From contig NZ_JAHKQH010000008.1 of the NCBI RefSeq assembly GCF_018861025.1, positions 62,001 through 126,000 of the forward strand: a stretch of 64,000 nucleotides of DNA, given 5' to 3'. This DNA is from Psychrosphaera sp. B3R10. Lineage in GTDB: Bacteria > Pseudomonadota > Gammaproteobacteria > Enterobacterales > Alteromonadaceae. Each line of letters begins with the position of its first letter. The stretch's first letter is position 1. Below, one piece after another: positions 1 through 64,000 of this stretch. Under the pieces are notes generated by a model. It had not been told where the DNA came from. It searched no databases and saw nothing but the letters and a program-made list of their open reading frames with translations. The position numbers and the translations under genes were made by a program.

Positions 1-635
1 TTTTGGAAGATCATAAAGCGGAAACAATTGAAGGTTTAGTTAAGGCCGTTAAGGAAGCTAAGTTAGAACTAGAAACAGACGATATCAAATTCCAATTGGC
101 ATCCGGGTCAGCAGGTGTAATGGCGGCGACAAATGAAGCGGTAGCAGCAGCCCAAACACCAATGATGTGGTATGTATACGGCGCTGTAATCATTTTATGT
201 CTAATCAGCTTTAGGTCGGTTAAAGCAACTATTTCTGTGGTCTTACCGTTATTTGTCGTGTCAACTTTAGCACAAGCATTGATGACCTATTTACAAATAG
301 GGCTAACTGTATCGACCATGCCGGTTATTGCGCTAGGGGTTGGTATTGGCGTTGACTATGGGATATACATTTTATCGACTATGGTTGAGTCATTACGTGC
401 GGGGCGGAATTTAACAGAATCTTACTTCTTAGCGTTAAAAGAACGTGGAAGCGCTGTTTTGTTTACTGGTTTGACGCTTGCTATTGGTGTGAGTACCTGG
501 GCATTCTCGGCGTTAAAATTCCAAGTAGATATGGGGATTTTGCTAACCTTTATGTTCTTGGTGAACATGCTAGGTGCGATAATCATACTTCCCGCGCTTG
601 CATCTCTGCTTTGGCGCAAAAAAAATCAAAAATAA
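1..635 (+). CDS. RND/MMPL-family exporter, C-terminal part (5' end outside window)
   Basis: This is the last ~210 residues of an inner-membrane RND-superfamily (MMPL-type) exporter, and the frame is open to the left edge. After a short periplasmic segment the protein has a block of hydrophobic helices. These include the glycine-rich ALGVGIGVDYGIYIL stretch, whose Asp-Tyr-Gly is typical of the proton-relay helix of this superfamily, and it ends in a basic tail (WRKKNQK). The family uses proton motive force to export lipids, hopanoids or other hydrophobic compounds; the substrate cannot be told from this fragment. A strong hairpin terminator follows the stop, so this is the last gene of its transcript. 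Confidence 0.85.
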   Translation, partial: LEDHKAETIEGLVKAVKEAKLELETDDIKFQLASGSAGVMAATNEAVAAAQTPMMWYVYGAVIILCLISFRSVKATISVVLPLFVVSTLAQALMTYLQIGLTVSTMPVIALGVGIGVDYGIYILSTMVESLRAGRNLTESYFLALKERGSAVLFTGLTLAIGVSTWAFSALKFQVDMGILLTFMFLVNMLGAIIILPALASLLWRKKNQK

Positions 636-665
636 TTTAGCACCTAAATGTGAATAATTAGTTAT

Positions 666-690
666 AAAAGCGGCGTAAAGCCGCTTTTTT
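666..690 (+). terminator. Rho-independent terminator after the RND exporter
   Basis: A 9-bp stem (AAAAGCGGC / GCCGCTTTT) with a 5-nt loop runs straight into a T-run. It separates the exporter from gdhB. Confidence 0.85.
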
Positions 691-858
691 ATTTAAAGCC
701 TCTGCATATCTTTCGATTTTAATTTAACTACTTGAATTTTCGCGGGTTAGACCACTAAAAATACACTTCATTTAGTGACAAAATAGGTCTACACTAATTG
801 TCGAAAACGATAAAAATAATAATATAAATAATCCCTACAACTCAATAAGGATACGGCA

Positions 859-3800
859 ATGACCTTGTTACGTAATTCCTCGTCTGTAATTTTAAAAAAC
901 GTATCAAAGCTAATCAGTGAAAAAGTAGCTGCTGAACGTCAAACGTTAGTCGAGAAATTTGCATCCATTTTATTCGAAAATCTGTCCAATGAGGATTTAG
1001 ACAAACGCATCGACGAAGATCTGTATGGCGCAGCTTTGAGCCTTTATAACGATTTTAGCGATACAAAGTCAGCAGAATCAACAATAAAAGTATTTAATCC
1101 AGAACTTGGCAATACCGGTTGGAGTTCTGAAAATACAATCGTGCAAATTGTCGTAGACGATTTACCATTTTTAGTCGACTCAGTTCGAATGACCTTAAAT
1201 CGATTAAATATCACTTCTCATTTATTATTGCACTCACCGATTAAAGTTAATCGAGATAAAAAGGGTGCGGTTGTAGAAATAGTCGATTTGAAAGATGCGA
1301 CTAAATCTACGAATACTCAAACGGTTTTCTTTATCGAGGTCGATCGTCAATCTGAACAAAAACAACTAGATGCATTAGCTGAAGAACTCAGTTCTGTATT
1401 ATCTGATGTCAGTATTGCAGTTGAAGATTGGAAACCAATTGAACAAAAATTGGCGCAATGTATTGATGAAGCTAAGAATGCAAAAATCAAAAATGAAGCA
1501 GGCAAACAAACTAGCCTGGAGTTTTTAGATTGGATAGCCGATCACAATTTTACCTTGATGGGGTATCGTGAATACACTGTGAAAGCGGTTAAAGGGGACT
1601 TTTCAATTAAAGGTGTGGACGAAACATCTCTTGGCTTAATGAAAAACCGAGCCAGTAGTGTTCGTCTGCTTAGTGAGCTTTCAGATGTTGCCCGTGCAGA
1701 AGCATTTTCAGATAATGTCTTAGTATTAACCAAAACCGATTCCAAGTCCCGCGTGCATCGTCCGGCCTATATGGATTATATCGGCATTAAAAAGTTTGAC
1801 GACGAGGGTAATGTTGTCGGTGAACATCGTTTTATCGGCTTATATGCTGCGAGTTTTTATAATTCCTCAGTGCAGGATATACCGTTGTTAAATATTAAGT
1901 TACAACGCATTACGGAAGGTAGCAGCTTTGCCGAGGGCAGCCACGCGCAAAAAGCATTGCTTAATGTTCTGGAAACGTATCCTCGTGACGAATTAATCCA
2001 AGCAAGTGATGAGCACTTAAGAGAAGTTGCATTAGGTGTTTTACAAATGCAAGAACGTGATATGACCAAGTTGTTTATCCGAAAAGATACCTATGGTCGC
2101 TTTTATTCTTGTATGGTGTTCGTGCGTCGGGAACGTTACAACACCGCGTTACGTCGAGATACGCAAGAGATTTTAAATAATGCACTAGGTAGCGATGGCT
2201 CTGTTGAATTTACCACATATTTCTCTGAGTCACCTTTAGCGCGAACACATTACATTGTTCACGCCACTGAAAAGGACATTGAATTAAACGTGAAAGATAT
2301 TGAAAACAACCTAATCGAAGCCGCAAAAACGTGGGAAGACAAACTCGCCACTGCGCTAACAAAAACTCACGGTAGTGCGAAAGGTCGTGAATTAGCAGCC
2401 CGTTACGCTAAAGCGTTTCCAAAAGGCTACAAAGAAGAAATTTTACCTTCTACCGCCACCGTCGATATTTCGTTCTTAGAAAAGCTAACCGACAACAATA
2501 AATTGGCAATGTTATTTTATCGTGCTCAGGAATCAGTTGATAAAAATGCGGTTCGATTAAGTCTTTTCCATAAAGACGAACCAATTCATTTGTCTGATGT
2601 ACTGCCTATTTTAGAAAACTTTGGTCTGCGAGTCATTGGTGAGACGCCATATGCTGTTGCTATGGAAACAGGTGTAAATTGGATCATGGACTTCACCATG
2701 ACACTCACTAATGCCGATAATAGTGATTTTGATTTAACTCGTGATTTATTCCAACAAGCATTTGCCGCGGTTTGGGAAAATAGATTAGAAAATGACGGTT
2801 TCAATCGACTCATTTTAGGGGCTAAATTAAGTGGCCGTGAAGCGTCAGTAATTCGTGCCTACGCAAAATATATGCGTCAAATTGGTGTTACCTTCTCACA
2901 AAGCTATATTGAATCGACCTTTGACCGCTACCCTAAAATTGCAGGTAAATTGGTTAAACTATTTGAACATAAATTTAATCCAACTAAACATAGTGTTAAA
3001 AAATATGAAAAGGCCAAAGATCAAATATTGGTCGACCTCGACAATGTCGCTAACTTAGATGACGATCGAATTATACGTCTTTACATCACTTTGATGGACG
3101 CAACTTTGCGTACTAACTTTTATCAAAATGATGAGCAGGGCAACATTAAACCTTATATTTCGTTTAAATTGTTACCTGAGCAAATTCCTGAAGTGCCATT
3201 GCCACGCCCGAAATTTGAGATATTTGTTTACAGTCCTCGTGTTGAAGGTGTGCATCTTCGAGGTGGTAAAGTCGCTCGTGGCGGTTTACGTTGGTCGGAC
3301 CGTATGGAAGATTTCCGAACGGAAGTGCTTGGCTTGGTAAAAGCACAACAAGTTAAAAATACAGTTATCGTGCCGAATGGCTCCAAAGGTGGGTTTGTTT
3401 GTAAACAACTGCCGACATCGGGAGGCCGTGATGCCTTTTTCACTGAAGGACAAGAATGTTATAAAACCTTTATAAGAGGTTTGTTAGATGTCACAGACAA
3501 CATAATTAAAGGTGAAGTTATCCCACCTAAAAGTGTGGTTCGTCATGATGAAGATGATACCTATTTAGTTGTTGCAGCCGATAAAGGTACCGCAACATTC
3601 TCAGATATCGCCAATGCAATTTCTGATGAATATAACTTCTGGTTAGGCGACGCTTTTGCTTCTGGCGGCAGTGTTGGTTATGACCACAAGAAAATGGGGA
3701 TCACCGCACGTGGTGCGTGGGAATCCGTTAAGCGCCATTTCCGCGAAATGGGTACCGATTGTCAAACAACTGATTTTACCTGTGTTGCAATTGGAGATAT

Positions 3801-5688
3801 GGCTGGAGACGTATTTGGTAATGGTATGCTGTTGTCTAAACATATCAGGTTACAAGTTGCGTTTAACCATATGCACATCTTTGTCGACCCGAATCCAGAT
3901 TCGGCTAGCACGTATGTCGAACGTGACCGTTTATTTAAATTACCTCGTTCATCATGGGAAGACTATGATAAATCGCTAATTTCTCAAGGTGGCGGGATTT
4001 TCTCAAGAAGCGCTAAGTCAATTCCACTTAGCCCTGAAATGAAAAAAATGTTGGGCACCAAAAAAGCATCAATGACCCCAACCGAATTAATGAAAGCGGC
4101 CTTACTAATGCCAGTGGACTTAATTTGGAATGGTGGTATCGGTACATACGTCAAAGCAAAATCTGAAAATGACGCTCAAGTTGGCGACAGAGCTAATGAC
4201 GCGTTACGTGTAAATGGTTCTGAGTTGCGCGCTAAGATATTTGGCGAAGGCGGTAACTTAGGTTTGACTCAGCTGGGTCGAATCGAATTTGCAGCGAGTG
4301 GCGGTAGGATCAATACAGACTTTGTAGATAATGTTGGTGGCGTGGATTGTTCTGATAACGAAGTAAATATCAAAATTTTACTCAATCAGCTTGTTAACGA
4401 AGGCGAGTTAACAAAGAAACATCGAGATCAAACGTTATATGAAATGACTGATGATGTTTCAAAAATTGTAATTCAAGATTGTTATCGTCAAACACATACA
4501 ATTTCGATTACTGAGCTAAAAGGGCAAAGTTTAGTTAAAGAACAACTTCGCTTTATCCATGCGTTAGAGAAAGCTGGCAAACTGGATCGCGAGTTGGAAT
4601 TTTTACCAAATGACGAAGAGGTTGCTGAGCGTCAAGCAAAAGGCGCCGGTTTCACGCGACCTGAGCTTGCTGTTTTAGTTGCTTACGGCAAAATGATATT
4701 AAAAGAACAATTTGCAATCGATGAAATAGATAGCAACCCATATTATAAAGATCTTTTAATTAATGCGTTCCCGCAACAATTGCAAACTAAGTACGAGATG
4801 CAGATCCAATCTCATCCGCTTCGTAAAGAAATTATCGCGACAAAATTAGCAAACGAAGTCGTAAATGACATGGGTTTAAACTTTGTTATTCGTATGCAAG
4901 AAGAAACGGGCGCGCCTGTAGATGAAGTCTTAACCTGTTATGTTATCGCTCGTGAAGTATTTGGTTTACAAGACGTTTGGGCAGAAATTGAGAAATTAGA
5001 TAATAAGATCCCTGCGATTGTTCAAACTGAAATGTTGCATCAAATGCGCCGTACGATTCGTCGTGCAGCTCGCTGGTTCTTGAGACATCGTAATAAGTCG
5101 CAAAATATAGCAGAGTCAATTTCCCTTTATAAACCTACATTTGAGAAAATGAACGGTAAGTTGGGCGATTACCTTGTTGAAAAAGAGAAAGGCATGTTGG
5201 TCTCTTTACAAAATGACTTTGAACGCGAAGGCGTTCCAACTCATATTGCGGCTTATGTAGCGCAATTGAGTTCAATCTTCTCTATTATGGATATTGCTGA
5301 TGTTGCACGAACAGCAGATCGAGAAGTAGAAGAAGTCGCAGCCTTGTATTACACCTTAGGTGCTGATATGGGATTACATTGGTTCTTAGACCAAATCACC
5401 AATCAAGCTGTTGGCAACCACTGGCAAGCCTTAGCTAGAGCGAGTTACCGCGAAGAGTTGGATTGGCAACAACGTGCATTAACTGGCGCTGTTATACACT
5501 TCGAAGAGTCAAATAAAAATACACTTGAAGTTTATGACAAATGGAAAGACGAATACAGTTCGATTCTAGCCCGTTGGCAGCAAATGATAGCTGAGTTTAA
5601 AACCTCGGACAGTCATGAGTTTGCTAAGTTCTCTGTAGCATTAAGAGAACTGATGTTGCTCAGCCATCATTGTGAAACGGCGGTTTAA
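859..5688 (+). CDS. gdhB: NAD-specific glutamate dehydrogenase, large (~180 kDa) type
   Basis: At 1609 residues this has the length and layout of the large bacterial NAD-glutamate dehydrogenases (about 1600 aa in Pseudomonas and Shewanella). It oxidises glutamate to 2-oxoglutarate plus ammonium and feeds amino-acid carbon into the TCA cycle. About 700 N-terminal residues form the regulatory ACT-like part. The catalytic core follows, with GGLRWSDR near residues 808-815, PNGSKGGFV near 838-846 (the lysine is the expected glutamate-binding residue), GDMAGDVFGNGM near 979-990 and the nucleotide-site GEGGNLGL near 1129. The ATG is preceded by AAGGA at good spacing. It is monocistronic between two terminators. 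No truncation or frameshift is seen. Confidence 0.96.
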   Translation: MTLLRNSSSVILKNVSKLISEKVAAERQTLVEKFASILFENLSNEDLDKRIDEDLYGAALSLYNDFSDTKSAESTIKVFNPELGNTGWSSENTIVQIVVDDLPFLVDSVRMTLNRLNITSHLLLHSPIKVNRDKKGAVVEIVDLKDATKSTNTQTVFFIEVDRQSEQKQLDALAEELSSVLSDVSIAVEDWKPIEQKLAQCIDEAKNAKIKNEAGKQTSLEFLDWIADHNFTLMGYREYTVKAVKGDFSIKGVDETSLGLMKNRASSVRLLSELSDVARAEAFSDNVLVLTKTDSKSRVHRPAYMDYIGIKKFDDEGNVVGEHRFIGLYAASFYNSSVQDIPLLNIKLQRITEGSSFAEGSHAQKALLNVLETYPRDELIQASDEHLREVALGVLQMQERDMTKLFIRKDTYGRFYSCMVFVRRERYNTALRRDTQEILNNALGSDGSVEFTTYFSESPLARTHYIVHATEKDIELNVKDIENNLIEAAKTWEDKLATALTKTHGSAKGRELAARYAKAFPKGYKEEILPSTATVDISFLEKLTDNNKLAMLFYRAQESVDKNAVRLSLFHKDEPIHLSDVLPILENFGLRVIGETPYAVAMETGVNWIMDFTMTLTNADNSDFDLTRDLFQQAFAAVWENRLENDGFNRLILGAKLSGREASVIRAYAKYMRQIGVTFSQSYIESTFDRYPKIAGKLVKLFEHKFNPTKHSVKKYEKAKDQILVDLDNVANLDDDRIIRLYITLMDATLRTNFYQNDEQGNIKPYISFKLLPEQIPEVPLPRPKFEIFVYSPRVEGVHLRGGKVARGGLRWSDRMEDFRTEVLGLVKAQQVKNTVIVPNGSKGGFVCKQLPTSGGRDAFFTEGQECYKTFIRGLLDVTDNIIKGEVIPPKSVVRHDEDDTYLVVAADKGTATFSDIANAISDEYNFWLGDAFASGGSVGYDHKKMGITARGAWESVKRHFREMGTDCQTTDFTCVAIGDMAGDVFGNGMLLSKHIRLQVAFNHMHIFVDPNPDSASTYVERDRLFKLPRSSWEDYDKSLISQGGGIFSRSAKSIPLSPEMKKMLGTKKASMTPTELMKAALLMPVDLIWNGGIGTYVKAKSENDAQVGDRANDALRVNGSELRAKIFGEGGNLGLTQLGRIEFAASGGRINTDFVDNVGGVDCSDNEVNIKILLNQLVNEGELTKKHRDQTLYEMTDDVSKIVIQDCYRQTHTISITELKGQSLVKEQLRFIHALEKAGKLDRELEFLPNDEEVAERQAKGAGFTRPELAVLVAYGKMILKEQFAIDEIDSNPYYKDLLINAFPQQLQTKYEMQIQSHPLRKEIIATKLANEVVNDMGLNFVIRMQEETGAPVDEVLTCYVIAREVFGLQDVWAEIEKLDNKIPAIVQTEMLHQMRRTIRRAARWFLRHRNKSQNIAESISLYKPTFEKMNGKLGDYLVEKEKGMLVSLQNDFEREGVPTHIAAYVAQLSSIFSIMDIADVARTADREVEEVAALYYTLGADMGLHWFLDQITNQAVGNHWQALARASYREELDWQQRALTGAVIHFEESNKNTLEVYDKWKDEYSSILARWQQMIAEFKTSDSHEFAKFSVALRELMLLSHHCETAV

Positions 5689-5713
5689 ATTTATCGTTAA
5701 GTAACATACACTA

Positions 5714-5737
5714 CGCCCCGAAATTCGGGGCGTTTTT
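5714..5737 (+). terminator. Rho-independent terminator after gdhB
   Basis: CGCCCCG AAATT CGGGGCG followed by TTTTT, 26 bases after the gdhB stop and before the pyrD ribosome-binding site. Confidence 0.9.
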
Positions 5738-5754
5738 ATATTTAAGGGGATCTG

Positions 5755-6762
5755 ATGTTTTACCAATTAGCCAAGAGATTTATGTTCAGCCGTGACGCGG
5801 AATGGGCGCATGAATTTGCATTAAAAAACTTGAAACGATTTGCAAATACACCTGCATCTTTGGTTTGGAAACAAAATCTCCCAGAAAAACCAGTAAAGTT
5901 GTTAGGCTTAACCTTCCCTAATCCTGTTGGATTAGCAGCAGGGTTAGATAAAAACGGTGAGTGTATCGATGCGTTAGGACAAATGGGATTTGGATTTATT
6001 GAAATCGGTACAGTAACACCTGTCGGCCAACCCGGTAATCCTAAACCACGGATGTTCAGGATCACTGAAAAAAATGCCATTATTAATCGAATGGGTTTTA
6101 ATAATCATGGTGTCGATAACCTAATTAAAAATGTTCGAAATAAAAAATACAAAGGTATTTTGGGCATTAATATCGGTAAAAATAAAGATACGCCGAACGA
6201 GAAAGGGCATGAAGATTATGTTGCTTGCCTCGAAAAAGTCTACCCATACGCGGATTATATTACGGTAAATATTTCATCGCCGAATACCCCAGGTTTAAGA
6301 GATCTGCAGTTTGGTGATTCTCTCGAAGTATTATTAGCGGCAGTTAAAAATAGACAACTCGAGCTACAAGCAGAGCACCATAAATATGTTCCTATCTTAG
6401 TAAAGATTGCGCCAGATATGGACAAGATAGCAGTTGAACAAGTTGTGGATTGTATCGTTACACAGGGTATGGATGGCATAATTGCCACCAATACGACATT
6501 GTCGCGCGAAGCGGTTGCTGGATTAGAACATGCAGACGAAGCCGGTGGTTTAAGTGGTGACCCTGTTCGTGATGTGAGTACCGACGTTATAAAAATGATC
6601 AGAGCAATTAATCGAGATATTCCTATTATAGGGGTTGGTGGCATAAACGGACTAGAAGCGGCTAAAGAAAAACTGGATGCCGGCGCAAGTTTGGTTCAGG
6701 TCTATAGCAACTTTATTTACCAAGGTCCGAAACTCATAAAGGACATAGTAACGGGTTTGTAA
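5755..6762 (+). CDS. pyrD: Dihydroorotate dehydrogenase (quinone), class 2
   Basis: This FMN enzyme oxidises dihydroorotate to orotate in pyrimidine synthesis and passes electrons to membrane quinones. The length (335 aa) matches class 2 enzymes. The N-terminal amphipathic helix ([23 protein letters not shown]) is the membrane-association and quinone-tunnel segment. [11 protein letters not shown] is the FMN-binding loop, [11 protein letters not shown] near residue 172 carries the class 2 catalytic serine, and GVGGING is the phosphate-binding loop near the C-terminus. A strong AAGGGGA ribosome-binding site precedes the ATG. The next gene is zapC, as in Escherichia coli, so the order is ancestral. 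Confidence 0.96.
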
Positions 6763-6835
6763 TTGTTGAGAAACTTGCCCTTATTAATTGTGTCAGTTAA
6801 ATTGGTGATTGAGAGTTTAATAAGGGTAAATTCAT

Positions 6836-7372
6836 TTGCAAAATGTAGCGAACAACGGTGTTAATTGGTGGTGGCATTTGTCTCCCAACGATCGTCAGTT
6901 GATATTACATTTGTCGTCAGAGATTGGCTTCCCGACAGGTTTCAAATTAGACAGCTTGGTAGAGAAAATCACTGATGGCATGCCATTTTCGACATCGGAT
7001 GCAGAAGTTTACAGTGGCTTTTGTGAGTTATTTTCTCAAATGGACTTTAATGCGGAACAGCGCTTTAAACTTGCCATCTTTGCCACTGTCGGCACCTTAT
7101 ATATCAAACCAATGGCGGCTAAGAGTTGGTATTTTAGATTTGCCAAAAGTCCAACTAGAACAATTAAACCTCGTCAGTTGGTCAAGCTAAGTGCCTATGA
7201 CAGTGCTGTTTATATTGTGTTAACGATTGAAGACAATGCTTCTTATGTGATGTTGATTAGTGAACGTCATAATTTAAATGAGACAAAAGATATTAAGCGT
7301 GGTCATGTTATTAAAGTCCATAACGATAGATTGACTCCCGTTGATTTCAAATTACAGGGTGACCAATTATGA
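6836..7372 (+). CDS. zapC: Cell-division protein ZapC
   Basis: This small cytoplasmic protein binds FtsZ and promotes lateral bundling of protofilaments at the Z-ring. The call rests on the length (178 aa; E. coli ZapC 180), the WWWHL start, the internal [13 protein letters not shown] segment (matching the KP..PKSW(H/Y)F core of the family) and the position directly after pyrD. The start is a TTG preceded by AAGGG about 10 bases upstream. The stop overlaps the deoB start as ATGA, so the two genes are probably translationally coupled. Similarity to known ZapC is weak outside the core motif. Confidence 0.8.
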
Positions 7373-8580
7373 CAAGAGCAATTATTTTAGTCGCTGATAG
7401 TTTAGGCGTAGGCCAAGCGCCGGATGCAGAAGCGTTTGGTGACGCAGGGGCAAATACGTTCCACCATATCGTCCAGCATATGGATAAAATCGGCGATCCG
7501 ATAAAGCTTCCAAATTTACAAAAAATGGGCATGTTTAACATTTGCGCTGAAGCCAATAATGTTACCTACCCAAATCTACCTGAAGTCGACCTGATTGCTT
7601 CTTATGGTTATATGGCTGAAATTTCTTCAGGCAAAGATACGCCAAGTGGTCATTGGGAGATGGCAGGCGTACCTGTGTTGTTTGAATGGGGGTATTTCAA
7701 AGAAAAACAAAATAGCTTTCCGCAGCACATAATTGACCAAATTTGCCATGAAGCGGGCGTGGATGGCATTTTGGCTAATCGCCATGCGCCGGGGACAGAT
7801 GTGTTAACTTGGTTTGGTGAAGAACATATCAACACGCTAAAGCCCATCTGTTATACCTCTGTCGACAGTGTTTTCCAAGTTGCTGCTCATGAAGAGCATT
7901 TTGGATTAGAGCGATTATATGACTTTTGTTTGGTGGCTAGACGGGTTTTAGATGAACACAATATCGGGCGGGTAATTGCTCGACCATTTGTAGGTGAAGA
8001 CGTTAACACGTTTAAACGTACCGGAAATCGTAAAGATTTTTCAGTGTTACCACCGGCACCGACAGTGTTAGATAAGTTGTTTGACGCTGGCGGAGACGTG
8101 ATCAGTATTGGAAAAATAGCAGATATTTATGCAGACCAAGGTATCACTGCAAAATACAAAGCGACAGGTTTGGAAGCTTTGATTGATAAAACAATTGAAC
8201 AAATAAAGTCGACTGCAACAGAACAAACAATCATATTCACCAATTTAGTTAACTTTGACCAAGATTATGGTCACCGTCGAGATATTGTAGGATATGCCAA
8301 AGCACTGGAGTATTTTGACTCACGGATCCCTGAGTTATTGGCCTGTTTAACCAAACAAGATGTTTTGTACATAACAGCTGACCATGGTTGCGATCCGACT
8401 TGGCCAGGTACGGACCATACCCGCGAATATGTCCCTGTGATTGCCTATGGGCCTTCAATAAACGCGGTTAATTTAGGTGAGCGAAGTACGTTTGCTGATT
8501 TGGGACAAACACTGAGTAAACAATTTGGTTTAGCGCAGCTGGATTACGGAACGTCATTTTGGACGGATATATCAAAATAA
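7369..8580 (+). CDS. deoB: Phosphopentomutase
   Basis: This alkaline-phosphatase-superfamily mutase interconverts ribose/deoxyribose 1-phosphate and 5-phosphate, linking nucleoside salvage to central metabolism. Visible marks are the N-terminal metal site in [14 protein letters not shown], the [15 protein letters not shown] segment carrying the phospho-acceptor threonine, and the C-terminal metal ligands in [19 protein letters not shown]. The length (403 aa) is normal. Its ATG overlaps the zapC stop by 4 bases. The other deoxyribonucleoside genes (PNP and deoC) lie about 54 kb away at 62.2-63.8 kb, so there is no single deo operon here. Confidence 0.96.
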
Positions 8581-8602
8581 TTTTAAATAAAGGATAAATA
8601 TC

Positions 8603-9265
8603 GTGATGAGAATATTACTATGCATACTTATTAGCGTAATGGTTATCGCTTGTGCAGGTAAAGAACAACTGCCTCCACAACAAAAGGACGTTAATTTAAT
8701 CAAAGTGATGTTAACAGGTGAAGGGAATAGTCAAAATGAACCCATGCTAATTTCTACACCGGCTCAAATTGAACAGATTATTAGTTTTATTAATAGTCAT
8801 AGTAAAGGCTGGAAACAGCCGTTTTCAGACACAATTGAAGGCGATGTATATTTAACCTTGTACCGAGATGAAAGATTTGTTGGAAATTTTTACGTTGGTG
8901 ATGATTTTTTTGGTCGTGATTACGGCAGTCCATGGGTACAAGATGCAAGCCAGTTAGAAGTGACCAAGTTTTTAGCAATAGTTGGTATTGAAACCAACAA
9001 TCTAAACATTTCAGGCCGTTGCAGTCCCGCCCAAATGAAAACCTTGAATCAATTGGTAATGGGCCAAAAGTTAGTATCAAATACCATTTCGAAAAAAGCG
9101 TTTGTAGAATTCAAATCCCATTACCCGAATTGGTGTGAAACTCAAGTGTCGCAACAAACGTATAAAATTTACACTTCGGACACTTCACGCAATAAAATTA
9201 TTGTCGAGCAAGTAAAAGAAGACAAAGATAACGGTTATTTTGGTCCATTCAAACTGAGTAAGTAA
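8603..9265 (+). CDS. Putative lipoprotein of unknown function
   Basis: 220 residues with a type II signal peptide: a basic start, a hydrophobic run and the lipobox VIAC, with the acylated cysteine near residue 17-18. After that there are no recognisable domains, only a soluble alpha/beta-looking protein with two further cysteines (GRCSP and NWCET) that could form a disulfide in the periplasm. I do not recognise the family. GTG at 8603 fits the AAGGA best; ATG at 8606 is the alternative. It follows deoB by 22 bases and is followed by a terminator, so it may be the tail of a pyrD-zapC-deoB transcript. Confidence 0.6.
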   Translation: MMRILLCILISVMVIACAGKEQLPPQQKDVNLIKVMLTGEGNSQNEPMLISTPAQIEQIISFINSHSKGWKQPFSDTIEGDVYLTLYRDERFVGNFYVGDDFFGRDYGSPWVQDASQLEVTKFLAIVGIETNNLNISGRCSPAQMKTLNQLVMGQKLVSNTISKKAFVEFKSHYPNWCETQVSQQTYKIYTSDTSRNKIIVEQVKEDKDNGYFGPFKLSK

Positions 9266-9327
9266 AATTCTAGTCGATAATATAGGCCGTCAGTCATATT
9301 ACCGAATATCAATATAAGAATATAAAA

Positions 9328-9361
9328 ACACAGTAAATAAATGCGTTTACTGTGTTTTTTT
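9328..9361 (+). terminator. Rho-independent terminator after the lipoprotein gene
   Basis: Arms ACACAGTAAA and TTTACTGTGT with an 8-nt loop, followed by a T-run. A-residues on the 5' side mean it may also work on the minus strand. Confidence 0.85.
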
Positions 9362-9442
9362 GTAAGAGATAAAAAATAACAACCTTTGATAATAGTTTTA
9401 ACTGGCAAGCACATTATTTCAATGCAGAGAGGATTGGCTTTA

Positions 9443-9775
9443 GTGGACAAAACAAGTACAAAAACAAATGCCTATTTTAGGTTTTTAAGTTTGAATAAAC
9501 TACAGGCATTTACTTTGGCGCGTGAGGTAATTGGGGCAAGTTATGAAACACAGGGCGTTGAAAATCGATTTGTAGGTTTGGTCCCTTTGACAGGTATGAG
9601 CTTAGATGACATTAATGACTTTTATGTCAGACAAAGGATCGAATTAGAGCAATGCGATATTTTAGTGTCGGCGCAGACCAACGTTGAAAATTTGGAACAT
9701 GAGGCCCCAGAAATTGTGAATCGTATGCTCAAGTACATTGATTGTAAATTACGCTTTTCGGTGACGAAGGCATAA
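9443..9775 (+). CDS. Small protein of unknown function
   Basis: A 110-residue, probably cytoplasmic protein with no signal peptide or membrane segment. The frame can be extended upstream, but GTG at 9443 has an excellent AGAGAGGA ribosome-binding site 9 bases away, so I place the start there. The C-terminal half looks mixed helical and has one D-Y-V-R-Q-R-I run and two cysteines. No family is recognised. It sits alone between a terminator and the GNAT gene, 59 bases before the latter, and could be co-transcribed with it. Confidence 0.5.
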   Translation: MDKTSTKTNAYFRFLSLNKLQAFTLAREVIGASYETQGVENRFVGLVPLTGMSLDDINDFYVRQRIELEQCDILVSAQTNVENLEHEAPEIVNRMLKYIDCKLRFSVTKA

Positions 9776-9834
9776 TTTGCTTTAAACCAGATGTTCAAGG
9801 GTTTTTGACATTAATTGAGAGTTTAGGAAGATAA

Positions 9835-10392
9835 ATGCACGTATTAATTCATTCACCAAATGGCTACCCATTTACACTTCGTTCACTGGTTAAAAATGAT
9901 TCCGGAATTTTAGGTGAATTTTTTGAATCGCTTTCTCCGCAAACGCGATCAAAGTTTGGTCCACATCCTCTAGACAGAGAATATGCAAAATACGTGATCT
10001 GTAAAAACATCGATGTGGACAATGTTTCACGTTTTATCATCGTTACTGAAACCCAAGTTGTTGGTTATTTTATTGTTGATTTTAATGAATACCCCAACGA
10101 AGGCAGTCGTTATTCAAGTTATGGTATTGAGCTCGATTTTGCATTAGATCCAGTATTTGCCCCTTGTATCCACGATAACTATCAAGGACAGGGCCTGGCA
10201 AGTCTGGGGTTGGACGCATTGTTGCGCTATTTTGACAAGTCAAAAATTAGGAGTTTAGTGCTAATGGGCGGAACTCAAGAGCCAAATTTATTGGCCCGCA
10301 ACTTATATAAAAAGTTTGGTTTTGTCGAAATCGGTGAATTTTATACTGATTATAATCGTTTAAATAATGTCGATATGCGACTTGTGCGCTAA
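9835..10392 (+). CDS. GNAT-family N-acetyltransferase
   Basis: A 185-residue protein with the GNAT fold. The acetyl-CoA pyrophosphate loop (motif A) is visible as NYQGQGLAS (the Q-x-x-G-x-G/A pattern), followed by the B-motif region ARNLYKKFGFVEIGE that is typical of the C-terminal half. The family transfers acetyl groups to small amines, protein N-termini or antibiotics; this substrate is unknown. The ATG follows AGGAAGATAA. Confidence 0.85.
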   Translation: MHVLIHSPNGYPFTLRSLVKNDSGILGEFFESLSPQTRSKFGPHPLDREYAKYVICKNIDVDNVSRFIIVTETQVVGYFIVDFNEYPNEGSRYSSYGIELDFALDPVFAPCIHDNYQGQGLASLGLDALLRYFDKSKIRSLVLMGGTQEPNLLARNLYKKFGFVEIGEFYTDYNRLNNVDMRLVR

Positions 10393-10497
10393 TCACCACT
10401 GTCTAAAATATTAGTTATGTGACAACTAAAAGTGTTTAAAGATAAAAGCGTTAGAAAATGAGAGTCAGCGCCAAATTAATTGTTTATTTTAATGGGG

Positions 10498-10526
10498 GAG
10501 GTTCGCAGCTCGATGTGACGAACCTC
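10498..10526. other. Inverted repeat in the GNAT-sbcB intergenic space
   Basis: GAGGTTCG / CGAACCTC with a 13-nt loop lies between two convergent genes. It has no clear T-run on either strand. It may act as a weak bidirectional transcript end. Confidence 0.4.
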
Positions 10527-10610
10527 ATTTAATTAAACGCTATTTTTGTACCTGTATCTATATTTGTGCTTTTGACATAAACAAAATTACCGCAATTTTG
10601 TCACCCACTT

Positions 10611-12038
10611 TTAAATAGATTGCACATATAAATAAAGTTCTTTTAATAACGCTTTAGCCGCGTCACTATCTTGATTACTTTCTAAATTATTTTCCAAACT
10701 CAGCTGGAATTCAGAGGCCGTTAAATTTGGCGAGTCATAACCATTCATTAATTTGTCCGTTCGATAGTTTTGCCACCAGTTAAGTTCTTCCGGTGTTAAC
10801 ATATTGGTAAAGTACCGAGCTTTGTATAAGCGCCATAATCCAGTTAACCGGTCATCTGTGAAATTGGGGGTAAGTTTCCAGTGATCTATAATTGGATGTT
10901 GGTGGATCATCGCCATTTGTTGCTTATCAGGTTCACTTAGAAAACCGTCATACAATCGATATTCTGGATTTGTTTCTTTTTCAAACTCTCGCTCTATTTC
11001 AAATACCGCGGCTAGTTTTTGTTTAAGTTCTGGGTTTTTCTGCAAAAATGCTAGATGCTTTAAACATGCAGACCGGTCGATGCCCAGCCGCTCTGCGTTT
11101 TCTGGTAGTAATGTTTTGGCAGGCGCTAAAATAGGGCATTTATTAAGCATCACTTGTTTTAACCCAATACGCGCTTCGCCACCTAAATCTTCGGTTTTTG
11201 TATATAGCTTTTCCGCAATTTGTTCAACACTAAGATGAGTTAAAGGTTCTGGGTTTTGTTGAAGGTTATATACCACAACAGCATTTTTGTTTTTATGATG
11301 GAACGCAATTGGTGCCACCCAGGAGGTGCAACCTTGCCACGCCGAGAACATACCTGTGGTATGAACAAGAGGTGTTGAACGGTAAACATCTATCATGTCA
11401 GACAATTGTTGTTTATTTCTATGCGCAAGCAAAAACTGAAATAACTTTGGTTGTTTGGTCTTAATCAACTTTGCTAGTTCAATCGTCGCGATGACATCGG
11501 CTAAAGCATCATGGGCATTGCCGTGGTCGATACCATTTGCCGCAGTTAGCTTTTCTAATCGAAAACTTGGTTTACCTTCATCATCTGTTGGCCAATTTAT
11601 GCCTTCTGGGCGAAGCGCGTAACACGCACGTACCATATCCAAAATGTCCCATCTTGAATTGCCATTTTGCCAGCTATAGGCATACGGGTCATAAAAATTT
11701 CGATAGAGTGTGTAGCGGATCATTTCGTCGTCAAAACGAATATTGTTATAACCAATGTTAATTGTATTGGGTCTGCTTATTTCTTGATGGATACGTTTTA
11801 TAAATTCAGGTTCAATTAACCCTTTTTGCAAAGTAGTTTGCGGGGTAATACCGGTAATTAATGCGGCTTCAGGGTGCGGAAGATAATCGTTTGGTATCTG
11901 GCAGTATTCGACAAGAGGCTCGCCAATAATGTTCAGATCCATGTCTGTGCGGATCCCTGCAAATTGTGAAGGTTTGTCTTTTTTAGGGCTGGTTCCCCAT
12001 GACTCGAAATCGTACCAATAAAATGTTTCTTGCATCAT
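10611..12038 (-). CDS. sbcB: Exodeoxyribonuclease I
   Basis: This 3'-5' single-strand DNA exonuclease acts in mismatch repair and recombination. At 475 aa it matches E. coli ExoI. The DnaQ-like exonuclease domain is seen in order: YWYDFESWG near the N-terminus (ExoI D-x-E), YNNIRFDDE (ExoII) and HDALADVIA (ExoIII with catalytic His/Asp), followed by the SH3-like and helical ExoI-specific C-terminal domains. It lies 11 bases downstream of the LysE-family gene and is probably co-transcribed with it. Confidence 0.95.
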   Translation of the reverse strand: MMQETFYWYDFESWGTSPKKDKPSQFAGIRTDMDLNIIGEPLVEYCQIPNDYLPHPEAALITGITPQTTLQKGLIEPEFIKRIHQEISRPNTINIGYNNIRFDDEMIRYTLYRNFYDPYAYSWQNGNSRWDILDMVRACYALRPEGINWPTDDEGKPSFRLEKLTAANGIDHGNAHDALADVIATIELAKLIKTKQPKLFQFLLAHRNKQQLSDMIDVYRSTPLVHTTGMFSAWQGCTSWVAPIAFHHKNKNAVVVYNLQQNPEPLTHLSVEQIAEKLYTKTEDLGGEARIGLKQVMLNKCPILAPAKTLLPENAERLGIDRSACLKHLAFLQKNPELKQKLAAVFEIEREFEKETNPEYRLYDGFLSEPDKQQMAMIHQHPIIDHWKLTPNFTDDRLTGLWRLYKARYFTNMLTPEELNWWQNYRTDKLMNGYDSPNLTASEFQLSLENNLESNQDSDAAKALLKELYLYVQSI

Positions 12039-12049
12039 AAATTCAGTTT

Positions 12050-12670
12050 TTAGTTCGTAAAAATAAGTGCGTTTACCGCAATTAAAATAAAGAGGCCGCC
12101 TTGAAGTAACTTCAGTAGACGTACATTTTTATTGCTAATTTGCGTTCGTTTTTTAATTGTTGTGGCAATTTGTACTATGGCTAAATACCACAACATATCG
12201 ATGAATAATACTGTACCCACTAAAATAGTCGCAGTGGTAATCGACGTTCCACTAGTTGGAATAAATTGACTAAATAATGCAAAAAAGAAAACGGCAAGTT
12301 TCGGATTAAGGAAGGCAATAATAAAAGCTTGTTTGACGCCGTCGTTTGCCATTACTGAATGATTATTAATAACCGGCTCTGGCTTATTCGTTGAGCGTAT
12401 CAACATTACACCCAGATAAATAAGGTACAACGCCCCTAGTGTAATTAAAATATTAGCCAGCATAGGTACTGCTTGGAACAAAGAAGACAAACCCAATATG
12501 GCGCCAACTGCATAAATTCCAACGGCAATTGCATGGCTAATACTGGCTAATCGGCCTGCATTAGCCCCTTGGCTAAAGGTTTGATTTAAAATAATGGCTA
12601 AACTCGGTCCGGGTGTCGCGGCGCCAAGCAAACAAACAAAGGCTAATGGCAACCATTCAATAAATGTCAT
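12050..12670 (-). CDS. LysE/RhtB-family amino-acid exporter
   Basis: About six hydrophobic helices and the family signature LGAATPGPSLAIIL near the N-terminus identify a LysE/RhtB exporter of the inner membrane, which exports amino acids or homoserine lactone-like compounds; the substrate is unknown. The reading frame runs on to 12751. The internal ATG at 12670 gives the usual family length (206 aa) and places the first membrane segment right at the start, so I prefer it. It is transcribed toward sbcB. Confidence 0.88.
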   Translation of the reverse strand: MTFIEWLPLAFVCLLGAATPGPSLAIILNQTFSQGANAGRLASISHAIAVGIYAVGAILGLSSLFQAVPMLANILITLGALYLIYLGVMLIRSTNKPEPVINNHSVMANDGVKQAFIIAFLNPKLAVFFFALFSQFIPTSGTSITTATILVGTVLFIDMLWYLAIVQIATTIKKRTQISNKNVRLLKLLQGGLFILIAVNALIFTN

Positions 12671-12826
12671 TGCTATACTCGCATGATAATCAGTTGGTAA
12701 TTGTCGCACGGAAGTGGATGACATTAAAAATAAAATTATGATCATCGTCATTAAGTGGTATAAAAAAATTAGGGTGAGTTAAAATCAACCAAATTCTCAG
12801 CGCAATATAAAAATGGAAGTTAAAAT

Positions 12827-13822
12827 ATGTTAATCAAAACGTTCATTATCATTTTTCTGGCAATTGTCAGTCATATAGTTTCAGCGGCGCAGCCATTTGC
12901 TATCGCTATACACGGTGGGGCGGGGACAATCTTAAAAAGTTCGATGACCCCTGAACTTGAAGCTCAATATCGAAAAAAATTAGACGATGCGAAACAACTT
13001 GGATATTCCATATTAAGTAGCGGTGGGACCAGTGAACAAGCCGTTTTAAGCGTAATTAAGATATTAGAAGATTCACCATTATTTAATGCGGGAATAGGCG
13101 CTGTTTATACCTACGAAGGTCAACATGAACTTGATGCCTCTGTTATGGATGGTAAATCACGAATGGCGGGGGCGATAACCGGAGTTAAAACGGTACGCCA
13201 CCCAATTGAACTTGCCTCAGCTGTTATGCATAAGTCGGTGCATGTGATGTTAAGTGGTAGTGGGGCGGAAAACTTTGCTACAACAGTTGGCTTAGAACAA
13301 ATAGACAATTCCATTTTTAATACTAAGCGCCGCTTTGAGTCTCTTCAGCGTGCCAAGGCAAAAATGAAAGCGTCGGCCAATTGGCTAAAAAATGAAGATT
13401 TTAGGTACGGAACGGTTGGGGCCGTTGCATTGGATAAATTTGGTAATTTGTTTGCAGGTACCTCAACTGGCGGCATGACTGCTAAAAGATGGGGAAGAAT
13501 TGGCGATTCTCCTATTATCGGTGCTGGCACATTTGCCGACAACAAGTCCTGTGCGGTCTCAGCGACAGGGCATGGTGAATTTTTTATTCGATTTAATGTT
13601 GCCTCAGATATTTGTGCTCGGGTGGCCTATCAAGGTAAGTCAATAAAACAGGCTGGAGATGAGGTTATTTTTGACGTTTTAGAACCTGTAGGTGGCACAG
13701 GCGGCGTTATTATCATTGATACGAAAGGTAACATTCATATGCCATTTAATACCGCAGGCATGTATCGAGCGGCCCGTTCAAATAACGGAGTCGACAAGGT
13801 TTTGATTTATCGAGAGGAATAA
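12827..13822 (+). CDS. iaaA: Isoaspartyl peptidase/L-asparaginase (Ntn-hydrolase) with signal peptide
   Basis: A type-2 asparaginase-family Ntn hydrolase that cleaves isoaspartyl dipeptides and asparagine after autoproteolysis. IAIHGGAGT is at the mature N-terminus. The YGTVGAVALD segment holds the nucleophile Thr at about residue 196, where the chain would split into alpha and beta subunits, and STGGMTAKRWGRIGDSP follows. Residues 1-20 are a clear Sec signal peptide (hydrophobic run ending VSA-AQ), so this copy should be periplasmic, unlike E. coli IaaA. The start is supported by GGAAG. It is divergent from the LysE gene. Confidence 0.93.
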   Translation: MLIKTFIIIFLAIVSHIVSAAQPFAIAIHGGAGTILKSSMTPELEAQYRKKLDDAKQLGYSILSSGGTSEQAVLSVIKILEDSPLFNAGIGAVYTYEGQHELDASVMDGKSRMAGAITGVKTVRHPIELASAVMHKSVHVMLSGSGAENFATTVGLEQIDNSIFNTKRRFESLQRAKAKMKASANWLKNEDFRYGTVGAVALDKFGNLFAGTSTGGMTAKRWGRIGDSPIIGAGTFADNKSCAVSATGHGEFFIRFNVASDICARVAYQGKSIKQAGDEVIFDVLEPVGGTGGVIIIDTKGNIHMPFNTAGMYRAARSNNGVDKVLIYREE

Positions 13823-13964
13823 ATCTACCGATTTCAATTTTTTGTCGTAACGACAAAGTTATAATTTAATAAATAATTAAATAAAGTTTAATTAAAACAA
13901 CGCAAATATTTTTATTTTGGCTAAATTTAAAGGAGTAGAAAAATAATTATAAAGAGGATACTGG

Positions 13965-14396
13965 ATGGAATCTGTAAAAGTTAAAGACCATATGAACCAT
14001 CGACCTGTTTACTTTAAAGGCACAGAAACGATTGTTGAAGCGGTGGAAAAATTATTGCAATCTAAAAGCTCTGGTGGACCGGTACTTAATGATTTAAAAG
14101 AAGTTATTGGTTTTTTATCGGAACAAGATTGTTTAAAGGCCATGTTGTCTAGTACCTATCACAGCGGTGAGGCATCGGTTAACGTATCAGAATTGATGAA
14201 ATTAAACGTATTAACCGTTAAACCCTATGACAGTATCTTAGAAGTTGCAGATAATATGTCGGGAAGTAAGCCACGGGTTTATCCTGTCGTTGACGATGAC
14301 AATCATTTGGTCGGTTCGATAGATCGAACAAATATTATCAAGGCTTTAGATTTGCACTTACATTCAATTTACGCCCGCGGTGTTCGGTTTGTTTAA
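13965..14396 (+). CDS. CBS-pair domain protein
   Basis: 143 residues made of two CBS motifs (about 5-60 and 73-135) and nothing else. CBS pairs bind adenosine nucleotides and usually regulate a partner. Related small proteins are common in Alteromonadales, but the target is unknown. VKDHMNHRPVYF and VSELMKLNVLTVKP are the two typical M-x-x-x-x-x-T/V entry strands. The ribosome-binding site is GAGGAT. It is a single gene with its own terminator. Confidence 0.9.
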   Translation: MESVKVKDHMNHRPVYFKGTETIVEAVEKLLQSKSSGGPVLNDLKEVIGFLSEQDCLKAMLSSTYHSGEASVNVSELMKLNVLTVKPYDSILEVADNMSGSKPRVYPVVDDDNHLVGSIDRTNIIKALDLHLHSIYARGVRFV

Positions 14397-14480
14397 CGCT
14401 AAATTGTTAATTTAAAAAGAAAAGTTTTAATTAATCAACGCGAATATTCCATTTATGTTTGCTAATTACCTAATATATTT

Positions 14481-14507
14481 AGCCTCGAGGTACTTCGAGG
14501 CTTTTTT
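14481..14507 (+). terminator. Rho-independent terminator after the CBS gene
   Basis: AGCCTCGA / TCGAGGCT stem with a 6-nt loop, followed by TTTTT. Confidence 0.85.
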
Positions 14508-14569
14508 GTTTGAGTTTAAAAATGATAGAATTCCTTCCAATACCACTTTCTTTGGAAATGCAGTAAATC

Positions 14570-17500
14570 GTGTCTGAACCCGTCTCTTTATCCCATGTAC
14601 TTAAACAAGATTATTTTCGCTTTAAAGCGCGCTTAAAAAAGATCAAAGCGAACGCCAACCTTGACGTGCAGTCAAAACAACTGATGACGTTAGAAAATGA
14701 CATTAATCGTTCAGCGGATTTAAAGAAGCGAAAGAAAGAAAATTTAGCACGATTAAAAATCGACTACCCAGAGCAACTCCCGGTAAGTCAAAAGAAAGAA
14801 GAAATTAAAAAGGCCATCTGTAACAACCAGGTGATCATCATCGCCGGTGAAACAGGCTCTGGTAAAACAACACAAATACCTAAAATGTGTTTAGAGTTAG
14901 GTCGCGGTATTGACGGTAAAATAGGCCATACCCAGCCGAGGCGCCTTGCGGCAAGGAGCGTTGCAAATCGTTTATGTGATGAATTGTCCTGCGAGCTTGG
15001 CTCAGCTGTCGGTTATAAAGTTAGATTTAATGATCAAGTCAGTAATGAGTCTTTTATAAAATTGATGACTGACGGTGTCATGCTTGCGGAGATGCAAAGT
15101 GACCGATTTTTAAATCAATACGATACAATAATTATTGATGAAGCCCATGAGCGTTCACTTAATATTGATTTTATTTTAGGTTATTTACGCGAGTTGTTGC
15201 CAAAAAGACCTGATCTAAAGGTCATTATTACGTCAGCGACAATAGACCCGGAGAGCTTTTCCAAACACTTTTTTGATGCCCCTATTATAGAAGTGTCAGG
15301 GCGCACTTATCCGGTAGAAGTGCGTTATCGACCAATTGATGAAATTGAGTCTGACAGTGACTCAGCGTATCAAGATAACGAACAAATAATGGCAATATTT
15401 GCTGCCGTAGAAGAACTTGAACGCGAAAGTCGCGGCGATATATTGCTATTTATGAATGGTGAGCGTGAAATTCGAGACACGGCTGAGGCGTTGACCCGCC
15501 AAAATTATCGGAATACTGAAGTATTACCGCTTTATGCTCGATTGTCAGCCGCTGAGCAGAATAGGATCTTTGCCTCCCATAGCAATCGCCGTATTGTCCT
15601 CGCGACAAACGTCGCTGAAACGTCATTAACGGTTCCTGGCATCAAGTATGTTGTTGATACTGGAACGGCTCGTATATCGAGGTACAGCTACAAAACAAAA
15701 GTACAACGATTGCCAATTGAAGCCATTTCGCAGGCCAGTGCAAATCAAAGAAAAGGTCGTTGTGGTCGAACAGAAGCCGGTATCTGTATCCGTTTATATA
15801 GCGAGGAAGACTTTCTTAGTCGTCCAGAATTTACCACTCCTGAAATTTTGCGGACAAATTTGGCTTCCGTTATTTTACAGATGTTGTCATTAAATTTAGG
15901 TGACCTAGAGCAATTTCCATTAATTGAACGACCAGATGGACGTTTTATTAATGATGGGGTGAGATTACTCGAAGAGCTTGGTGCAATCGCCAATAATGCG
16001 CCAACACAGGCTAAACGTAAACGAAATCAACCTAAAGGCAAATTGAAACTCACCGAATCGGGGAGAATGTTGAGTCGAATACCGGTTGACCCACGTTTAG
16101 CAAAAATGGTCTTGGCAGCAGGGAAATCCAATATTTTGCACGAGATCATAGTCATTGTTGCGGTATTAAGTATCCAAGATCCGCGAGAACGTCCGTCGGA
16201 TAAACAGCAAAAATCAGATGAATTCCATGCTCGATTTAAGGATAAAGACTCTGACTACGTCGCGTTTTTGAATCTTTGGGATTATTTGATAACGAGTCAG
16301 CAAAGTCTTTCAAGAAGCCAATTTAGAAAAATGTGTAAAGATGAGTTTCTCAATTATATGCGTATTCGAGAATGGCAAGATTTGGTTTATCAAATTGAAC
16401 AAAGCGTGGCTGAAATTGGTTTTAAAGTAAAAACGAAACCAGAACTAGAAGAGGCGGTTAGCCACGACAGTGAGTTGGATGATATTCCAGCGGTTGAACG
16501 CGATTATCAGGGGATCCACACGGCATTACTATCGGGATTATTAAGTCATATTGGCTATAAGCCACCAAAAGATCAGCAAAATAAACATAAAGATAAAGAC
16601 AGCAAAAAACAAGGACCAGTCGGGTTTATTGGCGCGAGAAACAGCGAGTTCCATGTTTTTCCAGGGAGTCATTTATTTAAGACATCAGCACGATGGATTA
16701 TTGCAGCGGAGTTGGTAGAGACAAGTCGATTGTTTGCACGTTACGTGGCAAAAATTGAACCTCAATGGATTGAACCCCTTGCGATGCACGTGGTTAATCG
16801 TAGCTATTCAGAGCCTCATTGGGATGAAAAGCAAGGCGCAGTTCTTGCCTATGAAAAAGTGACACTTTATGGCCTCGTAATTGTGCCAAAACGTAAAGTG
16901 CAATACAGCAAAATCGACCCAGTAGAAACTCGTCAAATTTTTATTCGTGAGGCGTTAGTTTACGGCAAGGTCGGTCCTAAAATTGACTTTATTGAGCATA
17001 ATCAAAACATAATTGATGAAATCCAACGATTAGAGAACAAATCGCGTCGACGAGATTTGTTAGTTGAAGAGAGTGAAATTCATCATTTTTATGATAAGAG
17101 TTTAGGAGCAGAGGTCGTTAGCCGCGCAACCTTACTAAAATGGTTGAAAAAGGCTGACGTGGCTAAAATTAAGGCGACCGTTAAAGACTTTTTATTGAGT
17201 GAAGAGACTGCTCCGAGTCTTGCTGCGTATCCAGATTTTTGGCGCCAGGGCAATTTACAATTGCCAATTGATTATGATTTTGAACCGGGTCAAGATTATG
17301 CGGATGGCATTTCAGTCCGGATCCCTTTGCCATTGTTAAATCAAATCGACGATCTGGCCTTCGATTGGCATATTGCTCCACATAGACACGAATTGATCAT
17401 CGCGCTAATTAAAGCGTTGCCTAAACAAACTAGACGTAATTTTGTCCCCGCGCCAAACTTTGCCGATGCAGTTTTACAGCGTATTTCGGATAAAAACATA

Positions 17501-18604
17501 ACGCCTGATAATCGATTTTTAGACGTTGTTGCCGAGGCGTTGTTTAGAATGACTGGTACTCGAATTAATTTGGATGATTGGCAAAATGTCAGATTGCCGA
17601 GTCATCTAAAAATTAATTTTCGAGTGGTTGATGAAAATGACAAAGTTATTGAACAGGGGTTTGATTTAGGCGAATTAAAATCCACTTTACAGGGGCAAAT
17701 TAAACACACAATCAAGCAAGCTGTTGATACGGGTATAGAACAACAAAATGTAGAAGATTGGACATTTGATAATTTGCCTCAAAGTTTTGTCAAAAAAGCC
17801 GGTAACTATCAGGTTAAAGCCTATCCAGCGCTGGTTAAGGCGGGAAAAAGAATCAATATTGAATTATTAGAAAATGAAATGGTTGCGCAAACCGAACATC
17901 GACGAGGTGTTGTAGAATTATTAATTAAAACGTTGCCTTCCCCAATTAAACATCTACAGCAGAAACTGCCTAATAAATCTAAGTTGGTGTTGTATTTTAA
18001 TCCATTTGGCAAAATTGAACAGTTAATTGAGGATTGTATTCGGGCCACAATAGATGTTGAACTAAAAGATAATGTTCCGCGCACTAAGTCGCAGTTTGAT
18101 GATTTTAGGGAGATGTTACGCGGTGATTTAAACGAAAAAGTTTTAAGCGTAGCTCAGCAAGTTGAACAAATTTTGCTGATTGGGCACCGAGTGTCTAAAC
18201 AACTAAAAGGCAAAGTGTCGTTTGATATGATCCAATCCACGTCGTATATCAAAGCACATTTAGATTCACTGATTTTTAAAGGTTTTGTCAGTGAATGTGG
18301 GGTTGAACGGCTTCCCGATATTAAACGTTATGTCGCAGCATTAGAAAAACGGATGGAAAAGTTGAAAGTAGATGCGACAAAAGACAGGTTCAACCAAATT
18401 GAATTGGACAAGGTTTATGATCTTTATGATAAACAAATCGAAAAGGTTCAGAAGGGCATGCCGATGCCCGAGAAATTGCGTGAAATTTATTGGATGATAG
18501 AAGAATTGCGAGTATCAATGTTTGCCCAACAACTTGGCACAAAATTCCCGATATCGACTAAGCGCATAAAACAAGCCGTTTCGGAGTACATTTCCGAACT
18601 ATAA
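14570..18604 (+). CDS. hrpA: ATP-dependent RNA helicase HrpA (DEAH box)
   Basis: A large DEAH/RHA helicase of 1344 aa (E. coli HrpA 1300). Motifs in order: GETGSGKTTQIP (Walker A) near residue 93, TQPRRLAA (Ia), DEAHERS (II) near residue 190, ITSATID (III), ATNVAETSLTVPG (V) and QRKGRCGRTEAG (VI). The HA2 and OB-fold regions follow, then the long HrpA-specific C-terminal DUF3418 part. In E. coli it acts on stalled ribosomes and fimbrial mRNA processing. The start is GTG with only a weak ribosome-binding site, and an upstream ATG is closed by a stop. It is monocistronic. Confidence 0.95.
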   Translation: MSEPVSLSHVLKQDYFRFKARLKKIKANANLDVQSKQLMTLENDINRSADLKKRKKENLARLKIDYPEQLPVSQKKEEIKKAICNNQVIIIAGETGSGKTTQIPKMCLELGRGIDGKIGHTQPRRLAARSVANRLCDELSCELGSAVGYKVRFNDQVSNESFIKLMTDGVMLAEMQSDRFLNQYDTIIIDEAHERSLNIDFILGYLRELLPKRPDLKVIITSATIDPESFSKHFFDAPIIEVSGRTYPVEVRYRPIDEIESDSDSAYQDNEQIMAIFAAVEELERESRGDILLFMNGEREIRDTAEALTRQNYRNTEVLPLYARLSAAEQNRIFASHSNRRIVLATNVAETSLTVPGIKYVVDTGTARISRYSYKTKVQRLPIEAISQASANQRKGRCGRTEAGICIRLYSEEDFLSRPEFTTPEILRTNLASVILQMLSLNLGDLEQFPLIERPDGRFINDGVRLLEELGAIANNAPTQAKRKRNQPKGKLKLTESGRMLSRIPVDPRLAKMVLAAGKSNILHEIIVIVAVLSIQDPRERPSDKQQKSDEFHARFKDKDSDYVAFLNLWDYLITSQQSLSRSQFRKMCKDEFLNYMRIREWQDLVYQIEQSVAEIGFKVKTKPELEEAVSHDSELDDIPAVERDYQGIHTALLSGLLSHIGYKPPKDQQNKHKDKDSKKQGPVGFIGARNSEFHVFPGSHLFKTSARWIIAAELVETSRLFARYVAKIEPQWIEPLAMHVVNRSYSEPHWDEKQGAVLAYEKVTLYGLVIVPKRKVQYSKIDPVETRQIFIREALVYGKVGPKIDFIEHNQNIIDEIQRLENKSRRRDLLVEESEIHHFYDKSLGAEVVSRATLLKWLKKADVAKIKATVKDFLLSEETAPSLAAYPDFWRQGNLQLPIDYDFEPGQDYADGISVRIPLPLLNQIDDLAFDWHIAPHRHELIIALIKALPKQTRRNFVPAPNFADAVLQRISDKNITPDNRFLDVVAEALFRMTGTRINLDDWQNVRLPSHLKINFRVVDENDKVIEQGFDLGELKSTLQGQIKHTIKQAVDTGIEQQNVEDWTFDNLPQSFVKKAGNYQVKAYPALVKAGKRINIELLENEMVAQTEHRRGVVELLIKTLPSPIKHLQQKLPNKSKLVLYFNPFGKIEQLIEDCIRATIDVELKDNVPRTKSQFDDFREMLRGDLNEKVLSVAQQVEQILLIGHRVSKQLKGKVSFDMIQSTSYIKAHLDSLIFKGFVSECGVERLPDIKRYVAALEKRMEKLKVDATKDRFNQIELDKVYDLYDKQIEKVQKGMPMPEKLREIYWMIEELRVSMFAQQLGTKFPISTKRIKQAVSEYISEL

Positions 18605-18621
18605 CAAACAATCGCCTTGTG

Positions 18622-18671
18622 AATGGCTGACAACATTTAGGTTATGCTAAATAGTGTCGGCCATTTTTTTT
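18622..18671 (+). terminator. Rho-independent terminator after hrpA
   Basis: A long interrupted stem (AATGGCTGACA ... TGTCGGCCATT, with inner ATTTAG / CTAAAT) followed by an eight-base T-run. Confidence 0.85.
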
Positions 18672-18893
18672 ATTAAAGCCCAATCTGTTTCATACCAAGT
18701 ACCTGCGAACAGTAATTTTTCAAAATTTTAACAATCCTTCCTCATGAGCTGTCAGTATTTTTTACACTTTTCAATAGCGTCATAATTTTAGTTTTGTAAG
18801 TCGTTGTTTATTTGTCGAATAACAAAAACGGAACATTTAATGCTTGGTTAAAAACTAAACACAACTTTCTTGAAAAAAGATGGAAACTTAGTT

Positions 18894-19892
18894 ATGAAAA
18901 CAATCAACAAAAAAATTCTGGCTATAGCAGTGGCGGCTGCTCTAGGTTCCAATATCGCTCCAAGTTATGCTTTTCCCGTTTCATTTCAAATTGACGCAAA
19001 TACCAACGTAGAACTTAACGGAACAACAGACGTCGATACTGATTCCGATCCTAATTACGCTTCTGCAAGCAATAATTTAGGTGGTTATTATGCGCAAAGC
19101 TCCGCTAATGCAAAGGGGGATGATACTGGTTGGATCTACTCTACGAGTTACGGAACTGGGGGAACATTCGATAATACCTCAAATGTTACTCAAACCGTTA
19201 CGGTCACTAATGACACTGCCTTTGATCAATTTATCGATTTTACTTTTACTGTGAATCAAGGCAGTTTATCTATTTACGAAGACTTCTTCTCGGAAGTTAC
19301 AATTGGCCTAGGCGAGTTTATAACAGCAGAATATAATGCTGGAATTAAATTTAACGGAGATGATATTTGGTCAAGTACCGCTACTTTAACAAAAAATAAC
19401 GTAGATCTTGATTTTACGACTGGCGGAACAGTACTTGGCTCCTATGGAGGTGACAGCAACTATTATTGGGGTGCTCATACAGACACGTTAGGCCTGGGCG
19501 TTATTGGCGCAGGCACTTCTTTCACCATCGAATATATGATTGAAACGCATACTGTAAGTAATTTACCGTTACTTGACGATTGCTATGACGGATATGGTTA
19601 CGGTGATGGCTATGGTGATTATGGCGAAAATGGTGTTGATATTGATGTTAGTGAGTATGGTGAGTATGGTGATTACGGTGGAGGTATTGATTGTTTTGCC
19701 CAAAACCTATCTGCTTACGCTCAGTTTGGTGACCCGTTTGATTTTAATGGTAATAACGTACCAACTATGACACCAGACTCGTTCAACATTGGCAGTAACG
19801 CTGTATCAGAGCCTAATACGCCGTATTTACTCGGTTTAGGGTTAGCAGGACTAGCGTTTATACGCCGTAGAAAAGACAAAAAAACAAAGTAA
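18894..19892 (+). CDS. Exported protein with PEP-CTERM-type sorting signal
   Basis: 332 residues: a Sec signal peptide (hydrophobic AIAVAAALGSNIAPSYA), a Thr/Asn/Asp-rich beta-type body, and a C-terminal tripartite tail of SEPNTP, the hydrophobic YLLGLGLAGLAFI and RRRKDKK. That tail is the layout recognised and cleaved by exosortases; the usual V-P-E-P core reads V-S-E-P here. Residues about 230-270 hold a Gly/Tyr/Asp-rich run (GYGDGYGDYGENG ... EYGEYGDYGGG) between two cysteines. I start at ATG 18894, which begins the signal peptide cleanly; a TTG eight codons upstream is also open. No exosortase is in the window. It is probably a surface or exopolysaccharide-associated protein of unknown role. 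Confidence 0.8.
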   Translation: MKTINKKILAIAVAAALGSNIAPSYAFPVSFQIDANTNVELNGTTDVDTDSDPNYASASNNLGGYYAQSSANAKGDDTGWIYSTSYGTGGTFDNTSNVTQTVTVTNDTAFDQFIDFTFTVNQGSLSIYEDFFSEVTIGLGEFITAEYNAGIKFNGDDIWSSTATLTKNNVDLDFTTGGTVLGSYGGDSNYYWGAHTDTLGLGVIGAGTSFTIEYMIETHTVSNLPLLDDCYDGYGYGDGYGDYGENGVDIDVSEYGEYGDYGGGIDCFAQNLSAYAQFGDPFDFNGNNVPTMTPDSFNIGSNAVSEPNTPYLLGLGLAGLAFIRRRKDKKTK

Positions 19893-19920
19893 ATTAATGT
19901 TATCAAACAAGTAAAACAAA

Positions 19921-19947
19921 AAATGGAGCTATGAGGCTCCATTTTTT
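19921..19947. terminator. Bidirectional terminator between the PEP-CTERM gene and the glycosyltransferase
   Basis: AAATGGAGC / GCTCCATTT with a 6-nt loop, T-run on the plus strand and A-run on the other side. It overlaps the glycosyltransferase stop codon. Confidence 0.85.
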
Positions 19948-21139
19948 ATTCAGCCAAAATGTCTAAGCAACAATCTGCGATTGCTTTAGCCTGATCTTTG
20001 CTGTCATAACCCCAGTACAAATTTTGAAAATTTTGAACATTAGCTTGAATTTTTGAATCTAACATCATTTGTTTAAGAGTCGTCTCAAAATCAACTTGCC
20101 TATTACTTGAGTAAAAAGTAGCAGCTAATCCTTGCTGAATAAGTCTTTGCGTGAGGATCCGCTGCTCTAACTGATTCGGCACCAAAAGAAGCCGTTTACC
20201 AGCCAATAAAACGGCAGCAACAGTACCATGGCCTGCATTACATATAGCAAGGTCTACTTGATTTAAAACATGATCCATTTCAATTGGTTCAGGACTAAAC
20301 GTAAGGTTTGTGAATTGAAGTGATGCTCGTTCTACATTTAATTTCGGGACATGTAGTATGGTTTCGGCTTCTATATTATTTAATGCCGTTAACAGTTGTT
20401 CAAAATCTCTCATATTCGAGTGTATATAAACAAATATCTTAAACTTGTCCGAAGTGAAGTCTATTTTTTTACCCATGCTCGAAGAAAAACGCGCTCCCCA
20501 ATACTCTTGGTTCTTTCGGTTGGTATAATGATCGAGTTCTGGAAACGTACATAAAAAGTCTTCTTCTACGCTAAATAACTCTGCAACTTTTGTAATCGGT
20601 TGTTGTTTAAAATGGGTTAGGGTGTAGTTTGCGACTTTGACTAAATAATTATCAAGTTCGGCTATTTTATTCTCGGGAACATTATTAAAAAGACTGAAAG
20701 CCGGGGTTTTGTCTACACGCGGCGGTGAGAAAAATCCGGTTCCTATCATACACCGTTTTATATTTAGCGTCTGTGAAGCAATGATTGCTGCAGGTGCGTG
20801 GTCTGCAACAATCATATCAGCATTCAATAATTGCAGTGAATCGCGCCAGGATGACACCAAATTTAAACAGGCTTGTTCGTTAGAAAAGCCCAAAAATGTC
20901 ATTATTTGTGAATAATTGACTGTTTGTTGTTTGGTGGCGTTGGTATTTTTAGCGATAGGAGCTTGTAGGATCCATTCGTCTTCAAAACCATTTTCCCTAA
21001 TTAAATGTGCATGATCTAAATGTTTTAAAATCCAAGATACCTTAACGCCTGCACTTTTAAGATATTTTGCGATGGGTATAAAACCTGCGATATGGCCGTA
21101 TCCCGCCCCATATTCCCAACAAAATACAAGATGTTTCAT
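19946..21139 (-). CDS. GT-B glycosyltransferase, GT1/MurG-like
   Basis: A 397-residue cytoplasmic glycosyltransferase. The N-terminal Rossmann half starts LVFCWEYGAGYGHIAGFIPIAKYL, the glycine-rich loop of MurG/UGT-type enzymes. The C-terminal half has the donor-binding segment CNAGHGTVAAVLLAGKRLLLVPNQLEQ, close to the H-G-G-x-x-T-x-x-E-x-x-x-x-G-x-P pattern. Donor and acceptor are unknown. It starts one base after the stop of the TPR lipoprotein gene, so the two are an operon; given the PEP-CTERM context, a role in surface glycan or glycoprotein assembly is plausible but inferred. A start seven codons upstream is possible. Confidence 0.82.
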   Translation of the reverse strand: MKHLVFCWEYGAGYGHIAGFIPIAKYLKSAGVKVSWILKHLDHAHLIRENGFEDEWILQAPIAKNTNATKQQTVNYSQIMTFLGFSNEQACLNLVSSWRDSLQLLNADMIVADHAPAAIIASQTLNIKRCMIGTGFFSPPRVDKTPAFSLFNNVPENKIAELDNYLVKVANYTLTHFKQQPITKVAELFSVEEDFLCTFPELDHYTNRKNQEYWGARFSSSMGKKIDFTSDKFKIFVYIHSNMRDFEQLLTALNNIEAETILHVPKLNVERASLQFTNLTFSPEPIEMDHVLNQVDLAICNAGHGTVAAVLLAGKRLLLVPNQLEQRILTQRLIQQGLAATFYSSNRQVDFETTLKQMMLDSKIQANVQNFQNLYWGYDSKDQAKAIADCCLDILAE

Positions 21140-21140
21140 A

Positions 21141-23630
21141 TTATGGTTTTCCAGTTTCATTATTAAAATGGATTTTCTGATACGTATCTATCACACCTTT
21201 ATTGTTTGGTTGTGATTTGATGGCGAGTTCAATAAAGTATTTAGCTTTCGTTTGGTTACCAATTTTGTGGTAATACCAGGCGATATTGTTACTGAGTTGC
21301 CAATTATCTTCGATCAATTTTTGCAATAAAGGGAGGTCAACAAAAGTTAAAGCCTGCTTTGGGTGGGTTGATGCATACCAATTAAAAGCATCGATTCGAA
21401 GGGTGACTTCATTAGGTGCTTGTGCAAAATAACGTGTTGTTGCATCAATGGCATCGTCGTAATCTTGTGTGATAGTAGCCAATTTAAATAGTTTAAATAA
21501 AATTTCTGGATGCGGTGAAAGCTCGAAAGACTGTAAATAGTGTTGTTTAGCCGAGTCGTAGTGCTTTTCAAAAACGTCAATATTGCCACTTAGCTCATAG
21601 TATAGTGGTAGCAATGCGCTTTTCGTGTCAATTAACGCTAATTTTTCTTTTGCATGCTTGAGTTTTTGTTGACGAATTAAATTTTGCACTTGAAGTAGTT
21701 TCAGTTCTGTAGTGTTGTTAAATAACTCCAGTGCACTTTTTATTCGTTGTTCTGCCAACAACCAATCTTGTGAGCGTGTCGCTGTTTCAATATATATCTG
21801 CCAATGAAAAATTTGCCAATTAGCACGGTTTGATTTTTCACTTAAAAATGTATCTAAGTTTTGCCATTGGTTATTGGATCGCAAATACGCAATATAGACC
21901 AGTTCAAAATTAGTGTTTTGTGAATTCTCAACTAGATTTTTAACAAAAATTAGGAGGTCATTTTTTTCTTCAATAGCTAATTGGTTAGCAGAACGTAACA
22001 TCAAGAGTAACGGCGATGACTGGCTTTTATCTAATGTTAACAAAGCCTTGCCGAGTGTCACTACATTCAGCCAGTTGTTGGCTGCAAACTCATATTGTAA
22101 TTTGAAACTAAGTGCGATGAGGTTTTTTTTATTAGTTCTTAGTAGTGCATCAAATAACAGGTTTGCTTTTTCATTCTGATTATTGATCCAAATAGAGAGC
22201 GCATACACGGTAGCTGATATGCCACTATTAGATGTAGTTTGATCCCATTCTTTCGCTTCTTTTATCGCTTCAGCCCGTAACTGGTTGTCGTTCAGCTTTT
22301 CCAAAATACGAAATGCTTTGGCATATGTACTTTTGTTTTCATCAGGGTAGGATTTAGCTAGCTGAGTATAAAGCAACGTCGCTTTTTTTTGAGTAATCGA
22401 GGATTCAATCTTTTCTTTAAGTTGGTTTTGTAATTCTTGAATAACATCAGGGTCACGTTCGGGATCGATATTGTTAATAAGATAACTCGCTATTTTTATA
22501 TCTGAAATATCGTCCAAGCTCATTTTTTCAAAATACTGAAGTGCATTGTCTAGCTTACTCTCGCGTAACTCCAATAACGTGAGAATTCTTAGCACGGGAT
22601 CTTTAGGGGATAACTGTTCTGAAATAGGTGATAGTGTGTTGAAGGCAATTTCATAACGTTTATTTCTAAATGCACTGACACCCGCGACAATTCGATTTGC
22701 TTTTGACGTTAAACCATTTTGTAATGCCCTAAGTGCGAGCAATTGAGATTTTTCGAAATCATTGTTTTGATAAGCCAATACCGCTTCGAATTGATCGATT
22801 ATTGGTCGCTTGTCACCTGCGTTTCTTGCGAGTGAAATATGCTGTTTAGCCAGATCAACGTTTTCAAGTTGTAAGCTTGTTTGAACAATATACACATGTA
22901 TGTTTGGCAGGTCAGGGCGGTTTTTATTTAGTTTTGTCAAAATGTCTAATGCTTGTTGATGTTTCCCCACGTCCGATAAAATTAGGGCGGTGATCAGCTG
23001 AAAACGTGGCTCCTGTGTAATTTTAGTATCCAAGTTTTGTAAATAGATTAGGGCATTTTGCCTTAATTTAAATGGTGATTGTCGATGATGTTTTTGTAAC
23101 GGACTTGGCTGCTTAAGAAAGTTAAATTTAGATTCATATAAGGCCAATTGAAAACTAATTAATGACGTGTCCTTCACTTCAGACAGCAATTCAGTTGCCG
23201 TATCATGTTGTTCTTGCCGCAACATTAGTCGTGCTTTATAACTTTTAACAATATCGGTTAATTCGGTTTTAGCTAAATCGAGCTTAAGCTGTTTCAATTT
23301 ATTTAGATATAACAAAGATTCAAAATATTTATCAAGGTCATCGATATTTCTCGGCGTAGCTGAAACAGCCGGTTTTAAGAATCTTTCGGCCTGAATAAAG
23401 TAGCCGATTTGGTAATAGAATCGTCCTGCTTCTAGTCTTACTTCTTCACTATGAGGGTATTTTTGTAAGGCATTTTTAGTATTAATTAATGCGGTATGGT
23501 AATCATTGGATTGGGTGTTTTCATGAATTTTCTGGACGTATTCATCTTCACTTAATTGCTGTTCGCAGGAAACCGTTAATAGCAGAAAACAACTAACTAA
23601 AATGGAGCTAACAACCTTGTTATTGTTCAT
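21141..23630 (-). CDS. TPR-repeat lipoprotein, PrsT-like (PEP-CTERM system)
   Basis: 829 residues with a lipoprotein signal (hydrophobic run then LTVSC at about residue 22), followed by TPR-like helical repeats to the end. The first repeat, HTALINTKNALQKYPHSEEVRLEAGRFYY in outline, matches the N-terminus of the PEP-CTERM TPR lipoprotein PrsT, and the length is close to that family (about 900 aa). PrsT-type proteins accompany exosortase/exopolysaccharide loci and probably scaffold export at the outer membrane. It is co-transcribed with the glycosyltransferase and opposite the PEP-CTERM gene. The assignment to PrsT and not a generic TPR protein is moderately sure. Confidence 0.75.
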   Translation of the reverse strand: MNNNKVVSSILVSCFLLLTVSCEQQLSEDEYVQKIHENTQSNDYHTALINTKNALQKYPHSEEVRLEAGRFYYQIGYFIQAERFLKPAVSATPRNIDDLDKYFESLLYLNKLKQLKLDLAKTELTDIVKSYKARLMLRQEQHDTATELLSEVKDTSLISFQLALYESKFNFLKQPSPLQKHHRQSPFKLRQNALIYLQNLDTKITQEPRFQLITALILSDVGKHQQALDILTKLNKNRPDLPNIHVYIVQTSLQLENVDLAKQHISLARNAGDKRPIIDQFEAVLAYQNNDFEKSQLLALRALQNGLTSKANRIVAGVSAFRNKRYEIAFNTLSPISEQLSPKDPVLRILTLLELRESKLDNALQYFEKMSLDDISDIKIASYLINNIDPERDPDVIQELQNQLKEKIESSITQKKATLLYTQLAKSYPDENKSTYAKAFRILEKLNDNQLRAEAIKEAKEWDQTTSNSGISATVYALSIWINNQNEKANLLFDALLRTNKKNLIALSFKLQYEFAANNWLNVVTLGKALLTLDKSQSSPLLLMLRSANQLAIEEKNDLLIFVKNLVENSQNTNFELVYIAYLRSNNQWQNLDTFLSEKSNRANWQIFHWQIYIETATRSQDWLLAEQRIKSALELFNNTTELKLLQVQNLIRQQKLKHAKEKLALIDTKSALLPLYYELSGNIDVFEKHYDSAKQHYLQSFELSPHPEILFKLFKLATITQDYDDAIDATTRYFAQAPNEVTLRIDAFNWYASTHPKQALTFVDLPLLQKLIEDNWQLSNNIAWYYHKIGNQTKAKYFIELAIKSQPNNKGVIDTYQKIHFNNETGKP

Positions 23631-23864
23631 TTTATAAACCCATATGTTTTTAGTTTAATATGGGCGTTAGACTTTCTATTGTCAATTTTGTCGTCTTCAT
23701 TTTCGAATTAAAATTATCATCTAGGGCTGTCAATTTCTCTTGCAGAATTATTGATTTATTTGTTTTAAATAAGTAAACCTTTACCCGATGAAGTGGCAGA
23801 TGAATTATATCAATTAGATTGTCTATGTTTAGTGACCAAACTTGAGGCGTTAGACTTGTTAAAT

Positions 23865-23899
23865 GCATCTAAGCTGCTGAGTTAACACAACTTAGATGC
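23865..23899 (-). other. Hairpin downstream of the fructokinase gene
   Basis: A perfect 9-bp stem GCATCTAAG / CTTAGATGC with a 17-nt loop, 15 bases after the fructokinase stop. On the minus strand it is followed only by TTTAAC, so it could be a weak terminator or a 3'-end stabiliser of the polyol transcript. The rest of the gap up to 23631 holds no convincing gene and presumably the promoter of the TPR gene. Confidence 0.45.
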
Positions 23900-23913
23900 G
23901 TAGAAAATCAAAC

Positions 23914-24831
23914 TTATAGTGGGTTCATAAATTCGCTAATCTGCTGATGGGTAAGTGTTGGTGTTGCCCCATGGTTTTGCGCAACCATTGCGCCAACTGC
24001 ACAGGCAAAGTCAACCGCATATTGCGCATTGTCTGTGTTACATAGTTGGTAAATAAGCGAACCTAAAAAGGAGTCTCCGGCGCCGACCGTGTCAACTACG
24101 CTAATTAAATACCCAGAATTGTAATAATTAGCACCTTTTACGGTTAGAAGTGCGCCATGGCTGCCCTTTGTAACACATAGGTAGTTGGTATTTGTTTGTT
24201 GAGCAATAAACGCGAGGTTTTGTTCCAGAGAATGATATTTACACCCCATTGCTTTGGCTATCTCATATAACTCATCATCATTTAACTTAATAAAATCCGC
24301 CTGTGTCATTAACTCGATTAATGTGTCGAGTTGGTAATGAGGTGCACGTAAATTAACATCAAATACTTTAAAATTAGCAACATCTATTAGTGATTTTAAA
24401 GTTGATAATGATGTAGTACTACGCCCAATTAAACTCCCAAAAACAAATACATCAGACGCTGCAACTTTGTCCAGAAGACTTGTTGTTAGTTCAATATTGT
24501 CCCAGGCAACATCAGCAACAATGTTATAACTTGCTGAGCCACTGCTATCGAGCGTGACTTCGACAGTGCTGGTTTTTTTATTGTCATTTATGGCAATATA
24601 GTCACAACTCACATTTTTGTCTTTTATTTCACTAAGCAGTTCATTACCTAGAACGTCGTTTCCGACAGCACTAATCATATCCGCTTTTATTCCTAACGAA
24701 TTGATCCTGACACACATATTTAACGGTGCACCACCGAGCCGTTTGCCGGTGTCGAAGCAATCCCAAAGTACCTCGCCAAAACAACTCACACGAATATCAT
24801 TTGTTGGTTTATGGTTTATTAATATACTCAT
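23914..24831 (-). CDS. PfkB-family fructokinase
   Basis: A 305-residue ribokinase/PfkB sugar kinase. FGEVLWDCFDTGKRLGGAPLN is the N-terminal substrate-binding start, close to bacterial fructokinases, and DTVGAGDSFLG near residue 250 carries the catalytic aspartate and anion hole. It should phosphorylate fructose to fructose 6-phosphate. It begins 3 bases after the mannitol dehydrogenase stop and is the last gene of the permease-dehydrogenase-kinase operon. This supports the route mannitol to fructose to fructose 6-phosphate. The substrate is inferred from the context. Confidence 0.88.
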   Translation of the reverse strand: MSILINHKPTNDIRVSCFGEVLWDCFDTGKRLGGAPLNMCVRINSLGIKADMISAVGNDVLGNELLSEIKDKNVSCDYIAINDNKKTSTVEVTLDSSGSASYNIVADVAWDNIELTTSLLDKVAASDVFVFGSLIGRSTTSLSTLKSLIDVANFKVFDVNLRAPHYQLDTLIELMTQADFIKLNDDELYEIAKAMGCKYHSLEQNLAFIAQQTNTNYLCVTKGSHGALLTVKGANYYNSGYLISVVDTVGAGDSFLGSLIYQLCNTDNAQYAVDFACAVGAMVAQNHGATPTLTHQQISEFMNPL

Positions 24832-24834
24832 AAT

Positions 24835-26358
24835 TTAATGCTCTTTTGTTTCGAGAGTTGCAGCCATTAAATGCGAAATCTTACTGTTTGGTTCATATAG
24901 TGCTTTGATTGCTTTTGTATAACCATCGACAAATTGTTGGCTTTGAGGTAGATAGCCAAATATGCTATTTAGTTCGATGAATGACAATGTATTATTTGCT
25001 GTTTTTTGCGCAAATTGCTTTAACTCTTTTGCCATAACATCTTGTATTTCTAGGGCTTGACCTTGTTCGTCTACCCCCTTGTCACTATAAAGACACCAGG
25101 CGGCTACAACTAACGTTGCCAATGAGACGTCGCGGTTTAATGCGAGGTTTTCGTTGATACTCGCGATTAAAAATTTTGGTAATTTTGCCGAGCTTTCTGA
25201 ACAGATCCGGGTCAAACTATCTTTAATGTTTGGATTTGAAAAACGGTCAAGTAGTGTATCTTTGTACTGTTCTAAATCGATACCGTCTAATTGCTCTAAA
25301 AGGTGACTTACTTCTAAATCCATAAAAGAGCGTAGGTATTTTGCAAATAAAGGATCAGAAACGGTTTCGTCAATTGTCGAATAGCCATGAATGGATCCCA
25401 ATAAGCCAAGTACAGAATGGCCGGCATTTAGAAGTCTTATTTTCATTTTTTCGTATGGGGTAACATCTTTTACTAACTGGGCGCCTACGTTTTCTAAATT
25501 GGGACGTCCGTTACTAAAGTTATCCTCAATTACCCATTGAGCAAAAGACTCACACGTGATTGGCCAGCCGTCAGCGACACCATAGGCTTGTACTACATAA
25601 TCAATGTCAGATTGTTTAGATATTGGCGTAATACGGTCAACCATGGCATTTGGAAATGCCACGTTTTGTTTGATCCAATTAGCTAATTCCACATCTTGTT
25701 TATCAGCAAATGCCAGCAACATTTTTCGTGTCACATGGCCATTATGTTGAATGTTATCGCATGATTGTACGGTAAACGCCGGTAATCCTGCTTCTTTACG
25801 TTGTTTGAGAGCAGCTGTTAAATAACCAAAAGCCGTAATTGGATCATTTGGGTTAGCAATATCGTGCATAATATCTGGGTTCGTGTAATCAAATTCACCC
25901 GTTGATGGGTGAAAGTTATATCCGCCTTCCGTAATGGTAAGCGACACTATTTTGGTATCACTATGCGCCATTTTTTCAATGACGGCTTGTTTGTCATCGA
26001 GAGCAAATAAAAACTCCACCATCGAACCAATAACTGTATTATCTATTTGTCCATTTGGATGACGTATGGTAACTGTGTATAGGTTGTCTTGTTTTTGCAG
26101 GACGTCGCGTAACCCTCGATTTGCTTCGAGCAAACCAACGCCACATATTCCCCATTGTTCATTACCTGGCTGCTTTAATAATTCGTTAATATATGCTGCT
26201 TGATGAGCGCGGTGAAACCCGCCAACGCCGATATGAACAATACCTGCTTTTACTTTACTTCGGTCGTAGGTTGGCACGTCAATAGTAGCGGGCAGAGTTG
26301 CGACGTTAAATTGGTTTAAATCATTAACCTGTGCTTGTACTTTCTGTAATTGTGTCAT
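24835..26358 (-). CDS. Mannitol 2-dehydrogenase (polyol-specific long-chain dehydrogenase)
   Basis: 507 aa, the size of polyol-specific long-chain dehydrogenases such as Pseudomonas fluorescens mannitol 2-dehydrogenase. The N-terminal Rossmann domain has GIVHIGVGGFHRAHQAAY. The catalytic K-x4-N-x2-H is seen as K306, N311 and H314 in KIRLLNAGH. It oxidises D-mannitol (and often D-arabinitol or D-sorbitol) to the ketose with NAD+. The mannonate/tagaturonate reductases (UxuB/UxaB) belong to the same superfamily, but the N-terminal sequence and the fructokinase neighbour favour mannitol. It lies 28 bases downstream of the permease gene. Confidence 0.9.
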   Translation of the reverse strand: MTQLQKVQAQVNDLNQFNVATLPATIDVPTYDRSKVKAGIVHIGVGGFHRAHQAAYINELLKQPGNEQWGICGVGLLEANRGLRDVLQKQDNLYTVTIRHPNGQIDNTVIGSMVEFLFALDDKQAVIEKMAHSDTKIVSLTITEGGYNFHPSTGEFDYTNPDIMHDIANPNDPITAFGYLTAALKQRKEAGLPAFTVQSCDNIQHNGHVTRKMLLAFADKQDVELANWIKQNVAFPNAMVDRITPISKQSDIDYVVQAYGVADGWPITCESFAQWVIEDNFSNGRPNLENVGAQLVKDVTPYEKMKIRLLNAGHSVLGLLGSIHGYSTIDETVSDPLFAKYLRSFMDLEVSHLLEQLDGIDLEQYKDTLLDRFSNPNIKDSLTRICSESSAKLPKFLIASINENLALNRDVSLATLVVAAWCLYSDKGVDEQGQALEIQDVMAKELKQFAQKTANNTLSFIELNSIFGYLPQSQQFVDGYTKAIKALYEPNSKISHLMAATLETKEH

Positions 26359-26386
26359 GGTGAAACCTTACTAAATCAAAATTTAA

Positions 26387-28108
26387 TTATGCTGCTGAAT
26401 TTAATGCTTTTTGGCGTTTTAATGACCAGTAGGCACTGGCAAAATAAGTCAACGTACATAAAAAGCAGGCTATCTCAAATTGTGATTTATTAAGTTTATA
26501 GACACTCATAGTGTCACTGAAAAACATAACTTGAGTTGCAAAGACAAGTATTATTACTAACGAGGTTAATGAAACCGCATTAAGTATTTTACTTAACTTG
26601 GATTTGTCGACGATAAAATCAGGCAGGTTTTTACATTGATCCGCCTGGAACTTCTTGATAGCAACTTGGTTTGATTTTTCGTCAATAATTTGTTGAGTGT
26701 AGTCTTCATCTGCGCCATATTTTTTGGCTAATACAGTGTAAAGGATGATAGTGAATATCCACGTTGGGATAAATAGGTAGTAGAAGGACATAACGTCTAG
26801 GGCATTTAAACCAAAACCAAATATTAGTGCAGAAGCCCATGACGCTATGGCCGGAATACTTCGTGAAATATTTTTATATTTTGCCCAGTAGCGTGTTAAT
26901 CCAATTTTTGGAAATAATACGTGTTCGGCAAAAACGATACCGCCAACTGGTACAACAATAAGCCCTGCGTACGTTAACAGTGGCAACATCTGAGAAAAAA
27001 CAAACGGGAAACACGCTATAATAACGGTCACTATGCCTACGATTGCTGTTGTGCGCTCGCGAGTATGGTTCACAAATATAGATTGTGCGGCCAAACCAGC
27101 ACGATATAAATTGGCATTTGCAGTCGTCCAACCGGCGATTATTATAATAACAAAACCAGTCCAACCAAGTGCATGATAGGCAACATCGCCTGGATCAAGT
27201 GATGAGATAGTGGTTTTAAGCAGTACCGCAGCGCCAGCGCCCATAATACCTGCCGAAATCCATGCTAAATAGTGGCCAAAAAACATCCCTACACCAGAGA
27301 ATAAGCCGTAACTTTTACGTTTAGCAAATCGAAAAATCGCCATATCAATTAGACCAAAATGGGTGATGGAATTAGCGGCCCAGGCAAAACCGATGACTTC
27401 TAATAGGCCAATGCCTTTTTCACCTTCCGCATTGGTCCCTGTCCAAATTGAGGAATCTCCAATGGTCATGAAGTCCTGCCAACCGCTAAGTGACGTGACA
27501 CCTAATACGTGGTTTGATAGTTCTGGAAATAAAGCAAATGAGCCTGCGATAAATATGGCGAATAACCAAGGTGCACATATTTTAGAAAAGTCCGCCACGG
27601 TTGAAAACCCATACATGGCAACAGCGACGACAATTGAGCCAACCGCAAGGACGATGAGGACAAATGCAAAACTATTGGGGTACCAATTTAGTTGAGCAGG
27701 GATATCAAATAAAAACCGTACTGCAGTTGAGGAAACCGTGATCATGGCAGCGGAAATTACACTGAATATAATGACATTTGCCCAATTGTAGAGCTTTGTC
27801 ATTGAATTACCTGCAATTTTATTTAGGTAATTATAAAGACTTAGGCGTGTTTCTACTGCAATTGGTGCAGTTAGTAACCACCATGAACACATAGCAAGTA
27901 AATTACCGATTAATAAACCGAGTAATATATCGCTTGTTGCAGCGCCAAGAGCAACAAATGTCGCACCGATAACAAATTCTGTTGCGGCAACATGCTCTCC
28001 GGCATAAATACCAGCAAAATGTTTCCAACCGTGAAGTTTATTATCAGCAACAGGGAGTTGCTCCTCATTTACATCCTCAAATGTTTGACCTTGTTGATTT
28101 TCAGTCAT
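26387..28108 (-). CDS. NCS1-family (purine-cytosine permease-like) transporter
   Basis: A 573-residue inner-membrane permease with about 12 hydrophobic helices. The first helix region, HFAGIYAGEHVAATEFVIG in outline, and the glycine-rich helices resemble the nucleobase:cation symporter-1 (CodB) family. The frame extends upstream to 28315, but ATG at 28108 has AGGAAA at ideal spacing and begins a soluble N-terminus typical of NCS1 proteins; the extension would run through the promoter and operator region. It is the first gene of the mannitol dehydrogenase-fructokinase operon, so it may carry a polyol or hexose and not a nucleobase. The substrate is unproven. Confidence 0.85.
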   Translation of the reverse strand: MTENQQGQTFEDVNEEQLPVADNKLHGWKHFAGIYAGEHVAATEFVIGATFVALGAATSDILLGLLIGNLLAMCSWWLLTAPIAVETRLSLYNYLNKIAGNSMTKLYNWANVIIFSVISAAMITVSSTAVRFLFDIPAQLNWYPNSFAFVLIVLAVGSIVVAVAMYGFSTVADFSKICAPWLFAIFIAGSFALFPELSNHVLGVTSLSGWQDFMTIGDSSIWTGTNAEGEKGIGLLEVIGFAWAANSITHFGLIDMAIFRFAKRKSYGLFSGVGMFFGHYLAWISAGIMGAGAAVLLKTTISSLDPGDVAYHALGWTGFVIIIIAGWTTANANLYRAGLAAQSIFVNHTRERTTAIVGIVTVIIACFPFVFSQMLPLLTYAGLIVVPVGGIVFAEHVLFPKIGLTRYWAKYKNISRSIPAIASWASALIFGFGLNALDVMSFYYLFIPTWIFTIILYTVLAKKYGADEDYTQQIIDEKSNQVAIKKFQADQCKNLPDFIVDKSKLSKILNAVSLTSLVIILVFATQVMFFSDTMSVYKLNKSQFEIACFLCTLTYFASAYWSLKRQKALNSAA

Positions 28109-28159
28109 GGTAGTTTCCTGTTTTATTAGTATTACACCGTATGAATTTTCATTAGATGC

Positions 28160-28223
28160 ATTATATATTTTTTTTGTAACGACCCTTTTGTGGGCAAATG
28201 CCCCTTTTGTGGGCATAATCCCT
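28160..28223 (-). promoter_or_regulatory. Promoter with tandem operator boxes of the polyol operon
   Basis: On the minus strand a perfect TATAAT (28160-28165) lies about 50 bases before the permease start. Upstream are two related 15-bp boxes, GTGGGCAAATGCCCC (28190-28204) and GTGGGCATAATCCCT (28209-28223), written in plus orientation and starting 19 bp apart. The hexamer 17 bp upstream of the -10 is AAAGGG, a poor -35, and it abuts the proximal box, which suggests activator dependence. The same pair with the same spacing occurs at 44445-44478. The candidate binding protein is the SorC-family regulator at 37379-38338. Confidence 0.6.
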
Positions 28224-28320
28224 TTATTGGGGTTGGATGTCAATATAAAGTGTTTAAAAAACACGCTGTTTTTTGATTTTAAATAGATTAAATTTAAAAA
28301 CATCAATATTTTCAATGTAG

Positions 28321-28367
28321 TAAAAATCGAGGTAAGGGGGGTAAATCGACTAAAAATCGATTTTTAG
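28321..28367. promoter_or_regulatory. Palindrome and repeat upstream of the polyol promoter
   Basis: A perfect 18-bp palindrome CTAAAAATCGATTTTTAG (28350-28367) is preceded by another copy of its half, TAAAAATCGA, at 28321-28330, exactly 30 bp before the copy at 28351. The space from 28109 to 28625 has no convincing gene; apart from this element it holds the promoter region described above and the terminator of the barrel gene. Confidence 0.4.
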
Positions 28368-28572
28368 CGAAGGTAGACTTGTTGTAAACGAAGGGAGCAG
28401 AAGTCAATTGAGAGAGTTTTGGTCGTAAAATGAGCGGTGTTCTTGTCTGTTTTCTGTAAAAATTGGTTTAAGGCGTTTGGGTTAGGCCAACAAATTTAAC
28501 GTGATTTTTATTATACAGGCCGTTAAATATTCGTTGAATGATCTTTTAATCATGGGACAGTGCTAGAAATTA

Positions 28573-28596
28573 AAAAAGGAGCTTTCGCTCCTTTTT
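28573..28596. terminator. Terminator of the outer-membrane barrel gene
   Basis: AAAAAGGAGC TTTC GCTCCTTTTT: a perfect 10-bp stem that works in both directions, 30 bases after the barrel stop on the minus strand. Confidence 0.88.
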
Positions 28597-28625
28597 ATTG
28601 GGTTCAAAACTTTCTGGGCTTGAAC

Positions 28626-29384
28626 TTACAGGTGGAAAGACACACCTAAAAATACACCAGACATATCGATATCTGCTGTTAAGTCGTCTTCGTCGCCGTC
28701 AAAATCGCTTGGATCGATGTTTAACTGAAACGCACGGTAACCCGCTTCAATGTTAACATCTAATACTGGGATCATTGGAATGGTGTAACGTAGTACTACT
28801 TGGTAGTCCATGTGGTTTGTTTCGCCGATACCAATGTAATTACCTTCAGCCATTACTTCTAAACCAGTAAATGGTAACGAAGCGCCTACACGAGCAAATA
28901 ACATAGGAACAGGGTAATCGATTGTTGCACGGCCATCGTTAATATCGATTGCACCATCAAACATACGAATATTTAGACCGTAGTTGATAGTAACAAGTGG
29001 CAATGGTAAACCCCAATATGCCGTAATATCGGTATGAGTTAAGTCGACAACTGAGTCTAGTTCAACGTCACCTTGGTATGTTTCACCGCCGTAAGTGAAT
29101 GACTGAGTACTGCGGCCATTACCCGTTGTTTCTAGTTGTGTTTGTTTAACTTGAAGATTTGGAATAAGAGGAATTGGGTGCTCGAATGCGGCCCAAATAA
29201 CATTATTATTTGAATCTTCTAATTTTAAGTCATCTTGTAAGTCGATGTTGTAATCACCAGCAGATATTGTTCCTTCATAAGCTGTATTCCAGCTGTATGC
29301 GCCGGCCCAAAAATCAATAAGTGGTAACGCTGACACATTCGCCGATGCTAAAACTAATCCCAATGTCGCTATAGTCTTTTTCAT
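28626..29384 (-). CDS. Outer-membrane beta-barrel protein (TIGR04219-like)
   Basis: 252 residues with a signal peptide (MKKTIATLGLVLASANVSA) followed by LPLIDFWAGAYSWN, the typical mature start of a TIGR04219-type outer-membrane beta-barrel family found in gammaproteobacteria. Alternating polar/hydrophobic strands run to a C-terminal VFLGVSFHL. The function is unknown. The ribosome-binding site AGGAAG is well placed. It is monocistronic with its own terminator. Confidence 0.82.
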   Translation of the reverse strand: MKKTIATLGLVLASANVSALPLIDFWAGAYSWNTAYEGTISAGDYNIDLQDDLKLEDSNNNVIWAAFEHPIPLIPNLQVKQTQLETTGNGRSTQSFTYGGETYQGDVELDSVVDLTHTDITAYWGLPLPLVTINYGLNIRMFDGAIDINDGRATIDYPVPMLFARVGASLPFTGLEVMAEGNYIGIGETNHMDYQVVLRYTIPMIPVLDVNIEAGYRAFQLNIDPSDFDGDEDDLTADIDMSGVFLGVSFHL

Positions 29385-29666
29385 GTTTTCTTCCTAAATA
29401 ACTACTAAGTTGTTGTTATCGCTAATTTCAAAGCTTAATTGATCTAATGTCAAACCATTTGAAGGTAAATCAGCAATTAATGTGCATTTTTCTTTTGTAA
29501 CTATAGTCATTTTGCCAGAATTTGGTTGTTGTTAGTCATTTATTTACAATTCTCCCTAATTTTATTAATCATGCGGTATAAAGAAATGGCATTTATTTCT
29601 TCAATTAGCTATGTTACTTAATACGAGGGAGCTTAATAGTTGAGCCGTCAATTTTAGGGTTATGGA

Positions 29667-30041
29667 ATGAAAAAGATCAAAATTCTTTTGGTTGACGATG
29701 AAGAATTTAATTTTGAAATGTTGGCACTGTCTTTGGGAGAGCGATTTGAATTGTGCTATGTCAGTTCGGGTCAAAAAGCACTTCAAAAAACGATAGTAAA
29801 TAAACCGGACATTTTATTATTGGACGTATGTATGCCAGGAATTGATGGCTATGATACATGTCGGTTGTTGAAAAATACACCTGAAACATCTCAGATCCCC
29901 GTTATAATGTTATCGGGATTAGAGGCAGAAACAGATAAAAAAGAAGGGTTTGCAGCAGGTTGTGATGACTACGTGACTAAACCTTTTGATATGACAGAAT
30001 TAATTGAAAAAATAGAACGATATACAGTTAAGAAAAAGTAA
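29667..30041 (+). CDS. Single-domain response regulator
   Basis: 124 residues consisting only of a CheY-like receiver. The acidic pair is in LLVDDEEFNFEML, the phospho-acceptor is D53 in LLLDVCMPGIDGYD, and the conserved Lys is in DYVTKPFD. There is no output domain, so it acts through a partner. It is followed 15 bases later by a PilZ-domain gene and the two are surely co-transcribed, which suggests linked phosphorelay and cyclic-di-GMP signalling. No kinase gene is nearby. Confidence 0.93.
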   Translation: MKKIKILLVDDEEFNFEMLALSLGERFELCYVSSGQKALQKTIVNKPDILLLDVCMPGIDGYDTCRLLKNTPETSQIPVIMLSGLEAETDKKEGFAAGCDDYVTKPFDMTELIEKIERYTVKKK

Positions 30042-30056
30042 AAAAAGGTAATTGGC

Positions 30057-30356
30057 GTGATTAAATATAACGACCACCGTAATTTTTTTAGAATGTTAGT
30101 TAATACCAATATCGAGCTTGAAATTGCAGATGCTGATGCAGGCAGAAAATTAAATGCCGTTTGTCGGGATTTAAGTGCAACGGGGCTTGCGGTTGAAACT
30201 GATGAATACATTGAAGTCGGCACCGCATTGACATGCAGAGTGGAGGGCACTAGCCCAGAATTACCAGCGCTTCATGCATCAGCCACAGTTGTACGCTGCA
30301 CAAAAGAAGACAGTGGTAACTATACTATCGGAGTTGAAATACTAGAACAGATGTAA
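30057..30356 (+). CDS. PilZ-domain protein
   Basis: 99 residues forming one PilZ domain. The c-di-GMP binding signature is complete: R-x-x-x-R in HRNFFRM at the N-terminus and D-x-S-x-x-G in CRDLSATGLAVET. It should therefore bind cyclic-di-GMP and pass the signal to an unknown target (motility, surface polysaccharide). The start is GTG with AAGG upstream. It is in an operon with the response regulator and convergent with cspD. Confidence 0.9.
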   Translation: MIKYNDHRNFFRMLVNTNIELEIADADAGRKLNAVCRDLSATGLAVETDEYIEVGTALTCRVEGTSPELPALHASATVVRCTKEDSGNYTIGVEILEQM

Positions 30357-30406
30357 AAAGTTCAGTAGCTCAACTCAAATCGATAATATAAATAAAGTGC
30401 TACTTT

Positions 30407-30616
30407 TTATTTTTCGCCGATTTTAATATTGATGGCGTGTAGACCCTTAGGGCCTTGACTTAAGTCGAATTCGACATCTTGTCCTGCCTTAAGTGTTTTA
30501 TATCCATCCATAGTTATTGTAGAGAAATGCGCAAATATATCTTCTTCTTTGCCTTCCTCACGAATAAAACCAAAACCTTTAGCATTGTTAAACCACTTAA
30601 CTTTACCTTGAGCCAT
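30407..30616 (-). CDS. cspD: Cold-shock-domain protein CspD-like
   Basis: 69 residues with the nucleic-acid-binding motifs KGFGFI (RNP1) and DIFAHFS (RNP2). The position divergent from clpS-clpA is the E. coli cspD position, where CspD is a stationary-phase inhibitor of replication. The frame extends 7 codons upstream to a GTG, but ATG at 30616 has AAGGAA upstream and gives the usual length. A direct transcriptional relation to clpS is not proven. Confidence 0.88.
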
Positions 30617-30775
30617 ACCGCTACTTCCTTTAGTCACTTGAAAACTGATGTAATGTGCTTAAATATACACCGAACAATAAAATAATGTAGATAAATTGGT
30701 CAATTAGTCAAGTTTTTACAACTACGAATTGTTAAATAACAAAATTCTTTTTATAAATAGTAATGGGAAATACCA

Positions 30776-30817
30776 ATGAAACAGCAAGAATGGTTAGGCT
30801 ATGCCAAAAATAACTGA
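30776..30817 (+). other. Short reading frame overlapping the clpS start
   Basis: ATG at 30776 opens a 13-codon frame ([13 protein letters not shown] then TGA) that overlaps the first codons of clpS in another frame. It has a better Shine-Dalgarno (GGGA, 7 bases upstream) than the clpS ATG. Its sequence resembles the N-terminus of E. coli ClpS (MGKTNDWLDFDQ). It could be a coupling leader or the true clpS start joined by a shift at the A-run at 30805-30809. Confidence 0.4.
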
Positions 30818-31121
30818 AAATGATCACGGAACAAGTTTAGTAAACGAGACATCTAAGGCTAAACTAAAAAGACCACCAATGTATAAAGTGGTATTGAATA
30901 ACGATGATTACACCCCCATGGACTTTGTAGTAGAGGTGTTACTTAAATTTTTCGGTATGGATTTAGAAAAAGCAAATCATATTATGTTTAGGATTCATCG
31001 CGAAGGTAAAGCCATAGTTGGCACTTATTCTGCAGAAATAGCAGAGACAAAAGTGGCCCAGGTTAATCAATATGCAAGAGTTAATGAACATCCATTACTT
31101 TGCACAATGGAACAAGAATAG
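30801..31121 (+). CDS. clpS: ATP-dependent Clp protease adaptor ClpS
   Basis: 106 residues. This adaptor binds destabilising N-terminal residues (Leu, Phe, Tyr, Trp) and hands the substrate to ClpA. The conserved core is present: [23 protein letters not shown] with the N-D-D-Y-T-P-M signature of the N-degron pocket, then [21 protein letters not shown]. The N-terminal tail is the part that enters the ClpA pore. The annotated ATG has a poor ribosome-binding site and overlaps another short frame. It is followed by clpA 37 bases downstream. Confidence 0.95.
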
Positions 31122-31158
31122 GGACATTGCATGATAAAAATAGTGAGAGAAGGTGTAT

Positions 31159-33417
31159 ATGTTAAATAAAGCATTAGAAGTCACACTTAACGAAGCATTT
31201 CGTTATGCAAAATCTCATCGTCATGAATTTATGACTGTTGAACACTTACTAATGGCGTTGCTAGACAACAAAGACGCCAAACAAGCTTTGGAGGCGTGTT
31301 CAGCAAACTTTGATAAAATTAAGCTCGAGCTTAGCGAATTTATTGCTCAGACAACGCCATATTTACCCGTTGACGTTGATGAGTCCGAACAAGACACCCA
31401 ACCTACATTAGGTTTTCAACGTGTTTTGCAACGTGCCGTTTTCCATGTTCAGTCCTCAGGCCAGCAAGAAGTTACTGGGGCGAATGTATTGGTCGCAATA
31501 TTTAGCGAACAAGAGTCACACGCAGTTTATGTATTAAAAAGCTTTGATATCCACAGACTCGACGTGGTGAACTTCATCTCCCATGGCGCAGATAAGGATG
31601 AAGATGCCTCTTCATTGAACAATGAAGAACCAGAACAAAGCGAAACTGAAACTGAAAGTCAATTAGGGAACTTGTGTTCCAACTTAAACGAAGTGGCAAA
31701 AAATGGCGGAATTGACCCCATTATTGGCCGCGACGCGGAACTTGAGCGTTGTGTTCAAATATTATGTCGACGTAAAAAGAACAATCCACTGCTCATTGGT
31801 GAAGCGGGAGTCGGGAAAACGGCAATCGCAGAAGGGCTTGCCTATCGTATCGTTAACAATGATGTGCCAGAAGTAATAGCTAACGCGACGGTTTACTCAC
31901 TTGATATGGGCAGTTTGTTAGCTGGCACTAAATATCGAGGTGATTTTGAAAAACGCTTAAAGTCGCTCTTAAAACAGCTACAGGAGAAAGAAGATACTAT
32001 CCTGTTCATAGATGAGATCCATACTATTATTGGTGCAGGGGCAGCCTCAGGCGGCGTAATGGATGCTTCTAACCTGTTAAAACCTTTGTTGTCTGCGGGC
32101 AAGCTAAGATGTATTGGATCTACAACTTATACTGAATTCCGCAATATTTTTGAAAAAGACAAAGCCTTGGTTCGTCGTTTTCAGAAAATTGATGTGGTAG
32201 AACCTAGTGTTGAAGACACCACCAAAATATTGATCGGCTTAAAAGATAAATACGAACAGCATCACGGTGTGAAATATACCCATGCGGCATTACGCGCAGC
32301 CGCAGAGCTTTCTGATAAATACATTAACGAACGTCACTTACCTGATAAAGCGATCGATGTTATTGATGAAGCCGGTGCTAATCAAAAAGTATTGCCTAAA
32401 TCAAAACGTAAAAAACAAATCAATGTCGCGACGATTGAGCAGATCATTGCAAAAATTGCACGTATTCCAGAAAAATCAGTATCGCAAACCGACAAAGACG
32501 TTTTAAAAAATGTTGACCGTAACCTAAAACTATCGGTATTTGGTCAAGAAGAAGCGATCGATGCGTTAACCTCAGCCATACGTTTATCACGTTCTGGTCT
32601 TGGTAATGAAAGTAAGCCTGTCGGTAGTTTCTTATTTGCAGGTCCGACGGGGGTTGGTAAAACAGAAGTCACTAAGCAACTCGCTAAAGTACTTGGAATT
32701 GAATTAGTTCGCTTTGATATGTCTGAGTATATGGAACCCCATGCGGTGAGCCGTTTAATTGGTGCACCTCCAGGTTACGTAGGTTATGACCAAGGTGGGT
32801 TACTAACAGACTCTGTTTTAAAACATCCACATTGTGTTGTTTTATTAGATGAAATTGAGAAAGCCCACCCTGATGTCTTTAATTTGTTATTACAAGTTAT
32901 GGATCACGGTACATTAACGGATAATAATGGCCGTAAAGCCGATTTCAGAAACGTCATTGTTGTGATGACAACAAATGCAGGTGTTGGCCAAACGACACGA
33001 AAATCCATTGGTTTTGCTCATCAAGACAACAGCACTGACGCGATGGTAGAAATAAATCGGACGTTCACGCCTGAATTTAGAAACCGGTTGGACAACATCG
33101 TTTGGTTTAACCATTTAGATGAGAAGATTATTTTACAAGTTGTTGATAAGTTTATTGTTGAGCTGCAAACACAGTTAGATAAAAAACGAGTTGAGCTTGA
33201 GATTTCATCTAGCGCTGTTAAATGGTTGGCAAAGCATGGTTACGACAAATCAATGGGCGCGCGACCAATGGCGCGACTAATTCAAGATAAACTGCGAAAA
33301 CCGTTAGCAAATGAAGTTTTGTTTGGAAAGCTAGCTGACGGCGGCAAAGTGGTGATCGAAACGAAGAAAGATGAATTAAAATTTACTTATTCGTCGACTG
33401 AAGCCGTTAATGCTTAA
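31159..33417 (+). CDS. clpA: ATP-dependent Clp protease ATPase subunit ClpA
   Basis: This AAA+ unfoldase feeds substrates to ClpP. At 752 aa it matches E. coli ClpA (758). The N-domain is LNKALEVTLNEAF ... HRHEFMTVEHLLMALL. The first AAA module has GEAGVGKTAIAEG near residue 213 and LFIDEIHTI; the second has GPTGVGKTE near 494 and VLLDEIEKAH. The ClpP-docking tripeptide is IGF near residue 617. ATG at 31159 has GAGAAGG at ideal spacing; the in-frame GTG two codons earlier is not needed. It forms an operon with clpS. clpP is not in the window. Confidence 0.97.
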   Translation: MLNKALEVTLNEAFRYAKSHRHEFMTVEHLLMALLDNKDAKQALEACSANFDKIKLELSEFIAQTTPYLPVDVDESEQDTQPTLGFQRVLQRAVFHVQSSGQQEVTGANVLVAIFSEQESHAVYVLKSFDIHRLDVVNFISHGADKDEDASSLNNEEPEQSETETESQLGNLCSNLNEVAKNGGIDPIIGRDAELERCVQILCRRKKNNPLLIGEAGVGKTAIAEGLAYRIVNNDVPEVIANATVYSLDMGSLLAGTKYRGDFEKRLKSLLKQLQEKEDTILFIDEIHTIIGAGAASGGVMDASNLLKPLLSAGKLRCIGSTTYTEFRNIFEKDKALVRRFQKIDVVEPSVEDTTKILIGLKDKYEQHHGVKYTHAALRAAAELSDKYINERHLPDKAIDVIDEAGANQKVLPKSKRKKQINVATIEQIIAKIARIPEKSVSQTDKDVLKNVDRNLKLSVFGQEEAIDALTSAIRLSRSGLGNESKPVGSFLFAGPTGVGKTEVTKQLAKVLGIELVRFDMSEYMEPHAVSRLIGAPPGYVGYDQGGLLTDSVLKHPHCVVLLDEIEKAHPDVFNLLLQVMDHGTLTDNNGRKADFRNVIVVMTTNAGVGQTTRKSIGFAHQDNSTDAMVEINRTFTPEFRNRLDNIVWFNHLDEKIILQVVDKFIVELQTQLDKKRVELEISSSAVKWLAKHGYDKSMGARPMARLIQDKLRKPLANEVLFGKLADGGKVVIETKKDELKFTYSSTEAVNA

Positions 33418-33432
33418 TGTGTTAGTTAGGAA

Positions 33433-33495
33433 TGCTCAGCTGTTGAGCTAAACAGCTGAGCATAAAAAAACCGAGATAAAAATCTCGGTTTTTTT
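33433..33495. terminator. Double hairpin between convergent clpA and infA
   Basis: The first hairpin is a perfect 12-bp stem, TGCTCAGCTGTT / AACAGCTGAGCA (33433-33462), without a T-run. The second is a bidirectional terminator with CCGAGAT / ATCTCGG, flanked by seven As and seven Ts (33464-33495). Confidence 0.88.
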
Positions 33496-33521
33496 ATGCA
33501 AACTTGTTGCCTGATATATTA

Positions 33522-33764
<243 letters not shown>

Positions 33765-33946
33765 TTAGTGCGTAAAAAAATAAGCGCAGATTTTGCCCAA
33801 AAACTAGCGATATGTAAAGGTTATACTCAAAAAACTTTACATATAAAGCTAAATTAGGCAATAAATTTAACTGATGTGCCACTTTGGTGCGGATATTCTC
33901 GTTTATTGGTGTTTATTATAGCGGCTCGGCAATTAATCACACTGGC

Positions 33947-34654
33947 TTATTTGATAATATGGGGAATTTGTAGCCATCGACCATTTTGATTAATTTGGTA
34001 TGGTCGGTAATTAACTTTGTAATTCATTTTTTGACATGAGCGTATGTAGTATCCAAGGTATAACCAAGGTTTCTCTAGTTTTTCGGTCAAATTAATTTGT
34101 TGCAAGATCATCAAAGTGCCAATAGAGAAATTTGCATATTCAGGATCGTAGAAGGTATAAACGGCGGACAAACTATCTGAGGTCACATCGCATATCGCGA
34201 CAGCAATAAGCTTGTCTTTATCATATAGCTCAATAAATAACTGCTCTAACCAATCACATTGAGAGAAGCTGGTGAGTTGAGAATAATTCGCTGGATACAT
34301 TACACCTCCCAAATGCTTTTCATTAACATAGCGTTCAAAAAGAGGGTAATACTCAGGTTGTTCAGATTTTTGTATTTTAACCGAAAATCCCTGAGCCTTT
34401 TTTAAAACTCGTTTTTGCGAACGGCTAATTTGAAATTGTGAAACGGGCAGGCGTATAGATTGACACGCCTGACAATCTTCACAATGGGGGCGGTAGACAT
34501 AATCTTCAGAACGCCGAAAACCTTGAGCTTGCAACTTTGAGTAAAGCGCTTCACTCAGCGGCTCTTGGTCTAGATAGACAAGGAGTTGCTCTTCTCTATC
34601 ACTCAAATATCCGCATTGAAATGGCGCAGACAAACCAAACTTCACTGTTGGCAT
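33947..34654 (-). CDS. bpt: Aspartate/glutamate leucyltransferase
   Basis: 235 residues of the arginyl/leucyl-transferase family. The Cys-rich N-terminal motif is complete (FQCGYL and RPHCEDCQACQSIRLPV), as is the YYIRSCQKMNYKVNYRP C-terminal segment. Bacterial Bpt adds leucine to proteins that begin with Asp or Glu, making them ClpS-ClpAP substrates. It starts 1 base after the aat stop, and clpS and clpA lie less than 4 kb away. The N-degron pathway is therefore nearly complete in one locus. Confidence 0.93.
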   Translation of the reverse strand: MPTVKFGLSAPFQCGYLSDREEQLLVYLDQEPLSEALYSKLQAQGFRRSEDYVYRPHCEDCQACQSIRLPVSQFQISRSQKRVLKKAQGFSVKIQKSEQPEYYPLFERYVNEKHLGGVMYPANYSQLTSFSQCDWLEQLFIELYDKDKLIAVAICDVTSDSLSAVYTFYDPEYANFSIGTLMILQQINLTEKLEKPWLYLGYYIRSCQKMNYKVNYRPYQINQNGRWLQIPHIIK

Positions 34655-34655
34655 T

Positions 34656-35390
34656 TTAGATTAACTCTGTTCTCCAATCTATCGCTCTTGGCTTAAAAAC
34701 AGATTGGCATATTGTTTCATTTTTGCAAAGTGCCAACTTGCCTAAAAAAAGTGACCTTGATACTAAAAAGGCCCCCATTTGAGACAGATACGGATTGGGT
34801 AATTGACAATCGATAAAGGCATGTTTTTCGTTTCTAAGCAGTTTACCCAACACAATTAGGGCAAGTTTTGATGCGTTTGGTTGTGCGGAAAACATCGATT
34901 CACCGCAAAAACAGGAGCCAACGTTGATCCCATATAAACCACCGACCAAAACCTTTTTGTCATTTTGCCATTGCCAAATTTCAATTGAATGGGCTCTACC
35001 TTGCTGATGTAAAACATTATATGCCTTAATCATTTTAGGCAATATCCAAGTTCCATCGCCATTGGATCTAGGTTTCGCACAGGCCGTGATCACGGACTCA
35101 AATTGGTTATTTATCGTTACGTGGTAATCGCATTTACGTAGAAACTTTTTTAATGATTTATTGATGTTAATCGCGTCAACATTAATGATGTTGCGTGGAT
35201 CTGGACTCCACCACATCACAGGCTCACCGTCATTAAACCAAGGAAAGATGCCTTGTTGATAACCGCTGTAGATACGGTCAGGTTGTAAATCACCGCCAAT
35301 CGCCAATAATCCCGGAGGATCAGTCATCGCTTGGTTGGGATCAGGAAACCAACTTGTTTCATCCGTAAGATAATGAATAGTTTGCGTCAC
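34656..35390 (-). CDS. aat: Leucyl/phenylalanyl-tRNA--protein transferase
   Basis: 244 residues. It transfers Leu or Phe from tRNA to proteins with N-terminal Arg or Lys, creating ClpS ligands. The signature regions GLLAIGGDLQPDRIYSGYQQGIFPWF, VMWWSPDPR and GGLYGINVGSCFCGESMFS are visible. It lies 36 bases downstream of trxB and 1 base upstream of bpt, so trxB-aat-bpt is probably one transcript. Confidence 0.97.
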   Translation of the reverse strand: MTQTIHYLTDETSWFPDPNQAMTDPPGLLAIGGDLQPDRIYSGYQQGIFPWFNDGEPVMWWSPDPRNIINVDAININKSLKKFLRKCDYHVTINNQFESVITACAKPRSNGDGTWILPKMIKAYNVLHQQGRAHSIEIWQWQNDKKVLVGGLYGINVGSCFCGESMFSAQPNASKLALIVLGKLLRNEKHAFIDCQLPNPYLSQMGAFLVSRSLFLGKLALCKNETICQSVFKPRAIDWRTELI

Positions 35391-35426
35391 AACAAGGCCA
35401 GAAGGGGCTACAAGCCCCTTAATTGA

Positions 35427-36443
<1,017 letters not shown>

Positions 36444-36577
36444 TTAGAATCTAATGTTCTAAATTTTTGTCAAATTTCCACTATTGTTAAGGTGTCGAAA
36501 GATAAATTTTATTAAATTTGCGTTTTATTGATAGCTGACGTAATTTTAGTGGTCAATAAATGAGCAGTTGAAGTTAT

Positions 36578-37318
36578 ATGTTGAAAATACTATTGGCGTT
36601 TCTCGCATTGACGCTACCATTTCAATGTGACAGCAGAAATTTTGTAATTGGCGTTGAAGATATTGCTTATTACCCTTTGTTTGACTTCCAGAAGGACGGA
36701 GATTCTTATACTAAGGCGTTATTCACTGAGTTTGGCAAACAGTCTGGCCATACATTTACTTATTTACCATTGCCGATTAAACGGTTTAACAAATGGTTAA
36801 TCGAAGATAATATTGACTTTAAGTACCCAGATAATGAGCGATGGAACCCAAGTGGAAAGCAAGTTGATTCATTTATTTATAGTGATTCGACGATCAGGCT
36901 AGTTGCAGGTACGTTAACTGCAGTTGACCGCAATTTAACAGAAAAAGACTTTAAAGTATTAGGTACGTTATTAGGGTTTTATCCTACACAGTGGATTGAA
37001 CAAATCAAATCTAAGCAAGTACAGCTTTACGAAAATAGCTCGACACTGATGCTATTACAGCAAGTTTTGAGAGGGCAGGTCGATGGCATTGATTTAGAGC
37101 CAAGTGTTGTCCAATACCACCTTAAAAAACTCGGAAAACCTGGTGCGTTAGTGGTCAATAAAAACTTAACGTATGAAGTATATGACTTTTATCTTTCAAC
37201 GATAAAACATCAAGATATCATAATTGAATTTAACCAATTTTTAAAAGACAACCAACCCTTGTTAGCCGAGTTACGGCGTAAATTCGAAATCGTTGATCAC
37301 CGACCTTATTTGAAATAA
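36578..37318 (+). CDS. Orphan periplasmic solute-binding-like protein
   Basis: 246 residues with a short signal peptide (MLKILLAFLALTLPFQC) and a body like family-3 amino-acid-binding proteins: an N-terminal FVIGVEDIAYYPLFDF strand and a LRGQVDGIDLEPSVVQYHL segment typical of the second lobe. No permease or ATPase gene is adjacent, so it is either an orphan receptor or a solute sensor. The cysteine at the end of the signal could make it a lipoprotein, but the lipobox is poor. It has its own promoter space opposite trxB. Confidence 0.65.
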   Translation: MLKILLAFLALTLPFQCDSRNFVIGVEDIAYYPLFDFQKDGDSYTKALFTEFGKQSGHTFTYLPLPIKRFNKWLIEDNIDFKYPDNERWNPSGKQVDSFIYSDSTIRLVAGTLTAVDRNLTEKDFKVLGTLLGFYPTQWIEQIKSKQVQLYENSSTLMLLQQVLRGQVDGIDLEPSVVQYHLKKLGKPGALVVNKNLTYEVYDFYLSTIKHQDIIIEFNQFLKDNQPLLAELRRKFEIVDHRPYLK

Positions 37319-37378
37319 AGCGATATAAAAGCAATAGCCCTAATTAGCCATAAGGCTGCTTGACAATATTCAGCTTGT

Positions 37379-38338
37379 TTAGTCGATACTCAGCAATCGC
37401 TCTGCCGTATACTCATTAGTAATTAGGGCATTTACTAACTTAGAGCGTAATGCGCCTAAAATGGAATACACTTTATCTTCGCCTGAAGCAATAGCACATA
37501 CATATTTGTCGGAATTGACCGTAAGTGGTGTACTTGCGACTCGGTCATTAACCGCGCAGTCAATTAAGTTTCCTTTTACATCGAACACCCAACTGATTAT
37601 TTCGCCAACGGCACCTTTATCTTGTAACTCGGCTAATTCTTCCTCGGCAACAAATCCATCTAGATGAAGTGGTGAATTTATACCTAAGTTACCAACACCA
37701 ACAAAAGTTACATCTGCTTGAGCGGCTAATTTTAGATTATTGGCGATATAACTTTGGGCGTGTAATTGTGCTTTTTCTTCCTTGCTGTTCGGTAAGACAG
37801 GGAGGGGCATTGGGTAATGTTTAGCATTTATGTGTTCCGCCATTCTCATAACGACGTCATAAGAAGACGCTGAGCCGTCGGAGGCCATGTTACCTAAAAG
37901 GGCTACAATTTGATGTTGTTCGCAATTTAACAACGCTAATTCTTCGACACACGCCCGTAAAACTCTGCCGGTTCCCATCGCGATCACTTTTGGTTCGGGC
38001 GATTTTAAGTGCATTTCAATTTCGCTTGCACCTGCTTGCGCTAACCCCAATGTAGAGGTGGTATCACCTTCATCACTAGGCACAACGGTACAGGACTTCA
38101 AACCAAATCTATTTTGTAATTTAACTTTAAGATCCATGCATTTAGCTATTGGATGTTCTAGTCTAACTTTTATTAACCCTTCACTGACGGCTAAAGCAAC
38201 CATACGTTGTGCAGACTGACGAGAGATGTTGAGTTTTTTCGCTATTTCTTCCTGCGTTTTTCCCGCAACGTAATATAACCATCCTGCACGGGCGGCATCG
38301 TCTAGTTTTCTTATTTCTGAATTAGTTCGCTTAACCAC
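37379..38338 (-). CDS. SorC-family sugar-binding transcriptional regulator
   Basis: 319 residues. An N-terminal helix-turn-helix (KTQEEIAKKLNISRQSAQRMVALAVSEGL, residues about 28-56) is followed by the SorC/DeoR-type effector domain, which binds a phosphorylated sugar (GVGNLGINSPLH, GEIISWVFDVKGN and the C-terminal VNALITNEYTAERLL). It starts 9 bases after the HAD gene and lies between the two polyol loci. It is the best candidate to bind the paired boxes at 28190-28223 and 44445-44478. Whether it activates or represses is not known. Confidence 0.9.
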   Translation of the reverse strand: MVKRTNSEIRKLDDAARAGWLYYVAGKTQEEIAKKLNISRQSAQRMVALAVSEGLIKVRLEHPIAKCMDLKVKLQNRFGLKSCTVVPSDEGDTTSTLGLAQAGASEIEMHLKSPEPKVIAMGTGRVLRACVEELALLNCEQHQIVALLGNMASDGSASSYDVVMRMAEHINAKHYPMPLPVLPNSKEEKAQLHAQSYIANNLKLAAQADVTFVGVGNLGINSPLHLDGFVAEEELAELQDKGAVGEIISWVFDVKGNLIDCAVNDRVASTPLTVNSDKYVCAIASGEDKVYSILGALRSKLVNALITNEYTAERLLSID

Positions 38339-38347
38339 GATTTACCT

Positions 38348-39052
38348 CTAAACTTTTAATGATGTACTGAGCGAAGGTACTTTTTCAAATAACTGCTTCC
38401 AATGGGATATTGTACTAATACCTTTGTAGGTTTGAGTAGCGTTATCTCTATTTTTAAGGTGTCCTGCGCCAACATAACGTAGAACATGCATTTTTGCTGC
38501 TAATGCGCCCCGTAACCCAGCTACTGAGTCTTCAATTACCAAACAATTTTCCGGTAAAACACCCATTTTGTTTGCTGCGTGCAAAAACAGATCTGGGGCT
38601 GGTTTACCATTTTCAACCTCTGAAGCGGTGAATACCCGTTCAACAAAGTAAGACGCTAAGTTAGTTATACGAAGGGCATTTGATACTTTTTCTGGACTGC
38701 TACTGGTCGCTACACAGGTCTTAATATTGAGCTGAGATAACATCCATTCCAATTGTTCTGTTTGATTTAATTCAGTTTCAAAAACGTCTATTAACGCTTT
38801 ACGATATTTGTGTCTGAATTCCGTTGTCAGAATTACATCAAAGTCAGTCAACACCTTTGCTGTTACGTGCTCAAAATTAAACCCCAAAAAATGTTTGTGG
38901 AAATAATCCTCAGACACATCGACGCCTAATTCTTTTAGTAACCCAAGTAGGACTCGTTGGCTCAGTATTTCACTATCGATTAACACACCGTCACAATCAA
39001 AAATAATTAATTCAATCGAATTAAGGTCGGTGTTAATTAAGGTGTTTAGCAT
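38348..39052 (-). CDS. HAD-superfamily phosphatase/phosphomutase (CbbY-like)
   Basis: 234 residues with all HAD motifs: LIIFDCDGVLIDSE (I, nucleophile Asp), CVATSSSPEK (II), the Lys in ENGKPAPDLFL (III) and LVIEDSVAGLRGA (IV). The type resembles CbbY/beta-phosphoglucomutase and sugar-phosphate phosphatases. It is co-transcribed with the SorC regulator next to the sorbitol/mannitol ABC genes. A role in removing toxic polyol or sugar phosphates is plausible but inferred. Confidence 0.88.
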   Translation of the reverse strand: MLNTLINTDLNSIELIIFDCDGVLIDSEILSQRVLLGLLKELGVDVSEDYFHKHFLGFNFEHVTAKVLTDFDVILTTEFRHKYRKALIDVFETELNQTEQLEWMLSQLNIKTCVATSSSPEKVSNALRITNLASYFVERVFTASEVENGKPAPDLFLHAANKMGVLPENCLVIEDSVAGLRGALAAKMHVLRYVGAGHLKNRDNATQTYKGISTISHWKQLFEKVPSLSTSLKV

Positions 39053-39242
39053 TACTGAATTCCTATAGATCTCGCAAAGTGAACTAACACTTAGCGTAGT
39101 TGTTATATTTTTAAAATATATTCAACCACATAGCTGTTAACTTAGCTAATGTATGATTTGTCAATTTAATCAAAAGTTACCTTTAACTAAATTCCATGGC
39201 ATTAAACTATTGTTTATTCTAATAGCATATCAAACATTAGCT

Positions 39243-39306
39243 ATGGGCTACTGCTTATTTGTCCTAGCCCTTTAAAATAGAGTCTAATGGCAATAAATTA
39301 AAGGGC
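39243..39306. promoter_or_regulatory. Inverted repeats upstream of the HAD-regulator pair
   Basis: This is part of the 280-base gap 39053-39332. GGGCTA (39245) pairs with TAGCCC (39265-39270), and GCCCTTTAA (39267-39275) pairs with TTAAAGGGC (39298-39306), so two alternative hairpins share one arm. ATGGGCTACTGC at 39243 weakly resembles the polyol boxes. The hairpins could end the ABC operon transcript. The remaining bases are AT-rich with nothing recognised. Confidence 0.3.
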
Positions 39307-39332
39307 ATTGGCAGGTTAATATCGCACTAAAA

Positions 39333-40343
39333 TTAGGCTATATTAGGCAGTGTTTTGCCCGTCGCGTCAAAATGAAGTAGCTTGTTCTTTTGTGGGCTTA
39401 AATAAATTTCATCGCCATATTTAAATGGACAATCACCTGACGTTTTAACCGTAAAAGTATCATGACCGTCTACATGCACATGCAAAAATGTCTCTGAGCC
39501 CAAATGTTCAATCACACCAATTTTACCTGCCCATTGTCCGCCGGTTGTCGAAATTTCAATATGCTCTGGGCGAATACCTAAGCTACAAGTTCCATCTATA
39601 GTAGAAGGCTCAATATCGATGAAGTTAATTTTAGGTGAGCCAATAAACCCAGCAACAAAGCGGTTTGCTGGGTTGTTATAAAGCTCAAGTGGGCTGCCAA
39701 CTTGTTCAATGATACCGCCATTAAAAACGGCAATTCTATCTGCCATTGTCATAGCTTCCACCTGATCATGGGTAACATAAACCATGGTTGTATTTAGACT
39801 TTTATGAAGCTCCGATATTTCTAACCGCATATTTACGCGCAGCGACGCATCTAAGTTTGATAACGGTTCATCAAACAAAAAAGCAGAAGGTTGGCGGACG
39901 ATTGCTCGACCAATCGCAACTCTTTGTCGTTGACCACCGGATAATTGGCCGGGCTTCCGATCAAGGTAATCCGTTAGGTTTAATGTTTTTGCAACACTCG
40001 CGATTTTTTCTTCGATGATGTCATCGTTAATTTTGGCTCGCTTTAACGGGAATGCGATATTGTTTCTAACCGACATATGAGGATATAAAGCATATGATTG
40101 GAATACCATAGCTAAACCGCGTTTCGCAGGTGGGGTTGTCGTCGCATCTTGTCCATCAATTTCAATGGTGCCGCTTGTGGTATCTTCTAATCCTGCAATC
40201 ATTCGTAATAATGTTGATTTTCCACAACCTGATGGACCAACAAATACAATGAACTCGCCGTCTTTAATTTCCAAATCAATTGGTTTAATTACGCTTACAT
40301 CGCCAAAATCTTTTGTTACTTGTTTTAAATGAATACTACCCAT
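39333..40343 (-). CDS. smoK: Sorbitol/mannitol-type ABC transporter ATPase
   Basis: A 336-residue MalK/UgpC-type ATPase: Walker [11 protein letters not shown]-loop [11 protein letters not shown], signature [14 protein letters not shown], Walker [13 protein letters not shown]-loop [11 protein letters not shown], and a C-terminal OB-like regulatory domain ([11 protein letters not shown]). It energises uptake through the two permeases encoded upstream. It is the last gene of the barrel-binding protein-permease-permease-ATPase operon, 11 bases after the second permease. Confidence 0.92.
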
Positions 40344-40354
40344 TATAAATTCTC

Positions 40355-41185
40355 CTATTTAACTGCGCCGAAACTTAATCCGCGCACTAATTGTTTTTGA
40401 CTAAACCAACCAAGAATTAAAATTGGCACTATGGCCATTGCAGAAGCTGCTGATAACTTGGCGTAAAATAGTCCTTCAGGGCTAGAATAACTGGCGATAA
40501 AAGCCGTTAGGGGGGCTGCATTAGCGGCCGTTAGGATGAGAGTCCAGAATGCTTCATTCCAGGCTAAAATGACATTGAGTAATAACGTTGAAGCGATCCC
40601 AGGTAGCGCAATAGGCAACAGGACGTAAAGTATTTCTTCACCAATACTCGCACCGTCCATTCGAGCGGCTTCTAGAACTTCGTTTGGGATCTCTCTAAAG
40701 TAGGTATAAAGCATCCAAACCATAATGGGTAAGTTGATTAATGTCATAACAATGACTAAACCGACCTTAGTATCTAACAACCCAAAATCTCTAAACAAAA
40801 GATAAATTGGTATTAATACACCGACAGGCGGTAACATTTTGGTTGATAACATCCACATTAAAAGATTTTTTGTGCGCTTTGTTTGCACAAATGCCATAGA
40901 CCAAGCTGCAGGAATTGCTATTAATAAGCCCAATATGCTCGAACCAATTGAAATGACTATTGAATTCCAAAAGTGATTAAAATAGGGCGATCGCGCTAAA
41001 ACGTCTTCGTAGTTTTCTAAAGTCCAATCAAACATGAATAAACTAGGTGAAGCCGAAATTGCCTCAGCTTCAGTTTTAAAACTCGTTATTAATGTCCATA
41101 AAATTGGAAAAAATATAAGACCGCTAATGGTCCAAGCAATAAAGGTATAAATAAGCTTGGTTTTGATACTATTGTTGTTCGCCAT
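40355..41185 (-). CDS. smoG: Sugar/polyol ABC transporter permease (MalG-like)
   Basis: 276 residues with six hydrophobic helices and the EAA cytoplasmic loop [25 protein letters not shown], which contacts the ATPase. This is the MalG-like second permease of CUT1 carbohydrate importers. It starts 3 bases after the other permease. Assignment to sorbitol/mannitol follows from the binding protein. Confidence 0.9.
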
Positions 41186-41188
41186 GTC

Positions 41189-42061
41189 TTAATCCTCCAA
41201 GTTCTTGCCAATGAGGCGCATTAAAAATATTGCTACAATATTGGCAATAATAACGGCGACTATGCCACCGGCAGAACCTCCACCAACATCAAACTGCAAC
41301 AACGACTGGGTATAAATTAAGTACGTTATATTGGTTGATGCGTATCCTGGACCACCGCTTGTTGTTACTAATATCTCGGCAAAAATTGACAATAAAAAAA
41401 TTGTTTCTATTAAAATAACTGCCGTTATTGCGCGTGACAGATGCGGTAGGACGATGTAGTAAAATTTACTAAATGGTCCTGCTCCGTCTAAGTCAGCAGC
41501 CTCAAGTTGTTCTCGGTCAAGAGATTGAATCGCTGTAAGTAGGATTAATGCGGCAAACGGTAGCCATTGCCACGACACAATAACAATGATTGAAAGCAGC
41601 GGGATTTGGGCAAAAAAATCGATAGGGGTCATACCCAGCCAATTGGCAAAATGGGCAAATAAGCCATTAACGGGGTTCATTAGCATATTTTTCCAAACCA
41701 GCGCTGAAACCGTTGGCATAACAAAAAAGGGGGCTAGAACCATTATTCGAACATAGTTTCGGCCCCAAATTGCTTGATCAAGCAAGATAGCTAAACCAAT
41801 ACCACCACCAAGTGTGATTAGTAAAACACCACCAACAAGTAGCAGGGTATTAAAAAAAGATTCAAAAAATGCCGGATCAGTAAGGAAAAACTCATAGTTC
41901 ATGAAACCAATAAACTCTTCGGTTCCAGGACTAAGCAGGTTGTAATCTAAAAATGAAAAATATAGCGTCATGCACAGCGGAACTAACATCCAAGCCAACA
42001 GTAAAACAACTGAAGGGACCAGCATGAGTCGAGCGAGCGCACGTGAATTTGTGGTAGCCAT
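41189..42061 (-). CDS. smoF: Sugar/polyol ABC transporter permease (MalF-like)
   Basis: 290 residues with six hydrophobic helices and the EAA loop EAADLDGAGPFSKFYYIVLPHLSRA. It is the first permease of the CUT1 importer. It is separated from the binding-protein gene by 74 bases holding a hairpin, which probably lowers its expression relative to the binding protein. Confidence 0.9.
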   Translation of the reverse strand: MATTNSRALARLMLVPSVVLLLAWMLVPLCMTLYFSFLDYNLLSPGTEEFIGFMNYEFFLTDPAFFESFFNTLLLVGGVLLITLGGGIGLAILLDQAIWGRNYVRIMVLAPFFVMPTVSALVWKNMLMNPVNGLFAHFANWLGMTPIDFFAQIPLLSIIVIVSWQWLPFAALILLTAIQSLDREQLEAADLDGAGPFSKFYYIVLPHLSRAITAVILIETIFLLSIFAEILVTTSGGPGYASTNITYLIYTQSLLQFDVGGGSAGGIVAVIIANIVAIFLMRLIGKNLED

Positions 42062-42087
42062 AACTAAGACCTTTTAATCGTGATAGC

Positions 42088-42114
42088 TGGGCAAGCTCTA
42101 GTTGAACTTACCCA
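42088..42114 (-). other. Intercistronic hairpin after the binding-protein gene
   Basis: TGGG-C-AAG / CTT-A-CCCA stem with an 11-nt loop. Such hairpins after binding-protein genes commonly protect the upstream message and reduce read-through to the permeases. Confidence 0.5.
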
Positions 42115-42135
42115 AACCATTAATAGACGAATGAA

Positions 42136-43443
42136 TTACTTAGGGTAACGCGCTTTTCTCATGGCACGTTCGACTAAACGTTGAGCACTTTGTAATGCTT
42201 GTTTTACAGTCATTTGGCCAGTTAACGCGGCGGCAAATTGTTGACCAACAGCTGTACCAATACCTTGGAATTCTGGTATAGCAACAAACTGAACACCAAC
42301 ATAAGGAACCGGTTTAACCGTTGGGTTTATAGGATCTGCAGATTGGATAGAATCCAAAGTGATCTGTGCAAAAGGCGCAGCTGCCATGTAGTCTGGATTA
42401 TTATAAAGTGACGCTCGAGTCCCTGGAGGTACGTTAACCCAGCCTTTTTTGGCCGCGACTAACTCAGTGTACTCTTTAGATGTTGCCCAACTAATAAAAC
42501 GTTGTGCTGCATTTGATTTCTTACTGCTTGCAGGAATTGCCAGCGTCCAAGACCATAACCAATTGCCTCGTTTGCCTAGGCCATTGTCAGGCGCAAGAGC
42601 AAATCCAACATGTTCAGCAACTTCAGAGTTTTCTTTATTTGTAACAAATGCGCCAGCCACTGTTGCATCAATCCAAATACCACACTTTCCGGTTTGAAAG
42701 AGCGCTAGGTTTTCATTAAAACCATTAGCTGAAGATCCCGGAGGACCATACTTTGTCATCGAATCAACATAATATTGTAAAGTGTCATGCCATTCTTGAC
42801 TGTCAAATTGCGGTTTCCAATTTTGATCAAACCATCTTGCGCCAAATGAGTTAGACATTGCTGTAATTAAGGCAATATTTTCTCCCCAACCCGCTTTACC
42901 TCGCAAACATAAACCATAGACACCAGATTGTTTGTCCGTCATTGCTTTTGCGGCTTTTTGAATAAACTCCCACGATGGTGCTTTAGGCATAGTTAAACCC
43001 GCTTTGGCCATTAAGTCTGTGCGGTACATAACCATTGAACTTTCTGCATAAAATGGCGCAGCGTATAATTTATCTTTAACAGTTAGGCCGTTTCTGATCG
43101 CAGGCAGAATATCGTCTACGTCATAATTTTCACCTAACTTGTCAAGCTCTCTGAGCCAGCCTTGTTTTCCCCAAATAGGGACTTCATATGTACCTATTGT
43201 CATAACATCATACTGTCCACCTTTTGTTGCAACATCGGTCGTGACTCGTTGACGTAGTATATTTTCTTCTAAGGTCACCCATTTTAAATTAATATCTGGG
43301 TTTTCAGAGGTGAAACTCTTACTGAGTTCTTTCATAGTGATCATGTCACCATTGTTTACTGTTGCAATCGTAATGGTTTCAGCAAGGACGGCGGTGCTCA
43401 AAAATAAAGAACAACATGCAATAATTGATTTTTTAATCGACAT
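42136..43443 (-). CDS. smoE: Sorbitol/mannitol-type ABC transporter substrate-binding protein
   Basis: 435 residues with a signal peptide ending VLA-ETIT. The sequence TIATVNNGDMITMKEL ... KWVTLEENILRQRVTTD ... TIGTYEVPIWGKQGWL closely follows the SmoE/MtlE polyol-binding proteins of Rhodobacter and Pseudomonas as I know them. It is a CUT1-type periplasmic binding protein and the specificity determinant of the transporter. It is flanked on both sides by intercistronic hairpins, fitting a need for excess binding protein. Confidence 0.9.
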   Translation of the reverse strand: MSIKKSIIACCSLFLSTAVLAETITIATVNNGDMITMKELSKSFTSENPDINLKWVTLEENILRQRVTTDVATKGGQYDVMTIGTYEVPIWGKQGWLRELDKLGENYDVDDILPAIRNGLTVKDKLYAAPFYAESSMVMYRTDLMAKAGLTMPKAPSWEFIQKAAKAMTDKQSGVYGLCLRGKAGWGENIALITAMSNSFGARWFDQNWKPQFDSQEWHDTLQYYVDSMTKYGPPGSSANGFNENLALFQTGKCGIWIDATVAGAFVTNKENSEVAEHVGFALAPDNGLGKRGNWLWSWTLAIPASSKKSNAAQRFISWATSKEYTELVAAKKGWVNVPPGTRASLYNNPDYMAAAPFAQITLDSIQSADPINPTVKPVPYVGVQFVAIPEFQGIGTAVGQQFAAALTGQMTVKQALQSAQRLVERAMRKARYPK

Positions 43444-43470
43444 AATAATTTCCCGTAATAATCAGTTTAA

Positions 43471-43497
43471 AGGTAGGGCGTTGATTACGACCTACCT
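43471..43497 (-). other. Intercistronic hairpin between the barrel and binding-protein genes
   Basis: AGGTAGG / CCTACCT outer stem with an inner CGT / ACG, separated by one mismatch pair. On the minus strand it is followed by TTTAAAC, so partial termination or a processing site is likely. Confidence 0.5.
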
Positions 43498-43522
43498 GTT
43501 TTTAAAACGATGAGTATTGTTA

Positions 43523-44287
43523 TTAGAACAAGTTTACTGCTACTTGCAGTGCGCCAAGTTCAAGGGCCGGGTTCCACATCGCGGTAGCAGATACTGGAAA
43601 TGTTTTGCCCATTGCATATAGGTTTTTTGAATAGGTAAAGCCAACATTGTTAATATTAGCTTTGTCTGAATAGAAGTTTTTGTCGTTAACTGGTGAGAAC
43701 GCGCCACCAATAAACGCTTTTACTTGTTCGCCATCTTTGCCATGCCAAACAGGTGCTGATACTTCAATGTAGTTTGTAAAAGATTGTTCTTTTTCACCTG
43801 AGTCTTCATCTATGTACGTATCAATACCTTGCACGATGACAGAATAATAAACAGAAATTGGCGTTTCGCCTTGGAATGTATATCCCGCACCAATATCAAC
43901 AAAGTTGCCGGTTTTAGATGGATCAGTTGAGTAGTTGAAAATATCCACATCACTGTCTGAAATAGAGGAGTGGTTACCGTGATTTACGATTTCAACAAAA
44001 AAGTCGTCTGTAAACTTGTGAGAGGCGTAGTATGTAAACTCTTTAAACTCGCCATTGAAAGAACCACCGCCCCAAAGGCCGTAAGTCGTTTTTTTGTCTT
44101 CAGATTTGTACTCTAAAGAGCCAGCTGTCATAACGCCGTCGGTGACAATAAAACCGTGCCATAAATGGTTTGTTTTAAGATCAAAGGCTAACTTCCATTC
44201 ACCACTACTCTGAGCGTGCAGTTGAGTGCTTAATGTACTTGCTAGGATTGCTGTAATTGCAGTTATTTTGTGTGTGTTATTTAACAT
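43523..44287 (-). CDS. Outer-membrane beta-barrel protein of the polyol ABC operon
   Basis: 254 residues with a signal peptide (ending LHA-QSS), alternating beta strands and a C-terminal phenylalanine (ALQVAVNLF), the usual BAM-recognised end of outer-membrane barrels. The mature start FDLKTNHLWHGFIVTDG resembles several unnamed porin-like families. It is the first gene of the ABC operon, so I infer a channel for the polyol; this is not shown by sequence similarity. Confidence 0.7.
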   Translation of the reverse strand: MLNNTHKITAITAILASTLSTQLHAQSSGEWKLAFDLKTNHLWHGFIVTDGVMTAGSLEYKSEDKKTTYGLWGGGSFNGEFKEFTYYASHKFTDDFFVEIVNHGNHSSISDSDVDIFNYSTDPSKTGNFVDIGAGYTFQGETPISVYYSVIVQGIDTYIDEDSGEKEQSFTNYIEVSAPVWHGKDGEQVKAFIGGAFSPVNDKNFYSDKANINNVGFTYSKNLYAMGKTFPVSATAMWNPALELGALQVAVNLF

Positions 44288-44412
44288 AGTAAACCCTGTT
44301 TTATTTACGTTTTTATTGTTGAATTGTTTGCCTTACTTCCCCCTTTCGGTTTGGTAAAACGCAATTCTTGAAAAATTTTATATTGCTAATTGAACATTTA
44401 GTTACATGCCGA

Positions 44413-44478
44413 TTTATATTCATTGTATTGGCATTTTATAACTAATGGGCAAAAGCTCACCTCGTGGTCATACTCCCA
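44413..44478 (-). promoter_or_regulatory. Promoter with tandem operator boxes of the ABC/outer-membrane operon
   Basis: Two boxes in plus orientation, ATGGGCAAAAGCTCA (44445-44459) and GTGGTCATACTCCCA (44464-44478), start 19 bp apart. They match the two boxes of the polyol operon one to one (12 of 14 leading bases for the distal pair). A TATAAA hexamer on the minus strand (44413-44418) lies 26 bp past the proximal box, against 24 bp in the other operon. The ATG of the barrel gene is about 125 bases further on. Confidence 0.6.
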
Positions 44479-44493
44479 CCGAGAGGGAGGAAC

Positions 44494-44820
44494 GTCAATA
44501 GTTTTTTGTTTGTTAAATGCACAATTATTTAGAGGTTAATAAATAATTTATATATTTCAGATTGTTACGGTTGAGGTTTTTACTATTTTTTTTCTAAAAT
44601 TTGGATTGGCACTGAAAAAAACTTGTATTGGTTGTTGCTTGATTTAAAAATGTTCCAACTACACTTTCTAAAAGCCTCAGTTAAATTTTATTGGACTTGA
44701 ATTTATATGTTTGAGAGTTAATCAATTGGGGGTCTTAAATAAAAAGCGCTAAATTAAGTAGTGAGGCTTGGGCGAAAAATATCGAGTTGGTTTTTCAAAA
44801 TTTGATTTGAATATCTGGAT
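44494..44820. other. AT-rich stretch with no recognised content
   Basis: These 327 bases lie between the operator boxes of the ABC operon and the ald terminator. They are rich in A and T runs and hold no convincing gene, repeat or hairpin. Confidence 0.5.
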
Positions 44821-44822
44821 GT

Positions 44823-44852
44823 AAAAAATCCGACATTATTTCTAATGTCGGA
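44823..44852 (-). terminator. Rho-independent terminator after ald
   Basis: On the minus strand TCCGACATTA and TAATGTCGGA form a nearly perfect hairpin followed by six Ts, about 70 bases after the ald stop. Confidence 0.9.
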
Positions 44853-44922
44853 CTTGGTAATAAAGTGAGGCTAAATCTACTTGAAATCGAAATCAGCACT
44901 CTACCAGTAAGATACCGATAAC

Positions 44923-46053
44923 TTATAGTTCTAACGCTTGTTTTGCATCCATATATTCTAATTCAAGTGTTTCACCTAAAGCATCTACAACGGCTTTATA
45001 AGTGACTTTACCTTTATGAACATTCAAGCCATTTAGTAAATGTTGGTCTTCTAACATTGCACGTTTCGTACCTTTATTTGCTAGGGCTAAGCCAAACGGT
45101 AATGTTGCATTGTTTAGGGCCATAGTTGACGTTCTGGCAACACCGCCTGGCATGTTTGCAACACAGTAGTGAACAACATCACTTATGACATATGTCGGGT
45201 CTTGATGAGTAGTTGCTTTAGAAGTTTCAAAACAACCACCTTGATCTATGGCGACATCAACTAAAACTGAACCAGGTTTCATACTAGCAATATGTGCTTT
45301 CGTAATTAATTTAGGTGCAGCTGCACCAGGAATTAACACAGCACCGATAACTAAGTCTGCCTTAGATGTATAATAATCAAGCGCATCTACGGTTGAATAT
45401 ACCGTTTTCACCGTGCCACGGAAAATATCGTCTAATTGGCGTAAACGCGGTAGTGAACGGTCGACAATAGTGACATCTGCCCCCATGCCGACTGCCATTT
45501 TAGCGGCATTTGTGCCAACGACTCCGCCGCCAACAACAAGTACTTTGGCGGGCGCTACGCCCGGTACACCACCTAGTAATGTGCCACTGCCTCCCTGCGC
45601 TTTTTCTAAATGATGCGCACCGGCTTGAATAGACATACGACCTGCCACTTCACTCATTGGGGCTAAAAGTGGTAATCCACCTGTATGATCGGTAACAGTT
45701 TCATAGGCAATACATGTGGCGCCGGATGCAACCAATAGTTTTGTTTGGGTTGGATCAGGGGCTAAGTGCAGATAGGTATAAAGGGTTTGGCCTTCACGCA
45801 ACATTTTACATTCGTTTGGTTGCGGCTCTTTTACTTTAACAATCATATCTGCTGAAGCGAAAATTTCCTCAGCTGTCGCAATAATTGAAGCGCCTGCGTC
45901 AACATATTGCTCATTCGTAAAACCAATAGACTCACCTGCATTGGTTTCAATGATGACCTGATGGCCGTGAGCAACAAACTCTTTTGCTGCTGCTGGTGTT
46001 AAACCAACACGGTATTCATGGTTTTTAATTTCTTTAGGGACACCGACGATCAT
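44923..46053 (-). CDS. ald: Alanine dehydrogenase
   Basis: 376 residues. It reversibly oxidises L-alanine to pyruvate and ammonium with NAD+. [20 protein letters not shown] is the conserved N-terminus, VKVKEPQ carries the substrate-site lysine, and [28 protein letters not shown] is the NAD-binding Rossmann motif. It is divergent from lrp across a 116-base gap, so Lrp control is likely. Confidence 0.97.
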
Positions 46054-46169
46054 ATTTTTCTACCTGTTATTTCTTGTTGTGTGATATTTTCGGCGATTAT
46101 ATTGTGTGAATGGCAGTTTTATTCACTTTTATTTGGCTTATTTTAGAGTAATAAACTATAGGTGGCGTT

Positions 46170-46655
46170 ATGCATTCAAACACGATGAATAAATCGTTAG
46201 ACAGAACTGATAAAAAAATTCTGATGGAATTACAAAAAAATGGACGGGTTTCAAATGTTGAACTCGCTAAATTGGTAGGGCTTAGCGCCACGCCTTGCTT
46301 AGAGCGAGTTAAACGATTGGAGAAACAAGGTGTGATCGAAGGTTATCAGGCAATCGTAAATGCTGAGGCGGTTGGTGCATCGTTATTAGTTTTTGTCGAA
46401 ATCACACTTGAGAAAACAGCCCAGGATGTTTTTAGTGAGTTCTCAAAAGCGGTAACTTTCTTCGATGAAATCTTAGAATGTCATTTGGTGTCAGGTAGTT
46501 TTGATTATTTGCTAAAAACTAGGGTAAAAAATATGGCGTCATATCGAAAACTGTTAGGCAATACATTACTAAAATTACCCTCAGTTAGCGCATCTCGGAC
46601 CTATGTTGTGATGGAAGAAGTGAAGACAAATCAACCGATCCGAATCCATATATAG
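46170..46655 (+). CDS. lrp: Leucine-responsive regulatory protein
   Basis: 161 residues, very close to E. coli Lrp. The HTH is NGRVSNVELAKLVGLSATPCLERVKRLE; the RAM effector domain follows, with LLVFVEITLEK, ILECHLVSGSFDYLLKTRV and TYVVMEEVK. It is a global regulator of amino-acid metabolism. The ATG has AGGTGG upstream. Its order before ftsK is conserved, and the divergent ald gene is a classic Lrp/AsnC-family target. Confidence 0.97.
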   Translation: MHSNTMNKSLDRTDKKILMELQKNGRVSNVELAKLVGLSATPCLERVKRLEKQGVIEGYQAIVNAEAVGASLLVFVEITLEKTAQDVFSEFSKAVTFFDEILECHLVSGSFDYLLKTRVKNMASYRKLLGNTLLKLPSVSASRTYVVMEEVKTNQPIRIHI

Positions 46656-46805
46656 GCACGTTGTTGAAGATGTTAATGACTGACCAAAACTCTGTAACAA
46701 ATAAGTGATCCCAATCGTTAATTTTGGTAGAGTTGCGAACAATATAAAAAGCGATTTTGGTCACTTTTGAACTTAAAATAATAATAAATCTTGGAGTATT
46801 AGGTT

Positions 46806-49502
46806 TTGACTGACAATCAGCCAACTGTATTAAATGGATTTCAACGCTTACTAGAAGTTGGATTGCTTGTAGCCGGCGCTGTGGCAATCTATATCCTAAT
46901 CACTTTGTTTACCTTCGACCCTGCTGACCCAAGTTGGAGTAAAACAGGAAATTACGAATTAATTAAAAACGCTGGTGGAGCATTTGGTGCGTGGATAGCC
47001 GACGTACTTTTATTTACATTTGGTTGGTTAGCGTTTTTTGTACCTGTGCTTATCGCCCTTTGTGGTTGGTTAATGTTTCGCAAGTTCCATGATCTTATTG
47101 AAGTTGATTACCTAGCGCTAGGCCTTAGACTCATTGGTTTCTTAATGTTTGTCATAGGTTGCTCAGCTATATGCAGTGTCAATTTTGACGACATCTATTA
47201 TTTTTCTTCGGGCGGTATTGTAGGTGACGTTTTTGCCTATCTGCTCATGCCTTTATTTGGTTTTACTGGCTCAACCTTATTATTTTTAGTCGCGATTATG
47301 ATTGGCATTACTTTGATGACAGGTATCTCATGGATGCAGGTCGTCGATGGGTTAGGGCGAGTGACTTTGAATTCTGTTTATTGGTTAATAAAACAAGTTT
47401 CAAACCTTTTTCATCGAGAACCTTCACCAAAAAGTAAACTCATACCGCAAGATAATAATGTAAATAGTGAAGCAAATATCTCTAGCGAAGTAGATGAACA
47501 TTCTCTAAATGAAGAGAAGTCAGCTAAAACTAAGCAAACTCAAAACAAAGTTGCCGCACCTGATCATACTGAAACCGAAAGTGCAGCGTCTAAAAGTTTG
47601 TTAAGCCAGTTTTTCGGAAGCGCCGAAGCATCGATTACCGAACAAAAGCTCACGCCGTCTATTTCAGACATAGATGTTGATACTCAACGTGAACTACCTC
47701 CTGCGGAGACCCCAAAGGCCGTTGAAGTAACGCCGACCTCAAGTAGACCACTTAGGCCAGACACTAAAGAGACTCCAGCAAAGGCTGTTGATGTTTCTTT
47801 TGACGACGATATGCCTTTTTCAATAGACGATATGGACAGCCCTGCTTCTTATTCTACCTTAGATGAACAAATCAAAGATGATGATATTTCAGGCGCATTA
47901 GAGAGTTTACAAACCGGTGACAAAAATGTGCACGAACGCGATACTGTGGCAACGGCATCGATTAAAAAACCTGAACCTATGCCACTGACACTGCCTTCAC
48001 TTGAGTTACTTGACCGTGCTGACAAAATAGAAAATCCAATTTCTCAAGAAGAGTTGGACGTTGTTTCTCGTTTGGTTGAAGTGAAATTAATGGACTTTAA
48101 TATACAGGCGACTGTCGTTGGCGTTTACCCAGGCCCAGTAATTACGCGTTTTGAACTCGATTTAGCACCAGGCATTAAAGTCAGTAAAATATCCAGTTTA
48201 TCAAAGGATTTGGCGCGTTCTTTATCAGCTATGAGTGTTCGTGTCGTTGAAGTTATTCCAGGGAAGTCGTTTATTGGTTTGGAAATACCAAACAAACATC
48301 GTCAAATTGTACGACTGTCAGAAGTCATGGATAGTACAGTATTCCAAAACGCCGCTTCACCATTAACTATGGTTTTAGGTAAAGATATTGCCGGTAAGGC
48401 GGTTGTAGTTGATCTAGCAAAAATGCCACATTTATTGGTTGCGGGTACGACGGGCTCGGGTAAATCAGTTGGTGTTAACACCATGATTTTGAGTTTGTTG
48501 TATAAATCAACACCAGAAGATGTGCGATTGATCATGATCGATCCAAAAATGTTGGAACTTTCTGTCTATGAAGGTATCCCACACTTGTTGTCTGAAGTTG
48601 TGACCGACATGAAGGAAGCGGCCAATGCACTTCGTTGGTGTGTGGGGGAAATGGAACGTCGATATAAATTGATGTCTGCTATGGGCGTTAGAAACCTAAA
48701 AGGCTTTAATACTAAAGTACAAGAAGCGATTGATAGCGGTTCACCACTATTTGACCCGTTATGGAAAGACTCTGACAACATGTTGGAATTTCCACCGCAA
48801 TTAGAAAAGCTGCCAGCGATTGTTGTGGTTATTGATGAATTTGCCGACATGATGATGATAGTCGGTAAAAAGGTTGAAGAACTGATAGCTCGAATTGCGC
48901 AGAAGGCGAGGGCAGCGGGGATTCATTTAGTCTTAGCCACTCAGCGTCCTTCGGTGGATGTAATTACTGGATTAATTAAAGCGAATATTCCAACGCGTAT
49001 GGCGTTTCAGGTTTCATCAAAAATTGATTCGCGAACTATTTTAGACCAACAAGGCGCAGAAAACCTTCTGGGCATGGGGGACATGTTGTATTTACCGCCT
49101 GGTTCAGGCGTTCCAACCCGTGTCCATGGGGCATTTGTTGACGATCATGAAGTCCATGCTGTCGTAAATGATTGGAAATCAAAAGCAAAACCTAACTACG
49201 TTAGTGAAATTTTGCAAGGTGAAATGACCGACGAAAATATGCTTCCAGGTGAAGCCGCAGAAATGGCAGAAGGTGAAGAAGTCGACCCAGTATTTGACGA
49301 AGCAGTGGCATTTGTCACTGAAACGCGAAAAGTTTCGATATCAAGTATTCAACGAAAATTAAGAATTGGTTACAACCGTTCTGCCCGTATTGTCGAACAG
49401 ATGGAAATAATGGGAATAGTAAGCACTGCGGCAAATAATGGCACACGTGAAGTGTTGGCTCCGCCACCGGTTAAAGCGGCGATTGATGAGGAATTAGATT
49501 AG
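46806..49502 (+). CDS. ftsK: DNA translocase FtsK
   Basis: 898 residues. Four N-terminal membrane helices (about 20-180) anchor it at the septum. A Gln/Glu/Thr-rich linker of about 200 residues follows, then the RecA-like motor with [13 protein letters not shown] (Walker A, near residue 548) and [12 protein letters not shown] (Walker B), and a C-terminal gamma winged helix ([32 protein letters not shown]) that reads KOPS. The linker is shorter than in E. coli (1329 aa total) but normal for this group. The start is TTG with GGAG upstream. It is the head of ftsK-lolA-rarA-crcB. Confidence 0.97.
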
Positions 49503-49505
49503 TTT

Positions 49506-50177
49506 ATGGTTAAGTATTTAGCAGTAATAAAACAATGTATGGTTGCAAGCGTCGTATTAGTTAGTATGGCCGCCAACTCGGCTGATGTAACTAAAACAGC
49601 CGAAGTCGAATTACGTACAATTTTAAAACAATACAATGGGTTTTCAGCCGATTTTTCTCAACGAGTTGTCGATAGTGAACTTAATGTATTGCACGAAGCA
49701 CAGGGGCGTTTGAAGTTTAAACAACCGGGATTGTTTTTGTGGGAAATCACTGAACCTGAACCTGAGTTACTAGTATCTAATGGCGAGACATTATGGTGGT
49801 TTAATCCATTTATCGAACAGGTCTCGTTGTTTGATGCAAGCCAAGCTGTCGCTCAAACGCCATTTGCCTTGCTCGTTTCCCAAGACGATGAAACGTGGTC
49901 ACAGTTTACGATCGAAAAACAACAAAACCACTTTGTTGTAAGTCCTAAATTGCTTGACCAAGCTCAAGTTATAGAACTTAAAGTAACGTTTAAAGACACT
50001 TTGTTGACCAATATAGCGGTGGTCGGTCGTACCATGCAAGTGAGCCAGTATGCAATTTCAAATCAAGTTTTTGCCGACGTAGACAATGGCTTGTTTCAGT
50101 TTGAAATACCATTGGGAACAGATATCGACGACCAAAGGCAATTGCCAAAAGTTGTTGACGGCAATGTTGAATATTAA
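49506..50177 (+). CDS. lolA: Outer-membrane lipoprotein carrier protein LolA
   Basis: 223 residues with a signal peptide (ending VSMAANSA). The periplasmic chaperone moves lipoproteins from LolCDE to LolB. Recognisable segments are YNGFSADFSQRVVD, GRLKFKQPGLFLWEITEPE, VSNGETLWWFNPFIEQVS and LFQFEIPLGTDIDDQ. It starts 3 bases after ftsK and is followed by rarA 11 bases later. Confidence 0.95.
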   Translation: MVKYLAVIKQCMVASVVLVSMAANSADVTKTAEVELRTILKQYNGFSADFSQRVVDSELNVLHEAQGRLKFKQPGLFLWEITEPEPELLVSNGETLWWFNPFIEQVSLFDASQAVAQTPFALLVSQDDETWSQFTIEKQQNHFVVSPKLLDQAQVIELKVTFKDTLLTNIAVVGRTMQVSQYAISNQVFADVDNGLFQFEIPLGTDIDDQRQLPKVVDGNVEY

Positions 50178-50188
50178 GGTTTTGACTG

Positions 50189-51526
50189 TTGGCTACTCAA
50201 GGTTTTGACTTTACCCCTACTGAAAGTGCCCCATTAGCGTCTAGAATGCGTCCCCGTGTCATAGATGACTATGTTGGGCAGACGCATTTGGTTGGCGAGG
50301 GTAAGGCGATTCGACGTATGATCGAGGCGAAAAAATGCCATTCGATGATATTGTGGGGACCTCCGGGAACCGGTAAAACAACACTTGCAGATTTGATTGC
50401 CCATTATGCAGACGCGGATGTTGAAAAGCTTTCTGCGATTAGCGCTGGTGTTAAAGACATTCGTGCAACCATTGAACGGGCCAAAGAACGGCTAGTAAAC
50501 CAAGGTAAAAAAACTGTGTTGTTTGTCGATGAAGTTCATCGATTTAATAAAAGCCAACAAGATGCGTTTTTACCCTTTATTGAAGATGGCACGGTGAGCT
50601 TTATTGGAGCAACGACCGAAAATCCGTCGTTTGAACTCAATAATGCAATATTGTCTCGCGCCCGTGTATATATCCTCAAAGCCATCGAAGACTCAGATTT
50701 GGCTCTGTTATTGGACCGAGCACTTTGCGATAAAGTGGATGGTCTAGGCGCGCACAATTTAAAGATTAATGCCGACAATCGAGATTTGCTAATAAAACTA
50801 TCGAACGGTGATGGTAGAAAATTACTGAATTTTCTAGAACTATGTTGTGACTTAGTTGAACAAGATAATCAGATCACAAAAGAGATCATAGAGCAGGCCA
50901 CTGGTAATCAGATGGCTACCTTTGATAAAGGCGGTGATCATTTTTATAACTTGATTTCAGCCTTTCATAAGTCGGTGCGAGGTTCAGCCCCTGATGCCGC
51001 TTTATATTGGTTCTGCCGTATTTTAGCGGGTGGTGGTGACCCTTTGTATGTCGCGCGGCGATTATTAGCCATCGCTACTGAAGATATAGGCAATGCGGAT
51101 CCTAGAGCCATGGAGGTTGCCCTTAATGCATGGGATATTTTTCACCGTGTCGGGCCTGCAGAAGGTGAACGCGCAATAGCTCAGGCCACATTATATTTAG
51201 CTGCCGCACCCAAAAGTAACGCTGTTTATGTCGCCTTTAAACAGGCCAAACGGATGGCATCCGACTTACCGAGTTTTGATGTGCCTAAGCATTTAACAAA
51301 TGCACCTACGGAACTAATGAAACAAACAGGTAATGGTGAAGGTTACCGGTATGCTCACGACGAACCTGGTGCCTATGCGGCGGGCGAAGAGTACTTTCCA
51401 GCGGAATTAGCCAATACTAAATTATATGAACCTAGTGATCGTGGACTCGAACGAAAAATTAAAGAGAAATTGGAATATCTACAATCACTAGACGACAACA
51501 GCCCTATCACTCGTAGAAAGGACTAA
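50189..51526 (+). CDS. rarA: Replication-associated recombination protein RarA (MgsA)
   Basis: A 445-residue AAA+ ATPase related to the clamp loader and RuvB, acting at stalled forks. [21 protein letters not shown] is the N-terminus, [12 protein letters not shown] is Walker A near residue 55, [18 protein letters not shown] is Walker B, and [12 protein letters not shown] is sensor 1. The C-terminal tetramerisation part has [19 protein letters not shown]. The start is TTG with AAGG upstream. Confidence 0.97.
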
Positions 51527-51529
51527 ATT

Positions 51530-51913
51530 TTGAGTTTGAGCAGTATTGTTTTTGTCGCGATTGGCGGCGCTATAGGTGCAAGTTTACGTTACAGTGCAAC
51601 CATTGGCGTAACTGCATGGTTAGGCAAAGGATTTCCCTATACAACCTTGTTAGTTAATATCTTGGGTTCATTTATTATGGGCCTCTTATTTAGCTTAATT
51701 GAACATGGTATAGTTGCTGAATTGCCTTGGCGACCTTTGATAGGTGTAGGAATATTAGGCGCATTGACGACTTTTTCAACATTTTCGCTCGACACGTTGT
51801 TGATGTTGCAAAACGGTGAATGGCAAAAAGCCTTAATCAATATATTATTAAATGTTTTGGTCTGTATTTTAGCCGCTTGGCTAGGGATGCAATTGGTACC
51901 GAATCGAACGTAA
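51530..51913 (+). CDS. crcB: Fluoride exporter CrcB/Fluc
   Basis: 127 residues with four hydrophobic helices. It forms the dual-topology fluoride channel. [15 protein letters not shown] is the conserved first helix with the Asn/Arg pattern, [16 protein letters not shown] carries the conserved Asn, and [13 protein letters not shown] is the Phe-box/sodium-site signature. The start is TTG with AAGGA, 3 bases after the rarA stop. No fluoride riboswitch is seen because it lies inside the operon. Confidence 0.95.
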
Positions 51914-51930
51914 ATTTTAAGAATGGGTAG

Positions 51931-53253
<1,323 letters not shown>

Positions 53254-53280
53254 TTTAAAATTGGTCGAATTGCAGTTTAG

Positions 53281-53305
53281 AATCGGGGCAAAGTTTGCCC
53301 CGATT
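53281..53305. terminator. Perfect palindrome after serS
   Basis: Arms AATCGGGGCAAA and TTTGCCCCGATT around one base. The stem is strong but is followed by ATACTTT and not a clean T-run, so it is probably the serS terminator, but a weak one. Confidence 0.6.
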
Positions 53306-53334
53306 ATACTTTGAGCATAAAAATAAGAAAAATT

Positions 53335-53568
53335 ATGGCTGATAACGACGCTAAAGAAGATAAAAAGGCGGCAAAAGCGCAAGCTAAAGCTGATAAAAAA
53401 GCCGAAAAAGCGGGTGGTAAATCAGGTGACAAACCAGTTAAAAAGGAAAAACCGTTTAGCTTAGCAAGACGTTTGATGACCATGTTTTATTGGTTTGTGA
53501 TGATTGCTGGAGTGTCTGCATTAGTGTGGCAAGGTTTTGCTGCTTACAATCTGTTTACTGGAAATTAG
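53335..53568 (+). CDS. Small Lys/Ala-rich single-span membrane protein, unknown
   Basis: 77 residues: about 43 highly charged residues rich in Lys and Ala (DAKEDKKAAKAQAKADKKAE), then a basic-flanked hydrophobic helix (MFYWFVMIAGVSALVWQGF) and a short tail. This gives an N-in membrane anchor with a disordered cytoplasmic tail. ATG at 53335 is preferred over the TTG eight codons earlier, which lies just after the hairpin. It is 11 bases before the DUF3301 gene and probably in its operon. I do not recognise it. Confidence 0.55.
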   Translation: MADNDAKEDKKAAKAQAKADKKAEKAGGKSGDKPVKKEKPFSLARRLMTMFYWFVMIAGVSALVWQGFAAYNLFTGN

Positions 53569-53579
53569 AAGCGTTTACT

Positions 53580-53873
53580 ATGTTTGATTTAACCTCTGTC
53601 TGGATATTGATGCTGTTTTTTATCATCATAGGTGTGTTTTGGAAAATCCGGAGTTTTGCCGAATTAGCCAGAGTATCAGCCGAGGACTATTGCAATAAGC
53701 ATGGTTTACAACTGCTGTCGGTCGCTATGGGAACAATTCGAGTAAGAATTAAAAAAGGGGTTAACATTGTTGTGACTTTTGATTTAAATTATAGTCCAGA
53801 GGGGATTACCGCGAAGCAAGGTGAAATTGAAATCATCAACGGCAAAGTCAATCAAATCTCACACTGGAGCTAG
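53580..53873 (+). CDS. DUF3301-type membrane protein
   Basis: 97 residues with one N-terminal membrane helix (VWILMLFFIIIGVFWKIR), then a soluble beta-rich part with RVRIKKGVNIVVTFDLNYSPEG, as in DUF3301 proteins of gammaproteobacteria. The function is unknown. The frame is open from 53490, but ATG at 53580 directly precedes the membrane helix and gives the family length. It is co-transcribed with the small Lys-rich membrane protein. Confidence 0.75.
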   Translation: MFDLTSVWILMLFFIIIGVFWKIRSFAELARVSAEDYCNKHGLQLLSVAMGTIRVRIKKGVNIVVTFDLNYSPEGITAKQGEIEIINGKVNQISHWS

Positions 53874-53989
53874 TCAACCTAGCAGTGAAAAGTCAACGGT
53901 ACCATTCGTACCTTATCTTCAATACAAGCGTTATTAGTTAACCTAGTGTTAAATCTTCCAGCAAGTACCGTAATCTAACCAAACATGTG

Positions 53990-54679
53990 TCAATAAAGCT
54001 GATTGTTTTGTATATATGCGGCTACTTGTTGCGGTAACCAATCTTGTAATCTATCGGCATCATCATTTTTAAAGGCTTGTCTTATCTCGGTGGACGAAAT
54101 ATCAATTAACGCATTTTCCACAATATGGATCCGTTTACCTAAAAACGGAATAAGTACCGGTGCGAGCGTCGGTTGCGTAGTAGTATTTTCTTGTATGTCT
54201 AGTTGCAACTTGTATTGCGGCCTTGCCATGACGATAAGATGACACACTTCTAGTATATTTTGCCACTCAACCCATTGGGTGAAACTTAATAACGAATCCA
54301 TACCAACAATAAAGTAGTACTCCGTATTGGGTTCTAGCTGTTTAAAATTTTTTAGCGTATTTATTGTGTAGCTGTTGCCCATTTGTTCAAGTTCGAATTC
54401 GCTTATTTCTGTAGGTATGGGGCTATGCACAGACGCTAATGCCAATTTACACATATTAAGTCGATGATGACTCTTAGTTGCACAGCTATTTTTCAAGGGT
54501 TGTTTATAGCAAGGTAAATAGATTAACTTTCCAATATCAAATTGTGTGACAGCATCAAAAACAGGCGTTAAATGCCCAAAATGAATGGGGTCGAAACTGC
54601 CTCCAAAAATGGCGACTTTTTTTGGTTCCGCCTTTTCTTTGGTTTTACTATCGATTGATATCGTAGGTTGTTGAGTCAT
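53990..54679 (-). CDS. nadD: Nicotinate-nucleotide adenylyltransferase
   Basis: 229 residues. It makes nicotinate adenine dinucleotide from NaMN and ATP in NAD synthesis. The nucleotidyl-transferase motif FGGSFDPIHFGHL is at residues about 24-37, FIVGMDSLLSF is in the middle, and the DISSTEIRQ signature follows. The start gives about 20 extra N-terminal residues, so a later start is possible. The genes rsfS and rlmH that usually follow nadD are not here. Confidence 0.95.
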   Translation of the reverse strand: MTQQPTISIDSKTKEKAEPKKVAIFGGSFDPIHFGHLTPVFDAVTQFDIGKLIYLPCYKQPLKNSCATKSHHRLNMCKLALASVHSPIPTEISEFELEQMGNSYTINTLKNFKQLEPNTEYYFIVGMDSLLSFTQWVEWQNILEVCHLIVMARPQYKLQLDIQENTTTQPTLAPVLIPFLGKRIHIVENALIDISSTEIRQAFKNDDADRLQDWLPQQVAAYIQNNQLY

Positions 54680-54705
54680 TTTCAGAAGTTCACTGGCTAA
54701 ACAAG

Positions 54706-55749
54706 TTAACGGATGAGCGGAAGTTTTAATCCGCTAATGTTGGCATTGCCCGTTAACAACAAGGCAATATGAGCAAACATTGAATAAGGACATTGAGGCG
54801 AAAATGTTTTAATCGCAAAATCGACTTCTGACAACAATTTTAAAGCTTCGTTAACCGCGGTCGCTGGCAGTTTATTTGCAGCATTAAGAAATACGTTTTG
54901 TTTGTTTTTCCAAACTCGGTGTTTATCAAATACGGGGGTCGGTGGTTGGCCTTTCACAATGGCAGATTGTAACTGAGTTAACAACATTAAATCTTTTTGC
55001 AGTGACCACATAATTATATTCGGTTCAAAATCTTCCAACTTGAGTCGTTGCAAAATGGTCATACAGCGTTGGCTATTGCCAGCCCATATGCTGTCTATAA
55101 ACTGAAATACGCTGTATTTAGCCTGATCAGCCACAAACCGTTCAATGATACTAATATCAATGTGTTGTTGTTGCCCTAGAGCCATATTGAGTTTTTGTAA
55201 TTCTTGCGCCGTTGCCAATAAGTTGCCCGAAGTAAAATTAAGCAAATATTGTTGGGCATTTGTATCCATACTCAAGCCATGTTCGACTAATTGCTGTTGT
55301 AACCAACGAGTGAGGTGATTCCCGTCAATTTCATAAACGGGAATGTATAAACCAACTTTATCTAAGGCTTTAAACCAAGCACTTTTAGTTTGGTTGGCAT
55401 CAAGTTTAGGGCCGAACAACACTAAAATGGTATTTTCATCCAACTCAGGTGCGATTTGCTTTAAAACCTCTGAACCTGCTTTGCCAATTTTATTGCTGTT
55501 AAGCTCAACTTCGACTATTTTTTTATCAGAAAATAGGGACATCGCCTGACAATGTTGGGCTACGTCGAGCCAGTCAAATTGGTCGTCGTCAGCTAATCGA
55601 ATAAACTCGTCAAACCCTTGCTGTTTGGCGGCGGCTTTGATCTTTTTACGACAATCATCAATTTGAAATGGTTCATCACCAAACAATAGATAGCAATTTG
55701 AAAGGCCTTTAGATAGGTTTTGCTGAATTTGATTGGCGTAAATTTTCAT
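54706..55749 (-). CDS. holA: DNA polymerase III delta subunit
   Basis: 347 residues, the clamp-loader wrench. YLLFGDEPFQIDDCRKKIKAAAKQQGFDE is the conserved N-terminal segment, FSDKKIVEVEL follows, and a C-terminal helical collar is recognisable. It lies between lptE (4-base gap) and nadD in the standard gammaproteobacterial order. Confidence 0.95.
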   Translation of the reverse strand: MKIYANQIQQNLSKGLSNCYLLFGDEPFQIDDCRKKIKAAAKQQGFDEFIRLADDDQFDWLDVAQHCQAMSLFSDKKIVEVELNSNKIGKAGSEVLKQIAPELDENTILVLFGPKLDANQTKSAWFKALDKVGLYIPVYEIDGNHLTRWLQQQLVEHGLSMDTNAQQYLLNFTSGNLLATAQELQKLNMALGQQQHIDISIIERFVADQAKYSVFQFIDSIWAGNSQRCMTILQRLKLEDFEPNIIMWSLQKDLMLLTQLQSAIVKGQPPTPVFDKHRVWKNKQNVFLNAANKLPATAVNEALKLLSEVDFAIKTFSPQCPYSMFAHIALLLTGNANISGLKLPLIR

Positions 55750-55753
55750 CGTG

Positions 55754-56239
55754 TTATTGGATCATCATCAGCTGAGACAAAATACGGTCACTGGCTAAAA
55801 CACGAAGCTCAGACAATATAAGCTGACGTTCACGTTCTTTTGCTAATGCGTTATTCGGATCGTCCTGAAACTCGCGACTTAATTCAAAGTTAAAACTAAG
55901 CGGTTCTTTATTTGGTTTTTGCACTTGGTATCGAACTAAATAAATTAGCTCATACTCGGCGACTTGACCATTAGGGAACAACGACAATGTTTTACGCTGA
56001 AACTGCTCGGGCAATATTCGTAACTCAGCAATGTTAGCTGTTTTCTTCTTAACTAAGTCCACTTGGTTTTGCGTTAATCGTCGTTCAACCTGCTTAGCTA
56101 AAGGGCTAAATTTATTGTCAGATGATAAATGGATCTTTTTTAATGAGTCGGGGAGATAGTAATGGCCCTTTAATCGAAAGCCACAGCCATTAAGCGAGCT
56201 GCAAATGACAACAATTATTAACAACCATATCGCTTTCAT
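55754..56239 (-). CDS. lptE: LPS-assembly lipoprotein LptE
   Basis: 161 residues with a lipobox (LNGC, Cys19 or so) and the start GCGFRLKGHYYLPDSLKKIHL, as in LptE of this group. It plugs LptD in the outer membrane during LPS insertion. It follows leuS after a 97-base gap containing a strong hairpin. Confidence 0.92.
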   Translation of the reverse strand: MKAIWLLIIVVICSSLNGCGFRLKGHYYLPDSLKKIHLSSDNKFSPLAKQVERRLTQNQVDLVKKKTANIAELRILPEQFQRKTLSLFPNGQVAEYELIYLVRYQVQKPNKEPLSFNFELSREFQDDPNNALAKERERQLILSELRVLASDRILSQLMMIQ

Positions 56240-56278
56240 TTTATCTGCCTTTGTTGATTTTATTGACCATTAAAACTT

Positions 56279-56302
56279 GGTCAGCCTTAGAAAAGGCTGA
56301 CC
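56279..56302 (-). terminator. Hairpin between leuS and lptE
   Basis: GGTCAGCCTT / AAGGCTGACC, a perfect 10-bp stem with a 4-nt loop, followed on the minus strand by AAGTTTTAA. It is a possible weak terminator or attenuator separating leuS from lptE-holA-nadD. Confidence 0.6.
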
Positions 56303-56336
56303 ACATAAACTTAGCTACTGCGGCTAATCTAACGGA

Positions 56337-58931
<2,595 letters not shown>

Positions 58932-59194
58932 TCAATGTTTAGATATGGTTTTGTCGCGGAACAAGGTATTTAATTTTGCTGGTATTCGTCGCGAAAGTGT
59001 CTACCGTTTTTGGCAGTTATTATAGGGCGTAAGCATAACTAATTAGGCACTTTGCAACAAGTAAAAAGGCCATGTTTTAAAGCCCAAACCGGTGGTTTTT
59101 TCAGCGCTTGTTCAAAACAAATCATGCACTAGGGGAATTTTGCGTATAGACTTATGACTATTGCGTTTCTACCGGATTGTTTTTGTTGTAAATC

Positions 59195-61618
59195 ATGGAA
59201 TTAATTAAACCGTTTATTTTGTCCCCTGACACTCTAGAACCCATTATTGACGAAGAAAAAATCGCCAATATATTGGATTCAAATATCGACGCACCTGTTA
59301 ATTTTATCGGCCAAGAACGTGCTCAAAGTGCGTTAGAATTTGGCTTAGATATGGAAATGAATGGTTATAACTTGTTTGTAATGGGGGAACCTGCAACGGG
59401 TCGCCATACCCTTATAGATAATCTATTGCAGGAAGTCGCTAAAACCAAAGAAACGCCATTTGAATGGTGCTACGTCAACAATTTTGACGACAATAGGTGC
59501 CCTAATTATATCCGCTTAGCGCCAGGGGAAAGTAAAAAGCTGGTTGATGATATTGATTCGTTTATTGACGAACTTATGGATACGTTTCCTGCGGCATTTG
59601 ACAACCCTGCGTACCAAAGAAAAAAACGCGCTATTGAACGTGAGTTTAATCTTAAGTACGAATCGGCTTTAGAAGTTGTTGAGTCTAAAGCACTCGAAAA
59701 CCAAATTATTCTATATGAAGAAAAGGGATCTGTAAGCTTTGCCCCAGTCGTTGACGGTAAGCCTGTAAATGATGCTGATTTTACGCAACTAGATGAAGCA
59801 ACCCGACAGAATTTTTACGAGCGCATTTCAGAACTTGAAGTTTTTCTAAATGAATCGTTATTAGAATTACCTCAGTGGAAAAGAGAAACATCGGAACAAC
59901 AACGTAATCTCACAATTGAAACCATAGAAACAGCACTACGGCCATTAATTAAAGACTTAGAGCACAGCTATGCAGCAGACTTAGGCGTCATAAAATTTAT
60001 TCGTGATATGAAATCTACCCTAGTTGAGCTAGTTCAAGAGTTAATGGCTGGTGAAGCGGACGAAGAAAAAAGTGGCGAAGAAATAGACGTCAGAAAGGCC
60101 CTTGAAGAACAGTTGTTACCCAATATTTTATTTTCAAAAAACGCCACAGATGGCGCGCCTATCATATACGAGCCTAATCCAACGTTTCAGAATATGTTTG
60201 GCAAGATTGAATACAGTTCTGTACAAGGGTCGGTTTATACCAGCTATCGGATGATACGACCGGGAGCCTTGCATCAATCAAACGGCGGTTATCTGTTAAT
60301 CGAAGCGGATAAATTAATAGAACAAGCGGCTGTTTGGGAATCTTTAAAACTGGCCCTGAAAAGCCAAAAGATCAGAATGGAATCACCGGTTTTTGAACCT
60401 AATATAGTTAACGTTTCAAGTTTAACCCCGCAACCGATCCCGCTTGATGTAAAAATCATCATGATGGGAAGTCGGGACTTATATTACTTGATGCAGGAAC
60501 ATGACAACGAATTTAGTGAATTGTTTCGAGTATTGGCCGATTTTGAGCATTACATCTCACTAAACGACAAAGCCATGTATGGTTTTGTGCAAAAATCCAA
60601 ACAATTTGCGAAGTCACATAATTTTGAATTATCCAGCGATGCGGTGTCACAGTTGATGAATTTCAGCTTTCGTCAGGCAGAGCATCAACATAAGTTATCG
60701 GCACGATTTGCCGACGTTTTGGAATTGATCTGCGAATCACAATTTTATGCAAAAAAATCGCACAAAGCAGAACCCTTTAGTACCGAAGCGGGCCCAGTTG
60801 TAATTCAGCGGGAAAATGTCATGCAGGCTTTGGAAGGCAAGCAGTATCGGACTGGTCAAATTAGTGAATCCTTTTTAGAAGATATTCAAGAGGGCCAAAT
60901 TTTAATCGATACCTCGGGCTTTTCTGTCGGTAAGCTTAATGGACTAACAGTATTGCATATCGGTGATACAACATTTGGCACTCCGGCTCGCATATCCGCT
61001 ACTGTATATGCTGGCTCAAATGGCATTGTTGATATTGAACGCGAAGTCGATTTAGGCAAATCAATACATTCTAAAGGCGTCATGTTACTCACCGGTTATC
61101 TTGGTAATAAATATGCTCAAGACTTTAGCTTATCGTTTTCCGCAAATATTGCCTTAGAACAGAGTTATGGGCAAATTGACGGAGATAGTGCCAGTTTAGG
61201 GGAAGTATGCGCGCTGATATCAGCAATTACTCAAATCCCACTTAACCAGTCTATTGCAATCACAGGCAGTATTAACCAACATGGGCAAGTTCAGTCAATC
61301 GGTGGCGTGAATGAAAAGATAGAAGGCTTTTTCAACTTATGTACCGCTCGCGGGCTAACGGGTGAGCAGGGCGTTATTATTCCTCGCACTAATTGCATAA
61401 ACTTAATTTTGAATAAAACAGTCATCGATGCGGTTAAAAAAGGCCGTTTTCATATTTATGCGGTTGACCATGTTGATGATGCCTTGACGATATTAACCGG
61501 CAAACAAGCTGGAGTGTTGTCTTCACGCGGACGTTACCCGCGAGACTCCGTTAACGGTATAGCGTCACAACGATTGCGTCATATAGCGGATATTGTAAAT
61601 AGTGACTTTTCTGAATAA
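59195..61618 (+). CDS. Lon-like ATP-dependent protease (AAA_32/LonC type)
   Basis: 807 residues. The N-terminal half has an atypical AAA module (NLFVMGEPATGRHTLIDNLL with an altered Walker A), and the C-terminal third is a Lon-type protease domain. The Ser-Lys dyad is S665 in DGDSASLGE and K708 in GGVNEKIEG, 43 residues apart, the same spacing as E. coli Lon S679/K722. The group is a Lon relative (the E. coli YcbZ/LonH class) of unknown substrate. The GEPATGRHT loop has lost the usual GKT, so its ATPase activity is uncertain. It is divergent from leuS. Confidence 0.88.
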   Translation: MELIKPFILSPDTLEPIIDEEKIANILDSNIDAPVNFIGQERAQSALEFGLDMEMNGYNLFVMGEPATGRHTLIDNLLQEVAKTKETPFEWCYVNNFDDNRCPNYIRLAPGESKKLVDDIDSFIDELMDTFPAAFDNPAYQRKKRAIEREFNLKYESALEVVESKALENQIILYEEKGSVSFAPVVDGKPVNDADFTQLDEATRQNFYERISELEVFLNESLLELPQWKRETSEQQRNLTIETIETALRPLIKDLEHSYAADLGVIKFIRDMKSTLVELVQELMAGEADEEKSGEEIDVRKALEEQLLPNILFSKNATDGAPIIYEPNPTFQNMFGKIEYSSVQGSVYTSYRMIRPGALHQSNGGYLLIEADKLIEQAAVWESLKLALKSQKIRMESPVFEPNIVNVSSLTPQPIPLDVKIIMMGSRDLYYLMQEHDNEFSELFRVLADFEHYISLNDKAMYGFVQKSKQFAKSHNFELSSDAVSQLMNFSFRQAEHQHKLSARFADVLELICESQFYAKKSHKAEPFSTEAGPVVIQRENVMQALEGKQYRTGQISESFLEDIQEGQILIDTSGFSVGKLNGLTVLHIGDTTFGTPARISATVYAGSNGIVDIEREVDLGKSIHSKGVMLLTGYLGNKYAQDFSLSFSANIALEQSYGQIDGDSASLGEVCALISAITQIPLNQSIAITGSINQHGQVQSIGGVNEKIEGFFNLCTARGLTGEQGVIIPRTNCINLILNKTVIDAVKKGRFHIYAVDHVDDALTILTGKQAGVLSSRGRYPRDSVNGIASQRLRHIADIVNSDFSE

Positions 61619-61782
61619 CAGGCATGACAAAATGCCTTAGCAGTACATCGGTTTTGTATTGGTAATAATAAACATCAATAAGTAAACCCCAGCTGTGAAT
61701 ACCTCTGGGTGGGATCCGCGATTAAATGGGTTGCCAAATGAGACTGAAAAATCAGACTTTAATGAGGTTGAGTTTTGTCGAG

Positions 61783-62214
61783 TTAATTTAGGTCGGGATT
61801 TGGAATGCACTTTAGTTGTTTAATGACCGCTTGTTGATTGATGATGGTAAGCGCAATAGCTCTAAAAAATCGTTCTACCGGCATCGCACCATCCATCATT
61901 TGTTTAAGATCGGCATTGGCCAGAATAAATTTCACATCGGTATGATAGCCAGATGGCTTTATTAACACTTGGGTGTGATCAAGTTGGCTAACAGTCCAGT
62001 CTTCTGGGCTATCAACTTGCAACTTGTCTATTTGATTATCGGCGATAAATACAAACGCAAAGCTGTGAATTTTTGATTCGTCCGAATACCAATTTAACGT
62101 TAATGCTTGAAAGTTAAACCATGCTTCTAACTTAACAAATAGCGGTGCTTGTTGTTGTTCATCACGTTCGAAAACGCCAACAGAGTTTATCGTAATCGGT
62201 AATTGTTCCTGCAT
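61783..62214 (-). CDS. Uncharacterised protein downstream of deoC
   Basis: 143 residues, no signal peptide or membrane segment, mostly beta-type pattern (LFVKLEAWFNFQALTLNWYSD, FAFVFIADNQIDKLQVDSPE). Its ATG overlaps the deoC stop by one base (TAATG), so it must be co-transcribed and coupled with deoC. I do not recognise a family. Its place next to PNP and deoC suggests a nucleoside-related role or simple hitch-hiking. Confidence 0.6.
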   Translation of the reverse strand: MQEQLPITINSVGVFERDEQQQAPLFVKLEAWFNFQALTLNWYSDESKIHSFAFVFIADNQIDKLQVDSPEDWTVSQLDHTQVLIKPSGYHTDVKFILANADLKQMMDGAMPVERFFRAIALTIINQQAVIKQLKCIPNPDLN

Positions 62215-62969
62215 TAATAATCTCCTTCTTTTGCAATTTGACCCGCTTTATTTGGCGATAATAAACTGTTTAAAAGGCTACTGGCACCAAATCGAAAATG
62301 CTTGTTTGTTAGCCAGTCATGACCAAACATATTTTTTGCTAAATTAACGTATTCAATGGCTTGAGCGTAATTGCCTATGCCGCCGGAGGCTTTAAATCCA
62401 ATATCGAGATTTGAAGTTTTAATGGTTTCCAACATGTATCTTGCCGCATCTAGAGTGGCATTAATTGGCACTTTACCGGTGGAGGTTTTGATAAAGTCAC
62501 AGCCGTTTTCAATGCTGATCTCGGATGCGATTTTGATATTACGCTCAGTAACTAATTCACCAGATTCGATGATCACTTTTAACTTTGCGGTATTTTTACA
62601 GGCTTCTTTACCCGCCCGCACCACATCAGCCACTCGTTTTGAATCACCCTTAATTAAATCTGAATATGGGATCACCAAATCAATTTCATTGGCACCTTGG
62701 ATAATTGCACGTTCGGCCTGTTTTAAGCAGACGTCTGGTGAATCTAAGCCCAATGGAAAATTAATGACAGTGGCGATGGCTAATTCTTGGTGTGTATTAA
62801 GTTGCGCTAATTGTTCAACAAATTTTGGCCAAATGCACAACGCGGCAACCGGACCAAAGTCAGTGGTTGCCCGATGAGCCAAAGATTCAATGTCGTGCCA
62901 TTGGTCATTGTCATTTAGACTGGTTAAATCAATAAACGCGATAAGTTCATGGGGAAGCATATTTGGCAT
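62214..62969 (-). CDS. deoC: Deoxyribose-phosphate aldolase
   Basis: 251 residues, a class I aldolase that splits deoxyribose 5-phosphate into acetaldehyde and glyceraldehyde 3-phosphate. FIDLTSLND, VINFPLG, ANEIDLVIPY, LKVIIESGEL and CDFIKTSTGK (the Schiff-base lysine) are in order, and IGFKASGGIG holds the second catalytic Lys. The frame extends to a TTG at 62993, which overlaps PNP, but ATG at 62969 gives the usual N-terminal length; neither has a good ribosome-binding site. It is coupled to the following unknown gene. Confidence 0.94.
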   Translation of the reverse strand: MPNMLPHELIAFIDLTSLNDNDQWHDIESLAHRATTDFGPVAALCIWPKFVEQLAQLNTHQELAIATVINFPLGLDSPDVCLKQAERAIIQGANEIDLVIPYSDLIKGDSKRVADVVRAGKEACKNTAKLKVIIESGELVTERNIKIASEISIENGCDFIKTSTGKVPINATLDAARYMLETIKTSNLDIGFKASGGIGNYAQAIEYVNLAKNMFGHDWLTNKHFRFGASSLLNSLLSPNKAGQIAKEGDY

Positions 62970-62979
62970 TTTATTGAGT

Positions 62980-63792
62980 TTATAGTGTGACAAATGTGGT
63001 TAATAAACGACGTAAATTCTGGCCTGCGATCTTGCCTTGGCTTAACGTTTCGTCGTGGCTCAAATGGTGTTCACTTAAACCTGCAGCTAAATTAGTAATT
63101 GCAGCAACTCCACAAACGTTCATGCCGCAATGACGCGCTAAGATTGATTCTGGCACAGTAGACATCCCAACGGCATCTGCCCCTAAAATACGATAGGCGT
63201 TAATTTCTGCGGGGGTTTCAAATGTTGGACCTGATACCCAAATATAATTGCCATTAAACAAGTCGATATCTAAGCTATCACCGGCATAACGTAAATTTTT
63301 GATGTGTTCATTTTTATAGGTTTCAGTTAAGTCTACAAATCGAGGGCCTATATCAGGATCATTAATACCAACAAGGGGGTTAACACCAGAGAAGTTTAAG
63401 TGATCTTCGATGATCATCAAACTGCCTGGGGTCATTTCCGAATTAAGTGAACCTGAGGCATTGGTTAAAATGAGATCGTCTGCGCCCAAAGCTTTAAGGG
63501 TTCTAATTGGGATCGCAATTTGGTCGAAGCTTAAACCTTCGTAATAATGAAAGCGGCCCTTCATACACAATACAGGCACATCATTGAGATATCCCGCGAT
63601 TAGCTCGCCAGGGTGGCCACTGACTGAACTGACCGGAAACATTGGGATATCTTGATATTTGATCACGATTGGATTGGTAATATCATTAGCAATGTCGGCG
63701 AGACCACTGCCTAAAATAATGGCGTATTTAGGTTTAAAGTCGCCAATGTGTTGCTTAATATACTCTGCGCTTGCTAAATATGGTTTATTCAC
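62980..63792 (-). CDS. Purine nucleoside phosphorylase (trimeric PNP/XapA type)
   Basis: 270 residues of the trimeric purine nucleoside phosphorylase class (as XapA or human PNP), not the hexameric DeoD. The phosphate-binding ILGSGLADIA, VSGHPGELI, RFHYYEGLSF, NASGSLN and the base-binding GPTFETPAEI ... AVGMSTVPE are all visible. It produces ribose or deoxyribose 1-phosphate for deoB. The start is GTG with AAGGA upstream, 8 bases after the csiV-like stop. The operon is csiV-like, PNP, deoC, unknown. Confidence 0.94.
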   Translation of the reverse strand: MNKPYLASAEYIKQHIGDFKPKYAIILGSGLADIANDITNPIVIKYQDIPMFPVSSVSGHPGELIAGYLNDVPVLCMKGRFHYYEGLSFDQIAIPIRTLKALGADDLILTNASGSLNSEMTPGSLMIIEDHLNFSGVNPLVGINDPDIGPRFVDLTETYKNEHIKNLRYAGDSLDIDLFNGNYIWVSGPTFETPAEINAYRILGADAVGMSTVPESILARHCGMNVCGVAAITNLAAGLSEHHLSHDETLSQGKIAGQNLRRLLTTFVTL

Positions 63793-63800
63793 AAAATTCC

Positions 63801-64000
63801 TTAATGACGATATTTTCGAATTTGGAAAATTACTCCAAATTTAGGGTGGTCTAAATAGTGTAGATCACCTGAATAACTTCGTCTGGTTTGTTCAAATGGA
63901 TAGTGTTTTAACACGGTTAAATCCAATTTACTGCCATCTATGTTATTTGTCATTAAGTTCTGATCTTCTTTCATAGCCGAAATGACAACAGAAGTTGACA
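63801..64000 (-). CDS. csiV: CsiV-like peptidoglycan-binding protein, C-terminal fragment
   Basis: A 66-codon frame is open to the right edge of the window. It ends in TRRSYSGDLHYLDHPKFG then VIFQIRKYRH. The RR-x-x-S-G-x-L-H-Y-L-D-H-P-x-F-G motif is the hallmark end of the CsiV (DUF2803) periplasmic peptidoglycan-binding family of gammaproteobacteria, which supports cell-wall synthesis through LpoA in Vibrio. It has no complete start, so it is easily missed. The gene normally sits near mfd, which would then be outside the window. Confidence 0.7.
   Translation of the reverse strand, partial: STSVVISAMKEDQNLMTNNIDGSKLDLTVLKHYPFEQTRRSYSGDLHYLDHPKFGVIFQIRKYRH

Follow-up and report, generated by a model that had tools for sequence, protein, structure and literature searches.

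Paired palindromic boxes at two polyol operons of Psychrosphaera sp. B3R10, a candidate promoter-operator of a SorC-family regulator

The smo locus of Sinorhizobium meliloti, as described in the accessible part of PMC10433430, carries a regulator gene beside smoEFGK, together with genes for polyol dehydrogenases and a putative phosphatase. The regulator, SmoC, acts negatively and is called DeoR-type in that account; a smoC mutant shows high smo expression whatever the growth conditions, and frk and frcK mutants develop mannitol uptake on fructose, a hint that the inducing compound is a polyol or fructose in its unphosphorylated form. A related Mtl pathway has been predicted in one Shewanella genome, with five genes, the available sections of the paper naming mtlR-II, mtlP, mtlZ-II and mtlX (PMC2996990), and MtlR2 is listed as a regulon in the accessible text of PMC3223726. 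Shewanella frigidimarina failed to grow on mannitol despite its predicted pathway, for which the authors blame rearrangements (PMC2996990, same sections).

At the level of DNA binding the nearest described proteins are CggR and DeoR of B. subtilis, which belong to the SorC family and, according to the part of PMC11229326 available to us, bind as dimers of dimers to two half-operators, the CggR repeats lying 20 bp apart when counted from the printed sequence. The literature searched, which included few subscription journals and did not extend to RegPrecise, yielded no description of a SmoC-type operator, and the accessible part of PMC5507952 yielded nothing on a SmoC/MtlR2-type regulator.

Mannitol is a major carbon source of brown-algal origin. 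The stretch of DNA analysed here, termed the window, comprises 64,000 nucleotides of Psychrosphaera sp. B3R10 and carries two operons on the minus strand, 16 kb apart, which we assign to a single mannitol-use switch. For polyol regulators of this widespread family the paired boxes supply a precisely defined candidate operator that can be transferred to other members. We consider it very probable that paired boxes upstream of both operons constitute the operator of the SorC-family regulator encoded at 37379-38338, which would repress both operons until a polyol or free fructose releases it. The genes of the two operons are as follows.

26387..28108, minus strand: LeuT-fold permease of 573 aa, NCS1-like by fold, first gene of operon 1
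24835..26358, minus strand: mannitol dehydrogenase family protein (PF01232, 4.8e-54; PF08125, 1.1e-49)
23914..24831, minus strand: PfkB-family fructokinase candidate (PF00294, 1.4e-47; best NCBIfam match fructokinase, below cut-off)
43523..44287, minus strand: probable outer-membrane protein (label of the first-pass annotation), first gene of operon 2
39333..43443, minus strand: SmoEFGK-like polyol ABC transporter, of which a homologous block adjoins the regulator in relatives
42136-43443, minus strand: ABC transporter substrate-binding protein
41189-42061 and 40355-41185, minus strand: ABC transporter permeases
39333-40343, minus strand: ABC transporter ATPase
38348..39052, minus strand: HAD-family phosphatase, adjoining the regulator in many relatives
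37379..38338, minus strand: SorC-family regulator, last gene of operon 2, SmoC/MtlR2-type by gene context

The regulator carries a PF04198 sugar-binding domain (E 1.5e-64, residues 63-317) and an N-terminal helix-turn-helix, and it shows near-full-length matches to DeoR, LsrR and SorC structures (E 2e-29 to 1e-26). It is the only SorC-family gene in the window and, at E<=0.001, its search of the genome returns only itself. In many relatives its gene adjoins smoEFGK or the permease-mannitol dehydrogenase-fructokinase genes, as expected of the SmoC/MtlR2 type, and the regulators of alphaproteobacterial loci with smo-like gene content are about 53-62% identical to it. Judged by this gene context and by likeness to the named alphaproteobacterial loci, it is probably a SmoC orthologue. 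Compared with the smo locus, the window adds an outer-membrane gene and a permease, and its regulator gene is the last of the transport operon and also faces the head of a second operon 9 kb away. The predicted Shewanella mtl gene set, as far as it is given in the accessible text, fits the HAD-regulator-permease-dehydrogenase-fructokinase cluster of four of our loci (L117, L118, L121 and L122), by a name-to-gene match that we infer.

The permease is probably the MtlP predicted in Shewanella, a name that derives from the matching gene order in the available sections of PMC2996990. Searches of Pfam and NCBIfam at E<=10 returned nothing for it, and those of PDB sequences nothing meaningful. Its structural model (pLDDT 77) has a LeuT fold with a TM score, normalised to the query, of 0.56-0.58 against NCS1 structures, the top distinct proteins in the fold search being CodB (E 3.4e-9) and Mhp1 (E 4.6e-7), both NCS1; the likeness to NCS1 is one of fold and not of sequence match to a curated family. 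Of 147 genomes, 12 encode an orthologue of at least 64% identity, and each of these 12 belongs to the 14 with a close regulator; six further genomes show weaker matches only (21-49%). As side observations, the product is a candidate polyol or fructose permease, and a paralogue, 50% identical, is encoded elsewhere in its own genome (G000:C47). For the dehydrogenase the best NCBIfam match is fructuronate reductase, below the cut-off, so that the profile assigns no exact substrate. The outer-membrane candidate at 43523-44287 has no Pfam or NCBIfam match; relatives of its product, 61-71% identical, are encoded near the regulator in three Paraglaciecola loci (L084, L085 and L124).

The first-pass annotation had claimed that a pair of boxes, with given sequences and a 19-bp offset, precedes both operons, and this proved correct: two pairs of 14-bp boxes with a 19-bp offset are present on the minus strand, at 28191-28223 and 44446-44478. 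At site 1, 5' of the permease-mannitol dehydrogenase-fructokinase operon, the minus strand reads AGGGATTATGCCCA-5-GGGGCATTTGCCCA from 28223 to 28191 and, at site 2, 5' of the outer-membrane/ABC operon, it reads TGGGAGTATGACCA-5-TGAGCTTTTGCCCA from 44478 to 44446. The elements of the two sites, including the promoter motifs considered below, are listed here.

28238..28243, minus strand: -35 TTGACA of the permease-mannitol dehydrogenase-fructokinase promoter (10/12 promoter match, 17-bp spacer)
28210..28223, minus strand: candidate operator box 1 of site 1, upstream and promoter-distal, AGGGATTATGCCCA, with -10 GATTAT inside at 28215-28220
28191..28204, minus strand: candidate operator box 2 of site 1, downstream, GGGGCATTTGCCCA, at about +5 to +18 of the inferred transcript
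44493..44498, minus strand: -35 TTGACG of the outer-membrane/ABC operon promoter, 17 bp from GAGTAT at 44470-44475
44465..44478, minus strand: candidate operator box 1 of site 2, upstream, TGGGAGTATGACCA, containing -10 GAGTAT
44446..44459, minus strand: candidate operator box 2 of site 2, downstream, TGAGCTTTTGCCCA

Matches without mismatch to the originally proposed consensus occur in the window only at 28190/28209 and 44445/44464. Each box is a near-palindrome, approximately TGRGCAT.ATGCYCA, and while the claim that the same pair recurs is borne out, the shared orientation that was also emphasised carries little meaning for near-palindromic boxes. The boxes were at first taken for direct repeats, a reading given up in favour of palindromes when both arms proved to match the consensus TGRGCWTWWGCYCA. 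A genome pattern TGCCC-N7-GGGCA, found at five places of which one is a window site, was set aside as too narrow and as spanning the gap between the boxes. That the two stretches are alike by chance might be argued from single boxes, which at up to two mismatches are no commoner in the window than expected (16 found, 20.0 expected); this locates the signal in the pair, and the spacing, genome-wide and promoter-offset results that follow (97 loci, models R1 and R2, and TTGAC offsets) reduce the probability of a chance likeness to next to nothing.

To examine conservation, we took 17.5-20 kb of sequence surrounding each of 16 regulator genes, 14 of them close to that of the window (from 13 genomes) and two distant (G134 and G139). 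In 11 of the 16 loci the two-site consensus of the window outscored each of ten shuffled versions of that locus, with a margin of one match in three of these (L033, L037 and L045), and it did not do so in L032, L035, L036, L041 and L046. The palindromic box consensus was fixed after these 16 loci and then applied to 80 further named loci. Among 97 loci with regulator orthologues, from Gamma- and Alphaproteobacteria, strong pairs (>=23/28) occur at the 19-bp spacing in 67, at each other spacing from 14 to 30 bp in 0-3, and in shuffles in none; the loci are related and some coincide (at least L035 with L081), so that they do not represent 97 independent events. At a 27-bp spacing 43 of the 97 reach at least 21, and only two reach 23 or more. 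Within 2.2 kb of 20 operon heads, a count in which two sites enter twice, from both divergent genes, the best 19-bp pair exceeds those at spacings of 15-24 bp in 18; the exceptions are the smo operon of G071, where another spacing outscores 19 bp (24 against 22), and G073, where no pair above 19/28 was found upstream of the HAD-regulator operon. The pair thus stands beside orthologous operons of relatives in most of the loci examined, as the regulon proposal would have it, and the presence of such pairs on two operon promoters, with their recurrence in relatives from two classes, argues for a real polyol-use switch of a known general kind.

Genome specificity was assessed with two models, R1 built from 24 gammaproteobacterial sites, including both sites of the window, and R2 from 21 such sites, excluding both of these and the same-genus site L043. 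Scanning the 4.7-Mb genome of the strain at E<=10, with the best 150 of 1733 candidates scored, R1 returned the window sites at 6.5e-6 and 3.9e-4 and a third at 0.44. R2, with the best 150 of 1905 candidates scored, returned the window sites at rank 1 (E 7.5e-5) and rank 2 (E 0.16), the next following at 0.33, so that site 2 alone is weak under this model. Among the best 150 candidates the pair is therefore specific to the two sites of the window, and a weak third site could be missed at that depth.

A regulator search of 147 genomes gave matches in 23, of which 14, including the strain itself, reach at least 51% identity. With the best 48 candidates scored per genome, a depth at which weak sites may escape, sites at E<=0.01 were detected in 11 of these 14 genomes and in two of the other 133, and all 11 sites at E<=0.0012 fall in genomes with a close regulator orthologue. 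Eight of those 11 are training sites of the model, the others being G083:C43, G060:C88 and G071:C99, and the last two lie 5' of permease-dehydrogenase operons on contigs other than that of the regulator. Among the genomes without a close regulator, G009 and G080 have sites at E 0.005 and 0.008, which is about the chance expectation over 147 genomes; in G052 a site at E 0.0065 (contig C23) lies away from the regulator, and G031, G073 and G130 carry the regulator with no site at E<=0.01 among their best 48 candidates. Together with the orthologous operons, this genome specificity and co-occurrence support, at the sequence level, the first-pass proposal of a candidate two-operon regulon of the SorC-family regulator.

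Since the binder is assigned by association throughout, the pair could be recognised by a different transcription factor that merely shares the neighbourhood, and HexR is reported, in the accessible text of PMC5343134, to cover mannitol utilization in Shewanellaceae and Vibrionales, which also makes a second regulatory layer possible. However, the genome has no second gene like that of the regulator, neighbourhood alone is insufficient to explain the pairs on separate contigs in G060 and G071, and the pair recurs beside the regulator in Alphaproteobacteria whose neighbouring genes differ in order and content. We regard a different binder as highly improbable and retain the regulator at 37379-38338 as the likely ligand of the boxes.

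The first-pass annotation had placed a -10 TATAAT beyond the proximal box, with no proper -35, and in this respect the comparison led elsewhere: the conserved promoter-like elements are a -35 upstream of the pair and a -10 inside the upstream box. At site 1, TTGACA-17-GATTAT (28243-28215, minus strand) is, with 10/12, the best of three sigma-70-like matches in 28000-28500, where 1.5 are expected in shuffles, and its -10 position would put the start site near 28208. At site 2, TTGACG-17-GAGTAT falls under the threshold of a generic sigma-70 scanner, its -10 matching 3/6 bases, and the call rests on comparison, with a predicted start near 44463.

For that comparison, the box score (>=22) was the sole criterion for choosing pairs, with up to six taken per locus and near-duplicates discarded; each offset between -55 and -1 relative to box 1 was then scanned for TTGAC in both orientations. 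In gammaproteobacterial pairs it lies exactly at -20 in 24 of 42, with at most three at any other offset, and in the 44 alphaproteobacterial pairs it lies at -22 in 17, at -21 in 10 and at -20 in three, with at most one elsewhere; overall, 29/42 and 30/44 pairs, respectively, have it at -20 to -22. The 13 gammaproteobacterial pairs without TTGAC at these positions include operon heads of G031, G074 and G130. Among 52 smoC-smoE loci, which were not de-duplicated and are mostly alphaproteobacterial (L100, L126 and L127 being gammaproteobacterial), TTGAC occurs at -23 to -20 in 51, with none elsewhere from -60 to -1, L127 being the locus without it. The hexamer 17 bases past TTGAC, inside box 1, is mostly GAATAT, GATTAT, GAGTAT, AGTAAT or AGTATT, and at the G060:C88 and G071:C99 permease-dehydrogenase sites TTGACA is separated by an 18-bp spacer from the same -10.

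These offsets bear on two other readings. The regulator might be an activator, or act in both ways, bound upstream of a promoter that uses the TATAAT at 28160-28165 as its -10; a perfect TATAAT does start 25 bases past box 2 at site 1, and EryD, which is similar to SmoC, is reported in the accessible part of PMC10433430 as both positive and negative, so that activation is conceivable. However, the perfect copy is confined to site 1 and, within 50 bases downstream of box 2, no position carries a TATAAT-like hexamer (>=5/6) in more than two of 29 gammaproteobacterial sites, which had been picked for TTGAC upstream; the upstream TTGAC is nearly fixed, and SmoC itself acts negatively in S. meliloti (PMC10433430, same part). 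The downstream TATAAT was accordingly rejected as the promoter, and an activator reading appears distinctly improbable. The second reading takes the conserved TTGAC as part of the operator, a third half-site, since at the gammaproteobacterial offset a third box, 19 bp upstream, could be read as starting with it. Its register relative to the box nevertheless moves by 1-2 bp in most smoC-smoE loci, and the -10-like hexamer moves along with it, so that the 17 bp are mostly kept: the hexamer is GAATAT or GATTAT at box position 3 in Gammaproteobacteria and, in smoC-smoE loci, GAATAT or GAGTAT at position 1, or AGTAAT or AGTATT at position 2. We find a third half-site barely credible and treat TTGAC as the -35 of a promoter overlapping the pair.

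The overlap is visible in the boxes themselves. Upstream boxes break the palindrome at a base that lies inside the -10. Where TTGAC lies at -20 to -22, box 2 has C at palindrome position 4 (numbered from 0) in 28/29 gammaproteobacterial and 30/30 alphaproteobacterial cases, and box 1 has A there in 23/29 and T in 25/30, respectively, which fits the earlier remark that each box resembles its counterpart. In Gammaproteobacteria the A falls on base 2 of the -10, which sigma-70 promoters require most; in Alphaproteobacteria the T falls on base 4 or 3 of the hexamer, for which the requirement is less definite. A single substituted palindrome position that differs between two classes thus shows the predicted repressor site and the -10 to be using the same bases. 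More tentatively, and with less than even confidence, we suggest that a fixed SmoC-type promoter-operator cassette, in which the upstream palindrome forms the -10, has been kept across Alpha- and Gammaproteobacteria with its register shifted by 1-2 bp, and that in many Alphaproteobacteria a second pair takes part in looping.

The proposed mechanism is as follows. Each palindrome would bind one dimer through the N-terminal helix-turn-helix of the regulator, and two such dimers, joined as elsewhere in the SorC family, would span the 19 bp between the palindrome centres. A sigma-70 promoter is predicted to have its -10 (GATTAT or GAGTAT) within the upstream palindrome and, 17 bp ahead of that hexamer, its -35 (TTGACA or TTGACG), and the downstream palindrome would cover about +5 to +18; occupation of both would block the polymerase, which makes repression the natural reading. 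The pair would therefore lie over the -10 and the start site, in contrast to the operators of CggR (+32 to +77) and DeoR (-60 to -21), and the CggR DNA-binding domain, which is winged, also differs (accessible text of PMC11229326). Without inducer the regulator would shut operon 1, encoding permease, mannitol dehydrogenase and fructokinase, as well as operon 2, encoding outer-membrane protein, SmoEFGK, phosphatase and the regulator, and, as the regulator gene is the last of operon 2, it may control its own expression. The signal that frees the regulator is probably a polyol or the free fructose to which that polyol is converted.

A second pair of boxes, scoring >=19, lies across the regulator's stop codon in 21 of the 52 smoC-smoE loci, the remaining 31 reaching at most 17; of 1549 control windows elsewhere in the loci, main operators included, 34 score >=19. 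These loci, found among L086-L120 together with L127, L143, L144 and L153 (for example L112:1015-1047), all have box 2 starting at the in-frame stop (21/21), and the pair lies 110-135 bp upstream of the main pair: at 130-135 bp in 17, at 110-111 bp in three and at 118 bp in one. A looping operator, a 3' hairpin and, in part, a side effect of conserved C-terminal codons are all candidate explanations; since these codons partly fix its first box, selection for an operator there is no more than a possibility.

In some gammaproteobacterial operators a third box is seen 19 bp further downstream (L038:11060, L117:9110 and, by eye, L039:10973); a box of at least 10/14 starting 38 bp after the start of box 1 occurs in 5/29 gammaproteobacterial and 0/30 alphaproteobacterial sites and is thus not general. 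Two operator pairs within one fetched stretch were seen in several loci of Alteromonas and Paraglaciecola, at 1596 and 1954 in L102, at 9027 and 12555 in L101, and at 9653 and 9917 in L124.
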